Below are positions 1 through 64,000 of a stretch of 64,000 bases of DNA, piece by piece. The position numbers were made by a program, and so were the translations under genes. Within the stretch, counting starts at the first letter, position 1; every line of letters starts with the position of its first letter. The notes beneath the pieces are model-generated. The model saw only the letters and a list, made by a program, of their open reading frames with translations. It was not told the origin of the DNA and did no database searches. This stretch comes from Actinomortierella ambigua (Eukaryota > Mortierellomycota > Mortierellomycetes > Mortierellales > Mortierellaceae), in contig JAAAJB010000079.1 of the NCBI GenBank assembly GCA_016098155.1, positions 1-64,000 on the forward strand. Reading direction: 5' to 3'.

Positions 1-368
1 GGGGGAAAGAGGGGGGGAACAAAGAAGGGACGGGGGGGGAAGGGGGGGGGGGGAGAGAGAGAGAAGTAAGCAGGCAGGCAAAGAAGGGTGAGGGCGGATC
101 GCTCCCAACAACCAAATTGGATTTGGGACAACGCGTGCTACGAATCAAACGAGCCACCAAGAAACCGCGTCCAAGTGGTCCGTCAGTCGTGGTAGGAACA
201 CACACCAAAGAACACACGTTCTGTACCCCCTGATCAAAAGTAGAAAACTACAAGTAGTGCCGATGGTGCATCGCACTCGACTCTCTATACAGCGTATCCA
301 AGGGCAACGACCATTGGGCAACCCTGTGCAAACACATACAGACTAAGAGCTGAACCCAACCAACCCCA
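1..368. other. gene-free left edge with a G-rich tract
   Basis: The first 60 bases are almost pure purine with long G runs. The remainder up to the stop codon of the first F-box-like gene shows no open frame with recognisable content and is probably the 3' flank of that gene. Confidence 0.6.
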
Positions 369-2552
369 CTACGGATCGAGAGCCGGCAGATTCTCCAGCA
401 ACTCTGACACGCCATTTTCCAGCGCAAGCAGCCATTCTCGACCCTGCGCTTGGCTGCGGTCGCTCCGATTGTAGCTCCATTCGATGCCCACTTGGACCTG
501 TGGAAGAACTGCCTCGAGGATCGTCCGATAGCACCTAGCAAAATCTTCGGCCTCGAACGACTCGCTTGCTGACCAAAGGGGTGTGCCCGTGTTGATCGAA
601 ATGTCCAGGCGGCGGAGCCGATCCCAGCAACAGGCTTCGCTTGCCTTCTTGTCCTTGAGCATCTCATCCAGTTGAAGATCCCACCTGTCTTGGGTCTTCC
701 TGTGACCGATCGTGCGGCTCAGGAGGTGACTTGTCTTTGCTCGCAAGGTCGCCAGCTTTGAGCCTCCTAACAAAGAAGAAGAAGAAGAAGAAGGAGGAAA
801 GGCAGCAGGAGGAGGATGATATCGCTGGTGGCGACCGTGGAACCGGTCCAGCTGGCGCAACTGACGGCAACGCGCGAGATTAGTCCATCGGCATTCACGG
901 TCCTGTTCCGTCGGCTGCACACTCATCCATCGCAGCACCGGCATCGGAAGGTCTCGTCGCTCACTGTGATGGGCACTATAGGCTGGCGACATGGTCTTGT
1001 GCACCAATGTCCGTTCGAACGGTGTATCGTACGGCCATGGCGATCGGGGCGCCGATGTCCATCTGGCCTGGCAGGCTCGTTTGTAGCCAGTCGCTCGCAA
1101 AGTAAGGTGCTCAAGTTGCCGTAAACGGCCCAAGAAACATAGCCCACCTTCTGGGTCAAGGTCAAACGCCTCCTCGGGAAATCGAAGGTCCAGCGTTTGG
1201 AGTTCTGGGCAGCTGACCACAATAAACCCACAGGTGAGTCGTGAGGCTCTTGAGTATCCTGCCGCCACCGGATCTTGGTTATTCCTGGTTGTTCGGTCGT
1301 TGAAGTAGTGCGGCAGCGACACGGATATCACCAGGACCTTAAGTTTGGTACATGCCCATGGCCTGGGCAAGAGACCATCCACCTCCTGAAAGGCTTGGCT
1401 CGATGAATCAAATAATAGATACTGGTAGCTCAGTCCCGGTAGAATGGCCTCTTGAAGACATTGAGCGTTGTCACTGCAGAGGAAACGGTGTACCCATCCT
1501 GGCAGGGCCTGCTTGTCGACAAATCTGCCTGCAATCTCTAGTCTTGTCAGCTGTCGAGAAAACGCAAGCATGACCATCAGACACGATAGATTGTTAATGC
1601 ACTCGATTCTGTCCGCCTTTGGGAAATAGGTAGCGAGCTGGGTGAGCGTCACGTGGGGCTCCCGAAAAGCATCCGTCTGAATCCGTCGCAAGTTGGGGCA
1701 TAAAGGTTGCCAAAGAGTCAGAAAGGGGGTAGTGAAGAGGTCATCGGGCGAGGTCGAGATCGCGTATAGTGCAAGATTTTCGAGAGATGACCCTGCAATG
1801 TACAGCAGGAAGGCCTTAAGTGGGATAACATCGATCTTGACACCGTCCAATCGCACAGTGACCAATTGAATAACAGGGTCTGGCAACCACCCATCGGGGA
1901 AAGGTTCGATAATCGCGTTGTGCAGAAGCAAATGTCTGAGATTTGGCATAAGATACGTGCCGGACAAAAAGAGACGCAATGCGACCAGCTGGGGATGAAA
2001 AAATACGAGTTCCAGCAACGTAAGCTGTAGGCGCAAGTGGTGATGACAAAGAACCCGTGGTATGTCGTCTTTGGCCATGTGCGTCAAGCACAGCTCACGC
2101 AGGCGCGACTTTGGTGCCGCCATGTTGGGAGCCTCCAAGTCGAGGGTTCTCTCTAGGAAGGTGAGCAACAGGGTGACATGCATCGAGAAATCCTCGCGGT
2201 CCTTGTGGTCGTAGGGACACTTGAGATGCAATCGAGAGACACCGGACAGTGGGTAGGCAGGTCGTGGTCGTTGAAAGACTATTTTTGTCGACTCTAAAGA
2301 CGCGCAGCGGAAGAATACTAGTCTGCCTGCCGCGTACCATCGACGGCATACAAGAAGGGGACTCCAGGGTATCTTTGGCCGTGAGAAATTTTGGTGGAAA
2401 GGATACCCGCTGGTATTGTATCGCATAAGCGTGAAAGAGGATGGCCGAAAGACGTGGCTGAGAACGATGGTCAGGATGTCATCCACGTCTAAAGCACGAT
2501 GGTTTCTTTGCCGCAGCGAAGTTGTACACAGGGCTTTAGAGTCGAGATGCAT
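369..2552 (-). CDS. F-box/LRR-like protein (paralogue 1)
   Basis: Single-exon minus-strand frame of 727 codons from the ATG at 2552. An in-frame ATG at 2600 would add 16 residues. I prefer 2552 because it places the F-box-like start at the same distance as in the neighbouring paralogue. The N-terminal 80 residues look like a degenerate F-box: an I/L-rich helix (VDDILTIVLSHVF), then SPLLVCRRWYAAG. The rest has irregular leucine-rich stretches such as LRHLLLHN and LRQLEHLTLRA. Proteins of this type usually act as substrate receptors of SCF ubiquitin ligases, with the LRR part binding the target; that role is inferred here. It shares the block FDLDPEGGLCFLGRL with the gene at 2687-4723, so the two are tandem duplicates. 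A Ser/Pro insertion near residue 610 is low complexity. The substrate is unknown. Confidence 0.75.
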   Translation of the reverse strand: MHLDSKALCTTSLRQRNHRALDVDDILTIVLSHVFRPSSFTLMRYNTSGYPFHQNFSRPKIPWSPLLVCRRWYAAGRLVFFRCASLESTKIVFQRPRPAYPLSGVSRLHLKCPYDHKDREDFSMHVTLLLTFLERTLDLEAPNMAAPKSRLRELCLTHMAKDDIPRVLCHHHLRLQLTLLELVFFHPQLVALRLFLSGTYLMPNLRHLLLHNAIIEPFPDGWLPDPVIQLVTVRLDGVKIDVIPLKAFLLYIAGSSLENLALYAISTSPDDLFTTPFLTLWQPLCPNLRRIQTDAFREPHVTLTQLATYFPKADRIECINNLSCLMVMLAFSRQLTRLEIAGRFVDKQALPGWVHRFLCSDNAQCLQEAILPGLSYQYLLFDSSSQAFQEVDGLLPRPWACTKLKVLVISVSLPHYFNDRTTRNNQDPVAAGYSRASRLTCGFIVVSCPELQTLDLRFPEEAFDLDPEGGLCFLGRLRQLEHLTLRATGYKRACQARWTSAPRSPWPYDTPFERTLVHKTMSPAYSAHHSERRDLPMPVLRWMSVQPTEQDRECRWTNLARCRQLRQLDRFHGRHQRYHPPPAAFPPSSSSSSLLGGSKLATLRAKTSHLLSRTIGHRKTQDRWDLQLDEMLKDKKASEACCWDRLRRLDISINTGTPLWSASESFEAEDFARCYRTILEAVLPQVQVGIEWSYNRSDRSQAQGREWLLALENGVSELLENLPALDP

Positions 2553-2686
2553 GTTGAATGACAGATGGGAGACTCGCACAAATGCATGCAATGCGCTCAT
2601 TGGCTTCTTCAGCCAAATCCAGTCATGGGTCAGGGAGGGGAGAGGGTGATTTAGTCTAGATCACCCTTTCATTGGATGGTTTTGTC

Positions 2687-4723
2687 CTACACAAACAAGA
2701 CTTCTACATGAGGGAGAACTAACTGGAGCTCCTTGGCATAGCATCGTGTAAAGGCATCATAAAACGCCCCCTTCTCCTTGTGGTTGGACGGATAGTAGTC
2801 GCAGTCGTAGGGCTCCGCATGGCAGATCATCGACTTTAGCTGGTGCCACGATGCACCCTCCTTTGCTGTCTTGTCAGTAAGCATGGCCTCCAAAAGTCGT
2901 TGCCATTCCAAGCCTGCCTTGCCGCGCCTGCCTTTTCCTTGAACGGTCAACCTGACAGCCAGCAAAACATCATTGTCTAGCCGATAGAGGTAGCGACATC
3001 GAGCCAAGTTGGTCCATTTCTTCTTCGCATCCTCGTCCGTCGGGTCGGTGCTCATCCAACGCAGCACAGGCAGACTCAGCTCCTGTACACCCGAGGCATC
3101 AAACCAAGGTATAGCCACCTTGTGCGCTTGGACCAGCGCTGGCCGTGGCCACTGGCGCCCGTTGTCATACGGCCATGGCCGTCTTCCAAGTGCGTTCGCA
3201 TAGACATGCGGAAATGATTGCGTCAGGCCATTGGCCTGTCGCCAAGTGAGGTGCTGCAGGTGCTGAAGGCGTCCAAGGAAACAGAGACCACCCTCCGGGT
3301 CTAGATCAAACGCCTTGCCAAGAAACCCAATCTCCAACGTCACCAGCTGGGGACAACTGACGGCGACAAAGCCGCACGCCAGCCGCGAAGCCTTGGCATA
3401 CTGCGCATACGTGCGACGGACGATGCACCGCGTCATACGGTCGTTGGTGTACTGTGGCAGGATAAACGCGATCGTGAGCTTTTGAAGCGACGCACAGGCC
3501 CAGGTCCCTGGCGGGATCTCGTCCGCGTGCACCCACATGGGGTCAAAGATCGCCGCGTTGAATCGGATCGCCGGCAAGGTGAGCTCCAGCAGGCCAGCGG
3601 CGGCGGCTTCATCCTCGCAGAGAAACTGGTGAAGCAGACGCGAGATCTTTTGATTGTAAATCATCCTACCGGAAATATCAAGTCGTCCTAGACGAAAATC
3701 GAGGGTGAAGAGAGCTCCTGTCATCTTTGGCGTATTGACAAGCTCGATCCATTGCGAACGAGCAGCAAAGGGGCGCGTGAGAACTGTCATTGTGTTGGGA
3801 TCGTCCTCTGTGCCCTGAATTTGGAACCATTCAAGGTTGCGGCAGAGACCTGCCAGGGTATCAAGAAACTCATCGGAGAAGAGGATCGCGACAGGTATGA
3901 CATACACACTCACAGATAGCTGCTCAAGCGATGGCCCAGCTACAGCTAGGAGTAGAGTCTGGAGCGTCTCTAGTTGCGCTCGGACTCTATCGAGGCGGAG
4001 AGTCGTCAGACGAATAGTTGAACCCTGGAGAAAGTCATCGGGAAGGGGTGCAATCTCAACGCCATGTAGGAGAAGGTGTCTTAGGTTGGGTAGACATATG
4101 GATGGATCGCCAACATTCTCGGTTGACGACGATAGTAGGCGATGCACAGGCAAGGCAGTTATGTTTGAAGATGACAACTCTAGCAGCGTGAGGTGGATTT
4201 GCAACTGAGGGATTCTACAGATGAGTGGCAGGTATCGCATCGGCGAGAGATTCGTCAAACGGAGCTCGCGTAGTTGAGGCCTCGCGGTGCCCGAGCTAGT
4301 GCTCAAGAGATGGCCAAGGTGAGCCAGAAGAGGATCGACGTGCTCATGAAAGCTGATCCAGGCGAAGCAGGCGGGGAGAGTGAGGTGTATCCTGGCGATA
4401 TGAAGTAGTGGATGGGGGAATCTGGCTTGGCTGTTAAAAGAGAGGGCCTCCATGGCCGATGTTGCGCGACGAAAGACTGCCCTCTGGCCAACAGAGCTCC
4501 AAAGGCGGCACACAAGCAGAGGATTCATCCATTCAGAGTGGGTCTTGCGCTGTTTGTGGTGCACACGTCTCAGGTCCCTGTGCCTGAGCTCCTCGAGCAA
4601 CGGCTGAAGAGCATATTCCAGAATCACTCTGAGAATATCTGGCATGAAGATAGCCTGATGGGGCCCCCGTCGAGGTGGAGTCAAGTACGGTGCCTCTAAT
4701 GAAGCCTTGTCCATCGGTGGCAT
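2687..4723 (-). CDS. F-box/LRR-like protein (paralogue 2)
   Basis: Single-exon minus-strand frame. The open frame runs upstream to 4816, but the ATG at 4723 (MPPMDKASLE) is the likely start because the upstream residues are encoded by A/T-rich leader sequence. This gives 678 residues. The N terminus has an F-box-like pattern (MPDILRVILEYALQPLL, then NPLLVCRLWSSVGQRAVFRR). LRR-like segments follow (LRELRLTNLS, LRHLLLHGVEI, LQHLQHLTW). It parallels the preceding gene along its length, including FDLDPEGGLCFLGRL and the motif LPVLRWMS. The two lie head-to-tail about 130 bp apart, as expected for a local duplication. A likely role is SCF adaptor, inferred from family. No membrane segment or signal peptide is visible. 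Confidence 0.75.
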   Translation of the reverse strand: MPPMDKASLEAPYLTPPRRGPHQAIFMPDILRVILEYALQPLLEELRHRDLRRVHHKQRKTHSEWMNPLLVCRLWSSVGQRAVFRRATSAMEALSFNSQARFPHPLLHIARIHLTLPACFAWISFHEHVDPLLAHLGHLLSTSSGTARPQLRELRLTNLSPMRYLPLICRIPQLQIHLTLLELSSSNITALPVHRLLSSSTENVGDPSICLPNLRHLLLHGVEIAPLPDDFLQGSTIRLTTLRLDRVRAQLETLQTLLLAVAGPSLEQLSVSVYVIPVAILFSDEFLDTLAGLCRNLEWFQIQGTEDDPNTMTVLTRPFAARSQWIELVNTPKMTGALFTLDFRLGRLDISGRMIYNQKISRLLHQFLCEDEAAAAGLLELTLPAIRFNAAIFDPMWVHADEIPPGTWACASLQKLTIAFILPQYTNDRMTRCIVRRTYAQYAKASRLACGFVAVSCPQLVTLEIGFLGKAFDLDPEGGLCFLGRLQHLQHLTWRQANGLTQSFPHVYANALGRRPWPYDNGRQWPRPALVQAHKVAIPWFDASGVQELSLPVLRWMSTDPTDEDAKKKWTNLARCRYLYRLDNDVLLAVRLTVQGKGRRGKAGLEWQRLLEAMLTDKTAKEGASWHQLKSMICHAEPYDCDYYPSNHKEKGAFYDAFTRCYAKELQLVLPHVEVLFV

Positions 4724-4835
4724 GGCGTGATGAAATGTGCACAATGAATGAGTGATGTGGAGAGGAGAGACAACTCTGAGCCCAAAAATACTTTTTTTTT
4801 GGCTTGTAGCAACCACAAATTTACGAAACCACCAT

Positions 4836-4930
4836 TGTGGCCGTTTTTAAGTGTGCAACGTTGTATTGGCATTAAATTTATAATGCACAACACAACCTTG
4901 TGTTTTCCCGTGTGCACATAAATGACCCCA
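4836..4930. repeat. short dispersed repeat, left copy
   Basis: This stretch begins ATTGTGGCCG, continues through a TTTAAG element and AATGCACAACA, and ends near TTTTCCC. The same order of blocks recurs at about 5974-6058. Identity is partial, so these may be old copies of a small element or remnants of a duplication. Confidence 0.4.
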
Positions 4931-5095
4931 GGCCTTCGATTTTTTCTGCTCCGCTCCATCTCCCTCGATACCGAACCATGATGGATACGACCAGCCCATG
5001 AAGATCCAAGACAGAGCCTATCATCAGAAGCGTGTGGGTGCCCACCTACGATCGACGATCAACAAGGTACCATTGGTGGGGGAGTGGACAAAGGT

Positions 5096-5402
5096 ATGGT
5101 GAAGCCCGATCAGGAAGATTTTACACTCAGCCATCTCCCAATAGAAGACGTAGATTGGTTGGCCACAATCGACAGTCTTGAGAGACGGGAGTCTGCTGAT
5201 GATGCAGAGGCCATTGCATTGCACCGTCAAGGGCTCAGCAAGAATTTGCAGCAGCGTAGTATGGTCTTACACGAATGTAACAGAAGGTTGTGGTAGCACT
5301 GTGAATACAAACGAGGATATTAGGTGGTACAAGAAGGCTGCAGACCAAGGGCATGGAGATGCAAAGGATCTTTTGGAGTTTCTTCAAAAGCACCTGGACT
5401 AA
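5096..5402 (+). pseudogene. Sel1-repeat protein relic
   Basis: Two overlapping plus-strand frames together resemble the tail of a Sel1-like repeat protein. The first frame runs from an ATG at 5096 to 5296. The second ends at 5402 and carries IRWYKKAADQGHGDAKDLL, a good match to the Sel1 repeat pattern with its W-Y-x-KAA-x-QG core. A one-base frame change separates them. Only one recognisable repeat is left, whereas working Sel1 proteins have several. I read this as a decayed fragment rather than a gene. It sits between the two copies of the dispersed repeat at 4836 and 5974. Confidence 0.5.
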
Positions 5403-5644
5403 AGACTCGTATTGACATCCCAACATGTGGCTTTGTCTAGCCCATACATAATCATTGGTTTCAAGAAATTACCCTTCCAGAATGATTTATAATCCATCTC
5501 GTCTGAGCAGCCTGGTCGACACCTGACGAGAAGCCGACAAATATTGGTATCATGTCGATAGAAAATGGGAGTGTGTAAACACATCTGACAGAGGCTTTCT
5601 GCATGTGGATCATTCATCTCGGATTTGTATCGAATGCGTTTCAT
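5399..5644 (-). other. unassigned open frame, possibly an old exon
   Basis: A minus-strand frame of 81 codons that stays open upstream to about 5690. It contains a run of cysteines (CQMCLH and CRPGC) and a W/K/F-rich end. Composition looks coding-like, but I recognise no family and see no partner exons. It may be a fragment of a decayed gene. Confidence 0.2.
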
Positions 5645-5973
5645 GGCATCACTTTCGACTTTGCGCCATGTATCGTATCCAGAACTCGTGGAAGGGATCT
5701 CTTGATGGCCTTCTCGACAGTCAACGAAACAAGACTAGTGGATTGCAGTATACATCGAGCGAGCGAAAAAGCATTTGGCAGACACTACGTTGTAGCAAAG
5801 CACCAACATTCACCTCCCCCCCCCCTCTTCCCAACGTTAGTCATGGCGTGAGTTCTCTCGTATACAGATCAGAACCACAAAGCGGGGACCCAAACTGACT
5901 GCAGACGACCAGCCTACCCCGGGCCGATTTCTCTCTCCTCGACCTCCACAGACTGGACAGACTAATCTGCACA

Positions 5974-6058
5974 ATCATTGTGGCCGATTTAAGCGCATAA
6001 GGTTGCGTGCAGATTTTGGTATGTTAAATGCACAACATTGTATTTCCCTTAAAGACAC
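5974..6058. repeat. short dispersed repeat, right copy
   Basis: Second copy of the element seen at 4836-4930, in the same orientation, with ATTGTGGCCG, TTTAAG, AATGCACAACA and TTTCCC blocks in the same order. The two copies bracket the Sel1 relic and the unassigned frame. Confidence 0.4.
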
Positions 6059-7709
6059 AACCTTACGCCCCTCCCTCGGTTTCGCCAGCTGCTTGTACAC
6101 TGGCACGGCTTCACCAGGATGGTAAAGTCAAAACCAGGGCGACAGGAGTCGTTGGTCCTACAGAGAGAGAGACAAAGAGAGGTGAGGGAGAGGTGCTGAA
6201 TGGTAAGCAGGGGTGGAGAAGCATCACGAGCATTGTTGCCCCTCCAAGCAGACCATGTGGCACCCCTCGCCGCTTCTCTGCGACCAGTGGAGCTTGAAAC
6301 TCATCTTCCTTACAGCGCTACAGAGACGCCCCATGAAAGATGCCCTCGTCAAACCAGCCTCTCGATACATCTGAGGGAATGATGCCTATGTATGGATGGT
6401 GGTATGGAAAGCCGAAGAAGGTCGATGAGGAAAAAGACTTTCTTTTGTTGGAGAAGGTGGATGTGGAAAAGGTCTTTGGTGAAGAAGGTTGGTGTGGAAA
6501 GTCGACAGAGAGGTCTTTGTAAGTGTGGCTTTCAAGTCGTGGGGCGCGTTTGTGTTTTCCCTCTTCAAATGCATCCTTAGTCTATGAGAGGATGATAACC
6601 TTCCCCCGAGAACACAGCGCTTTCTGGATGTACGTAGGGAACACCTTTTTCCCCATTGACCAAGCGAAACCCGTTCCAAGTCCGAAGGAGTTGGGTACAC
6701 GTGGCAATCATGGACGACCAAAGGAATGTCCGCTTATGTCACTATACATAATTATAGAGGGCTTGGTGAGGTCTATCTGAACGAAGAGACTACATGTATC
6801 TGCATCAAATCTCAAAATCACATAGCCTCACCTGCGGAGTCCTCATCAAAATGCCCTACAAAGCACACAACCTGGCTTTCTAACACTGGACGACACGAGG
6901 GTTTGCTTGACTTTTTGTCGTAAAGCCAGCACCCATGGCCGTGTATTTCGCCTCGCTCTACTGGCGTCTTCAGACCGCTCCAGCCCCTCCCCTCCCCTCT
7001 TCCTCAAAAAATGGACGAGGCTAGATTCTTCAGACAAGGCAAGCTCTCGACCAAAAACAAGGTCGCGATATACGGTGGACAATACCCTCAACGCACTCGC
7101 TCCTTCACGCGCAATTCTGCCTCCGGCACTGGCCACACGATCCACTTTTCTTCCTACTTGTCGAGTTTTTTTGTATTTGTTTAGTTATGCCACGCTCCAG
7201 AAATACCAGGGATCATTTCTCCCTTCCTGCGACACTCTAACAACAACAACAAAAGCCTGAATAGACTGACAAAGAGCTCATTGAGGTCATCTCTCCTTCC
7301 AAGTCAACACACTCTCTCCTACCCTTTTAAGAAGGACAAGAGACTTTCCCCTTCCTCTCTCTCTCACTCCCCTTCTACCGAGCTCATTTGTCTTGCTGGT
7401 ATCGTGAGATTCATGCAGTCCTTCTTTCTTGGAAGCAACTTTGGCCTCTCTCCACATCCTCTCTCACCCGAGCACCATGCAAGCAACAATCTGAATGTCT
7501 CATTAGCTTCACAAACGGCAAATAAGCCGCTCAATAAACTTTCTTCTCTTAAAAAAAAAAAGAAAAAAAATCAAAACAGGCGATGGTATACAGCAGCTGT
7601 TAAAGGTGGGGTTGGGAGACGGATCGATGCAGGTGGAAAGACAAGGAAGAGCGCTATGAAAAGGGAGAGGTTGGCTTAAGGTTTTTGCCATTTTTTTTTC
7701 TTCTTTTGA
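6059..7709. other. gene-poor intergenic stretch
   Basis: Short frames occur on both strands but none resembles a protein family or has splice partners I can justify. At 6400-6510 there is a short imperfect direct repeat around GAAGGTCGATGAGGAAAA. An A-rich run lies at 7549-7570. The last part is probably the 3' flank of the secreted-protein gene. Confidence 0.5.
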
Positions 7710-8036
7710 CTACTTCATCTTGCAAGCAATGGTTTTTGCTTTGCTGTCCCAGTAAAGTTCGCTCTGGGTGCTGTCGTGGTATTGGCTGCAGTTGTTATCC
7801 TTGTAGACGGTACAGGTGGCACCCTCCGTGAGGATTTTAAAGCCCGAATAGTACTCGTAGTTCACGTTGTAGCATCCCGTAGGCGGGAAAGTCTGGGGTG
7901 CATCCTGCATGCTTCCTCTGCCGAACATAGTCGTTTTGACGTCGGTCTGGAGATCACTACGCTCACGCACTGGTAAACATGTTGCTATGGTCGTCAGAGC
8001 AACGACGGAAAGAAGCGTCGTCAAGAGGCGCGACAT
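7710..8036 (-). CDS. small secreted cysteine-containing protein
   Basis: Intronless gene of 108 residues. Residues 1-19 form a clear signal peptide (MSRLLTTLLSVVALTTIA followed by T), with cleavage likely near residue 20. The mature part has four cysteines at 55, 75, 83 and 105, a spacing that suggests two disulphides. The element CTVYKDNNC followed by a C-terminal cysteine resembles the pattern of small crystallin-fold secreted fungal proteins; this is a resemblance by eye, not an assignment. The protein is probably exported to the wall or medium. The ATG lies in a normal context and the signal peptide fixes the start. No function can be given. Confidence 0.75.
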   Translation of the reverse strand: MSRLLTTLLSVVALTTIATCLPVRERSDLQTDVKTTMFGRGSMQDAPQTFPPTGCYNVNYEYYSGFKILTEGATCTVYKDNNCSQYHDSTQSELYWDSKAKTIACKMK

Positions 8037-9071
8037 TTTGGGAGGATTAGTTGGGTTGTTTGAGAGGAGGCCCGGAGGAGGGGTGGTGGTGGTGTTGGTG
8101 GGAGAGGAAAAAAAAATAAAAAGGGTGTGTTCAAAGTAGGGCTAAAGATGGTGGGTGAAGGGAAACGAGTTGACTGGGGTGCAACAAGGAAATTCAGAGA
8201 AAAGCGAGGCGTTGAAACCCCCCTCATCACCTGTACGACCATGATATTTAAGCGACGACTATACAGATTAAGGGCACAATAAATGCTCTTGACTGGATGC
8301 CCCCCTTTCTTGTTGGTCGGGAGGGATAAAAAAAAAAGTTCGGGAGGGATAAAGGAGGGGGGTATCTGTACAGTCCTGCTGCTGTAGCTGTCTTTCTGGG
8401 TTGTCTGTTTATATCTGTCTACATGTATATCTGTGTGTATGTCTGTGCTTTGTGTCTGTGTGCAAATGGTCCCTTCATGTCAATGAGGGGGCAGGTCAAA
8501 CTCCTGCTTTTGCTCCTATCCAAAAATGGTGTTCCCATTACTGCCCATCTCATAGCAAATTCTCTGAAAAGCCTACAGTGAAGGTCAATTCTGGGGCAAA
8601 CATCTCTTTTTTTAGGGTAGCATGTACAACAACACACCCTCTCTACGGTGCATTTCACCGAGCTGTCGAGGAGATTGAGCATGTCTTCTTTGTCGCAGTA
8701 CTGCTATGATTCGTAGGTGGGGTGTGTCCTTGAAGCAACGTAGGGGAAGGGGGTGCAACTATTTTCGGCTCACTGGAATTTGTTGTCCCTTGACTCCCTG
8801 TCGCGAGAAGCGAGGGTTCCTTTTCTTCTTTTTTCTTTGTATCTGTCTGCTTGTCTGCCTGTTTGTCTTGTTCTTTTCATCATTCAGCACATCCTAGACA
8901 AAGCAACCCTCGTATGTAGCATAGCAGGCATGGCTCACACACGCACATACACACACTTCTGGTGGTGTGCAGGACACGAGATATTCACACGTTGATACAC
9001 CATTCGTCCTGAGCATAAGCATATTGACCTCTTTTGTTTTTTTGAGGGGTAAGGGGGAGGAAGTGCCTCTA
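8037..9071. other. intergenic, simple-sequence rich
   Basis: Contains the promoter side of the secreted-protein gene, then TGTCTG-rich simple sequence (8395-8465 and 8838-8875) and a short CA-rich tract near 8938-8955. No coding content or RNA gene is recognisable. Confidence 0.5.
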
Positions 9072-10811
9072 TCAAAACTTGAATTGCTCTCCCACCGTCT
9101 CAAGGACCTTCCGAACAATCTCCCAATCCTTGCCGATGTTTGTTCGCCAATTGCTGATCGCTGCTCGGATGGCAGGGCGGCTCTTCCAGACTGTACCCGA
9201 AAAGGCAGCGACTCCCGTGTCGTTCAGCGCCTTGACGACGGCTTCCTGCCTCCTAGCCTCCGCTTCCAGCTCCTTCTCCTCTTCTGCCGCCGGCTTGTTT
9301 GGCGGCGAAGTCGCCTGGAAGACGACGATATTCAGCGGACATTCTTCTTCCAGCACCGTCCAAAGGTCAGGTCGCTCGACCTTCATCCAGTGGTGCATCG
9401 TCTTGGCGAAACGGCAGTTGTCCTCGACAATCTTTTGATATCCTGCTCGACCATAGGCACGCAATGTCGCCCAGACCGCTAGTGCTCGCATGCGCTGCGA
9501 GTTTTCGATCGAAAGGTTCATCGGGTGCGTTGGCACGCCTGGCACGGGCTTGAGGTATGCAGCCGAGGAAGAAAAGACACGTTCCAGGTCTCTCTCGAGG
9601 TCGCGACGAACGATGAAGAAGCCGCAGTCGTATGGCACATTGAGCCACTTGTGACCGCAGACTGGAATCGTTAAATCAAAGCGGATCAGCAATGTGCGTG
9701 TGTGTGTGTGTGTTTGTTTGTAAGTAAGAGAGAGAGAGAGAGTTAGAGTGACTGCAGGATAGGGCACACATGAAACAAGGACAAAAGGCGCGATGGGAAT
9801 TCCTACCTGTGATGCTGTCTGCCAGCTCAAGACCGTCAGCCAATTCGGCATAGGAGGGCGAACATCGCGCAAAAGCCCCGAAAGCGCCATCTATATGTAG
9901 GAAGGCACCATGCTGGCGGCAGAGCTCGGCAATGCGCTGTACCGCACCCGGTCTTGGAAAGATGCCTGTGTTCACCTCACCAAAGCCCAAGACGACCATC
10001 ACTGCCTTTCCCTGACGCGCCAACTCTTGGAGTTTGCTCTCCAAGACTCCTTCGTCCTCAAGATGGCCCATCATCTCGTGGACCTGCTTGCGACCGATGC
10101 CCAACATAGACGCAGCTTTGTAGACGGTGGCGTGGGCACGGTTGGTCAGGACCACGACCTGGCCATCGTATCCATCTTGGCTATAGTCGATGCCAAACTT
10201 GGTAGCCCCAAGCCATTGACGACCCAGAGCCACAGCTTCGATGTTGGACGCGGTCGATCCCGTGGTGAGGATGGCCCGAAATTGAGTCGTCGGCAGATCG
10301 AGCAACGAGACAAACATTTCACAGGCTTGGTGTTCGATCTGTGTCTGACCCGAGTATACATTCTGCGTGGCAAGAATCGAGTTTTGGTCGTACACGGTGG
10401 TCAACCAGTCGGCGACAAGTGCCGCCTTAAAAAAAAAGGAGCATAGAGGAACAATTTGTCAGAGTCAATTGTCCAAAAAAAAGGGGGGGAAGGGGGTGTA
10501 TTGGCTTGTTTTCTTCATTGAATGAGAAAAAGGGTCCCACATACCGGAGTAACACCGCCAGTGACGAGGCTAAAGTACCTGGGGCCGACCGAATTGGGCA
10601 GCGAAGGCACCAAGGTGGACATGAGCTCTTGAAAGGTGGCTTCCAGGCCAATTCCGCTCCCAGTCAGACCGAGAGCCGCCATCGAGGAGGCGGAAACAGG
10701 CTTTGCAGGCAGGATAGGTAGCTGCTCACAGGCCTCGTGATGATCTCGTGCATGTTCTGCAACCTGGGCCAGAATCTGACCCAGGATGTCTTTGGTGGTG
10801 TCGATAGACAT
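9072..10811 (-). CDS. group II PLP-dependent decarboxylase
   Basis: Three exons on the minus strand: 10545-10811, 9807-10425 and 9072-9661, joined in frame to 491 residues. Introns are 119 and 145 bp with GT-AG ends. Joining exons 2 and 3 recreates SITVCGHKWLNVPYDCGFF, which carries the lysine that binds pyridoxal phosphate. Upstream HIDGAFGAF supplies the aspartate that contacts the cofactor ring nitrogen. The N-terminal part (VADWLTTVYDQN) is typical of the aromatic amino acid/glutamate decarboxylase superfamily. The enzyme would remove the alpha-carboxyl group of an amino acid to give an amine. The substrate (tyrosine, tryptophan, glutamate or other) cannot be told from the sequence. It is probably cytosolic, as no signal peptide is seen. 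Intron 2 carries a GT/GA microsatellite. Confidence 0.85.
9697..9741. repeat. GT and GA microsatellite in decarboxylase intron 2
   Basis: A run of GT dinucleotides followed by a GA run on the plus strand, entirely inside the second intron of the decarboxylase gene. Confidence 0.8.
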
Positions 10812-11624
10812 TTGCTCTCCTTTGATTTCTTTTTTGTGGTGGTGGGGGGGGGGGCGACAGGTCAATGGAGAATGAAGGAATCAAGATGGAGTTGTCCTTG
10901 GAGCACCTCTTCCAGGGAACAAAACGGCCATTTGCGGAAGGTTGCACAAAAAGAACGGCGGAACAAGACAAGAATGACCTGCGCAGACCCTAGTAGCTTG
11001 GAGAAACAAAGTCCATCTCCCATAAGAGGCGGAGCAAATGCACTGTTCACGTCTTTACTCCCTCGCAATTTGCAAACAACACCAAATCAATATCCATACG
11101 ACAGCAGGTCAAAGTTGTGGTTTTGATTTCAAAAAACTCTCTTTCGAGAACCTTTCTGTGCCCAGGCTGTTTATTAGAGACTCACGCCATTTTTCGTTTT
11201 CTCCCACATTTCAACTCGCTCTCCTCCTTCACCATCGAATGCACAAAAAAAAAGAGGGTATCCTTCTCAAAATCCTTCAAGGAGCTGGGATGGAAGGGGG
11301 TAAAAAAAAAGACAACCTCAAGGGGAAGCAAACAAAATAGAAAAAAAGGATAAAAGAAGCAAATGTAAAAAAAGAAGGGAGAAGAAAGAAAAAAAAACGT
11401 GACATGGAAGTAGACGGTAAAATATATAGTCCACACGCGATCGTGAGACAGACAATAATACCATTTTCCCCATTCATCTCTTGTTTTTTTTCTCGTTTTC
11501 CAGTTTTTTTCAGGTTTGTGTTTTTTCTCGTCTTGCAAAGGAGGAGGAAGGTCAGGGATGGGACAAAGACCTTGCTTCACCTACAAAAAAACACTCGAGG
11601 AGCATGTGTGTTTTTTTTGATTGT
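10812..11624. other. intergenic between decarboxylase start and PAB1 stop
   Basis: Holds the decarboxylase promoter side and the PAB1 3' untranslated region. The PAB1-proximal part (11230-11600) is strongly A/T biased with poly-A and poly-T runs on the plus strand. Open frames here are made by these runs and show no family signal. Confidence 0.5.
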
Positions 11625-14781
<3,157 letters not shown>

Positions 14782-14837
14782 TCAAGAAGCAAGGGCTCGA
14801 AGGAAGAGGCGAGGAGGATGAGGAGGATGAAGAGAGG

Positions 14838-14871
14838 TTTTTTTTGTGGGTTTTTTTTTGTTTTTTTTTAA
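14838..14871 (-). promoter_or_regulatory. A-rich element in the PAB1 5' leader
   Basis: On the transcript strand this is a series of three A runs of eight or nine bases, broken by single C/T bases and a short CCCAC, ending about 90 nt upstream of the PAB1 start. Animal PABP mRNAs are known to be repressed by PABP binding to A-rich leader sequence. That this element works the same way is inference. Confidence 0.4.
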
Positions 14872-15926
14872 TGGAACCTTTTTGGGCGCGCTGGGCAGAG
14901 ACGGTCCGAAAGGGTCTTTTAAAAAAAAAAAATGGATGGAGAGAAAGAGAGAAGAAAGAGGAAAGAGGGTGCAATTACATCTCCATGTTGACCTCTTTTG
15001 TTTGTTTTTTTTCCAGCAGGTCCCTCAGCTGCTGGGTGACTCTTTCTGTTGCTGGTGCAGCTGCTGCATCTGCCCAACTGGTTTTGAAAGACCCATTAAG
15101 GGGTGCAGTCACGGAGCATTTTTTTTCTTTGGATGTATTGGTGGCGCATCCGCCTCTCTCATCCTCTCATGCACATGTAGACATAGAATAATATACCTTT
15201 CTCCACTCTTTTTTTTTTCATCAAGATATGCACCCTTCCCTTGATTAGCATAGTCTTTATCTCGTCTCCCATTAGAAAAAAAAATAGAACACCTTTGACT
15301 CTGGTTTCTTGGCATCATTCTTCAAGCAGTTGATCAGGTGGTCATGGTACGAGCCATGCCATACCATGCCAACCATGCCGTCCATTTGGATAGCAAAGAG
15401 ATCGACTGACAGGGTGAAGACAACAGAGAGGGGTGGGGGGGGGTGGACAAAGAACAGCGGGGGGGGGGAAGAGAGAGCGGCTAGCTGCTTGCTTCTTCTG
15501 TTTTGTCTCCTGATTCTCGGCAACCCTCTTGTGACATTGCCCTCTCTCTCCTCTCCCCTCTCTCTCCTCTTACCACACAGCTCCCTCCTTCTCTTCTTCC
15601 TCTTCTTCCTCTTCCTTTTTTTCCTTTCCTTGCCCCAACAGGTTGTAAGGAAGAAGAAAGAAGGACGTTTGGAAAGGTAGGCATGCGAGGAGAGCATGGG
15701 CCAGCAGAAGCAGGGTTGGCTCAATGTGTTCATATCGTGAAATTCACAGCATGCAGAGACAACAAAACATTTCATATGAGCCGTGCCTCTTCTCTTTCGT
15801 TTGACCACTGCTCACGCTTCTCCATATATCCACTTTAAAGAAACCATTTTAAGCATCTACCCTCCCTTCATCATACACGCATACACCATTCGCCACTCCT
15901 CCCCCCTTTTTCCCTTCCTCTCTATA
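14872..15926. other. intergenic, low-complexity rich
   Basis: Upstream region shared by PAB1 (leftward) and the unknown gene at 15927 (rightward), so a divergent promoter region. It has poly-T runs, a G-rich patch (15430-15475), and a long C/T-rich tract (15540-15640). No coding frame with family content was found. Confidence 0.5.
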
Positions 15927-17456
15927 ATGCTTCGTTCACCTGGTTCTGATGGTCATGCAATGCAGATGGGAGACTCTTCGAACGAGCGACATGTCACATT
16001 GCAAGAGGATGATGCCATGACAGACACTTGTGTAGTAGAGAGGCCCCCAATAGTCCTCCTGTCGCAGCAGCTGCCGTCGCAGAGTCACCAAAACGACATT
16101 CTTCAGCAACTCTACCACTCGTACCAGACGCAGACTGGCCACCCCTCTAGTGGCTTCGTGCAAGATCCATCCCAAGAACAACTGTTTCATCAGCTTCAAC
16201 AGCAGCAGCAGCATCAACAGGCAGTGTCTGGCGTCACTGTTTTCTATCGCCACAAGCGAAGTCTATCTGCGCCTCTGATGCTCAAGGGTCAAGCAGGCAT
16301 GCAGCAACAACAGGCAACTGCTGAGCAAGACCCCGTGACAGGTGCCGACAACGACGTGGACATGGACCAGGATGCCACGCAGTCGGCGGATCAAGACTGC
16401 CACCGTGATGCTCGGCGTTCACCACCGACTATCGTCGATCAGGTGACACAGGAAGGACAATCGACCCATGTTGCCTCATCACCATCGTCATCACTTATTC
16501 CTCAACCCACCGTCGACTACAGTAAAATCTACGCCAGCCGTGAGACTTTCTGGGCATCCTTGCCACGTTACCATCGCCACAAGATCTATGCCTCGATCGG
16601 TCAATCTCATCCAGATCACAAGGACACTGCGCTCAGTGGCACTCACTACAGTTCATCATCGAAGGGCGCCATCTCCAAAGTGGCCTACCCCCCTTCGCAG
16701 AACCTACCTCGATCCATTCGATGCTTCTACAAGTTGACCCCGTCTCGTCAGTGGACAACAGTATCGAACCTATCATCATTCTCTTCGCCCTCATCGTCAG
16801 TCACATCGCTTCGGCCTAATGCAAATGATCTGTTGTCGCACCCGCCATGGGATGCAGCGATGGGCATTGGTCGCATAGTCCTGAGATCGTCTCCTTCGCC
16901 TTCAGGGGTCACCAAGGCCGCCCAGCGATCTAGACTCCCCATCCACATCCGTCACTACACCAGTCGCACCCACCGAAGACCGGGCATTTGTGTTCGATCG
17001 CCGACGATGGCGCAGAACGAGGCTGCGAAAAGGCAGGAGTCATCGTCATCACCACCACCATCACCATCATCACCATCACCCCTGTCACCTTCACAGCCCC
17101 AATCTCATCATCTCTTAGACCGCATGGAACCAGCTGAGCAAAAACAGTACAAGGTTCACTCGGATGATCTCCATCCCTATCAGACCACGTTTGACCATGG
17201 CTCCTCGCACGTGCTGCACTTGGCAGCATCGGCGCCAGCAGCCAGTTCCACTGTAGGAACGAGGGATATTGGAGCGATGGATCGCCTAGCCGCAACCAGT
17301 TTACGCAACCGGCTATGGGCACATCAGCGAGGCGGACTGCTCAACGTTGTAGGGACTGGGGATGGTGGCGACAGTGGAGGAGGAGGGTCCGGAAGTGCCA
17401 GCACCAAGAGCAACGTTGATCGGTTAATCGAAGAACTCAACCGTTGGCAAGTCTGA
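15927..17456 (+). CDS. Ser/Gln/Pro-rich protein of unknown function
   Basis: One open exon of 509 codons from the ATG at 15927. The frame opens further upstream at 15783, but that part is pyrimidine-rich leader. The protein is low complexity: Gln/His-rich at residues 80-130, Ser/Pro-rich tracts such as SSSSPPPSPSSPSPLSPS near 370-390, and a Gly-rich tail. A short near-repeat, KIYASRETFWASLPRYHRH then KIYASIGQ, occurs in the middle. The C terminus (NVDRLIEELNRWQV) may be a short helix. I recognise no domain. The composition resembles disordered fungal regulators or adaptors, which is inference only. It lies 139 bp upstream of KTI12 on the same strand. Confidence 0.6.
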   Translation: MLRSPGSDGHAMQMGDSSNERHVTLQEDDAMTDTCVVERPPIVLLSQQLPSQSHQNDILQQLYHSYQTQTGHPSSGFVQDPSQEQLFHQLQQQQQHQQAVSGVTVFYRHKRSLSAPLMLKGQAGMQQQQATAEQDPVTGADNDVDMDQDATQSADQDCHRDARRSPPTIVDQVTQEGQSTHVASSPSSSLIPQPTVDYSKIYASRETFWASLPRYHRHKIYASIGQSHPDHKDTALSGTHYSSSSKGAISKVAYPPSQNLPRSIRCFYKLTPSRQWTTVSNLSSFSSPSSSVTSLRPNANDLLSHPPWDAAMGIGRIVLRSSPSPSGVTKAAQRSRLPIHIRHYTSRTHRRPGICVRSPTMAQNEAAKRQESSSSPPPSPSSPSPLSPSQPQSHHLLDRMEPAEQKQYKVHSDDLHPYQTTFDHGSSHVLHLAASAPAASSTVGTRDIGAMDRLAATSLRNRLWAHQRGGLLNVVGTGDGGDSGGGGSGSASTKSNVDRLIEELNRWQV

Positions 17457-17595
17457 ACTCTTGCATATTTGTGTAGCCATAGAGTTTTTAACATAAAAAA
17501 AAAAATGTGACTCGCTCAAATTTCTTACCTTCCGCTGGCCGTTGATTTTTTTTCCCCCTGCGTTGCAGCTTGTACCAGTTCACAGCATCCTTGCC

Positions 17596-18772
17596 ATGCC
17601 ACTGATCACATTGTCTGGATTGCCATCAAGTGGCAAGTCGAGGCGCGCAGCAGAACTCAAGCAGTTTCTGGAACAAAAATTGCAACAGCAGGCGCAGGAA
17701 GATCCCGCAGCGGCAAAACAATTTCGCATCCATGTCATCAGCGACGAGAGTCTGAAGCTGGACAAACACCAGGCCTACAACACCGCTGCGGACGAAAAGA
17801 AAGCTCGAGGCGCCCTCATGTCGGCTGTCGAGCGACTGCTTTCCAAGGATGATATCGTGATTGCTGATGGTTTGAATTACATCAAGGGATTCCGATATCA
17901 ACTCTACTGCCTTGCGCGTGCCATTGGTACCCCTCATTGTGTGGTAAGGAAGGGTGGGATGCATTGGTTTTGTTTTCCTCAAACTCTTGTTCTCCTCAAA
18001 CTCTTGTTCTATTCAAAAAGAAGGGGATGGGTTCGACACATGTAGACTCACCATCATGAATTGTCGCACTGCCAATAGATCTTCACTGTGTGCCCAATTG
18101 ACCAAGCTCGGACATGGAACAAGGCCACACAGGCCTACCCAGAAAAGATTTTCGAGGAGCTGGTGATGAGATTCGAGGAACCGGATGCCAACACCCGGTG
18201 GGATGGACCCCTGTTCTCCATCTTACCCGAGGACCCGAGCCTTCCAATGGATCACATCTGGGATGCTGTCATCCTCAAGAAGCCCCCACCTCCAAATCTG
18301 TCGACTGTCGTGGTAACGTTGATCATCCAGGAGCAGCAAAGAAAACTTGGTTTGTCACAAGATTACCTTGAGGTGCTATTTTGTTTTTGTCTATTACTTA
18401 CGCCCAGTCTCTCTACTTGACATATCGTCCCCCCCCCTCGCGCGATATTCTGTTCTATTTGTCTTCCTTTTATCGCACGGAGTGTAGAAGGTTGTCCAGG
18501 AAACCAACTACCTGTACGAGTTTGATCAGACGACGCAAAACGTTGTCCAGGCCATTTTAGACGCTCAGAAATCGGGCGTACCCACAACACAGATTGTTGC
18601 ACCCCTGTCCTCGATCCCCGTGCGACTGCCACCAACGCGTACCGCGACGTTGAGCGAGTTGCGGCGACTTCGTCGACAGTTCACGACCATCAACAAGATG
18701 CGCACGATGCTGAGCATGAATCGCGTCGCCGAGGCGTTTGTCGAGTACCTCAATCAGAATCTGAATTCCTGA
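17596..18772 (+). CDS. KTI12: KTI12, Elongator-associated P-loop protein
   Basis: Three exons: 17596-17943, 18079-18312 and 18488-18772, giving 288 residues. The start is set by MPLITLSGLPSSGKS, which opens the P-loop (GLPSSGKS, Walker A). HCVIFTVCPIDQARTWN is recreated across intron 1, and TNYLYEFDQTTQNVV opens the C-terminal tRNA-binding region that ends with the Arg/Leu-rich helix ELRRLRRQFTTIN. KTI12 is an ATPase that supports Elongator in wobble-uridine tRNA modification. Length is close to the family norm. The intron 2 boundary could shift by three bases (acceptor 18487 or 18490). Intron 1 holds a short tandem duplication of CTCAAACTCTTGTTCTC. Upstream ATG-like starts add only leader sequence. 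Confidence 0.92.
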
Positions 18773-19097
18773 GATATGATGTTGAATGCTAATGTACAAT
18801 ATTTATTCCCACGAGTCGTTTTTTCGTGTATGTCATTGTGTGAGGAGGAGAGTTGCGAAAAAGACTTGCTTGTGTCAAAAAAAAGGACGAGTGATTGAAG
18901 TGCGCGGAACAAAAAAAAAATCTAGTGGCAGGATGCGGGTGGTGGGGGAAGGGGTAAAAAAGTCTTTCTTGACGTGAAATTGGTGGGTGTGGTTGGTCGT
19001 ACCACCTTCAAAAGTCAAAAACACGGATTTTGTTACTTGGACGGAACAGAACAATCGAGGACGGACAAGGAAGGGAGAAGGGGGAGGTTGGCGCCGC

Positions 19098-19433
19098 TTA
19101 ATCGTAGACGTGGATGATTCCATGAACAAGGGTCCAGAACAGGATGAAACTCAACAGGGTGCCAAAGATGCCATCCGTGAAGCAATCGAGTGGGTTGCGG
19201 AAGTAGCGTCCGGGCTGGAACTTGACCTTGAGCGCAAAGATCAGGGCGGACATGAAGATGGATCCGACGAGATAGAAAATGAACCCAGACCAGTTGGTTA
19301 AGCCCAAGATACCAGCAGCGAGACCAAGCACAGCCGCGTAGGATGAGCGGATAAAGGTGATGGTCTGAGAGTTCTTTGCGATGAACAGGTCGACATACAA
19401 GGCGTCCTCGGGGTTAATCTGCGCGCTCGACAT
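19098..19433 (-). CDS. EMC6: ER membrane complex subunit 6
   Basis: Intronless frame of 111 residues, the usual length for EMC6. It begins MSSAQINPEDALYVDLFIA and has hydrophobic segments at about residues 31-45 (YAAVLGLAAGILGL), 49-68 (SGFIFYLVGSIFMSALIFAL) and 92-107 (TLLSFILFWTLVHGII), matching the three transmembrane helices of the family. The conserved PGRYF and FTDGIFG elements are present. EMC6 is a core part of the insertase that helps tail-anchored and multi-pass proteins into the ER membrane. It is convergent with KTI12: the two stop codons are about 325 bp apart. That gap holds short A runs and no other gene. Confidence 0.93.
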   Translation of the reverse strand: MSSAQINPEDALYVDLFIAKNSQTITFIRSSYAAVLGLAAGILGLTNWSGFIFYLVGSIFMSALIFALKVKFQPGRYFRNPLDCFTDGIFGTLLSFILFWTLVHGIIHVYD

Positions 19434-20431
19434 GCTGGGTAAGTAGATGAGTTAGGGGAAAGCGAGATGATGCCGTTGGGAAGAGTGAAAACCCAAAAAG
19501 GGAGTGAGCCTTTGAGGTGGGTGGGTGGCTTGGCTCAAATTCAAAGGTGGTGCCGTGGGTGGTGGTGAACTATGAACGTAGATGGGGATGTGGTATGAAC
19601 AAAGAGCTCTCTTCTTACCTCGCGATATCTTTCGTTTAGATGACTGTAGCAACCAAAACAAAAAAGACATGGCGAGAACTCACTTTGGTCGAGAAACTGC
19701 CTATTTTTGTATTGCTCGTTTTTCGCCTGGCTGATCGTTATGCGGCGCAAGTGAGAGGCCTCTCGCATCCGAGCCTTTTGGCTCCGTTTGGTGGTGTGCA
19801 AGTACAATCTCTCCGTGTTCCGTTTCCACTCCACTTGCCGTTCATTAGAAAGCGGTGTCTCTGTACCGCCTAACAAAAGATTCTGCGAGCGAGCAGAATC
19901 GAAGCCTAGAAGGACTTGACCGCTGAGCCTTAAGATGGCGACCATCGCTCATGGATCATGAACGTATTGGGAATATGATACGAGTGCTCAGTCGCCTGAC
20001 GATGTTGTCTATAGCCGCTCAAGTAACATCGCATTTTGCGTTGCTTCTAAAAACCGGCTACATCTCGGGCTTCGCAGGGCTGAGTGTTCGATCGCGGGGC
20101 AACCCCGCATGGAGCATCAGCGTGTTGGGTAATTGCCCGTTGGTTTGGCCAAATTTCCCGTGGCACAAAGGTCACCATCTCTTGGCGGATCTTTTTGAAG
20201 GGTTCTTTTGTCAGCAAAGTATGGAGTATCTTGGCTGAAATTCATTAGAGACCTAGAGTCTTTCAGCAACAGACTGACTATCTCCCGCAGACTCGATCCC
20301 TTGGCTAGCTGGTTATGGGCATTGAAGAAACGAGCCGGTGCCTTGTCTGCCATGAGTTTGTCTGTGCGACTGATACTTGGAGAGAGGGCTTCAGGCGATT
20401 TCTTACAACTGGCTGCCAAGCCAGGGTCACG
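19434..20431. other. intergenic between EMC6 and YRA1
   Basis: Upstream sequence of both EMC6 (leftward) and YRA1 (rightward). It contains two perfect short hairpins: GATTCTGC/GCAGAATC with a 6-nt loop at 19879-19900, and GCGGGG/CCCCGC with a 3-nt loop near 20094-20108. I see no protein-coding frame with family content and no tRNA that folds. Confidence 0.4.
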
Positions 20432-20450
20432 TCACGTGAGTGTGACGTAA
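20432..20450. promoter_or_regulatory. E-box plus CRE-like pair upstream of YRA1
   Basis: The palindrome TCACGTGA (20432-20439, CACGTG core) is followed after three bases by TGACGTAA (20443-20450, CREB/ATF-type half site). The pair lies about 390 bp upstream of the YRA1 start codon. bHLH and bZIP factors bind such sites; use here is inferred. Confidence 0.4.
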
Positions 20451-20841
20451 TTCGGGCTGGACTGTGGTCCACCAAATTGATTGCGCCTCCCTCCTGCCCC
20501 CTCTCTCCTCCCTCTATTTTCGCTTTTTCCCCTTTCGACTCTCTCTTTTTTCCTCAACACATCCTCTTCATCTGCCACCTCCCTCCTCATCTCTCGTCTC
20601 CATCTGTAAGTGAAATCGCTGCTTATTTTCTTGCCTTCCTTGCCTTCGTTGCCTTGACTTGGTCCTCACTGCGATTCTTGGCCACAGCATACTTACTCAG
20701 ACCCTTTTTTTTTGGATGTATCATCTTCATAGGTTGACCTCGCGATCAAACTAGCCCTCTTCCCTTCATCAGTCCTGCCAAGTTCAGCCAATCATCCCCA
20801 CCAAACCCTCTCTCCTTACCACCACTACTTCACAATCCAAA

Positions 20842-23474
20842 ATGTCGTCCGCTCTTGACATGTCGCTCGAAGACATCATCAAGGCCCAGAGGGGCAGCAA
20901 CTCCCGCCGTGGCAACTCGCGCGGCAACTCGCGCGGCAACACCCGCTCGAGCGGCGGCCCTGCCCGTAACACTCGCCAGAGCCACGCCAACAAGCCCTAC
21001 CAACAGAACATGCAGCAGTACCGCGCTGCTCCTGTTGCTGCGCTCCACACGGCCACTATCCGCCAGAGCGTCCCTGATGGCTCCAAGATGCAGGTCTCCA
21101 ATCTTGACTTCCGTGTCACCGCTGAGGATTTGAAGGTAATAATTTGAGCAAAGCAAACAGTAGTGTTGTGCTCTTGCACGCCTGCTTCTGCTTTTGCCTC
21201 TGCTGCAGTAGAGTCTGGCCCAACCACCACCCGCATCTCTCCCCTGCTCCTGCCTAGCTGTACGGCTTGACGACCGTCCCTAGGAGACAAGGGAGAGAGG
21301 GAGGCGCTTGTATTGGGTCCATACCTATCGACTGCCGCCCTCGACTGCCGTCGTACCTTGTTCGTTTGCTCGCTCTCTTCCGTCTCTTTCTCCCGTCTTG
21401 GGCGAAAACGAGCACCTAGCCCCTTTGTGGTTCAAGACTTCTCTTGCTCTCGTTCTCCTTGCTCTCCTGTCCCATCCCTCCTTTTCGAGGTTGTTCGATT
21501 GTCATTTCCCGGGCTTGCGACTTTTTTTGGGGGGGAAGAGAGGCCCAAAGAGCGAGCCAGGGAATCCTATTGGAGCAGAATCCTATTGGAGCAGCTCTCT
21601 CTATTTATCTCCAGTCATCTGCTTCTGGTGTGCTGCCCTCTCGTCGCCTTCTTCTTGGCCTGTCACGCCGTGAGCTCCTCGAATGGCCTGGCAGACCTTG
21701 ATATGAGCTATTGCTGACCTGAGCATGGCATGGAGACGACTTGATGAGGCAAGCCCCTTTCGCCAAGGACAACCCTCCTTCCTCCTCCCCCCTTGCGGTG
21801 TTGACGAATTCGACCTCGACTCTCCCCGACGGTGTGGTGGTTTGGATTGGTTGTGTTTTCCTGACCGAGATTGGAGGATAGAAAGGGCTGCAAGTTTTCA
21901 ACGGCTGCGTGTATTGAAGCACGGAGAGCTTGAGGAAGATGGATCAAGACGATGGATCTCGTGTCCAGTTTGTTTGCCCCTGGCCCCTCCAGGTCTCCAA
22001 GTGCCTTGATCGCTTTTTTTTTGTTTGCCTCCTGCCAGGTCGTCTGTCGATCGTCTGTCCGACTGTTGTTTTTTTTCCTCTGGAAAAAGGCTTCAACCAA
22101 CCGTCTCCTAGTCGGTGCCGATGGAATGCCATGTTGGTCTCGTTTTTTTTTACAGACGATGACCATCTTGTACCTCTGGGGTGCACTACTCGCAATGCTT
22201 TTGGGTAATGCTGAGGAGCCCCTATTGGTATCAAGCAAACATGCAGACAGTAGAGGAAGCACGGCAGGTCATGTTTGGCCAAGTCTCGCGACCTTCGCTC
22301 ACTGTTTGGACCACTTTCCAACAAGCTGACGCTGGATGGCCGACCCTTGTATGAAGGGTTTCAACGGATGTGAATACGACGGCAGCGACCAGGAGGAGGG
22401 CAGGACGCGAGAACGAGGCATTTCTGCTTGGCGGCTCAGGACAGCTAGCGTTGCTTGGTGGAGTAGCGAGAGGGATGAGGAAGAGAGTACCGGTCCGGCG
22501 ACGTGGTCATTGATGCGATCAAGATCAACACCAGTTGACGGGATGATGGGCCAGCATTATTTTTTTTTCTCTATCACAACCTCTCCGTTGTCCCCTTTGC
22601 ATATCCTCCCTCGTTTACGATCTCTTTGTGTTGTTGTTACATTGCATGGACTCGAGCACCACATACAGTACAGGCATAGGCAGGGCAGGGCAGGGCAGAG
22701 CATAGCGGAGCGGTGGCTGCCAACTCTACACTCCCTCCACAGCACCCCATCGAACGATTTCTATCTCCTTTTGTCGCCATGGAAAACCAACAACCCCGAC
22801 CTTCTCTTTCCCGCTTCTCTTTCCTTTTTTTTCTTGTCGTCGTTGCGTCGCCCTCGGTGTTTCAATGTTCAAATAGCTCGTCTTCTCGTCCCGTGTCGGC
22901 CCTCTGAAGAAGTGCACCCTCAACTACGACCAGAACGGCAAGTCTACCGGCACTGCTCTCGTCCACTTCACCCGCGTTGGTGATGCCAGCGTTGCCTACC
23001 AGCGCTTCAACGGCGTCCCCCTCGATGGTAAGAAATTTGTTAACTGGTTCTGTTATGTTATGCCATGCATGTATGCTACCTCTGAGCCTATTTCATTGAC
23101 TCGCTTTTTTTCGCTACAATGTTCTCGAACTTGTTCAGGCAAGCCCATGAAGATCGAGATCCTGACGGCACCCGTCGCGCCTGCCCCTGCCCCCGTTCCT
23201 CAGCAGCATGCCCCTCGGTATGATTCACTCTATTGGATATGACCAACGTCTCATTGTTAGTACGAGATCAATTCAATCTAACCACGCTTTTTGTATATTG
23301 TCTTGCTCTAATAGCCACACCAACAACCCAAGCCATCAGCAGCGTGGTGGTCGTGGTGGCGCTCCTCGTCGCGGCGGCCGCGGTGGCGGTCGCACCAGTG
23401 GTCCCCGTGAGGTCAAGAAGACAGCAGATCAACTGGATGCCGAGATGAACGACTACATGCAGGTCGATGCCTAA
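20842..23474 (+). CDS. YRA1: ALY/REF/YRA1 mRNA export adaptor
   Basis: Four exons: 20842-21135, 22877-23027, 23139-23217 and 23315-23474, giving 227 residues. The N terminus carries the UAP56/Sub2-binding motif (LDMSLEDIIKAQ), followed by an Arg/Gly/Ser-rich stretch. One RRM follows (about 80-160, with MQVSNLDFRV, LNYDQNGKSTGTALVHF and FNGVPLDGKPMKIEI). After a second RGG stretch comes a C-terminal motif (QLDAEMNDYM), the other conserved Sub2-binding element. The protein joins the TREX complex to spliced mRNA and hands it to the export receptor. Intron 1 is 1741 bp (21136-22876), far longer than most here, and interrupts the RRM. A probable 5' untranslated intron is GTAAGT at 20606 to AG at 20732. 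Exon 4 uses the acceptor at 23313-23314, the only one of those checked that keeps frame. Confidence 0.93.
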
Positions 23475-24125
23475 AAGCAGAAACGGGCGTTTCGCTTGTC
23501 CGACGTCTTCTGCCCCCTCTCCCTCTCTCTCCCTGCTTCTCTTTGTTTCATGGCACTCTAACAAGAGTTTATCTCAATGCTATCTTCCGTCTCTGCTCAT
23601 GCACGCCTTTGTTTGCCATATCTCAATGATCACTCGTAATGGCACTCGCCATTCGCACAGAATGGTTTACGCCTCAATTGTTGTATAGTCTCTTTCTCAT
23701 TAAAAACACCCCTACTCTTTCTGTACCTGTGTTTCTGATCATGCCTGGAAAGGGTACCTGTTTTTGCTTTGGCGCCATGGTAGTTCCCAGACCAAAACCC
23801 AATTAGTGCGTTTACCCACCAACAAGGAGGAAAAAGGGCGTCAATGTAACAGCCGTAGATTATTGTGCGACAATTCAATAATCCAAAAATAATTATTCTT
23901 TTTATTTCCTTGTTTGTATAAAGCCAGACATGGTTCGCTCGTTATATAACCTCAACAAGGCCCTCCCCTCCCTTCCAGGCATTCCTTTGCCAGTCCAACG
24001 ATCGTCGTTCATTTCCTCCACACACCTCCCAACACAGCTGCCCCCCTCTCTGTACTTTTAGCCCTCTTACAAGCGCCTTGAAAGGAGTAATATTGTTCTT
24101 GCTCCCTACCATAAAAAAGGAGTCC
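23475..24125. other. intergenic between YRA1 and the RING-CH gene
   Basis: YRA1 3' region followed by the leader of the RING-CH gene. From about 23972 onward this leader is the parent of three decayed copies at 27829, 30119 and 33291. Confidence 0.6.
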
Positions 24126-25744
24126 ATGGCATCCAACGAAAATCCTCCTCCATATTCGGATCAACATGACTCGACGCCAGCTAGAACTCATGGTTCCAGC
24201 AACTCGCCTCTTCGCCGACTCCCCTCTTCCTCCTCACCCTCAGCACCTCCTTTCAGCGACAAGATGATTGCGCCCACATACGGCGCAGGTGGCCACAGTG
24301 GTAGCAACAACAGTAGCAGCAGGGGTACCGAGGAGTCACGCGTTCCAATCGTATACCCAGACAGGTTGGCAGACAGGTACGGAAGCCAGATGGTCCGGCA
24401 ACCCTCCTATGCACCGGACCCACTCCACTCACAGCATAGTCACCACCACCAATACAACCAGTCCGGCTTTATGAATCATCAGCAGCAGCACTACCATCGC
24501 GACGACCAGGACTGGCATCATGGTTCGTCCAACCCTGCTGACAAAAGGAGCGTGTCAATGACGCTCGACACCTTTGTCTCCCAGCATGTGTCCGGAAGAG
24601 CTCGTGGCAGCGTAGGAGGAGGAGGAGGTGGTGGTGGTGGTAGTGAAGCCAAAGGACAAAAATCACCCGAGGCCAACGAGTTTGAGAAGCGATGTCGGAT
24701 CTGCCTGGACACGTCGGCGACGAGCGATCCAGCGCTGGGCCGTCTGATCTCACCCTGCCAATGCAAAGGTTCTTCCAAGTACATCCACCTAGGTTGTTTA
24801 GAACGCTGGCAACAAATGTCACCACGGCCGTCCAGTCAGTTCCAGTGCGACACCTGCCAATACCAATACTCGTATTCCCGCCCCAAGACGGCGGCCTGGC
24901 TGGACAAGACGTGGTTTATCATCTTGCTCACGTTGCTGCTCACCGTCCTCGTGTACTATTTTTTGGCCCTGATCGGACATTTACTCGCAAAGGGGCCAGA
25001 TCCCGTGTGGGATTGGAAGGCTATCGGCGGGTCCTTTGCAGAGTCTAACCAAGCGGTGCTTGGCATCGACTGGCTCGATGTTATTTTTGCCATCATCTCG
25101 GGTGCGCTGTTGACACTCTTGGTTTGGTTGTTAACACCTATTATCCGAGGGGTCTTCAAGTCGTGTCAGCGCCGTCGTCGCATCCGGAGACGGAGGAGGG
25201 AGAGGGCACATGAGGCAGACTTGGAAGGAGGGTATGAACATGGCGAGAGCAGGACATGGGGTCAATCCACGGCAGCAACAGCAGCAGCAACAGGAGGAGG
25301 ATTAGGGGGCCTCTTGGGCGGATGGTTGTGTTTCGGAAATCGACCTTCATCGATGGATGATGATATTGATGCAGCCGTGCTTCACGATAGCGACAGCTAC
25401 CATGAACACGACGATGAGGACGAGAACACGTGTTTTTCGTGCTGTTCGTGTTGCTCCGTTTACAACTGTCCGGGATTTCTGTACTGCCCGTGCGCTACAG
25501 GCGATGGAGACCTTGGCTCGATAGGGTGCGCTTTTTTCATTGTTTTAAGGTAAGTCCTCCCTCCCCTCAAAAAAACAAACAAAGAGTCGGAGAACTGGGA
25601 CCCAAACCAAAATTGCGATTAACATTGTTCCTCATCTATCATTTCTTGTTCCTTCTTAGCATTGCTGTCCTCTTTGGAAGTCTCTTCTTTCTGACCTCGT
25701 ACATCCTCCGCAAGATTCTTGCTGGTATAAAATCGGTAAGATAA
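24126..25744 (+). CDS. RING-CH (MARCH-type) membrane E3 ubiquitin ligase
   Basis: Two exons, 24126-25549 and 25660-25744, give 502 residues ending ILAGIKSVR. A GTAAGA at 25736 could instead be a donor to a further exon. Residues 1-180 are disordered, rich in Ser, His and Gln, with a Gly run at 164-172. The C4HC3 RING-CH finger has ligands Cys190, Cys193, Cys211, Cys213, His221, Cys224, Cys241 and Cys244, with the conserved Trp228 after the His-Cys pair. Hydrophobic segments at about 263-288 and 316-341 and one at the C terminus indicate three membrane spans. An Arg-rich stretch follows the second, and a Cys-rich patch (CFSCCSCCSVYNCPG) precedes the third. Proteins of this class ubiquitinate membrane proteins in the endomembrane system. 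The start is supported by the copied leader sequences downstream. Confidence 0.85.
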
Positions 25745-26447
25745 TGACCCTGGTTCAAGTTCAATGAGAAGGGAATGGATTTTTACGAAAAAAAAAAATG
25801 CGACTTTTGCTCTGAAGGAGGAGATATTGATTCATCTTACTGTGCTCCATGCTGCGTGGACGTGCACCTTGCGTATGCGTGGATTCTTCTCCAATCAAAA
25901 GTCAATTCTTGAGGTCAAGTAGGGATCGTGCAGACCAGCTCCTGGCCATCTTGAGCCCGTGTCAGGCCTTTTATGCGCGCGCAGTCGTGTAGATTTGTCA
26001 GCTAGCACACTTTGCGCATAAACGGGAAACATCATCTGTCGCCGCTCGGCTTCTTTCGATTGACATTCAACGACAACAATGCTGTTCTTGATCCACAATA
26101 TCAACAACGCAGCACCTGTGCAACATTGCTACGAGGAACAAAGAGGGGTCATCGATGATACCGCTGTAATGCTAGAGAAAAGAGTCGACCGAACATTGCT
26201 TTTTGAGTGAATTTGCGTCCCGGATCCTCTCAGAATGGAGAGAGACCTTGGAGGGAGGGGCAGTGTAACCACCCGCGCCTAGGTTGAAGGGAGCCTTGTG
26301 ACTTTAGGAAAAAAGAGACGCCGTGTCTCTTTTCCCAAACTCTTTTTCCCCGAGTCCAATGTGAAAAAAAAACCAAAGTATATAAAGATCAAAAAGTTAC
26401 GCTTTTTTTTTCTGTCTCATCCAAACTCGTCTAACCGTCCAACAACA
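25745..26447. other. intergenic, GST promoter side
   Basis: No coding content recognised. The stretch just before the GST start (26330-26447) is A/T-rich with a TATATAAA-like motif near 26379 and a pyrimidine-rich leader. Confidence 0.5.
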
Positions 26448-26797
26448 ATGCTTCAACACACGCACCACACTCCTGCCGACTCTGAGCGTCTATCTGAGCT
26501 GACCAAGCGCACAGACTCGACATTTGAGCTCCACTACTTTCGCTCCGTAGGCCAAGGTGGCGTCATCCGTAGCCTACTCGTCCTCGGCAAGGCCAATTGG
26601 AAGGACCGCTTCGAGACCATGGATTCCTGGCCGGCTGTCAAGCCTTCGACACCGTATGGCACTCTCCCCGTCCTCTATGAGACAACGGCCGATGGCGAAG
26701 TACTACAGATTGCCGAGCGTGATGTGATCGAGCGCTACCTTGCGAAGAAGCTTGGCTTTTTCGGCAAGAACGAGTGGGAAGAGAGTAAGCTACACTC

Positions 26798-26863
<66 letters not shown>

Positions 26864-26915
26864 NNNNNNNNNNNNNNNNNNNNNNNNNNNNNNNNNNNNN
26901 NNNNNNNNNNNNNNN

Positions 26916-26964
<49 letters not shown>

Positions 26965-27302
26965 GTCATTCTTTCTCCCACGCGATTGAAGTCTCAACTC
27001 TCTCTTCTCTCTTTATGCCCTTCTTTCCTATATTCCTCTCCACCCCTCTCTCTTTTTTTCTCTCACTCTCTCTTTCTCTCACTCTTTGCTAATAGTCCAG
27101 ATCAACACAGCCTTATCTTTGGCCAAGGCTGTGATGATTGCTTTCTTCACCACCATTTTGATCGGCCCCGAGTCTGCACTGCCAGAAAACAAGAAAAAAT
27201 TCCTCGCCGAAATTTTGCCAAACTATGTCAAGCAAGCCGAGGGATTCATCCAGCGCAATAATGGCAACCCTTTCTTTGTCGGCAAGAAGGTAATGATTTT
27301 CT

Positions 27303-27346
<44 letters not shown>

Positions 27347-27665
27347 TCTGCTGCCCTTCACTAACTCTTTTGCTGTTTTGGACGTGTGTGTCTCTCGACG
27401 TGGAACCTTGACCTAGATTTCTTTGGCCGATGTGATGGTGTCGTCCATGCTCGATCTGTTCTTGGGAATCGAGGGCGTCGACCAGTTCATCAACCAGAAG
27501 GATACACCTTTGCTCCTCAAGGTCAAGGAGACCATCGACACCAACCCGGAACTCCGCGCCTACCGCAACAGCGAGATCTATGGCGAGCTCAACCAGGCGA
27601 GCATGAGGATGCTCACAAAGAAGTTTGAGACCTACGACCCTAGCAAAGCCCGTGTCTTCTCGTAG
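26448..27665 (+). CDS. glutathione S-transferase-like protein
   Basis: Three exons: 26448-26784, 27096-27289 and 27417-27665, giving 259 residues. The N-terminal half is a thioredoxin-like GST domain: first strand FELHYFRSVGQGGVIRSLL with a candidate catalytic Tyr30, the cis-proline strand YGTLPVLYE, and the glutathione-site region IAERDVIERYLAKKLGFFG. There the usual Q-S is replaced by A-E-R-D. The C-terminal helical domain spans exons 2 and 3 (FVGKKISLADVMVSSMLDLF, with the structural Asp of GST helix 6). It resembles sigma-type GSTs. A likely role is conjugation or isomerisation using glutathione, which is inference. Intron 1 (26785-27095) holds a TTA microsatellite broken by an assembly gap, so that intron's length is not reliable. 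An AATAAA lies at 27723. Confidence 0.85.
26808..26964. repeat. TTA microsatellite with assembly gap
   Basis: Pure TTA/ATT repeats on both sides of a 52-N run at 26864-26915, all inside GST intron 1. The true repeat length is unknown. Poly-Ile and poly-Tyr frames across it are artefacts. Confidence 0.95.
27303..27344. repeat. TC microsatellite in GST intron 2
   Basis: About twenty TC units just after the donor of GST intron 2. Confidence 0.9.
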
Positions 27666-27828
27666 GCTGATAGCGCCTTTTCGTAGACGTGGATTGTTTT
27701 TTTCCTCGACTTTAACGGTGATAATAAATTGTTCTCAGTTGCAAACAGCATCTACTCTAGCAGCTTCGGCGTACTCCATCATGGCCCGCCTGAAACCGTC
27801 TTGTCAATTGCTGTCAGTTTTTCTCCTT

Positions 27829-28350
27829 CTAGGCAGTCCTTGCCGATCTAATGATCGTCGTCCTATTCCTCCACAGATTTCCCAACACAACAGTTTGTCT
27901 TTGAACTTTTAGCCTGTCTACAAGCGCCTCGAAAGGAGTAGTAAAAAGAGTCTATGGCATCCAATGAACATCCCTCCCCCCTCCATATTCAGATCAATGT
28001 GGGTCGACACCCGTTAGGACCCATGGCTCCATCAACTCGCCTCTTCGTCGACTCCCTTCTCCCTCTTCACCCTCGGCACCTCCTTTCAGCGACAAGATGA
28101 TTGCGCCCACTTGCGGCGGAGGTGGTCGCAGTGTTAGCTAGAAAAGTAGCAGCAGGGGGGCGCCGAGGAATCGCGCGTTCCCATCGTATACGCAGACAGG
28201 TCGGCAGACAGGTACGGAAACCAGATGGCCGGCAACTCTCTTTTGCGTCTGACCCATTCCACCCACAGCAGAGTCACCGCCGCCACCATCGCTGTGAGCA
28301 GGACTGGCATTATGGCTCGTCTATGGCCTACCTGGCTCATAAAGAGGATT
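27829..28350 (+). pseudogene. RING-CH 5' fragment, copy 1
   Basis: Copy of the leader and first ~140 codons of the RING-CH gene (parent 23972-24545). The start ATG is kept at 27954. Small insertions near the start break the frame, and the parental frame meets a TAG at 28139-28141. The zinc finger and membrane parts are absent, so no E3 ligase can be made. Confidence 0.85.
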
Positions 28351-28852
28351 GAAAGCTGTCCACTTTTATTGATGGAAGGTGGGACCAGGTTCAGTAACGA
28401 GGAATTGGGGTGCATGGTCATGTCGTTATTGACCAACAATGATACGCCACTGCAGAGGCGATCTAACTTAGCCACGCGCACTTCACTGCCTGTGTCTATG
28501 ACATTGGTCGTATGGACAGGCGTCGTGCTTGTCGTACCATCATGGTTCGTGTGAACCGGTCGTCACTCACGCTTTTTTGGGATGGCTTGGATCAATTTTG
28601 ATTTCCCGACCACATTTGGTCTCTCTTCGCCTACGCACCACATTCTCACAGATGGTCCCTCCCTTTTGTTTACTCAACTTCTCACTAACAATGGGGAGAG
28701 GGGGCAATTGTCATGCTGGAGAGTCGTCTATCTAAAATCCCGTCAAATATGCACACAATGCATGACATGCCCTTGCTCTTTTGAGATTGACCAGAAAGGG
28801 ACGTGTCACCCCTTGACCGTGTGAATCGTCGATGCCACAATTCAAAACGCAA

Positions 28853-28859
28853 TATAAAT
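28853..28859 (+). promoter_or_regulatory. TATA box of secreted paralogue 1
   Basis: TATAAAT lies 79 bp upstream of the exon 1 ATG at 28932. The same element stands at nearly the same distance in the other two paralogues. It is preceded by a conserved block, GGGACGTGTCACCCCTTGAC. Confidence 0.6.
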
Positions 28860-28931
28860 GGGCCCTTTCCGCCTCCCCTAGTTCCCTCAATACCTCCACT
28901 TCTCTCGATATCACTTTCAATATCACCTAGA

Positions 28932-29858
28932 ATGCTTATCAGGAACATTGCACTCATCACAGCCTGTGGTAAGACTCTCGTTTGATGCGTCAATGCAAGG
29001 GCCACGGTCTTCTCCCACCTCTAACCTACTCATGCTTGAACATCAATCGGGCCTTGCGCTCACATTCTCTCACAACCATCCCGCCTCTCTCCACCCTGGA
29101 TGTAAATATTAGCCACCATGGCTTTCGCCCAAGATGCCGCCGCTACCAGAGGGCGGTTCCTTGGCGAGGACACCACGAAGCGTGGCTCGGATCCAGTCGA
29201 GATGTACAAGGATCCAGCCAACCATGCCACCGCCGCGGCATCGATTCTTCGAGGTCTCGCAGTGGAAACCGGATGTTTTCCTCAGGAAAACTCCCCAGCC
29301 GAACTGGCCACAAAATTGTCCGACTGGGTCTCCAGCTTGTGGGAAACGTCTGCTTTGGAACCGGACCCGCCCGTCCAGCGAGCCATTCGATTTGATGGCG
29401 ACAAGGAGTCTCTGGGTGCCACCATCACCAGCGCTATTGCAAAATTGCCCCACGCTGAATATGTCGGTCAGGAGCTGGCGCGGATGGTCCCGAAGCACAT
29501 TGAGGACCGTGGTCTTAAGCGGTGGAGCCTTTTCCTGGTGATCGTTGAAAAGCCCAAAGATGACAGTTCTGTCGAGGTCTACCTCTGTGACCTGGCACTA
29601 AAGATTGAACCTCTCGGTCCTGAGGTCGAGGTCTTCATTCCTAGGCAGAGTCTCATGTTGTCTCTGCAATCGTTTATACTGAATGCAGAAGACGTGGAAT
29701 CCAAGGCTGAGCAGTATGCCAATGAGTATGGCGTCACAGAAATGGAGGACTTCAAGTGGTTTTTTGAATCCCAGGACTCGTCGCAGGAGGTTAATTGGAG
29801 TAGCTGCCGCAGCGGTAGCCAACGCCTCCGCTTCCAGGCCCTTGAGAACTGGCTTTGA
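28932..29858 (+). CDS. secreted protein of unknown family, array paralogue 1
   Basis: Two exons, 28932-28968 and 29113-29858, with a 144-bp GT-AG intron, giving 260 residues. The 37-nt first exon is easily missed. Splicing joins it to the Kozak-like ATG of the long frame and creates the signal peptide MLIRNIALITACATMAFA, cleaved before QDAAA. A dibasic KR at residues 35-36 (DTTKR) could be a Kex2 site, making residues 19-36 a propeptide. The mature part appears helical at first and then rich in alternating strands (FLVIVEKPKDD, VYLCDLALKIE, VEVFIPRQ). The end is nearly identical among paralogues (ESKAEQYANEYGVTEMEDF). I know no matching family with certainty. The size and layout faintly recall Cyt-type pore-forming proteins, but no diagnostic motif is visible. 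Confidence 0.85.
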
Positions 29859-30118
29859 CGATAAGACAGAGCTAGTCTTATGCTCCGTCAAATAGTGGTG
29901 CGATGCTATTTCTTCCCCTCCAATATAGCTTGTTGTAGACAAAACATCATTGAAGTACAGTATCTAGTTCCTCCATCCCCTGTTTTGTGTCTCTTACATC
30001 TTGGAGAGAGAGTGAGTGTGAGAGAGGACGTGGTGGCCGGGATTGACCTGTTAGGCGTACTCCGTCATGGCCTTACTGCCCTTTTGTTAAGTACTGATTG
30101 ATCCAGTTTTATTTTCCT
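29859..30118. other. 3' flank of paralogue 1 and leader of unit 2
   Basis: Short non-coding stretch with a GAGAGAGAGTGAGTG run and the repeated CGTACTCCGTCATGGCC leader. No gene seen. Confidence 0.6.
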
Positions 30119-30690
30119 CTAGGCAATCCAACGATCGTCGTCCTTTTTTCCTCCTCATACTTCCCAACACAGCTGTCCATCTCTGTACTTCAAGGGTGCT
30201 TACAAGCGCCTCAAGAGGAGTACATTGCACAGTTCCTGTTCCAACCCTTTTTTTTTTAAAAAAAAAAAAGGGAAGTCAGTGCATCCAACGAACATTCTCC
30301 TACATATTCAGATCAGCATGACCCGACGCCAGCTAGGACCCATGACTCCTGCAAGTCGCCTTTTTCGTCGGCTCCTTCTTCCTCTTCACCTTCGGTACCT
30401 CCTTTCAGTGATAAGATGATTGCACCAACCCACAGAGTAGGTGGTCACGGTGATAACAACATCCGAGTATTCGCGCACCCCCATCGTTTACCCAGACAGG
30501 TACGGAAATCAAATAGCCCGGTAACCATCCTATGTATGCTTCTGACCCATTCCACCCACAACAGAGCCACCTCCACGATCATCATCATCATTACTACTAC
30601 CAGTCCAGCTCTATGGATTCTCAGCACCACCACCACCAATGTGGCAGCCACGGCTGGCATCATGGATCGTTCACGTGGCTCCCAAAAAGG
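30119..30690 (+). pseudogene. RING-CH 5' fragment, copy 2
   Basis: Second copy of the RING-CH leader and N-terminal coding region. The start codon is lost (CAGTGCATCC where the parent has CCATGGCATCC). A poly-T/poly-A junction at 30249-30269 and several frame breaks are present. No zinc finger follows. Confidence 0.85.
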
Positions 30691-31593
30691 ATTGTAAGCT
30701 GCCTGTCTATTTTTTTTGGGGGGGGGGGGAGCCAAGATCATTCAGAACTCAGTCGACTACTCAGGGAATGAAACATTGGCCATTACACATGAACATCAAC
30801 TCCTCGTTTTTCACCTTGCCCAGTGACCCAAATGGCAGTCGGTTAGCAAATTTATGGTTAATCGCCATGTCGTTCTTGGCCAACGCCGATGCGCCTTTGC
30901 ATTGATGATTTACTATGGCTACTGCCTGTGTCTATGACAAAGGTTAAAAGCTGGACTACGATGGCCAAGGCTCACAATGTCAGCTTATGATAACCACACT
31001 CAGGAACCAACACTTGAGAAGATAGATGGCCTTGGGCCGCCTTATCTGTGGGTCGCGGAAGGAAGCACTGGCATAATTATATCCCATAAGGTTTGCTCGC
31101 CGGATTCTCACAGATGGTCTTGAGCTGTGTACGGGTTGTATATTTTCCACGACTAACTCTTAAAGAATTGAAATAGGGAAACCATCCGAGTGATTATATA
31201 CTATATGTCCACGAGAGTATGGCTGGGATCTGAAATGCGCTCAACTACAGGGGGGAGGGTTTCATGAGCAGGCGTCGCGCTTGTACTGCCACCATGGTTC
31301 GTGTGAACCGGCCTTCACTCATGTCCTTGTTAACGGGATTGCCTTGGTTTCCTGACCACATGCCCACCTTCGTCCACACACCACATTCTTGCAGATGGTC
31401 CCTCCCTTTGTTTGCTCAACTTCTCACAAGCTAGGGGAGACCAATTGTCCTGCTGGAGAGTCATGTATCAAAAACGACGGCCAATAATGTACACGATGCA
31501 TGAATACATGCCCTTGCTCTTCCTGAGATTGACCAGCAAGGGACGTATCACCCCTTGACCGTGTGAATCTTCGATGATACAACCCAAACGAAA
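30691..31593. other. spacer of unit 2
   Basis: Non-coding sequence between the RING fragment and the TATA box of paralogue 2. Much of it is repeated at 33886-34727, and parts appear in unit 1. A segment present here (about 30930-31250) is missing from unit 1, which explains that unit's shorter length. Confidence 0.5.
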
Positions 31594-31600
31594 TATAATT
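31594..31600 (+). promoter_or_regulatory. TATA box of secreted paralogue 2
   Basis: TATAATT, 77 bp upstream of the ATG at 31671, a weaker form of the TATAAAT seen in paralogues 1 and 3. The conserved GGGACGT..TCACCCCTTGAC block precedes it. Confidence 0.55.
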
Positions 31601-31670
31601 GGGTCCATTCACCTCTCGAAATATCTTTATACCTCTTTTCCTCTCGTCACCACATCCCATTTCATCTGGA

Positions 31671-32611
31671 ATGCTTGTCAGGACCATTGCACTCATCACA
31701 GCCTGTGGTAAGAGTCCTTCATCTGATGCGAGATTGTAAGAGCCACGCTCTTGTCTCGCCCCTAACCTACTCATACTTGTACATCGATCGGGCCTTGTCC
31801 TGTCATTTTCACTCCCTCCCCCTCCCCCACACTCACATACTTTCTGTCGTGGGTGTAAATATTAGCCACCATGGCTTTCGCTGGAGGCGCAGCCGTTTCC
31901 AGGGGGCGGTTCCTTGGCGTGGACACCACGAAGCGTGACTCGGATCCAGTCGAGATGTACAGGGATCCGGCCAACCATGCCACCGCCGCGGCATCTATCC
32001 TTCGAGGACTTGCAGTGGAAGCCGAGTATTTTCCTCAGGAAGACTCCCCAGCCGAACTGGCGACAAAATTGTCCAGCTGGACCTCCAGTCTGCGTAATTC
32101 GCTTGCGTTGGAAAGGCACATGGCTAACCTCCGACTCGTTCGATTCGATGGCGACAAGAAGACTCTGGGTGCCGCCATCGCCAGAACTATCGCGAGGTTT
32201 CCCCACGGTGAACGTGTTAGTCAAGAGCTAGTGCAGATGGTCCCAAAGTACGTAGCGGACCTTGATCTTACGCAGTGGCGCTTTATCCTGACGATCGTTG
32301 ACAAGCCCAAAGATGACAGTTCTGTCAAGGTCTACCTCTATGACATGGCACTTAAGATTGAGCCCCGCGGTCCAGCGGTCGAGGTCGTCATTCCTGAGCA
32401 GCGTTTCACTGTGGACCTGTATCCGTTTTCACTGAATGCAGAGGACGTGGAATCCAAGGCTGAGCAGTATGCCAATGAGTATGGTGTCACAGAAATGGAG
32501 GACTTCAAGTGGTTTTTTGAATCCAACGACTCGTCGTCGGAGGTTAATTGGGGCAGCTGCCGCAGCGGTAGCCGACGCCTCAGCTTCCAGGCCCTTGAGA
32601 ACTGGCTTTGA
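31671..32611 (+). CDS. secreted protein of unknown family, array paralogue 2
   Basis: Exons 31671-31707 and 31866-32611, intron 158 bp, 260 residues. The spliced signal peptide is MLVRTIALITACATMAFA, with cleavage before GGAAV. The candidate Kex2 site DTTKR is kept, followed by DSDPVEMY. The N-terminal 70 residues nearly match paralogue 3. The middle (about residues 85-195) differs from both others, for example LVRFDGDKKTLGAAIAR where they have IRFDGDKESLGATITS. The last 60 residues are again nearly shared. The frame is intact with no stop or frameshift, so the gene is probably functional. No domain is recognised. Confidence 0.85.
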
Positions 32612-33290
32612 CGATAAGACGGAGCCAGACCCACGATAGTCCGTCCAGTAGTCTCTAGTATAGCTTGTTGCAGGCAAATACATCATTGAAGTATCCAGCT
32701 CCCTATCCCCTGCTTAGTCACTCTTACATCTTGGAGAGAGAGAGAGAGAATGTTTGCATGTGTTGGTGTTGTCTAGTGTAAGCGAAAGCCAGTCAAGGGA
32801 TGAGATTGCAATATGCCTCCGTGCTTCAGCCACCGAGATGGGGTTTCCTTTTGCAAAAGAGTTGGCACCAATTCTGGCTTCCTGTACGAGCTATTGTTCG
32901 ACTATCATTGCCTCGTACAAAGCATGGGCGACAATGTCCTGTCAATTACCATGACGGAGGTCAATGATGGTTTCATGGCTTCTACATATGAGCTTGCAAG
33001 GCATAGCGTTTGTTTTTGACCTTGGAGACTCGCTGAGTAAGAACACAATTTGCTGTGCCATTGCGAACTGGGCTGGTCAGGGATAAAACTTGTTTCGATA
33101 CTTGTTTCGATGCTTGAGATCGACAACTAACCATCGCCCTAAGCAGATCTGTGGTTTCTAAGTTTCTTGACACTGTCGAACGTGAATGCCCAGGCCCATG
33201 GGTGAGAGTGAGAGAATGATCAGCGTTCTCCGCCATGGCCTGACTGCCCTTTTGTAAAGTACTGTCGTGATTGATACAGTTTTTCTTCCT
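32612..33290. other. 3' flank of paralogue 2
   Basis: Non-coding. Sequence at 32790-33190 is repeated, diverged, at about 35975-36450, showing that the duplicated unit includes this 3' flank. A GAGAGA run lies near 32735-32750. Confidence 0.5.
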
Positions 33291-33885
33291 CTAGGCAGCC
33301 CTTTACCAGTCCACCGATCGTCGTCCTTTTTTCCTCTTCATATTTCCCAACACAGCTGCCCATCTCTTTACTTTTAGAAGGATGCCTCATTACACAACTC
33401 TTGCTCCCAACCCCCTTTTTTTTTTTTTTAAAAAAAAGGGGAGTCAATGGCATCCAACGAACATTCTCCTCCATATTCAGATCAGCATGACCCGACGTCA
33501 GCTAGGACCCATGACTCCTGCAAGTTGCCTTTTCGTCGGCTCCTTCTTCCTCTTCACCCTCGGCACCTCCTTTCAGTGATAAGATGATTGCGCCAACCTA
33601 CAGCGTAGGTGACCATGGTGGTAGCAACAACAACATCAGCAGGGACACCGAGCATTTGCGCTCTCCCATCGTATACACAGACAGGTACGGAAATCAAATG
33701 GCTCGATAACCATCCTATGCATCTGACCCATTCCACCCACAACAGAGCCACCACTATCATCATCATGATCATCACTACCAGTCCAGCTCTATGGATTATC
33801 AGCACTACAGCCACCAATGTGGCAGCCACGACCAGCATCATGGCTCGTTCATGGCCTACATAGCTCACAAAGAGGTTTGTAAGCT
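33291..33885 (+). pseudogene. RING-CH 5' fragment, copy 3
   Basis: Third copy. The ATG is kept at 33447 and the first ~25 codons read like the parent (MASNEHSPPYSDQHD). A frameshift near CCTTTTCGTCGG then leads to a TGA about 45 codons in. Like the other copies it ends near parental residue 140. It also has a poly-T/poly-A junction just upstream of the ATG. Confidence 0.85.
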
Positions 33886-34727
33886 GCCTACTTATTTGGA
33901 GGGGGGGGGGCTAATCTCAGTCGACTACTCAAGGAATGAAACTGTGGTCATTACAAATGAACATCAACTATTCGTTTTACACCTTGCCCAGTGACCCAAA
34001 TGGCAGTCGTTTAGCAAAATTGTGGTCGATCGCCAAGTCGTTCTTGGCCAACGCCGATGCGCTTTTGCATTGATGATTTACTATAGCTACTGCCTGTGTC
34101 TATTGCACTCAGGAACCAACACTTGAGAAGATAGATGGGCGTAGACCGCCTTATCTGTGGGTCGCGGAAGGAAGCACTGGCATAATTATATCCTATAAGG
34201 TTTGCTCGCCGGATTCTCACAGATGGTCTTGAGCTGTGTAGTGTTTTCACGGGTTGTTTATTTTCCAAGACTTGCTCGTAAAGAATTGAAGTAGGGAAAT
34301 ACCATCCGAGTGTTTATATACTACATAACCACTGTTGTCATGGTGAGGAGTATGGCTGGGATCTGAAATGCGCTCAACTACAGGGGGGAGGGTTTTATGA
34401 GCAGGCGTCGTGCTTGTACTGCCACCATGGTTCGTGTGAACCGGCCTTCACTCATGTCCTTGTTAACGGGATTGCTTTGGTTTCCTGACCACATGCCCAC
34501 CTTCGTCCACACACCACATTCTTGCAGATGGTCCCTCCCTTTGTTTGCTCAACTTCTCACAAGCTAGGGGAGACCAATTGTCCTGCTGGAGAGTCATGTA
34601 TCAAAAACGTCTGCCAATGGTGTATACGATGCATGAATACATGCCCTTGCTCTTCCTGAGATTGACCAGCAAGGGACGTGTCACCCCTTGACCGTGTGAA
34701 TCTTCGATGCTACAACGTAAAACGAAA
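33886..34727. other. spacer of unit 3
   Basis: Non-coding sequence closely matching the spacer of unit 2. It runs to the TATA box of paralogue 3. No gene seen. Confidence 0.5.
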
Positions 34728-34734
34728 TATAAAT
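34728..34734 (+). promoter_or_regulatory. TATA box of secreted paralogue 3
   Basis: TATAAAT, 77 bp upstream of the ATG at 34805, preceded by the same conserved block as in the other two units. Confidence 0.6.
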
Positions 34735-34804
34735 GGGCCCATTCACCTCCCGAAATGTCTTTATACTACCTTTCCTCTCGTCACCACCTTCCACATCATC
34801 TAGA

Positions 34805-35732
34805 ATGCTTATCAGGACCATTGCACTCATCACAGCCTGTGGTAAGAGTCATTCGCTTCACGCGAGAATGTAAAAACTGCACTCTTGTCCCGCCTCTAAC
34901 CTCCTCATACTTGTACATCAATCGGGCCTTGCCCTCAATTTCCCTTTCTCCCTCCCGCCTCTCTCCGTCCTGGATATAAATCTTAGCCACTATGGCTTTC
35001 GCTGGAGGCGCTACCGTTTCCAGGGGGCGGTTCCTTGGCGTGGACACCACGAAGCGTGACTCGGATCCAGTCGAGATGTACAGGGATCCGGCCAACCATG
35101 CCACCGCCGCGGTATCTATCCTTCGAGGACTTGCAGTGGAAGCCGAGTATTTTCCTCAGGAAGACTCTCCGGCCGAACTGGCCGCAAAATCGTTCGACTG
35201 GACCTCCAGCCTGTTCGATTCGTCTGCGCTGAAGGCAGACCGGTCCGTCCAGCGAACCATTCGATTTGATGGTGACAAGGAGTCTCTGGGTGCCACCATC
35301 ACCAGCGCTATTGCAGAGTTGCCCAACAGTAAATATGTTGGTCACGAGCTGGCGCAGATGGTCCCGAAGCAGATTGCGGACCTTGATCTTACGCGGTGGA
35401 GCCTATCCCTGGTGATCGTTGACAAACCCGCGGATGACAGCTCTGTCAAAGCCTACGTCTATGACCTGTCACTACAGATTAAACCCCGTGGTGCTGGGGT
35501 AGAGGTCATCCTTCCTAGGCAGACTCTCATCTTTTCCCAGCAATCGTTTACACTGGATGCAGAGGACGTTGAATCCAAGGCTGAGCAGTACGCCAATGAG
35601 TATGGCGTCACGGAAATGGAGGACTTTAAATGGTTTTTTGAATCCAAGGACTCGTCGTCGGAGGTCAATTGGAGCAGTTGCCGCAGCGGTAGCCGACGCC
35701 TCAGCTTCCAGGCCCTTGAGAACTGGCTTTGA
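34805..35732 (+). CDS. secreted protein of unknown family, array paralogue 3
   Basis: Exons 34805-34841 and 34987-35732, intron 145 bp, 260 residues. The signal peptide is MLIRTIALITACATMAFA, with cleavage before GGATV, and the DTTKR dibasic site is kept. The N-terminal part goes with paralogue 2, while the centre (IRFDGDKESLGATITSAIA) goes with paralogue 1, so the gene is a mosaic. The C-terminal block ESKAEQYANEYGVTEMEDF and the closing SFQALENWL are shared. Two cysteines at most remain in the mature part (one in SSCRSG), so disulphides are unlikely to define the fold. Function unknown; export is the only confident inference. Confidence 0.85.
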
Positions 35733-35881
35733 CGATAAGACGGACCTGGGCCCATGGCCCGTCGAGTAGTGATACCATTGTTAGCTTGTTGTAGGGAAAA
35801 ATCATTGAATTATCTGGTTCCTCCATCCCTTGTTTTGTGTCTTACATCCTGGAGAGAGAGTGTGTTGCGTGTGTGTATGTA

Positions 35882-35941
<60 letters not shown>

Positions 35942-37665
35942 GTTGCATGTGTTAGTGTCGTCCCACGTAAGCGAAAGCATATCAGGGGATGAGATGTGCA
36001 GCTTGCCTCCATACGTCGGCCACTGAGATGGGGTTTCCTTTTGCGAAAGAGTTCGTTCGGAGGGGTACCAAGTCTGGCTTCCTATACGAGCTATTGTTGG
36101 ACCATCATTGACTCATACAAAGCATGCGCGACAATGTCCTGCCAATTACCATGACGGAGGTCGATGGTGGCGTCGTGGCTTCTAAGATTTCATGTAGGTC
36201 GTACTGAGCAGTGGGGGTTTTGAATTTTTTTTTTGAGCGCAAGGATGAAGATGCCATTGCAGCTAAGAGGTACCCCCACCCCTGAGGCATGAATGTGTAG
36301 GACACGGCGTATGTTTTTCGACCTTCGAAACTCACCGAATAGGAACAAAATTCGTTACGCCATCGAAACTTGTTTTGATACTTGAGATCGACACCAACCA
36401 GAGCCCCGACCAGATCCGTGGTTCCTGAGCATCTTGACACTGTCGAACATGAATCCCTTGATCCGTGAAGGAGAGCAAGAGAGTGTGTAGGGTAGTGCAA
36501 TGACCGAGATTGATCTGTTCAGCATACTCTGTCATGGCCCGATTGCCCTCTTATTAAGTGCTGTCATGGTTGAGTCAGTCTTTCTCCCTCCCAAGACGGG
36601 GCCGGGCTCGGAACACAAATATCCTATGCAAGAAAAAAAAAGAGAGGCACCCTGCTACGACTGCGCACTCGACCCTCTTGCAGCAAATCCAAGCTGATGC
36701 AGGATCGTTGTAGCATTTATGCAACATTGTGGCTGTTGTAGATCAGATATCAATTGCCACGAGGGTAGAAAAGAGGGCGGTTGGAGAGGGTGACACACTA
36801 CTGTATGAGCATCTTTTCATCGAGGAAGTCGAGAGACGACAAAGGGGCAGAGAGGGAGCAGGAAAGAGTGAGCGAGAAAGAGAGAGAGAGAGAGGTAAAT
36901 GGTCGCCGTAGAGAGTAGATGCCATTGCACAGCCTTCAGGTGCAGAGGCAGTAGCCCTGGGGGTGAGATTAGCAATGGCTGTAAGATAATCATTCCTCCA
37001 CTGGCGTAGGCGGCGAGAAAAAAGATGGTTCAAAATGCAGAATTGATTCATTATTGGGCAGCACAGAGTCATCCTGGTCGAACGAGAGAGGCCAATCCAA
37101 CAATTTATATTTTTTTTTTTTGTGCATGCATGGAGGGACGGCAAGGGAAAAACGAATCGCAGAACACAAAAGGAGTGCACCAGCAGACAAAACCTTAATC
37201 GGGAAGTAGCACTGCAGTTTCAAACCTCTGAAACCCACGAGTTGGTCGTCTATTCCAACACACACAAACTCAGCACAAAAAAAGTCCTCCGTGAGCAGAC
37301 GGAGTGCCAGGCGGAAAAAAAAATGGGAAAAAAATGATAAATACGAGCCCTCGGGCGGGTTTCTTTCACAGGCCTGTTCGTTTGTCCTCCCAACCAACCC
37401 ATTCACCTTTGCCGTTGTTTTCCCCAGTGTTGACAGCGACATTCCAACCATATTCTTCCTCCTGTCCATTCCCCAGATACCCCTCCTCTCTTAATAATAA
37501 CCGAGGGTAAACCCGCTCCAAAGCTATTTTGAACGTGCTTCAAGCTGTGTTGGCACAAGAAAAATACTTTAACCATTGCTGCGTACCCATTCCCTCCATT
37601 GGGTGCCTCTTGTTCCTCTTTCATTCCATTGCATTTGCCTCCATTCCTCTCGATTGTCAAAGCAG
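35733..37665. other. right edge of the array and ABC transporter upstream region
   Basis: Contains the 3' flank of paralogue 3, the GA microsatellite, and the last copy of the unit leader ending at about 36595. From there to 37665 the sequence is unique. A possible 5' untranslated intron of the ABC gene runs from GTAAAC near 37507 to the AG just before its ATG. No other gene seen. Confidence 0.5.
35885..35939. repeat. GA microsatellite
   Basis: About 27 uninterrupted GA units in the 3' flank of paralogue 3. Confidence 0.95.
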
Positions 37666-40600
37666 ATGGCAGGAAAGAACCCTCCCGCTGGCATTGACCG
37701 GGCCAACTGGCTGTCCTACTTTTCGTTCCACTGGATCCAGTCGCTCTTGTTCAAAGGACGAGTAAGTACTTTCATATCCATCCAGCACATGCTGTTTTGA
37801 AAAAAAAAAGTCTGATTGCTCTACTTTTACCCCCAATCGCTCTCATTCTCTTCCACGTTAACGCCCCTTTTTCGCTCTCCAACTGTTTCCGTTCTCCTCG
37901 CCACATGCACGGCCCCCCTTGATCTGCAAGTAGCCACGTTTGTTTTTATCCATACACTAACGGCTCACACGACTCCCATCTATTTTTTTTTCGACGCACA
38001 ATAGACATCCATCATTATCGAGGACGATTTACACGAACTGTCCAAGAACGACAATGTCCAACGCCTGACGGATCTTCTCCTCAAGGAGTGGACACATGAG
38101 GTCGAGCGGGTACAGGCCAAGGCTCGAGCAAAGGGCCAAAAGCCAAAGCGGCCCAACATGTACCGTGTTCTCTGGCGCTGCTATGGCTTGTACTTTTCTA
38201 TTTCGATGGTTACAGGTATCACCGAGAGCGCCTGTAAGATTGGCGAAGCGATCCTTTTGGGGTAAGCAAAAACAAAAACAAATGTCCATTTTGCGGGGGA
38301 GGAAGGTGGGAAGAACCCATGTCTACCCACTCTCCTGTCCTCAGCGTATGAACTTTATACACCATTTTGTTCATTTGTCCCTCACCCCTTTATCCCTGGC
38401 CCTTCACCCCCTACTTTCTTACCATGGATTCCTCCCAAAAAAGGCGACATTTCCCACACATCAATCGCTGCGCCAACTGCCCCATAACGCACCAACACCA
38501 CATCACCCAAAGCTTATCGATACTTTCCGTTCTCCATCGTCTCCCTGGCGTACATGGCACTTCATGCGTACGTTGAAGACAGTGACTTTTTTTTTCTGGG
38601 ACGGATAAACTCTCTCTATTGTCTTGTTTAAGATCGGACCTCAGCAAATGACACCCTTGTCGGAGTTTTGGGACCCCATTACATAGCCCTCTCTCTCCGA
38701 GTTGGGCCAATACAGGATCGACTCGCTGCGCAGACAATCTCGATGGTGGCACGGCACTTGCCTGTTTCCATGCTGTGGTACCTTGGTTTTACAATACTTC
38801 AAACAACTCTATTAACCTTTTGAGTTTCATTTTATCCTTTTTTTTTTTTTTGCGCCTCAATGCATCCTTTAGCTACATTATCCGATTCTTTGACAACGGC
38901 CAGCCAATGAGCCAAGGCATCAGCTACGCTGTTGGCCTGTTCATTATCACAATCTTTCATGGAACGATGCACCACCACTACTACTTCCCTGCGATGCGTG
39001 TTGGCTTCTGGACGCGTATCAGCTTCATCTCACTCATGTATCGAAAGTGTCTTGCCCTATCGACGTCCAGCACCATTTCCACCGGCACCATTGTCAACCT
39101 GATCTCAAATGGTAAGAAAAAAATTGTTACGCACTCTTTTCATCACACCAAGCCAAGATGAAAAAAAAAAGCAAGAGTCAATGATCTCGTCATGTAAACG
39201 AGCTATTGTCGACATTTTAGTAACTAATCCTTCTATATGTTCACTTTTTTTTACAATAGACGTTCAACCAATTGAGAACGCAGCGCCCTTCTGTCTGTTT
39301 GCAATCATCGGTCCGCTTGAGACGATCGTCGTCATGTACTTCCTCTGGCGCGAGATTGGCGTAGCATCATTTGCAGGACTCTTGACGTTTGCACTCCTCG
39401 TACCTCTGCAGACCTTCTTCTCACGGTATTTCGGTGTGCTTCGGAACAAGACGGTCGAGGCCCGTGACGAGCGTATCCGCACCCTGTCGGATGTCTTCCA
39501 AGGCATCGAGCTGGTCAAGCTGTGTGCCTGGGAGGTGCCCTTGCAGGCCAAGGTCGAGATGCTGCGATCGATCGAGCTCAAGTACATTTGGCGTGCCAAC
39601 ATGATGCGTGCGGCCAACATGGGCATCTACTTTTTCTTTCAACCGTTGATTGCCCTGTTTGTCTTTGTGACGTTTTGGTTGCAAGGACGGGAGATGACGG
39701 CCGACAAGGTGTTTGTGTCGCTGACGCTGTTCAATGTCATTCGCTTGACCATGACCTCGTTCTTCCCGAAATCGATCGAGACCATTGCCGAGGCTAGGAT
39801 CTCGATCCGTCGTATCACCGATTTTTTGCTGCTGCCAGAGTTGCATGGCCTTGAGAACCCCTTTGCGACCAAGACCGCCACCGCCACCAGCGGCCATGAA
39901 AACAATGATGGCAAGGAAAAGTCATCTCCCTCTGACCCTTCTGTCTTGGTGGAGATGAACAACGCCTCCTTCTCGTGGACCATCGATACCGAAGAAGATG
40001 GCGAGAAGAACGAGATCTTGGAGATGTCCAAGGAGGCCCGGCGTCGGGAAGCCGAAGAAAAGTTGAAGAAGGCCAAGAAGACCCGTCTGTCCGACTTGCC
40101 GCCAGGAGACAGTGAGCAGGAGATCAAGCACGGCGCTATGGAGGCTCCGACAGTGGACGATGGTGACATGGTCAACAACTATCAGCGCAAGAACATTCTG
40201 AACAATATTACCATGACGCTGCGGCGCGACGAGCTGTTGGCGATCGTGGGTCCCGTCGGATGCGGCAAGTCGAGCTTCTGCATGGCGTTGCTGGAAGAAA
40301 TGCCCGTGGCCGGTGGGTCGATGCGCGTAGGAAAGACTGCGCTGACAGAGCGATCAGCAATGGCCGAGAACAATAACAACAACAATAACAACACTCGACC
40401 TCGTTTGTCGTACTCGGCACAGTCGCCCTGGATCTTTGCGGGATCGATCCGAAACAACATCTTGTTTGGATCCGAATACAACAAGAGCCGGTACGATCGC
40501 GTCATCCAGGTCTGCGAGCTGACGCGAGACTTTTCCTTGTTCCCTCAGGGCGATGCGACCATCATTGGCGAGAAGGGCGTGACGCTGAGTGGCGGTCAAC

Positions 40601-43152
40601 GTGCGCGTGTCTCGTTGGCGCGTGCAGTCTACAAGGAGTCGGACCTGTACATTCTCGACGACCCGTTGTCGGCCGTCGATCCCAAGGTCGGACGATCGCT
40701 GTTCCAGAACTGTATCAAGGAGTTTTTGAAGGACAAGGCCCGTGTCTTGGTCACGCATCAGCTGCAGTACATCCAGGACTGTGACAACGTCTTGGTTCTT
40801 GAGCAAGGCGAGGTGACGCATCAGGGCCGTGTGGACGAGGTCATGCGACATGACGTGGTGGTCGAGACGGCGGTCGAGGGGGAGGACGGTGCCTCCATCA
40901 AGAGCGTGAGGCGCAAGGCAAAGTTTGTCGATGTCCTGCGCGAGTTTGCCAAGAATGCGCCTCAGGTGCCCGATGATCTCGAGGACCAAGACAGTGCAGA
41001 CAAGGTGGTCGAGGTTGGCGGTCTCTTGGTCCACGAGGACCCGGCCCGCGTTGTTGAGCTGGCCGCTGTCCGTTCCAGAGATGAAGAGGATGTGTACGAT
41101 GCGGTCCCTCTGCATCGTGTTCGGTCTCGGGCCAGCACTGTGAAGCGGACTCTGAGCCGGATGGAAGAAGCTGACGAGAAAATGGAGGACGGCGACGATA
41201 TTCACCAGAAGCAACTGACGGTAGAAGCCGTGAACGAGGGCGATACCTCGTTCCGGGTTTACTTTGACTTCTTCTGTTTGGGCTCGACGCCGGTGTTGTT
41301 GTTCTTGGTCGTGGCCACGATGTTGGGTGCGCAGGCGAGTCTGGTGGCAGGCGACTTTTTCTTGTCAAAGTGGTCGTCCCAGAGCTATGGGGAGCAGCAA
41401 AAGAGCTATTACCCGATGGTCTTTGGTTTTTACTGCCTCTCAACGGTGATCGTGACACTGGCGCGTTCATTCCTATTCTTCCACTCTGTCGCGGCGAGCG
41501 CACGGAGCATCTTCCACAAGATGCTGGACGCACTGTTGCGGACAGACATTGACTTCTTCCACGCCAACCCGCATGGCCGTGTGCTCAACCGCTTTTCAAA
41601 GGACATGGCAAACACGGACGAATTGCTGCCATACACGTTTTTCGATTCTGCACAGATCCTGTTGATGCTGTTTGGATCGATCGTCGTCGTTTGTATCGTC
41701 AACCCTTGGGTCCTGATCGCGATTCCATTCCTGCTTGGCGCCTTTTATGGCCTCCGCGCCATCTATATCAAGACGGCACGTCAAGTCAAGCGCATTGACA
41801 GCACGACCCGGTCACCGATCTACTCGCACTTGTCAGAGTCTCTGGACGGTCTTAGTAGCGTGCGTGCCTTCAGCGCCGGTGAGCGGTTCATGCAGGAGAT
41901 GATCCGGGCCCAGACCGACAACAGCCGTGCGTTTTTCATGTACCTGGGCTGTGCCCGTTGGTTGGGTTTCCGCCTCGACTTCATTGCTGCCGTCTTTGTC
42001 GGCATCACAGCCATCGCTTGTGTTGCCGTTCGCGATTCGCAGCAGGCGGGTTTGGTCGGCCTGGCCATCTCATATGTGCTTCAGCTGTCATCCGAGCTTC
42101 AATGGGCTGTTCGTCAGAGTGTCGAGGTCGCCATCTTGATGGTCTCCGTCGAGCGTATGATGGAGTATGCAGCAGTCCCGCCAGAGGTCTCACCACGCCA
42201 TGTCCTTGGGCCCGATGGTCAGTCTGTGGTCCCGAACAACTGGCCCGTCAATGCCAAGGTGTCCTTCCAGGACATGTCGCTGACGTACCCTCGTGGCGAC
42301 GGCCCCGTCTTGAAGGGCATCACCCTGGACTTCCATGCCGGCGAGAAGATTGGTGTTGTCGGTCGCACAGGAGCCGGCAAGTCGTCATTGATCGGCGCCC
42401 TGTTCAGGTTGGTCGAGTCGCGGACAAGCGGCAATACCACACGCGGTGGCATTATGATTGACGGGGTCGACATTAGCCAGATTGGTGTGCATGATCTGCG
42501 CGAGAGGATGGCGATTATCCCGCAGGAGCCGTTCCTGTTCCGAGGTTCATTGCGATTCAACTTGGACCCACTGGGCCTGCGGACAGATCAGGAGCTCTGG
42601 GCGGCTCTCGAGGCGGCAGAGCTGAAGCGTATGGTGGAGCGATTGGAGGGCAAGCTCGATGCTGCGGTTGACGATAATGGCAAGAACTTTAGTATTGGTG
42701 AGCGTCAGCTGCTGTCTCTGGCGCGTGCGGTCCTGCGGCGGTCCAAGCTAATTGCTCTGGATGAGGCGACGGCCAACGTCGACCTTCAGTCCGACCGGCT
42801 CATCCAGCGCAGTGTGCAGCAGCTGTTTTCGGATGCGACCGTGTTTACGATTGCCCATCGCCTGAACACCGTTATCGGTGATTATGATCGCATCTTGGTC
42901 CTGGATCAGGGTGAAGTCAAAGAGTTTGATGAACCCTGGGTGTTGTTGCAGAAGCCCGAAGGGCCCGACGCTTGGCTCCGACGCATGGTGGCCGACACTG
43001 GTGCAGAGAACGAGGCAGCACTTCGCAAGGTTGCTCGCGAAGAGTGGGAGAGGCGACAACAGGCAGGGTCAGCCGCCAAGCCATCATTTTCACAGGCGCA
43101 GGACCAAGACTCGCCCGTGTCAGCAACATCTTCCATCACAGCGTGCATGTGA
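37666..43152 (+). CDS. ABCC-family (MRP-type) ABC transporter
   Basis: Four exons: 37666-37761, 38005-38261, 38873-39111 and 39260-43152, giving 1494 residues. There is no extra N-terminal TMD0, so it is a short MRP (ABCC4/5-like layout). The N terminus (ANWLSYFSFHWIQSLLFKG, then IIIEDDLHELS) is typical. TMD1 has YIIRFFDNG and MYRKCLALS. NBD1 has Walker A GPVGCGKSS (about 40247), signature LSGGQ (40585) and Walker B ILDDP, with Asp in place of the catalytic Glu as usual in ABCC. A charged linker and TMD2 follow. NBD2 has Walker A GRTGAGKSS (42361), signature FSIGERQ and Walker B LIALDEA. It should export conjugated organic anions or drugs from the plasma or vacuolar membrane; the substrate is unknown. 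The 611-bp intron 2 is long, but joining ILLG directly to YIIRFF matches the family. Confidence 0.93.
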
Positions 43153-43522
43153 AGTGTAGATTCCTTTTTGTAGAGCATAGAAAGGATCACCCCTAAATGC
43201 ATTGAATCCTTCTTTTTTTTTTTTGGCAAGATTGTTTTGTGGTGGGTGTGTTTGTCTGTGTGTGCATGTACACACGTGTGTGTGTGTGTCTGTGTGTGCG
43301 AGTGAGCCTTCCTTGTGTCCATCAGGCCTGTCCATGCTGTCCATGCCTAGAGTTTGTCAGTTGTTTGTGGGCCTGTGCTCCACCAGATCAATTGGGCCGT
43401 CACAATCACAAAAAAAAATCACGCTCAACTTTTATTTCGTTGCCCTCCTCTCTCTTTTCACGACCATTCTCCTCCGAGACACTCCAACTCTCACTCCCCT
43501 CTCTCACCCTTTCATCACAGCC
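43153..43522. other. intergenic with GT microsatellite
   Basis: ABC transporter 3' end and PCT1 leader. A GT/TG-rich microsatellite lies at about 43238-43303 and a C/T-rich leader at 43440-43520. Frames reading through it start from non-ATG codons and are not credible. Confidence 0.6.
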
Positions 43523-46380
<2,858 letters not shown>

Positions 46381-46610
46381 AGAGTACCTTTTTTTATTAT
46401 CCTCGACGGGGAACACACTCAGACAGAGCGAGACAGCCAGAAAGAAACCCTTCAATATACTTGTTCATATTTTTATTGATTTTTCGTATAAGATGCTAAA
46501 AAAAAACAAAAAAAAAGAGGGGGGGGACCGCGGGGCAGCGACTTCACCGAGCGACAATCAGACGAGCGAGTTGGAGTTGGAGATGGCAGACACTCTGCAT
46601 GATCTGACCA

Positions 46611-47552
46611 TCAGGGTACGGCGCCTCGATTGGATGCTTCATACCGAGGTTTGTATTTACTGGTATTCGATGCCAAATCGCCATAAAGACAACAGAATGG
46701 AGGACACCTCTCATTATCCCGATGATCAAAAGGGAGGCTCGGCACTTCAAGACGTCTCTTCGAGATCGCAGCGTCCAACTGGTTCAATAGTGCTGTGCCT
46801 GGTGTGGATGGAAGCTGTCCAGCGAGCGACGGCTGGCATTTGATGAGTCTCTCTGCAGTTTCTTGCAGGTGTTGGATTTGGAGGAGTAAACAATTTCGCT
46901 GGATGACCAAATATGGCGAGCAAGGAACATGATGGCAAAACATACCCACGTCCTTCTCTGCCCACCTTGCGTAGTGGTACGAAAGCTCATACCTCCACTC
47001 ATGAAAACAACAATTAGGATCTTTCAATGCTTCTTCCCATGTTCGGTTTAGTCCAAGAAATTGGTCGCATGGTTTCACGTGAGGAAATCGCGGCATTGGC
47101 TGATATGATGGTGATAGCCGTGGTTGCTGTACAAGTGTCGGTGTTGGTGCTGGATGATGCGATCTTTTGGGGGTCGGTCGCGTCATTGGACAGAAGCGTC
47201 GCTCAGCTCTTGCTGGCTTTTGGGTCATCTCGCGTGCACTCGGTGTGCTCGACTTGGACGAGGTGGAGGTGTCGATGGTGCTGAGAGCTCCGATGGCACG
47301 AGCAAGTTCGTGGATAAGTGAGGCTTCCGCAAGGCTGCTCGTCGACTCTGTCTTGGCCGAGTCGAGCGTGAGAGCGTTGACAGCGGTAGCCAGGTCGTTC
47401 ATCGACATGTTGGTGGGATTGTACCTGGCAGCAGCAGCAGGGTCAAGCGTGAGAGCGGTGATGGCTGCGACCAGGTTGTTGATATGAGACGGATCCGAGG
47501 CATTGGTAACCGAGTTACTGGCCGGCGCATTGACACAATTGACGGACGACAT
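46611..47552 (-). CDS. unknown mosaic-family protein, copy 1
   Basis: Single exon of 313 residues from the ATG at 47552 (MSSVNCVNAPAS). The N-terminal 115 residues hold three versions of a short helical motif: LVAAITALTLD, LATAVNALTLD and LARAIGALST. A basic Pro-rich linker (RRFCPMTRPTPKRSHHP) follows. The C-terminal half has the family motif VKPCDQFLGLNRTWEEA, then diverges strongly from copies 2 and 3. It has extra cysteines and a different tail. There is no signal peptide or membrane segment, so it is probably intracellular. I know no matching family. A CRE-like site lies near 47669-47678 upstream. Confidence 0.65.
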   Translation of the reverse strand: MSSVNCVNAPASNSVTNASDPSHINNLVAAITALTLDPAAAARYNPTNMSMNDLATAVNALTLDSAKTESTSSLAEASLIHELARAIGALSTIDTSTSSKSSTPSAREMTQKPARAERRFCPMTRPTPKRSHHPAPTPTLVQQPRLSPSYQPMPRFPHVKPCDQFLGLNRTWEEALKDPNCCFHEWRYELSYHYARWAEKDVGMFCHHVPCSPYLVIQRNCLLLQIQHLQETAERLIKCQPSLAGQLPSTPGTALLNQLDAAISKRRLEVPSLPFDHRDNERCPPFCCLYGDLASNTSKYKPRYEASNRGAVP

Positions 47553-47668
47553 TGTGTGGCAAGGGGGAAGGGTTGGGTGCTGGTTCACACGATTTATTGA
47601 TACTGGAGGAAGGGGAAAAGCGGGGAGAGATGTTCGTGTGAGTTTTTTGTTCCTCTCCTTTTGCCATG

Positions 47669-47678
47669 CACGTCACGT
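47669..47678 (-). promoter_or_regulatory. CRE-like site upstream of mosaic gene copy 1
   Basis: CACGTCACGT about 120 bp upstream of the start. Copies 2 and 3 carry TGACGTCA and GACGTCAC at a similar distance, and the bases around them differ, so the core seems kept. Confidence 0.4.
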
Positions 47679-47714
47679 CTCTTCTATTGCGACGCATGTT
47701 TGTTTGGATATCCT

Positions 47715-47925
47715 GCCTAGCCAGCAGGATCAGGAAGGTACTTCAAAGGAAGAAGGGAGAGTACGATCGTTGGGAAGAAACTGGCTGCCACCAGGTAGCT
47801 AGGGGCTCCTGACACTAGCCAAGTGTTGCAGAAAGTACTCGCTGCCCAAGGCGAGGGACACCGTTTGCCTAAGGACAGATACTACGAACACTGTGTCAGT
47901 GCAGGGAGCCTTCTTCCATCGGTTA
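47715..47925. repeat. duplicated upstream segment, partner at 51945-52125
   Basis: Starts CTAGCCAGCAGGATCAGGAAG and runs through CGTTTGCCTAAGGACAGATACTACGA-like sequence. The same order is found upstream of copy 2 at 51945-52125, so the duplication that made copies 1 and 2 included some 370 bp of upstream DNA. Confidence 0.8.
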
Positions 47926-48269
47926 AAGTGGGTCTACAGGAATGGTGCACTGTGGTGAGACACGGGCTCCTCAGCCAATAGGACTCCGGTCCCTCACACT
48001 ATCGCAGCATTGTAAGGACAACAAACTTTGACTACACACCAGCAATCCCTCGAACACAGCCCTCTCAAACGTCGACCACACGCACGACGAACAAGGCCAG
48101 TTTATTTCCGTGACGGGATCAGAAGATGCTTGCCACGCTAAAAATGCTCCAACATTCAGCTTTAGAGCGAGTGGCAACCATGGCAACGACTACGGAGAAA
48201 GAAGGGGAGGAGGCAGCAGGCTGGACAAAATTGGTTTCACCAAAGTCCCTACCCCAGCTAACACCCTGC
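47926..48269. other. intergenic
   Basis: No gene or repeat recognised between the duplicated upstream segment and the F-box relic. Confidence 0.5.
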
Positions 48270-48480
48270 ACCATCGCGTCCCGAATGATCTAGAGATTTT
48301 GAGCGTGATCTATGAATCACGTCGAGTTCTCGACCCGCCTCAAGGACGTTACACGTTCCCGCTCACATCCACTCAATACAGCCCCATTGTTGGTTTGCCG
48401 GTGTTGGAACGCAGTTGGGAAGCGAGCACAGATCAGAGTGTTTCCCTTTGACATCTCCAAATCTACGCTCGTCGATCTTT
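48270..48480 (+). pseudogene. F-box gene relic
   Basis: One plus-strand frame reads PNDLEILSVIYESRRVLDPP. After a frame change a second reads PLLVCRCWNAVGKRAQIRVF. Together they match the F-box region of the two genes at 369-4723 (PLLVCRRWYAAG, PLLVCRLWSSVG). Nothing LRR-like follows. It is a short broken fragment. Confidence 0.5.
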
Positions 48481-49821
48481 CATCATTCGTGGGAGCAGCT
48501 CCTTCGATGACACGGTCTGTAGATCATGTATCAGGGTCATCACAGCAGAGGTAACAACCTTTTGACCTACAAGGCGAAAACCAACATGTACAGTCCTTTC
48601 TGGAAGCGAAGTTCATACGCGGAGAGTTGGTATCCTACTCGCAAGGGTCAAAAGGGAAAGAAAAGAATGCCCTTTAATACCCACGGTCAAAGAGACTTCA
48701 GAATGATCTTCCATCACTTTTCTTTCCGTTGTGCTTACCGAAGTACAGACAAATGATGGAGATAATGTTTCGTTGCTCCCGCAAATGTAGATCGATCGTA
48801 TCTTTTGATAATGACGCCAGCGCCCATTTGTCCTCAATATAGAAACGTACCACATTGGCATCCTTAGGAGCTTTGATTTCCATGAAGCACAAATCGAAGC
48901 GCTCTTTAAGAATCGCGCCATCTCGCTTGTTTGCTTCCCTGCCGCCTTGTCACTCTCGTGACCATTGCGAAGAGCGGTTGGCCCAAGACAGGTTGTAATT
49001 CCAAGTCTGATGTGGGGAATAAAAATGATAGGAGGGCGTCGAGTGCGCCACGAGAGTATGTGTTTTCGTTGTCCACATTGACAGAGGGCAGTGCCTCGTC
49101 AGGCAATTTTTTTTGGACCTACAGCAAAAAGGATCAACAAACTATTAGATGAATAAGCACTCCAACAATGGTGCTTAGCTTAATTGAGCTATGAACACAT
49201 GCTTACAGATCCAGGAGAAGCTGCAGAACATCCTCTTGTTCCTCTGTCTCCATATCACGACAATGCACACGACCGGTCGATGCAAGCTCATGCGACACGT
49301 CCACGAATAGGCCTGTAATCGCCGCAGAGAGTCGCAAGACTGCAGGTTTGATCTCTGACAAGATCTTGGAATGAACCCTGTTAGACATGCCTGGCAATGC
49401 CTCTGTCGTGTCCCATATCGAGTTCGCTGACCTACATGTAGAGCAACAAAATAACATTAGATCTTACCTAGACCCCCTTCCACCTTAATAAATGGCATCC
49501 TTCTTTCAAACTTACAGCAATAGATGCATATTCTTGATCAATGCTTTGTGGCGCTCATCGTTAATGAAAGGAGCTGCCTTCTCCTGTAGACGGCAAAAAG
49601 CAGCTCCAACATCGAACCCTACCGATGTAAGTGTAACAGGGCGCACCAAATCGCACATCAAGGTGAAACGGGCGCCGCCGCGTGATGAGCTCGTATTGGC
49701 CACGCTACCAGAAGCGCCTTGAGGATTATTATTCCTCCCCACCTCGAGGCTCCTTTTCTTGTTCGTGCGACCTACACTAGTGATCTTTGCTTCTGACGTC
49801 GTGCCCTTCGGCACTGCATCT
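48464..49821 (-). pseudogene. decayed PD-(D/E)XK-nuclease-like gene
   Basis: Several minus-strand exons can be traced: about 49516-49821, 49207-49431 and 48745-49108, and a last piece near 48464-48560. Splice sites GTAAGT (49515), GTAAGC (49206) and GTAAGC (48744) are good. The core motif RFDLCFMEIKAPKDANVV (48864-48902) contains an E-x-K signature like that of PD-(D/E)XK nucleases. It is followed by DKWALASLSKDTIDLHLREQ, a style common in expanded gene families of Mortierella-type fungi. The frame after the 49207 junction is broken by an A8 run, shifts again near 49000, and meets a TGA directly before QGGREANKRDG. I therefore call it a pseudogene. The family assignment is by eye and tentative. 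Confidence 0.45.
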
Positions 49822-49993
49822 AAAAAATACGTGCAAAAGAGATATAGTAGGGGTAAGTTCTCCAAGGAGAAAAAAAAACTACATTTGAGCCTCGAGTTCC
49901 CACACTGGATGTGATGGGAATGACAGCGCAAAGCGGCGACTCTGACCGAAATGATCGGCAATAAAATAGACTATTATCAGGTCTTGAATGGCC

Positions 49994-50307
49994 TCAAATG
50001 CCCTTTGAGCCAGTGCAAGGGCGACCTATCGAGCCGACTCGCGGTGGCGAGCGGTAGAGCTCGGAGTGCTGGTCATCAACGTAGGGTACCAATTGCGATT
50101 TGTTATCAGTCTGGCATATCCACTTTTCGAGTGCCGCATGGGACGTGTCGAGACTGTCAAGCATGCCATAGGCCCGATCAGATTGTGCTGGGCAAGCCAA
50201 CACAAGCTTTGCCTGGTGGGTGACGGGGATGTGCTGAGGATCTAGAGGCGGTGCCTGATGGTCTTTATCGCATAGCACAGCAGCTTACATAGACCAGGGA
50301 TGCCCAT
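49994..50307 (-). pseudogene. XPG-N-like nuclease fragment
   Basis: From an ATG at 50307 the minus strand reads MGIPGLCKLL, close to the MGVPGLWKLL start of XPG/FEN1-type nucleases, though the usual Trp is Cys. A one-base shift then leads to CDKDHQAPPLDPQHIP and an open frame to 49994 with LVPYVDD, like the strand that ends in the first catalytic Asp. No further catalytic block is present. It reads as a truncated, frameshifted remnant. Confidence 0.4.
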
Positions 50308-50805
50308 GGCGGGTATAGTGGTGTGGAAGTAAGGGAAGATACATAGCAATGGCTTCTCATAAGTGTTTCGGACCGAAAAATCGTGTGATAGAGAGAGAGA
50401 GAAGAGACGACGAACAGCTTTGGAGCAACCCAGCTTGTACACGGATGGAGGTACGAAAAGGTTGTGGAAAGAACTTTCAGGTTGTGCGACGGGCCCTTCC
50501 TCGATTTGGGAAGGGGACCTCAAAGTCGCCACATCCGGTAGGCCAAGAGCTCAAAACGCCATCCGCGCCGTTAATGAACATGATGGAAGCGTGTCCGAGT
50601 GACGAAAGGCCCGACCGCTAGTCGCCCTTTGAAACACAATCGGTTTCTTCTTCCTCAAGCGGGGTGGCGTTATCGACTGCGAGCAAAAACTATATTATGG
50701 TACCCTTGACATCGCCCACGCTTGGTTCTATTCACATCATAGGTTGCATAATATGCTCCGGCCAGCAGGGCATGGAGCCTTCATCTGACACTATCGCATT
50801 GATTG
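50308..50805. other. intergenic, partly duplicated near copy 3
   Basis: Sequence at 50620-50805 (with CCCTTTGAAACACAATCGG) recurs at 53935-54165 downstream of mosaic copy 3, so the copy 2/copy 3 duplication includes the 3' flank. No gene seen. Confidence 0.6.
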
Positions 50806-51756
50806 TTACTTAAGATGGTAGCTGCCTATGTATACAGGATCTACAAGACGACGACATGTTTTACAATAATAATTATTATTGCTACCAGAGTCACCAAGCT
50901 CTGGTATCAACTCCTGCGTAGACACATGGTGGCCCCATTGATCGAAGTGTATTTTTGAGATTATATCCTCCACCTGCTTCATGAACTCAGCGCTTGGTGG
51001 TGATGGAATCCGGCCCGCGAGCAAAGGCTGGCATGCGAGAAGACGCTCCGTAGAATGTTGTAAATCCTGGAGGCTCATAAATTGCTGGGTTTGAATGCGG
51101 AGCAGCGATTGCGAACGACCTTCCCAACTGAACGCGAAGCGCAGACAGTCCTCCCCCGAGATTACTAGGTTATAGTCCAACTCATAATCCCAGTAATGTA
51201 TGCAGTTATCATGAGCGATCGATACTTCCTCCCATGTTCGGTCAAGTCCACGAAATTGATCGCATGGCTTCACGACACGTATTCGCGGCAATGGCGGATA
51301 TGGTGGCAGCCATGGTTCCTGTACAAATGCCGGTGGTGGTATCAGTATTGGCACTGGATGATGTGATCTTTTGGGGGTCGGTCGCGTCATTGGACAGAAG
51401 CGTCGCTCAGCCCTTGCTGGCTTTTGGGTTGTCTCGCGTGCACTCGGTGTGCTCGTCTTGGACGAGGTGGGGGTGTCGGTGGTGCTGAGAGCACCGATGG
51501 CACGAGCGAGTTCGTGGATAGGCGAGGCTTCTGCAAGGCTGCTCGTTGGCTCTGTCTTGGCCGAGTCGAGCGTGAGAGCGTTGACAACGGTAGCCAGGTC
51601 GTTCATCGACATGTTGGTGGGATTGTACCTGGCAGCAGCAGCAGGGTCAAGCGTGAGAACGGTGATGGCAGCGACAAGGTTGTTGATATGAGACGGATCC
51701 GAGGCATTGGTAACCGATTTACTGGCTGGCGCATTGACACAATTGACGGACGACAT
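50806..51756 (-). CDS. unknown mosaic-family protein, copy 2
   Basis: Single exon. I take the ATG at 51756 (MSSVNCVNAPAS), as in the other copies, giving 316 residues; an upstream in-frame ATG at 51876 is not conserved. The three helical motifs (LVAAITVLTLD, LATVVNALTLD, LARAIGALST), the basic Pro-rich linker and VKPCDQFRGLDRTWEEV are present. The C-terminal half has the block FDQWGHHVSTQELIP and ends with a CxxC pair (YYCKTCRRLVDPVY), possibly part of a metal site. It appears to be the most complete member. Function unknown. Confidence 0.65.
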   Translation of the reverse strand: MSSVNCVNAPASKSVTNASDPSHINNLVAAITVLTLDPAAAARYNPTNMSMNDLATVVNALTLDSAKTEPTSSLAEASPIHELARAIGALSTTDTPTSSKTSTPSARETTQKPARAERRFCPMTRPTPKRSHHPVPILIPPPAFVQEPWLPPYPPLPRIRVVKPCDQFRGLDRTWEEVSIAHDNCIHYWDYELDYNLVISGEDCLRFAFSWEGRSQSLLRIQTQQFMSLQDLQHSTERLLACQPLLAGRIPSPPSAEFMKQVEDIISKIHFDQWGHHVSTQELIPELGDSGSNNNYYCKTCRRLVDPVYIGSYHLK

Positions 51757-51888
51757 GGTGTGGCAAGGGGGAAGGGTTGGGTGTTGGTTCACACGATTTA
51801 TTGATACTGGAGGAAGGGGAAAAGCTGGGAGAGAGGTTCGTGTGAGTTTTTTTTCCCTCTCCCACATTTGTAGCATGTCACAAAGAAT

Positions 51889-51896
51889 GACGTCAC
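51889..51896 (-). promoter_or_regulatory. CRE palindrome upstream of mosaic gene copy 2
   Basis: TGACGTCA, a perfect CREB/ATF site, 133-140 bp upstream of the ATG. Confidence 0.45.
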
Positions 51897-51944
51897 TTCT
51901 CTTCTATTGCGACGCATGTTTGTGTGGATATTTCCTGTAAACCT

Positions 51945-52125
51945 AGCCAGCAGGATCAGGAAGTTGGGAGAGTACGATCATTAGGAAGAAACTGGCTGCC
52001 ACCAGGTAGCTAGGAACTCCTGACACCAGCCGAGCGTTGTCGAGAGTACTCGCTGCCCAAGGCAGGGGGACACCGTTTACCTAAGGACAGATACTACGAT
52101 CACTGTGGTCAGTGCAGAGGGCCTT
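51945..52125. repeat. duplicated upstream segment, partner of 47715-47925
   Basis: Same ordered sequence as upstream of copy 1, with small indels. It marks the extent of the duplicated cassette. Confidence 0.8.
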
Positions 52126-52436
52126 CTCCCCTCAGTGCGAGCGAGATGAATGGTATTAGACAGGCTGCTTTGTCAGTCGAGCCGGCAAGTTCTTGCTTTG
52201 ATATGCTGGAGAGAGAGGTAGCGTTGCTCTTTTTCAGCGTTTTCCATGATGAATAGGTTTAGTGTCTGCTTGAGAGACCTCGATACGAAAAGCAAAATAA
52301 AAGAAGACTGAAGAATTACACATGTTTCAACAAGGATAATCTAACATCAAAAGGAGCAGTTTCCACCGCCACAATAGTCACTCCAGCCCCGCAAAAAACC
52401 ATGCAACTCTCAACTGATGATTGTCCGCCGTGCGCT
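52126..52436. other. intergenic
   Basis: No gene seen. It leads into the minisatellite. Confidence 0.5.
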
Positions 52437-53016
52437 CTTCTCCCCGCTCGACGTGGCACGGATGCATTACGGTCTCCTCAATCGACGTGACACGGATAGG
52501 TGGATTGAATGGCATCAGGTAACCACGCTGCAGCTAAAGGAGTGCAACTACGCTTCTCCCCGCGCGGCGTGGCACGGATGAAATTACAATCTCGACGATC
52601 GACGTGGAACGGGTGTGGTAGAGGTAGACTGAATGACACCAATTAACCACGCTACAGCTAAAGGAGCCCCAGCTAACATGACAAGACCGCACCAATGAGA
52701 TTTGCAGCTCATCACTGCAGCGCAGATAAGTCACGACCTTCGATCCAGAGCAACTATCCGCCATGCGCTCTTCTCCCCGCTCGACGTGGCACGGATGACA
52801 ATATGGTCTTCTCAATCGACGTGACACGGATGGATGGATTGAATGGCATCAGGTAACCACGCTGCAGCTAAAGGAGTGCAACTACGCTTCTCCCCGCGCG
52901 GCGTGGCACGGATGAAATTACAATCTCGACGATCGACGTGGAACGGATGTGGTAGAGGTAGATTGGATGACACCAATTAACCACGCTACAGCTAAAGGAG
53001 CTCCAGCTAACATGGC
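52437..53016. repeat. four-copy minisatellite with GACGTGGCACGG cores
   Basis: Four related units of about 115-130 bp begin CTTCTCCCCG at 52437, 52553, 52770 and 52887. Each holds a GWCGTGGCACGGATG-type core, a second GACGTGRMACGG core on the same strand, and ends with ACCACGCT.CAGCTAAAGGAG. Units alternate as types a and b, so a dimer was duplicated. About 90 bp of non-repeat sequence separates the two dimers. Coding frames across it are by-products. Confidence 0.85.
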
Positions 53017-53491
53017 AAGACTTGTTTCTGCCTCTCAGGTTCGCATCTTCATCACCTTAAAGTGTGAGGATAAATAGTGGCGTGGGATAGATGGATGTGG
53101 AGAGGATACTCATCGTCAAAGTGTCAGAGCGATAAGAAACATAAATTTGAAGGGTGGAAGGGCCACTGAGGCCTGCGGGGTTTGGCATAGACAAGAGAAG
53201 GGAGGCGAGAATGGGCAAACACAATGTAAGATTGCAGCAATCGAGAGCGTTTCTATGATGGACAGGTGCTCACGAAGTGAGGTCCATTCGGTCACATGAC
53301 CGAGACTGAGAAATCAGATCCCACGCGTTGGGGGGGGGGGCAATCCAGGCGCCCTCCAAGGTGGAAAACGACTCTGGAAACACCACTTCACCACAGCACG
53401 AAAGCATATTGGCAAGGTCTTTCTTTCACTGGACTTCGAGAAGCGATCCTCCTTTGTGTTGTACATGCACGAAAGTGGCTGGGAAGTGCTC
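53017..53491. other. intergenic
   Basis: No gene recognised. A G run lies at 53331-53340. Confidence 0.5.
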
Positions 53492-53752
53492 CTATGTGAC
53501 ACCGTGGCTGATGTTGCCATCTCCGCCGCATGCCAGCTGCAAGACGTGGTTGTCACCATAGACAGTAACCTTCTCGTGTACAGCACCGTCAAGACCCTGT
53601 ATCGTCCCTGCGGTAAATCGCACTACCTGGTCTAAAAGCCCTCTGTCCTTGCAGCGATCCACCTCTCGCAGAAGCAGCTGCTTGTCCTTGGCATCGCCTC
53701 GAAAAACGATTAAAACTACAACAGTTCCAGGTTCGGCGTTCTTTCGAACCAT
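53492..53752 (-). other. unassigned open frame
   Basis: A minus-strand frame of 86 codons from an ATG (MVRKNAEPGTVVVLIVFRGD). It has a hydrophobic strand and charged helices and looks protein-like, but matches nothing I know and has no clear partner exons. It may be another relic in this island. Confidence 0.25.
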
Positions 53753-54169
53753 GCCTTGGTGAAAGAGATTGACGATGATGGTGGTGAGAGAGCTCTTTAT
53801 TATTTATGAAAGAAATTTATTGGCATCACCGTTTGTTCTTTGGAAAAAAAAAAGCTATGAGGCTCGCAAACCGATCAAAGCAAGCAAAGAGTAAGGAGTA
53901 CGATGTTCATACCAAAGATTAAGGGCTTAGCGTTCACCCTTTGAAACACAATCGGTTTCTTCTTCCTCATGCGGGGTGGTGTTATCAACTGCGAGTAAAG
54001 ATTGTATGAAAACACCCTTGACATTGCCCAAAAGTTCACCCTCGGTTCTATTCTCGTCATAAATTATACAATATATATTCTGGCCACCAGGGCACGGCCC
54101 CTTCATCTGACTTCTCTCGCTAACTTCAGATGGTCGCCTCATAAAAGATCTACAAGACGAAGACATGTT
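53753..54169. other. 3' flank of mosaic copy 3
   Basis: Diverged duplicate of the 3' flank of copy 2 (shared CCCTTTGAAACACAATCGG and GTTATCAACTGCGAG stretches). No gene seen. Confidence 0.6.
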
Positions 54170-55084
54170 TTACAAAAAAAAATGTGTTTTACAATAGAAA
54201 TATGTTTTGGTGCAGCGATGTTGTATCAACTCCTGCGTAGATACATGGTGGCCCCATTGATCAAAGTGTCTTTTTGACATCATATCCTCCACCTGCTTCA
54301 TTAACTCTGTGCCTGGTGGTGATGGAGTCCGACCCGCGAGCAAAGGCTGGCATGCGACAAGACGCTCCGTAGAATGTTGTAAATTCTGGAGGTACATAAA
54401 TTGCCGGAATAGAGAGCGGAGTAGCGAATCACCATCCCAACCTAACGCGAAACGCAGACCATGCTCCCCCGCGATTGCTAGGTCATAGTAACACCTATAC
54501 TCCCAGTAATGTCTACAGTTATAATGAGTGTTCGACACTTCCTCCCATGTTCGGTTTAGTCCACGAAATTGATCGCATGGCTTCGCGTGAAGCATTTGCA
54601 GCAATGGCGGAAATGATGGTGACAGCCATGGTTGCTGGTCAAGTGTCGATGGTGGTATCGGTGGTGGTATCGGTGTTGGCGCTGGATGATGCGATCTTCT
54701 GGGGGTCGGTCGCGTCATTGGACAGAAGCGTCGCTCAGCCCTTGCTGGCTTTTGGGTCATCTCGCGTGCACTCGGTGTGCTCGTCTTGGACGAGGTGGGG
54801 GTGTCGGTGGTGCTTAGAGCTCCAATGGCGCGAGCGAGTTCGTGGATAGGCGAGGCTTCTGCAAGGCTGCTCGTCGGCTCTGTCTTAGCCGAGTCGAGCG
54901 TGAGAGCGTTGACAGCGGTAGCCAGGTCGTTCATCGACATGTTGGTGGGATTGTACCTGGCAGCAGCAGCAGGGTCAAGCGTGAGAGCGGTGATGGCTGC
55001 GACCAGGTTGTTGATATGAGACGGATCCGAGGCATTGGTAACCGAGTTACTGGCCGGCGCATTGACACAATTGACGGAGGACAT
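54170..55084 (-). CDS. unknown mosaic-family protein, copy 3
   Basis: Single exon of 304 residues from the ATG at 55084. The N-terminal half is almost the same as in copy 1 (LVAAITALTLD, LATAVNALTLD). The C-terminal half is closer to copy 2 (KPCDQFRGLNRTWEEV, HFDQWGHHVSTQELI). After that point a short duplication of TTGTAAAACA changes the reading frame and the protein ends early (YFYCKTHFFL). Copy 2 continues there through its CxxC segment. The lost CxxC frame is still visible in the downstream DNA. It may be a weakened or altered copy. Confidence 0.6.
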   Translation of the reverse strand: MSSVNCVNAPASNSVTNASDPSHINNLVAAITALTLDPAAAARYNPTNMSMNDLATAVNALTLDSAKTEPTSSLAEASPIHELARAIGALSTTDTPTSSKTSTPSAREMTQKPARAERRFCPMTRPTPRRSHHPAPTPIPPPIPPSTLDQQPWLSPSFPPLLQMLHAKPCDQFRGLNRTWEEVSNTHYNCRHYWEYRCYYDLAIAGEHGLRFALGWDGDSLLRSLFRQFMYLQNLQHSTERLVACQPLLAGRTPSPPGTELMKQVEDMMSKRHFDQWGHHVSTQELIQHRCTKTYFYCKTHFFL

Positions 55085-56379
55085 GGTGTGGCAAGGGACA
55101 GGTTTGAGTGTTGGTTCACACGATTTATTGATACTGGGGGGAGGAAGCGGGGAAAGAGGTTCGTGTGAGTTTTTTTTCCCTTAGCATGGTACATTTGAGC
55201 CATATGGCACATGAAACGACGTCACAGTCAATTGAATGCGTCGCTCAGGCTCAATACACGAACACTTCAGGACGGGATATCGTTAAGGAAGATGGTTTGG
55301 CTTGGTGCTTTCAGTACCGGGTTAACGGAAGATTGCTTCATGGCGTGTCTGCCAAAAGGGCTCCCAAATAAGCGGTAGTGTAACCTGTCGGCGAGTCGGC
55401 GACTAAGACAACCACAGGCTGTCGCGATGGCAAACGACCACTGTAACCTCAGGTTCTCCATTTCTGCAGTGCGAGATCACCTATGAGCGGTCATTGTCAA
55501 CCACCAGGGAGACTACAACAGGATATGGGCAAACTTGAGCCATTTAGTTCCGACCATTGCACCTTGAGCCAAAAAAAAGTGGTCCACCACAATGTCATCA
55601 CGAGGCTTTGCTCGTGGCGGGCGACATTGCTCGTCTGACGGTGCACGAGATCCAGGTATCTTCGTCGCAGACAGGTGTCGTCCAACGTACCTCGTCTTTG
55701 ACGTGCTTTGGGTTCAGTGTGGCGGAACTCTTCAAAAGCGGATTTGCCCTCTCTCCCCCTACTTCCCTTGCAACATTATCAACCGTATGAGCTCCGAAAC
55801 CTGTCGTCGTCGGTATCAGAGGCTGTGGTGCCGCCAGGGAGAGGCAGGGAGGGGTTGAACGTTATCTTCATGAGAAACCTTCATGAAACGGATGTGACGC
55901 ACAGTTGTCATTTAGTGGAGTCAAGCGGTAGTTCATCATCCCTCTGTCGATCAGAGATCGGGGGGAAGGGGGGGGGCACGTCGGTGTTGGGTGTAGTCTG
56001 TCCAAGGAGGAGCCGGGTGAGTAGTAGCGGTACATCAAGTCCTCACAATATCGGCAGAATCGCCGAGTAACAGAAACCAGCAAGGAGGAAACCTTTGGAG
56101 GGAGCTGCGACTGGTAACCGGGTGTAGCAGGAAGCATGCTGTTTCATGCCAATATCTTGAACTACTTCCACATCTGCCCTCCATGCCATGTGCGTATGTA
56201 CAACTGTATATTCAGACTAGGAGACAAAAAAAAATGGGGTGGTGAAAAACGGGGTGGGGGGGAGAGGTCTATCAGGCCAACATCTTGATCCTGCTACTAC
56301 TTGTGGGTTGGCCTCTGAGAGGGGGTGTCTCGTCGATCGTCGTCGCGTCCTCCTTCTCAGGGTTAAACATGCAGGCTCA
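55085..56379. other. intergenic with no assignable gene
   Basis: Begins with the copy 3 upstream region, including a CRE-like GACGTCAC at 55218-55225. The rest has short frames on both strands (for example 55557-55860, plus) that I cannot assign. A G-rich patch lies at 55960-55976. Confidence 0.5.
55218..55225 (-). promoter_or_regulatory. CRE-like site upstream of mosaic gene copy 3
   Basis: GACGTCAC, 134-141 bp upstream of the ATG, in the same relative place as in copies 1 and 2. Confidence 0.45.
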
Positions 56380-57526
56380 CTAAAAGTGGGGGATTCTTGG
56401 CCGGAAGTCGACTCGGGCTTCCAGGCATGTTACAGTGTTATTAGCCTGGTCAAAGACTTCGACATGAGCAGTGAAGACAGCCTATGAAAGTGAAAAGAAA
56501 GATTTTAGACACAAGACATGGAAATTTTTGATCCCTCACACTCCCCTCCTTTCTTTGAAAGAAGAGATAAATAAACATGGCGCAAGGAAGCAAGAAAAAA
56601 AAACGTACAAAAGGGATTTCCTTGGGCAACGTGACCTCATGCTTCAACTCCTGCTCGCCCTTTTCGAGAGGACATGGTTTGTTGATGTTGGCTGACTCGT
56701 CGCAAAAGTCGAGTGTTTTCTGGATGATCTTTATCACGCCGGACCTGGAAAACAGCAAAGTTTTGGTTGGTTAGTATGGTGTTGTGCAAGGATGTATAAA
56801 GCATCGTATATGAGGAAAAGTGAGGGGGGATGTGTGTGGGGTGGGGGTAGGGGAGCTGCTGCGATAGACTCGAAGAGGAGTCCGCATGACGTATTGCGTC
56901 CCACAATAATTAGGCGGGCCTGGCACACATGACCAGGTATTGGGCAACCTGTGGCGTGATGCAAGTGTCGGATATCCAACGGCCTTGATTCTCTCCCTGC
57001 CCACAGGAGGATAAAACACGGGCGGCGGTATAGTGGGCGTGGACAAGTCCGTCCAGGGTCAGCAGCAAAGGTAAGAGAGCCAGCTCAAACAGCCATGCGG
57101 CAAACCCCTTTCTCCTCCTCACCTACCACCACCTACCCTCCCTTTTTTTTCACTTTCCTGCCGTACCCCAACGAAAACAGTTGTCCATCAAATGGGGTAG
57201 AAGAGAAAAGGAAGTTCGACAAAAGGGGAAGGGGCAAGAGAGACAGACACATACTTGACAATGAGCTTAATGTAAGAACCCTTGTCGACTCTTTCCTTGA
57301 GGATGCCCTTGGCATCGATGGAGAGGACCTCGCCCCTCTTGGGTGGGTCAGGCGAGATTTTGATGTACAGGATCTCCAGGGTGTCGGTCTCGTTGTTGCC
57401 ACAGATTTTGATAGGGCCAGTTTCGGGGGGATCGTTTTGGAGAGGGTTGGTGAGCTCTGGCAGCATGAATGCCTGGGTGGCAGTTGCGGCAAAGGCAAGG
57501 GCGAGGGCGGCCAGGGAAAGACGCAT
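56380..57526 (-). CDS. NPC2: NPC2-like ML-domain lipid transfer protein
   Basis: Three exons on the minus strand: 57255-57526, 56609-56744 and 56380-56481, giving 169 residues. Residues 1-19 are a signal peptide (MRLSLAALALAFAATATQA). The ML domain follows: IKICGNNETDTLEI, ISPDPPKRGEVLSID, then across intron 1 GVIKIIQKTLDFCDES, CPLEKGEQELKHEV and LPKEIPF, and in exon 3 FTAHVEVFDQ and VTCLEARVDF. Cysteines pair as usual for the fold. This matches the fungal phosphatidylglycerol/phosphatidylinositol transfer protein group related to NPC2, which moves sterols or phospholipids in the vacuole lumen or is secreted. Length is normal. Intron 1 is 510 bp and contains a misleading open frame (56910-57122). 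Divergent from CYC8. Confidence 0.92.
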
Positions 57527-57698
57527 GGTGATGGGAGTGCTGAGGTGGTTGTAGTAATGGAATTGATGTTTGAGGGAATGATAATTGTGTCAAGTGTTCA
57601 GTTTGAGGACCAAATGTATTTGTGACATAATCCTTGTATACCAGCTTCAAAGCCCCTCAAGCGAGATCCTTTTTTGGGGTGAATGAAATGGATAAGCT

Positions 57699-57741
57699 GT
57701 GTGAGTGAGTGAGTGAGTGAGTGAGTGGGTGAGTGGGTGAG
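57699..57741. repeat. GTGA tetranucleotide repeat
   Basis: About ten GTGA/GTGG units on the plus strand close to the NPC2 start. Confidence 0.9.
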
Positions 57742-57992
57742 AGGCAGTATCGTCGGCAACAACAAGTGCAGCAACCACCACCATACCACACAACAGAATG
57801 ACCAGCACATCGTCCAGCGGGATACCATGGTGATGGATGTATCCATGATAGGGCTCTCCCAACACCAGTGGGGTGAGGTCCCCTTCTTCCCTGCAGCATG
57901 TAGGCAGGGAAGAAGGAGGAGGGGAAGGGCTGCTTGCTCTACACAAACAACAATGGATGCCTCCCACGTTGCTGCTGGGAGCTACTGCTGGG

Positions 57993-58100
57993 AGAGAGGG
58001 GGGACGGATGGGGATTGGGAGGAAGGGGAGGAAAGGGAGGAAAGGGAGGGAAGGGAAGGGAAGGGGAAAGGAGGGGATGGGGATGGGGGGAGGGGGTGTG
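57993..58100 (+). promoter_or_regulatory. G-rich tract with quadruplex potential
   Basis: Nearly all-purine plus strand with more than ten runs of three or more G (GGGAGG, GGGAAGGG and similar), ending in a run of six G then five G. Short loops make G-quadruplexes plausible in this shared promoter region. Folding is not shown by sequence alone. Confidence 0.5.
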
Positions 58101-58224
58101 TGCGCGCACATGGAGCGGAGTAGTAGGTTCACACTTTGACGCAACCCGCAAACAATATTCTTCTATGGGCGTTCAGTTGAGGGAGGGGCCACCAACACCA
58201 TCAATCATCTCGAAGTGAATTGCT

Positions 58225-58301
58225 GCTCATCGTCTCTTCTTTTCTCTTCTCTCTCTTCTCTCTCTCTCTCTCTCCACTCCCCTACTCCCTTCCTTCCTCT
58301 C

Positions 58302-58353
<52 letters not shown>

Positions 58354-58412
58354 ACGCTCTCTTTCACTCTCTCCCTCTCCGTCTCTCTCTCTCTTTCTCT
58401 ACACAGCCTCTG
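58225..58412 (+). repeat. CT-rich tract upstream of CYC8
   Basis: Long TCTCTC runs, almost free of A and G. Such tracts are common in fungal promoters and leaders. Confidence 0.8.
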
Positions 58413-58838
58413 CTACCTTGGACACCCCCCGTCGATCCTACGACCCTCCTTCCCTCCACTTTTTCGGCCTCAACCTGGAGTACGTTTTCGTTCGTTGTGT
58501 TCGTGTTCCGTGGCGTACACTCTTTTGTTATCCTGTCAACACGATCTGTTGCTCTTTCAAGCCTCATCGCCCCCCCCCCGGTTGCTCAGTCCCGCCCTAG
58601 TGCCTCGGATTGTATCGTGCTCATCGCCCCCCCCACTTCTTCATCTGAAAAATTGACCGTCCATTTCATCTTCCATTCCTTTCCTTTGATCGATTCAAGC
58701 TTCTTCACTTTGCCCATTCCTCACCCTAATCGGTTCGCTCCATTTCACATTGGATCTTTTACCAAACAATTCGTGTTTTTCAGCTACATCCACTGCAAGG
58801 AATAGCCATCACAGTACGAGTGTAATCACCAAACCGCC

Positions 58839-61800
58839 ATGGCTGCTAATGGTCCCCCACCTCCAGTCCAAGGCCCTCCCCCTCCCGGCCCGCCTGTCCC
58901 ACAGGGCCCTCCGGGTCCTCCTGGTCCTCCCGGCCCTCCTGGGCCATCAGGCCCTCCTGGCCCTCCAGGCCAGGCCCCACCACCGCCACCGCAAACTGCT
59001 CCCAACTCGGTCATCCAACGTCTCGACTCTATTGACGAGCAGGTCTGGCTACAGCTCGGATCGCTGGCCGAGTCGATGGGAGAGTTTGACCGTGCCATGG
59101 CTGCGTACGAGTCTGCGCTTCGCCACAACTATCACTCAGTCAATGCACTCACCTTAATTGCTGAGCTCTATCGCTCACGCGAAAACTTCTCCAAGGTATG
59201 TATGGAGGAAGAGTTCGTCGTACCACGCCCCTTGTAATCTTTGCCCTCCCCTGATCTAAAAAAGCTTCCCTGCCCCATGTTTTTTTTGGCAATGCAGTAA
59301 CATCATGTCATTCATGCTAACGTTTTGTTTATCGTATTCCTTCTGGGTTGCTCATAGGCTGCTGAATACTTCCAGCGCATCTTATCCATTGACAATACCA
59401 ATGGCGAGGTTTGGGGATCGCTTGGCCATTGTTATCTAATGATGGAGGAGCTGCAAAAGGCCTACAACGCCTACCAAAATGCCCTTCACCATCTCCCCAA
59501 CCCCAAGGTCAGTGCTGATGCATCATTCTTTCCAGATGCAAGAATGATCTATGCCCTTGTTTTGTTTTTCTTTTCCTTTGCACAGTTCTTACGATACCAA
59601 CCATACTTTTAAACCCGAAAATCCACTCTATAGGACTCAAAGTTGTGGTATGGCATTGGAATCCTCTATGATCGTTATGGTTCGGTCGAGCATGCAGAGG
59701 AGGCGTTCTCAGCAGTGATGCGTATGGATCCAAAATACGAGAAGGCGAATGAAATTTATTTCCGCCTAGGCATCATTTACAAACAGCAACAAAAGTACAC
59801 GCAGAGTCTGGAGGTAAATAATTATAGACTTATCAATGGTGTTTTTATATCAATCCTGATCAATGCCACATTTAACCCTGAACGTCTGATCAATTCGTTT
59901 CTGTGATTAGTGCTTCCGATATATTCTCCACAACCCACCTCGCCCGCTGACCGAGGTTGACATTTGGTTTCAGATTGGACACGTCTATGAGCAACAGAAG
60001 GAGGCATGTACCCCATGACGGACATCAACTTTCCAAAATGGCGACTGGTCGTTTCTCCTTAACAAGGACGATTAAGGCAAAGACCAATGAAAAAGAAAAG
60101 ACGTCTAACCAGACCATTGCTCTTCTGCCAAATAGTATGCTGCCGCAAAGGACGCGTATGAACGAGTACTGGCAGAGAATCCTAACCATGCCAAGGTCTT
60201 GCAGCAGCTTGGATGGCTGTACCATCAGCAGAGTGCCCCTTTCATGGACCAGGACCAGGCCATCAAGTACCTGACGCGTTCCATTGAAAATGACAACACG
60301 GATGCGCAGTCATGGTACCTGATGGGGCGATGCTATATGGCGCAACAAAAGTTCAACAAGGCGTACGAGGCGTACCAGCAGGCTGTGTACCGTGATAGCC
60401 ACAACCCGACCTTTTGGTGCTCTATTGGCGTGCTTTACTTTCAAATCAACCAGTACAGGGATGCATTGGATGCTTACAGCAAGGCGATTCGCATCAATCC
60501 CAACATGAGTGAAGTCTGGTATGACCTCGGCACCCTGTACGAGTCCTGCAATAACCAGATCAGCGACGCTATCGATGCCTATCAACGGGCTTCGGATCTT
60601 GATCCCGACAACCCTCATATCAAAACCCGCCTTGCCTTCCTGCGTGCCAACAATGGTGCTCAAACGGTTGCTCCTCCACCAGAGGATGTTAACCCCAACG
60701 CCTATCCCCAACACGGCGGCATGCACGGTCAGCGTCCCTTTGGACAGGTAACACAGTTGCTTTTCTTTCTCTCTTCCTCTCCCCCTCTGCAGCTTTTTCA
60801 TACAAGCACCTTCATCGTTCTAATGCTGGTGTTCCTGTTCATGCAAAACGCCCTTTTTTTCCCTTCTACTTTTCTTTGTCAATCTTTTGTCTCAAACGCA
60901 GAGGAACACTGTGGCTCCTCAAGGGCCTCCCACCGGCATGCAGGGATATGCAGGCCGCTCACAGGGACCTCCTGCATTGGTATGTTTTTTACTCGGTAAC
61001 ACTCAACTTTTTTTTCTTAAGCCAAACGCTGCTGTATGATCCACGGTTGGGACTAATATTCCTTCAATCTACTCTGTTTTATATTGATTTACTCATCAGA
61101 ATGCACCTCTTAGTGGCGAGCATGGACAACCTGGACGGGACCTCCCACTTCCAGGCGCTAATGGAAGCGGTAATATGAACGGAGGCGGGGCCCCTGTCGA
61201 TGGACGTCCGATGGGTGGATCGCCTGGACCTTTCATGAATGAAGAACGGCCCCTGGTACCTGGACTAAACGGCCACCGCCCTCCGACGCCGTCCAATCAC
61301 TTGGGTCCAATGATGACGAATGATCGTGGACAAATACCACCACCACCAACCTCGGGCCCAGGGCAACATCCTGGTCGTCCCGCACCACGCGGACGTGGTC
61401 ATTCACCTGGACCTGATGCCCAGTTCCAGCAGCGTGCGCACTCTCCTAGTGTTGGACCTCCTAATCGTCACCCTGGTCAAGAAGGAGGCCACTACGGTGT
61501 CCCACCACCGCCTCACTATGGACAACATGGACCACCACCCCCTCATATGATGCACGAGGGCCAAGGCTATGAGCGACATCCGGATGAGGCACGCATGAAG
61601 CAACAGGATCAACAACAGCAGCATATGGCGTACCAGCATCATCAGCGACACCGTTCTGGCGACATGCGTCCAGGAATGATGGAGGAGGACCCTATGGGCT
61701 TAAAACCAGGCCAACACCAGGGCGAGCATCTTCTGCAACAGCAGCAACAGCAACAGCAACAACGACCCTACCACCCATCGTCGTACCCGCCACCACCACC

Positions 61801-63004
61801 CCACGACCCGAGTCGTCGCCCACCTTCGCCACCACGGGACGATCGTCGTATGCCTCCTGGTGGTCACCCTGGTGGTCACTATGGGCCAGATGGCCGTTGG
61901 ATTCCATCGCCTGGCCCTGGTGGCCCTGGTGGCCCTGTTCCTGCCGGGCCTGGCCAGGATCATGGACGGCACCCTTCGGATGATCGACGGATGGCGCCCG
62001 GTGGACCTGGTGGACCACGGAGACTGTCGGGCGAGGGACCCCATCCACCCTACCCGCCTCATCATCACCAACCACCACCACCCCACCCATCGCAGCAACC
62101 GCCCCCTCATCTTTCCCAGCATCACTCGGGTGTAGGAGGGCCGGATGTGGGTCGACATGAGCGACTTTCGCCAGGACGAGATGCAGGCATGGGAGGAGGC
62201 GATGTTACAATGGGCGATACTCGTGGCGGAGGGGGTGGTGAGTTGATGGAAGGCGAAGCTGGAGGTCCTGCCCGTCCAGGATGGCATAGCGGTCCAGGTC
62301 GGGACCATGGTCCCCCTGGCAGCGGGGGCAGTGGTGGAGCGGCACCTGATGATGATCAGGACGAGATTGCAGCTTCCTTGGTCTCACTTAGTGGGAAGGG
62401 TCCTGCCTCGTCTTCGGGCCAACTACCACCACCACCACAGCAACAGCATCCGCTTCATCAACAGCCATCACAGCACTCTGGGCGAGCCGGTGTTAAGCGC
62501 TCAGGCGATGAGGATTACGATATGGAAGATGCAGCTGGAAGAGGCGGAGAGGCGACGGAGGAGACGACAGTTGCACCTTCTTCGGCCTCATTTGGTCGTG
62601 AGGAGTCGATGCGAAGTCGCCCTAACTCGCCTGGCCTTATGGACAGGAGCGCCAGAGGTAGCCCTGCACCAGTACCGCAAGAATCTGGAGCCGGCGTTGC
62701 AGCCGAGTCTGGCGGTTCTTCTGCCACTACTGCTGGTGGTAGTGTTGGAAGTGTAGGGGGAGGGCCAGAGGTGGATAGAAAGGAAGGAGGAGGAGGAGGC
62801 AGTAACACTTCGGGATTACTGCCTTCGTCTGGATCGACTCTGCAGCAGCAGGATGACACGGAGATGGAGGAAGGCGAGGTACCTGACGATGAAGAAGGGG
62901 CAGATGAGGTCATGAGCTCTGGCGCAGCTGCTGCGTCGTCCAAGGATAGTCATGCTGCGTCTTTGAATGCCGATGATGACAAGGGTGAGGAGAAGAAAGA
63001 TTAG
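58839..63004 (+). CDS. CYC8: TPR co-repressor CYC8/SSN6
   Basis: Seven exons: 58839-59195, 59358-59507, 59634-59813, 59911-60003, 60136-60747, 60902-60979 and 61100-63004, giving 1124 residues. Residues 5-50 are a collagen-like Gly-Pro-Pro stretch. About ten TPRs fill residues 55-400 (examples: LGSLAESMGEFDRAMAAYE, LGWLYHQQSAPFMD, LGTLYESCNNQISDAI). The long tail is rich in Pro, His, Gln and Gly, with polyQ near 61731-61764 and an acidic C terminus. Cyc8 partners Tup1 to repress many promoters through sequence-specific factors. Intron 4 (60004-60135) begins GC, not GT; the frame is kept only with that donor. The Ala/Gln-Pro-rich tail is disordered and varies widely in the family. No second ATG competes with the start. 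Confidence 0.93.
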
Positions 63005-64000
63005 ATATGAAGAAACATCTTCCGCCTCCTTCTCTCCCTTACCCCCCGTCCCAAAAAAAAAGAGTTTTCGTGTCTATAAAACATGTGCTGTAACGAACAT
63101 ACACATAATCGCGGTCGAATACGCGCTCATAACCCCATCAAATTGCTTATTGTTTGCTCCATCGGCACCCGTCTTGGAACTCTAAAGAAAGACGGAACAC
63201 TGGAGGAGATATGACAGGGGGTAGAGCAGCGCGTCTGACACTGTTGGTGGAGAAGAGGAAGGAGGTGGGGTTCGTTTTGGCATACTCGCCAATAGCAAGT
63301 GCATATATGTGATGTTGACTGAAACAGAACCAATCATTGACAACCTTTATCACTGCGGCACCCCTGGCTTTTTTGTCCTTTGAATGACGACAAAGGGCAG
63401 AGGCTATGCATGAATCACGATAGGGTACTTTGGCAGGCTTCAATAGGCAACCACACACTTGACAGGAATGTTTTCTCTTAACAACGCAAGCAGGCATGAC
63501 ATGCAGGCATGACAAACAAACAAACTACAAAGCATAACATGCATTGGTCATCGAGACGGTCGGAGAAAGCATCATGACCGCGACAGCGGCATCGAGTATA
63601 TAGACTGCATAAACTTCCAGCTGCAGTTGCTCATCGATCCACTCGATTGGAAACTTTAGGAATGGAGTGTGCTTCGTTTGGAAGGGGGAAGAGGAGGAAG
63701 AGGGTGGCGCTTCTACAGCATAGCATTTCGGGGAGGTGAAAGTCAGAGGTGGTAGAGGGGGGGAGGTACATGACATTCATCGGTGTCGGAGAATCAGTGC
63801 CTCAATGATCGATCATAGAGTTACAGATACCATTCATGTGCCTTTTTGCTTGCAAATGCAGGTGAAAAGGTCCGAGACACATGACCAACGGTTACCCTAC
63901 ATGAGTGTGTTTTGCAGCACCTTTGCTTTTTGTTTCCCCCTTTCGCGACTGAGAATTCAAACATGCTGCTCCGTTGTGCCCCTGATTCGAGCCCTTCTCC
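63005..64000. other. right edge, no supported gene
   Basis: CYC8 3' region followed by unassigned sequence. Two minus-strand frames, 63525-63776 (83 codons from an ATG) and 63147-63515 (122 codons, with a CQVCGC cluster), look mildly protein-like but match nothing I recognise and I cannot join them by convincing splice sites. Confidence 0.4.

Follow-up and report, generated by a model that had tools for sequence, protein, structure and literature searches.

Three tandem genes in a 64,000-base stretch of the Actinomortierella ambigua genome (bases 1-64000 of contig C754, hereafter the window) raise the question of where their coding sequences begin and to what family their products belong. An earlier note on this DNA had proposed that the long open frames, which start at a Kozak-like ATG, are preceded by a hidden 37-nt exon that turns them into secreted proteins of a family it could not name. 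We followed up this proposal in the window and in the genome to which it belongs (33.8 Mb, 846 contigs), in deposited protein models and in predicted structure.

The first exon of the tandem genes

All elements of the three genes lie on the forward strand of the window:
28853..28858 (+): TATA box of copy 1, 79 bp 5' of the ATG
28932..28968 (+): exon 1 of copy 1, 37 nt, encoding the signal peptide start MLIRNIALITAC and the first base of Ala13
28969..29112 (+): intron of copy 1, 144 nt, phase 1
29113..29858 (+): exon 2 of copy 1, with the rest of the signal peptide, the predicted Cyt-fold core and the stop
29178..29183 (+): KR codons of copy 1, residues 35-36, unconserved in the family
31594..31599 (+): TATA box of copy 2, 77 bp 5' of the ATG
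31671..31707 (+): exon 1 of copy 2, 37 nt
31708..31865 (+): intron of copy 2, 158 nt, phase 1
31866..32611 (+): exon 2 of copy 2, with P0004 as the counterpart in the other strain
34728..34733 (+): TATA box of copy 3, 77 bp 5' of the ATG
34805..34841 (+): exon 1 of copy 3, 37 nt
34842..34986 (+): intron of copy 3, 145 nt, phase 1
34987..35732 (+): exon 2 of copy 3, whose spliced product is DFQ27_008994 (P0006), the protein used for structure prediction

Exon 1 of each copy runs from its ATG through 12 codons plus one base to a GTAAGA donor (phase 1), and the acceptors read AATATTAG/CC, AATATTAG/CC and AATCTTAG/CC before positions 29113, 31866 and 34987, with TTAG preceding CC in each case. The spliced frames are open over 260 codons, and the intron lengths (144, 158 and 145 nt) are unequal modulo 3. 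The coordinates previously given for exon 1, donors and acceptors proved exact in all three copies, as did the 12 codons with a GTAAGA donor spliced to TAG/CC, and the TATA boxes, said to stand 77-79 bp before the upstream ATG, were measured at 79, 77 and 77 bp. Between copies, exon 1 differs at 1-2 of 37 bases, the intron at 21-26% plus gaps and exon 2 at 14-16%, and a 25-nt string spanning exon and donor (up to three mismatches) was found at three places in the window and in none of 100 shuffles. Conservation across the copies had been offered as an argument against chance. The conservation is real, but agreement among three copies is weak evidence by itself because they share recent ancestry; it is the divergent paralogues that are strong evidence for exon 1.

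Searching the genome with copy 1 yielded 33 matches, 30 of them at 22-39% identity, and revealed an upstream phase-1 ATG exon (34-40 nt, GT donor) with a signal-peptide-like spliced start in 32 of the 33. Exon sizes among these 32 members were 37 nt (n = 26), 34 nt (n = 3) and 40 nt (n = 3), while the 33rd match, C261:38741, is a partial copy whose alignment begins at residue 110, another piece lying upstream of it. The exon finder took the best-scoring candidate at each locus, and hence we applied a separate fixed rule with controls (exon of 34, 37 or 40 nt, GTA or GTG donor, hydrophobic), itself chosen after seeing the exon-finder results. This rule was passed by 31 of 32 real upstream stretches and by 5 of their 32 reverse-strand counterparts; across 200 dinucleotide shuffles the mean was 0.63 and the maximum 4 of 32. 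The paralogue introns, whose lengths are approximate since acceptors were chosen by script, fell into all three modulo-3 classes (about 12, 11 and 9 members), indicating that the frame is held by splicing. At C261:33790 and C152:3213, where the script introns measure 67 and 68 nt, the deposited P0012 and P0015 splice to a later acceptor, and at 2 of 32 loci (C1:16746 and C312:21529) the intron is stop-free and readable through, which counts against splicing there.

Deposited gene models also bear on the start. P0006 and the copy 3 product that we spliced from the window sequence agree at all 260 residues, which, together with the paralogue comparison, upholds the proposed hidden exon. This identity, along with a 100% genome match of P0009 from the same DFQ27 tag series, points to DFQ27 or a near copy as the most likely source strain. 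P0004 from a second strain, DFQ26, the counterpart of copy 2 (252/260 identical), is likewise annotated with exon 1. The copy 1 counterpart from that strain, P0005 (239/246 identical), is annotated from the inner ATG, and for the paralogue models P0007 and P0016 translation is annotated from an ATG within the final intron bases (acceptors CATGATAG and CATGCTAG); these three models bear out the warning that simple ORF calls lose the true start.

If the inner ATG were the real start, as P0005 has it, the upstream ATG would open a short uORF and the products, 246 residues long, would stay in the cytosol. The inner site does read GCCACCATGG in copies 1 and 2, but has to be corrected to GCCACTATGG in copy 3. 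However, Met15, the inner ATG position, occurs in only 4 of 32 members and no Met lies between exon 1 and residue 60 in 16 of 32, on which grounds the inner ATG was ruled out as the start; moreover, the exon 1 protein sequence is conserved across paralogues and genera, and the exon is spliced in P0004 and P0006. We find a start at the inner ATG barely credible, and judge that the short, signal-peptide-splitting first exon with its phase-1 intron is almost certainly the true gene structure.

Secretion, family size and cluster origin

The exon 1 product combines a basic N-terminal end with a hydrophobic core, and the part encoded by exon 2 contributes small residues at -3/-1, with AFA, ALA or the like in many members (by eye). 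Using a crude hydrophobicity rule, we called signal-peptide-like starts in 50 of 71 database proteins (P0002-P0072) and in none of the other 21, which, alongside the 32 of 33 genome matches, agrees with the signal peptides claimed for the spliced products. Several of the 21 signal-less models begin in or beside exon 2 (P0005; P0007, P0016), two (P0010 and P0063) are named partial, and P0029 (MQLVYSLLLLCSAVALL) seems to fail the rule merely through a missing basic residue. Given these signal peptides, the window proteins are very probably secreted, and the claimed export of proteins of ~240 residues is most likely right. With signal sequences recognised by a crude hydrophobicity rule only, an uncleaved sequence might instead anchor the protein in the fungal membrane or surface, where it would act on the fungus's own membranes, but the residues at -3/-1 fit signal peptidase cleavage (by eye) and the predicted folded core begins directly after the signal sequence, and we consider such an anchor very improbable. 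Each window copy does have the dibasic KR reported after the signal peptide (residues 35-36), as do the strain counterparts P0004 and P0005, but it is not a family feature, being absent at that position from the other 29 of 32 genome members. A Kex2-processed pro-peptide was ruled out on this lack of conservation.

The three genes had been described as a clustered family; the clustering stands, but the genome holds 48 family loci instead of three. This total comes from matches to copy 1, to P0009 (DFQ27 tag series, 100% match in the genome; 51 matches) and to P0013 (36 matches), merged by position, and several of the loci are fragments or carry in-frame stops. We checked 43 of the 48 for the exon (all except C341:9485, C152:8433, C152:100, C152:1979 and C223:176376) and found it in 36. 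Fifteen loci lay beyond the copy 1 matches, and among the ten of these that were checked four had the exon and six had none: the fixed rule identified it at C222:5094, C222:3952 and C222:8656, the last two being broken copies, and a 43-nt version was judged by eye at C312:72153. No such exon was found at 7 of the 43 checked loci, comprising the partial C261:38741, C50:29519, C261:28248 and four loci of a distant subgroup with a hydrophilic start (C222:2296, 6697 and 10715; C152:13843). The earlier note held that cytosolic homologues lacking the first exon would speak against its reading; exon-less homologues, probably not secreted, do occur at a distance from the window copies, and they contradict the exon as a rule for the whole family.

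Named relatives came from Mortierella, Linnemannia, Podila, Entomortierella, Haplosporangium and Actinomortierella, all of them Mortierellaceae, with signal-peptide-like starts in the five genera other than Haplosporangium; the one Haplosporangium protein, P0071, is a short model without a signal-like start. Some further matches were unnamed metagenome proteins. The protein searches depend on shared 5-residue words, so that they do not demonstrate absence outside Mortierellaceae. The protein search with profile A1, which scored the 7998 candidates sharing most words, gave 14 matches, all from A. ambigua, and the relatives in other genera came from single-protein queries. In the open-licence literature we found no paper tying Mortierellaceae to volvatoxin, a secreted cytolysin or delta endotoxin, nor any such family in the accessible parts of PMC8778642 and PMC11291939 (Mortierella and pore-forming). 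Overall, this is apparently a large and so far undescribed fungal family of secreted proteins. Overlooking the mini-exon has left it partly annotated without signal peptides (P0005, P0007 and P0016), and surveys of secretomes will list too few of its members.

Remnants of another gene in the window bear on the origin of the cluster:
27977..28370 (+): decayed 5' fragment of a RINGv gene, head of repeat unit 1
30281..30747 (+): decayed 5' fragment of the RINGv gene, repeat unit 2
33444..33733 (+): decayed 5' fragment of the RINGv gene, repeat unit 3

Their source is the 5' part of a RINGv-domain gene at 24123-25550, and since a fragment occurs in every repeat unit, the copied unit consisted of part of that gene plus one family gene. 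Copies 2 and 3 differ by 5.8% over 400 upstream bases and are close in the first 65 codons and far apart later, a pattern that suggests sequence exchange between them. In the middle parts of the proteins, dN is close to dS for copies 1 versus 2 and mostly lower for the other pairs (point estimates).

Predicted fold and proposed action

The confident structural model of P0006 revealed a beta-sheet with helices over residues about 20-232, followed by a low-confidence C-terminal tail. The alpha/beta/alpha sandwich common to volvatoxin A2 (VVA2), Evf and Cyt is present in this model, from which we consider it likely that the family adopts the Cyt (cytolysin) fold. In sequence comparisons, the PF01338 (Bac_thur_toxin) profile was listed for none of 25 members at E values up to 10 and gave no match in the genome itself (weak controls), and profile A1 had no match among PDB sequences at E values up to 1. 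Known Pfam or NCBIfam families were rejected, with only scattered single-member matches (best E value, 0.012), each of them to another family. Five viral proteins, unnamed or uncharacterised, matched at E < 0.001 in a viral structure library, with low TM-scores. The earlier note could name no family, but the predicted fold is recognisable as Cyt/volvatoxin. The family is best filed as a eukaryotic branch, expanded and secreted, for which a Cyt fold is predicted and which lies outside PF01338.

In the mechanism we propose, the short first exon would encode the basic N-terminal end and the greater part of the hydrophobic signal core and, once the phase-1 intron is removed, exon 2 would supply the cleavage region and the entire folded domain. 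To judge from the signal peptide, the protein would enter the ER, shed about 18 residues and exit the cell as a ~240-residue protein. To judge from the fold only, it might then bind and disturb the lipid membranes of other organisms, its helical layers leaving the sheet and the molecules oligomerising to permeabilise the membrane, as proposed for VVA2 and Cyt. A soil fungus would most likely use it to defend itself against grazers or microbes or to compete with them, the copies multiplying and diverging in tandem. A role in conflict is suggested, if indirectly, by the 48 loci, the tandem clusters and the dN near dS in mid-protein. On the modelled fold, we see the chances for and against a membrane-damaging action of the family as about even.

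Secreted Cyt-fold proteins could also bind lipids or fatty acids without lysis, serving as extracellular lipid carriers or persistence factors. This would agree with the lipid pocket proposed to be common to Evf and Cyt, but tandem expansion and the near-neutral middle part in copies 1 versus 2 look, again indirectly, more like conflict than housekeeping, and we think a non-lytic role unlikely. Considering the explanation as a whole, we give a probability of roughly two in three to the three genes being tandem members of a large Mortierellaceae family whose products are secreted, have a Cyt fold and disturb membranes. If this is true, common soil fungi would gain a candidate protein arsenal, and the multi-copy secreted branch, unrecognised by the Pfam profile, would provide a large natural series for Cyt-fold comparison.

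Comparison with known systems

Cyt-fold proteins have been sorted into three clades, volvatoxin, Evf and bacterial Cyt (PMC5390079, available sections). In the portions accessible of PMC13211469 and PMC5390079, VVA2 is described as a pore former, and the picture drawn for Cyt and VVA2 is one of helical layers detaching from the sheet, of membrane binding by the sheet and of pore formation by oligomers, with detergent-like action also discussed. VVA2 from Volvariella volvacea (PDB 1vcy, 1pp0 and 1pp6) has a Cyt fold like that of the predicted model, at an identity of only 8-10%. Unlike this mushroom pore former, the Mortierellaceae family is multi-copy, its named matches are all from Mortierellaceae and its activity is putative. 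The bacterial Cyt delta-endotoxins (Cyt1Aa, Cyt2Ba, 1cby; PF01338) also resemble the predicted model in fold, but their PF01338 profile is unmatched here. The virulence factor Evf (PDB 2w3y) has the fold predicted here but is bacterial and, according to the consulted part of PMC5390079, carries palmitate on a pocket cysteine. Across 25 Mortierellaceae sequences, Cys is not among the invariant or nearly invariant columns, and the only common one, in the low-confidence C-terminal tail, occurs in 17 of 25; any equivalence to the Evf cysteine would be conjectural.

Saccharomyces killer toxins (Klus/KHR and SMKT type) are secreted fungal toxins that are structurally compared with VVA2 and Cyt in the text available from PMC13211469, but none is among the fold matches listed for the Mortierellaceae family. 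In gene architecture only, there is a likeness to the Rhizophagus AGL genes, which encode unrelated P/G-rich repeat surface proteins. In these, one intron is conserved close to where the signal sequence is cleaved, and the short first exons measure 65-79 nt in R. irregularis (PMC8786786, in the part seen); the Mortierellaceae exon, at 34-43 nt, is shorter, and its boundary interrupts the signal peptide. Somewhat more tentatively, and with the balance slightly against it, the family may represent a fourth, unnamed clade of Cyt-fold proteins, with an ancient phase-1 intron in the signal peptide, a diversified extracellular membrane-attacking arsenal and an exon-less subgroup that would be intracellular.

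Extent of the tandem unit

The unit that was duplicated in the window crosses a gene boundary, since every tandem unit holds, in addition to one family gene, a decayed 5' fragment of the RINGv-domain gene that lies upstream of the trio.

24123-25550, RINGv-domain gene
27977-28370, decayed RINGv-gene 5' fragment
30281-30747, decayed RINGv-gene 5' fragment
33444-33733, decayed RINGv-gene 5' fragment

Within the 400 upstream bases and codons 1 to 65, the third family gene (compared over 34405-35187) closely resembles the second (31271-32065). Past that stretch similarity drops, a pattern that would fit sequence exchange between the two.

Other groups of similar ORFs in the window

Besides the family trio, the window contains a second tandem trio and two adjacent, similar long ORFs.

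46611-47588, minus strand, second-trio ORF
50806-51876, minus strand, second-trio ORF
54170-55084, minus strand, second-trio ORF
369-2600, minus strand, long ORF
2687-4816, minus strand, long ORF

Members of the second trio have a common N-terminal part (MSSVNCVNAPAS...) and differing C-terminal parts; the adjacent pair we take, by eye, to be F-box/LRR-like. Searched against Pfam with an E cut-off of 1, ORFs 46611-47588 and 369-2600 gave no hit.

Variation within the family

In a distant subgroup (contig:position C222:2296, 6697 and 10715, L025; C152:13843, L017), no signal exon, the 37-nt first exon of the window copies, was seen. These members have a hydrophilic start with a MAES/MAEA stretch and may form an intracellular branch of the same predicted fold. 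A single cysteine in the low-confidence C-terminal tail (column 303 of family alignment A2) is common to 17 of the 25 aligned members and is a possible dimer or lipid site. In the deposited protein P0011, from another strain and named 'sterol homeostasis protein', a family member is linked with a PF04161 (Arv1) protein; this is apparently an annotation artefact in which the models of neighbouring genes were fused.

Structural matches to viral proteins

Foldseek matched the first predicted family model to an unnamed viral protein, BFVD M1I283 (E 3.8e-6), followed among BFVD entries by M1HBT0 (E 1.7e-4), both with low TM-scores. By Foldseek E-value, the best PDB entry (4.9e-5) was a weaker match than M1I283.
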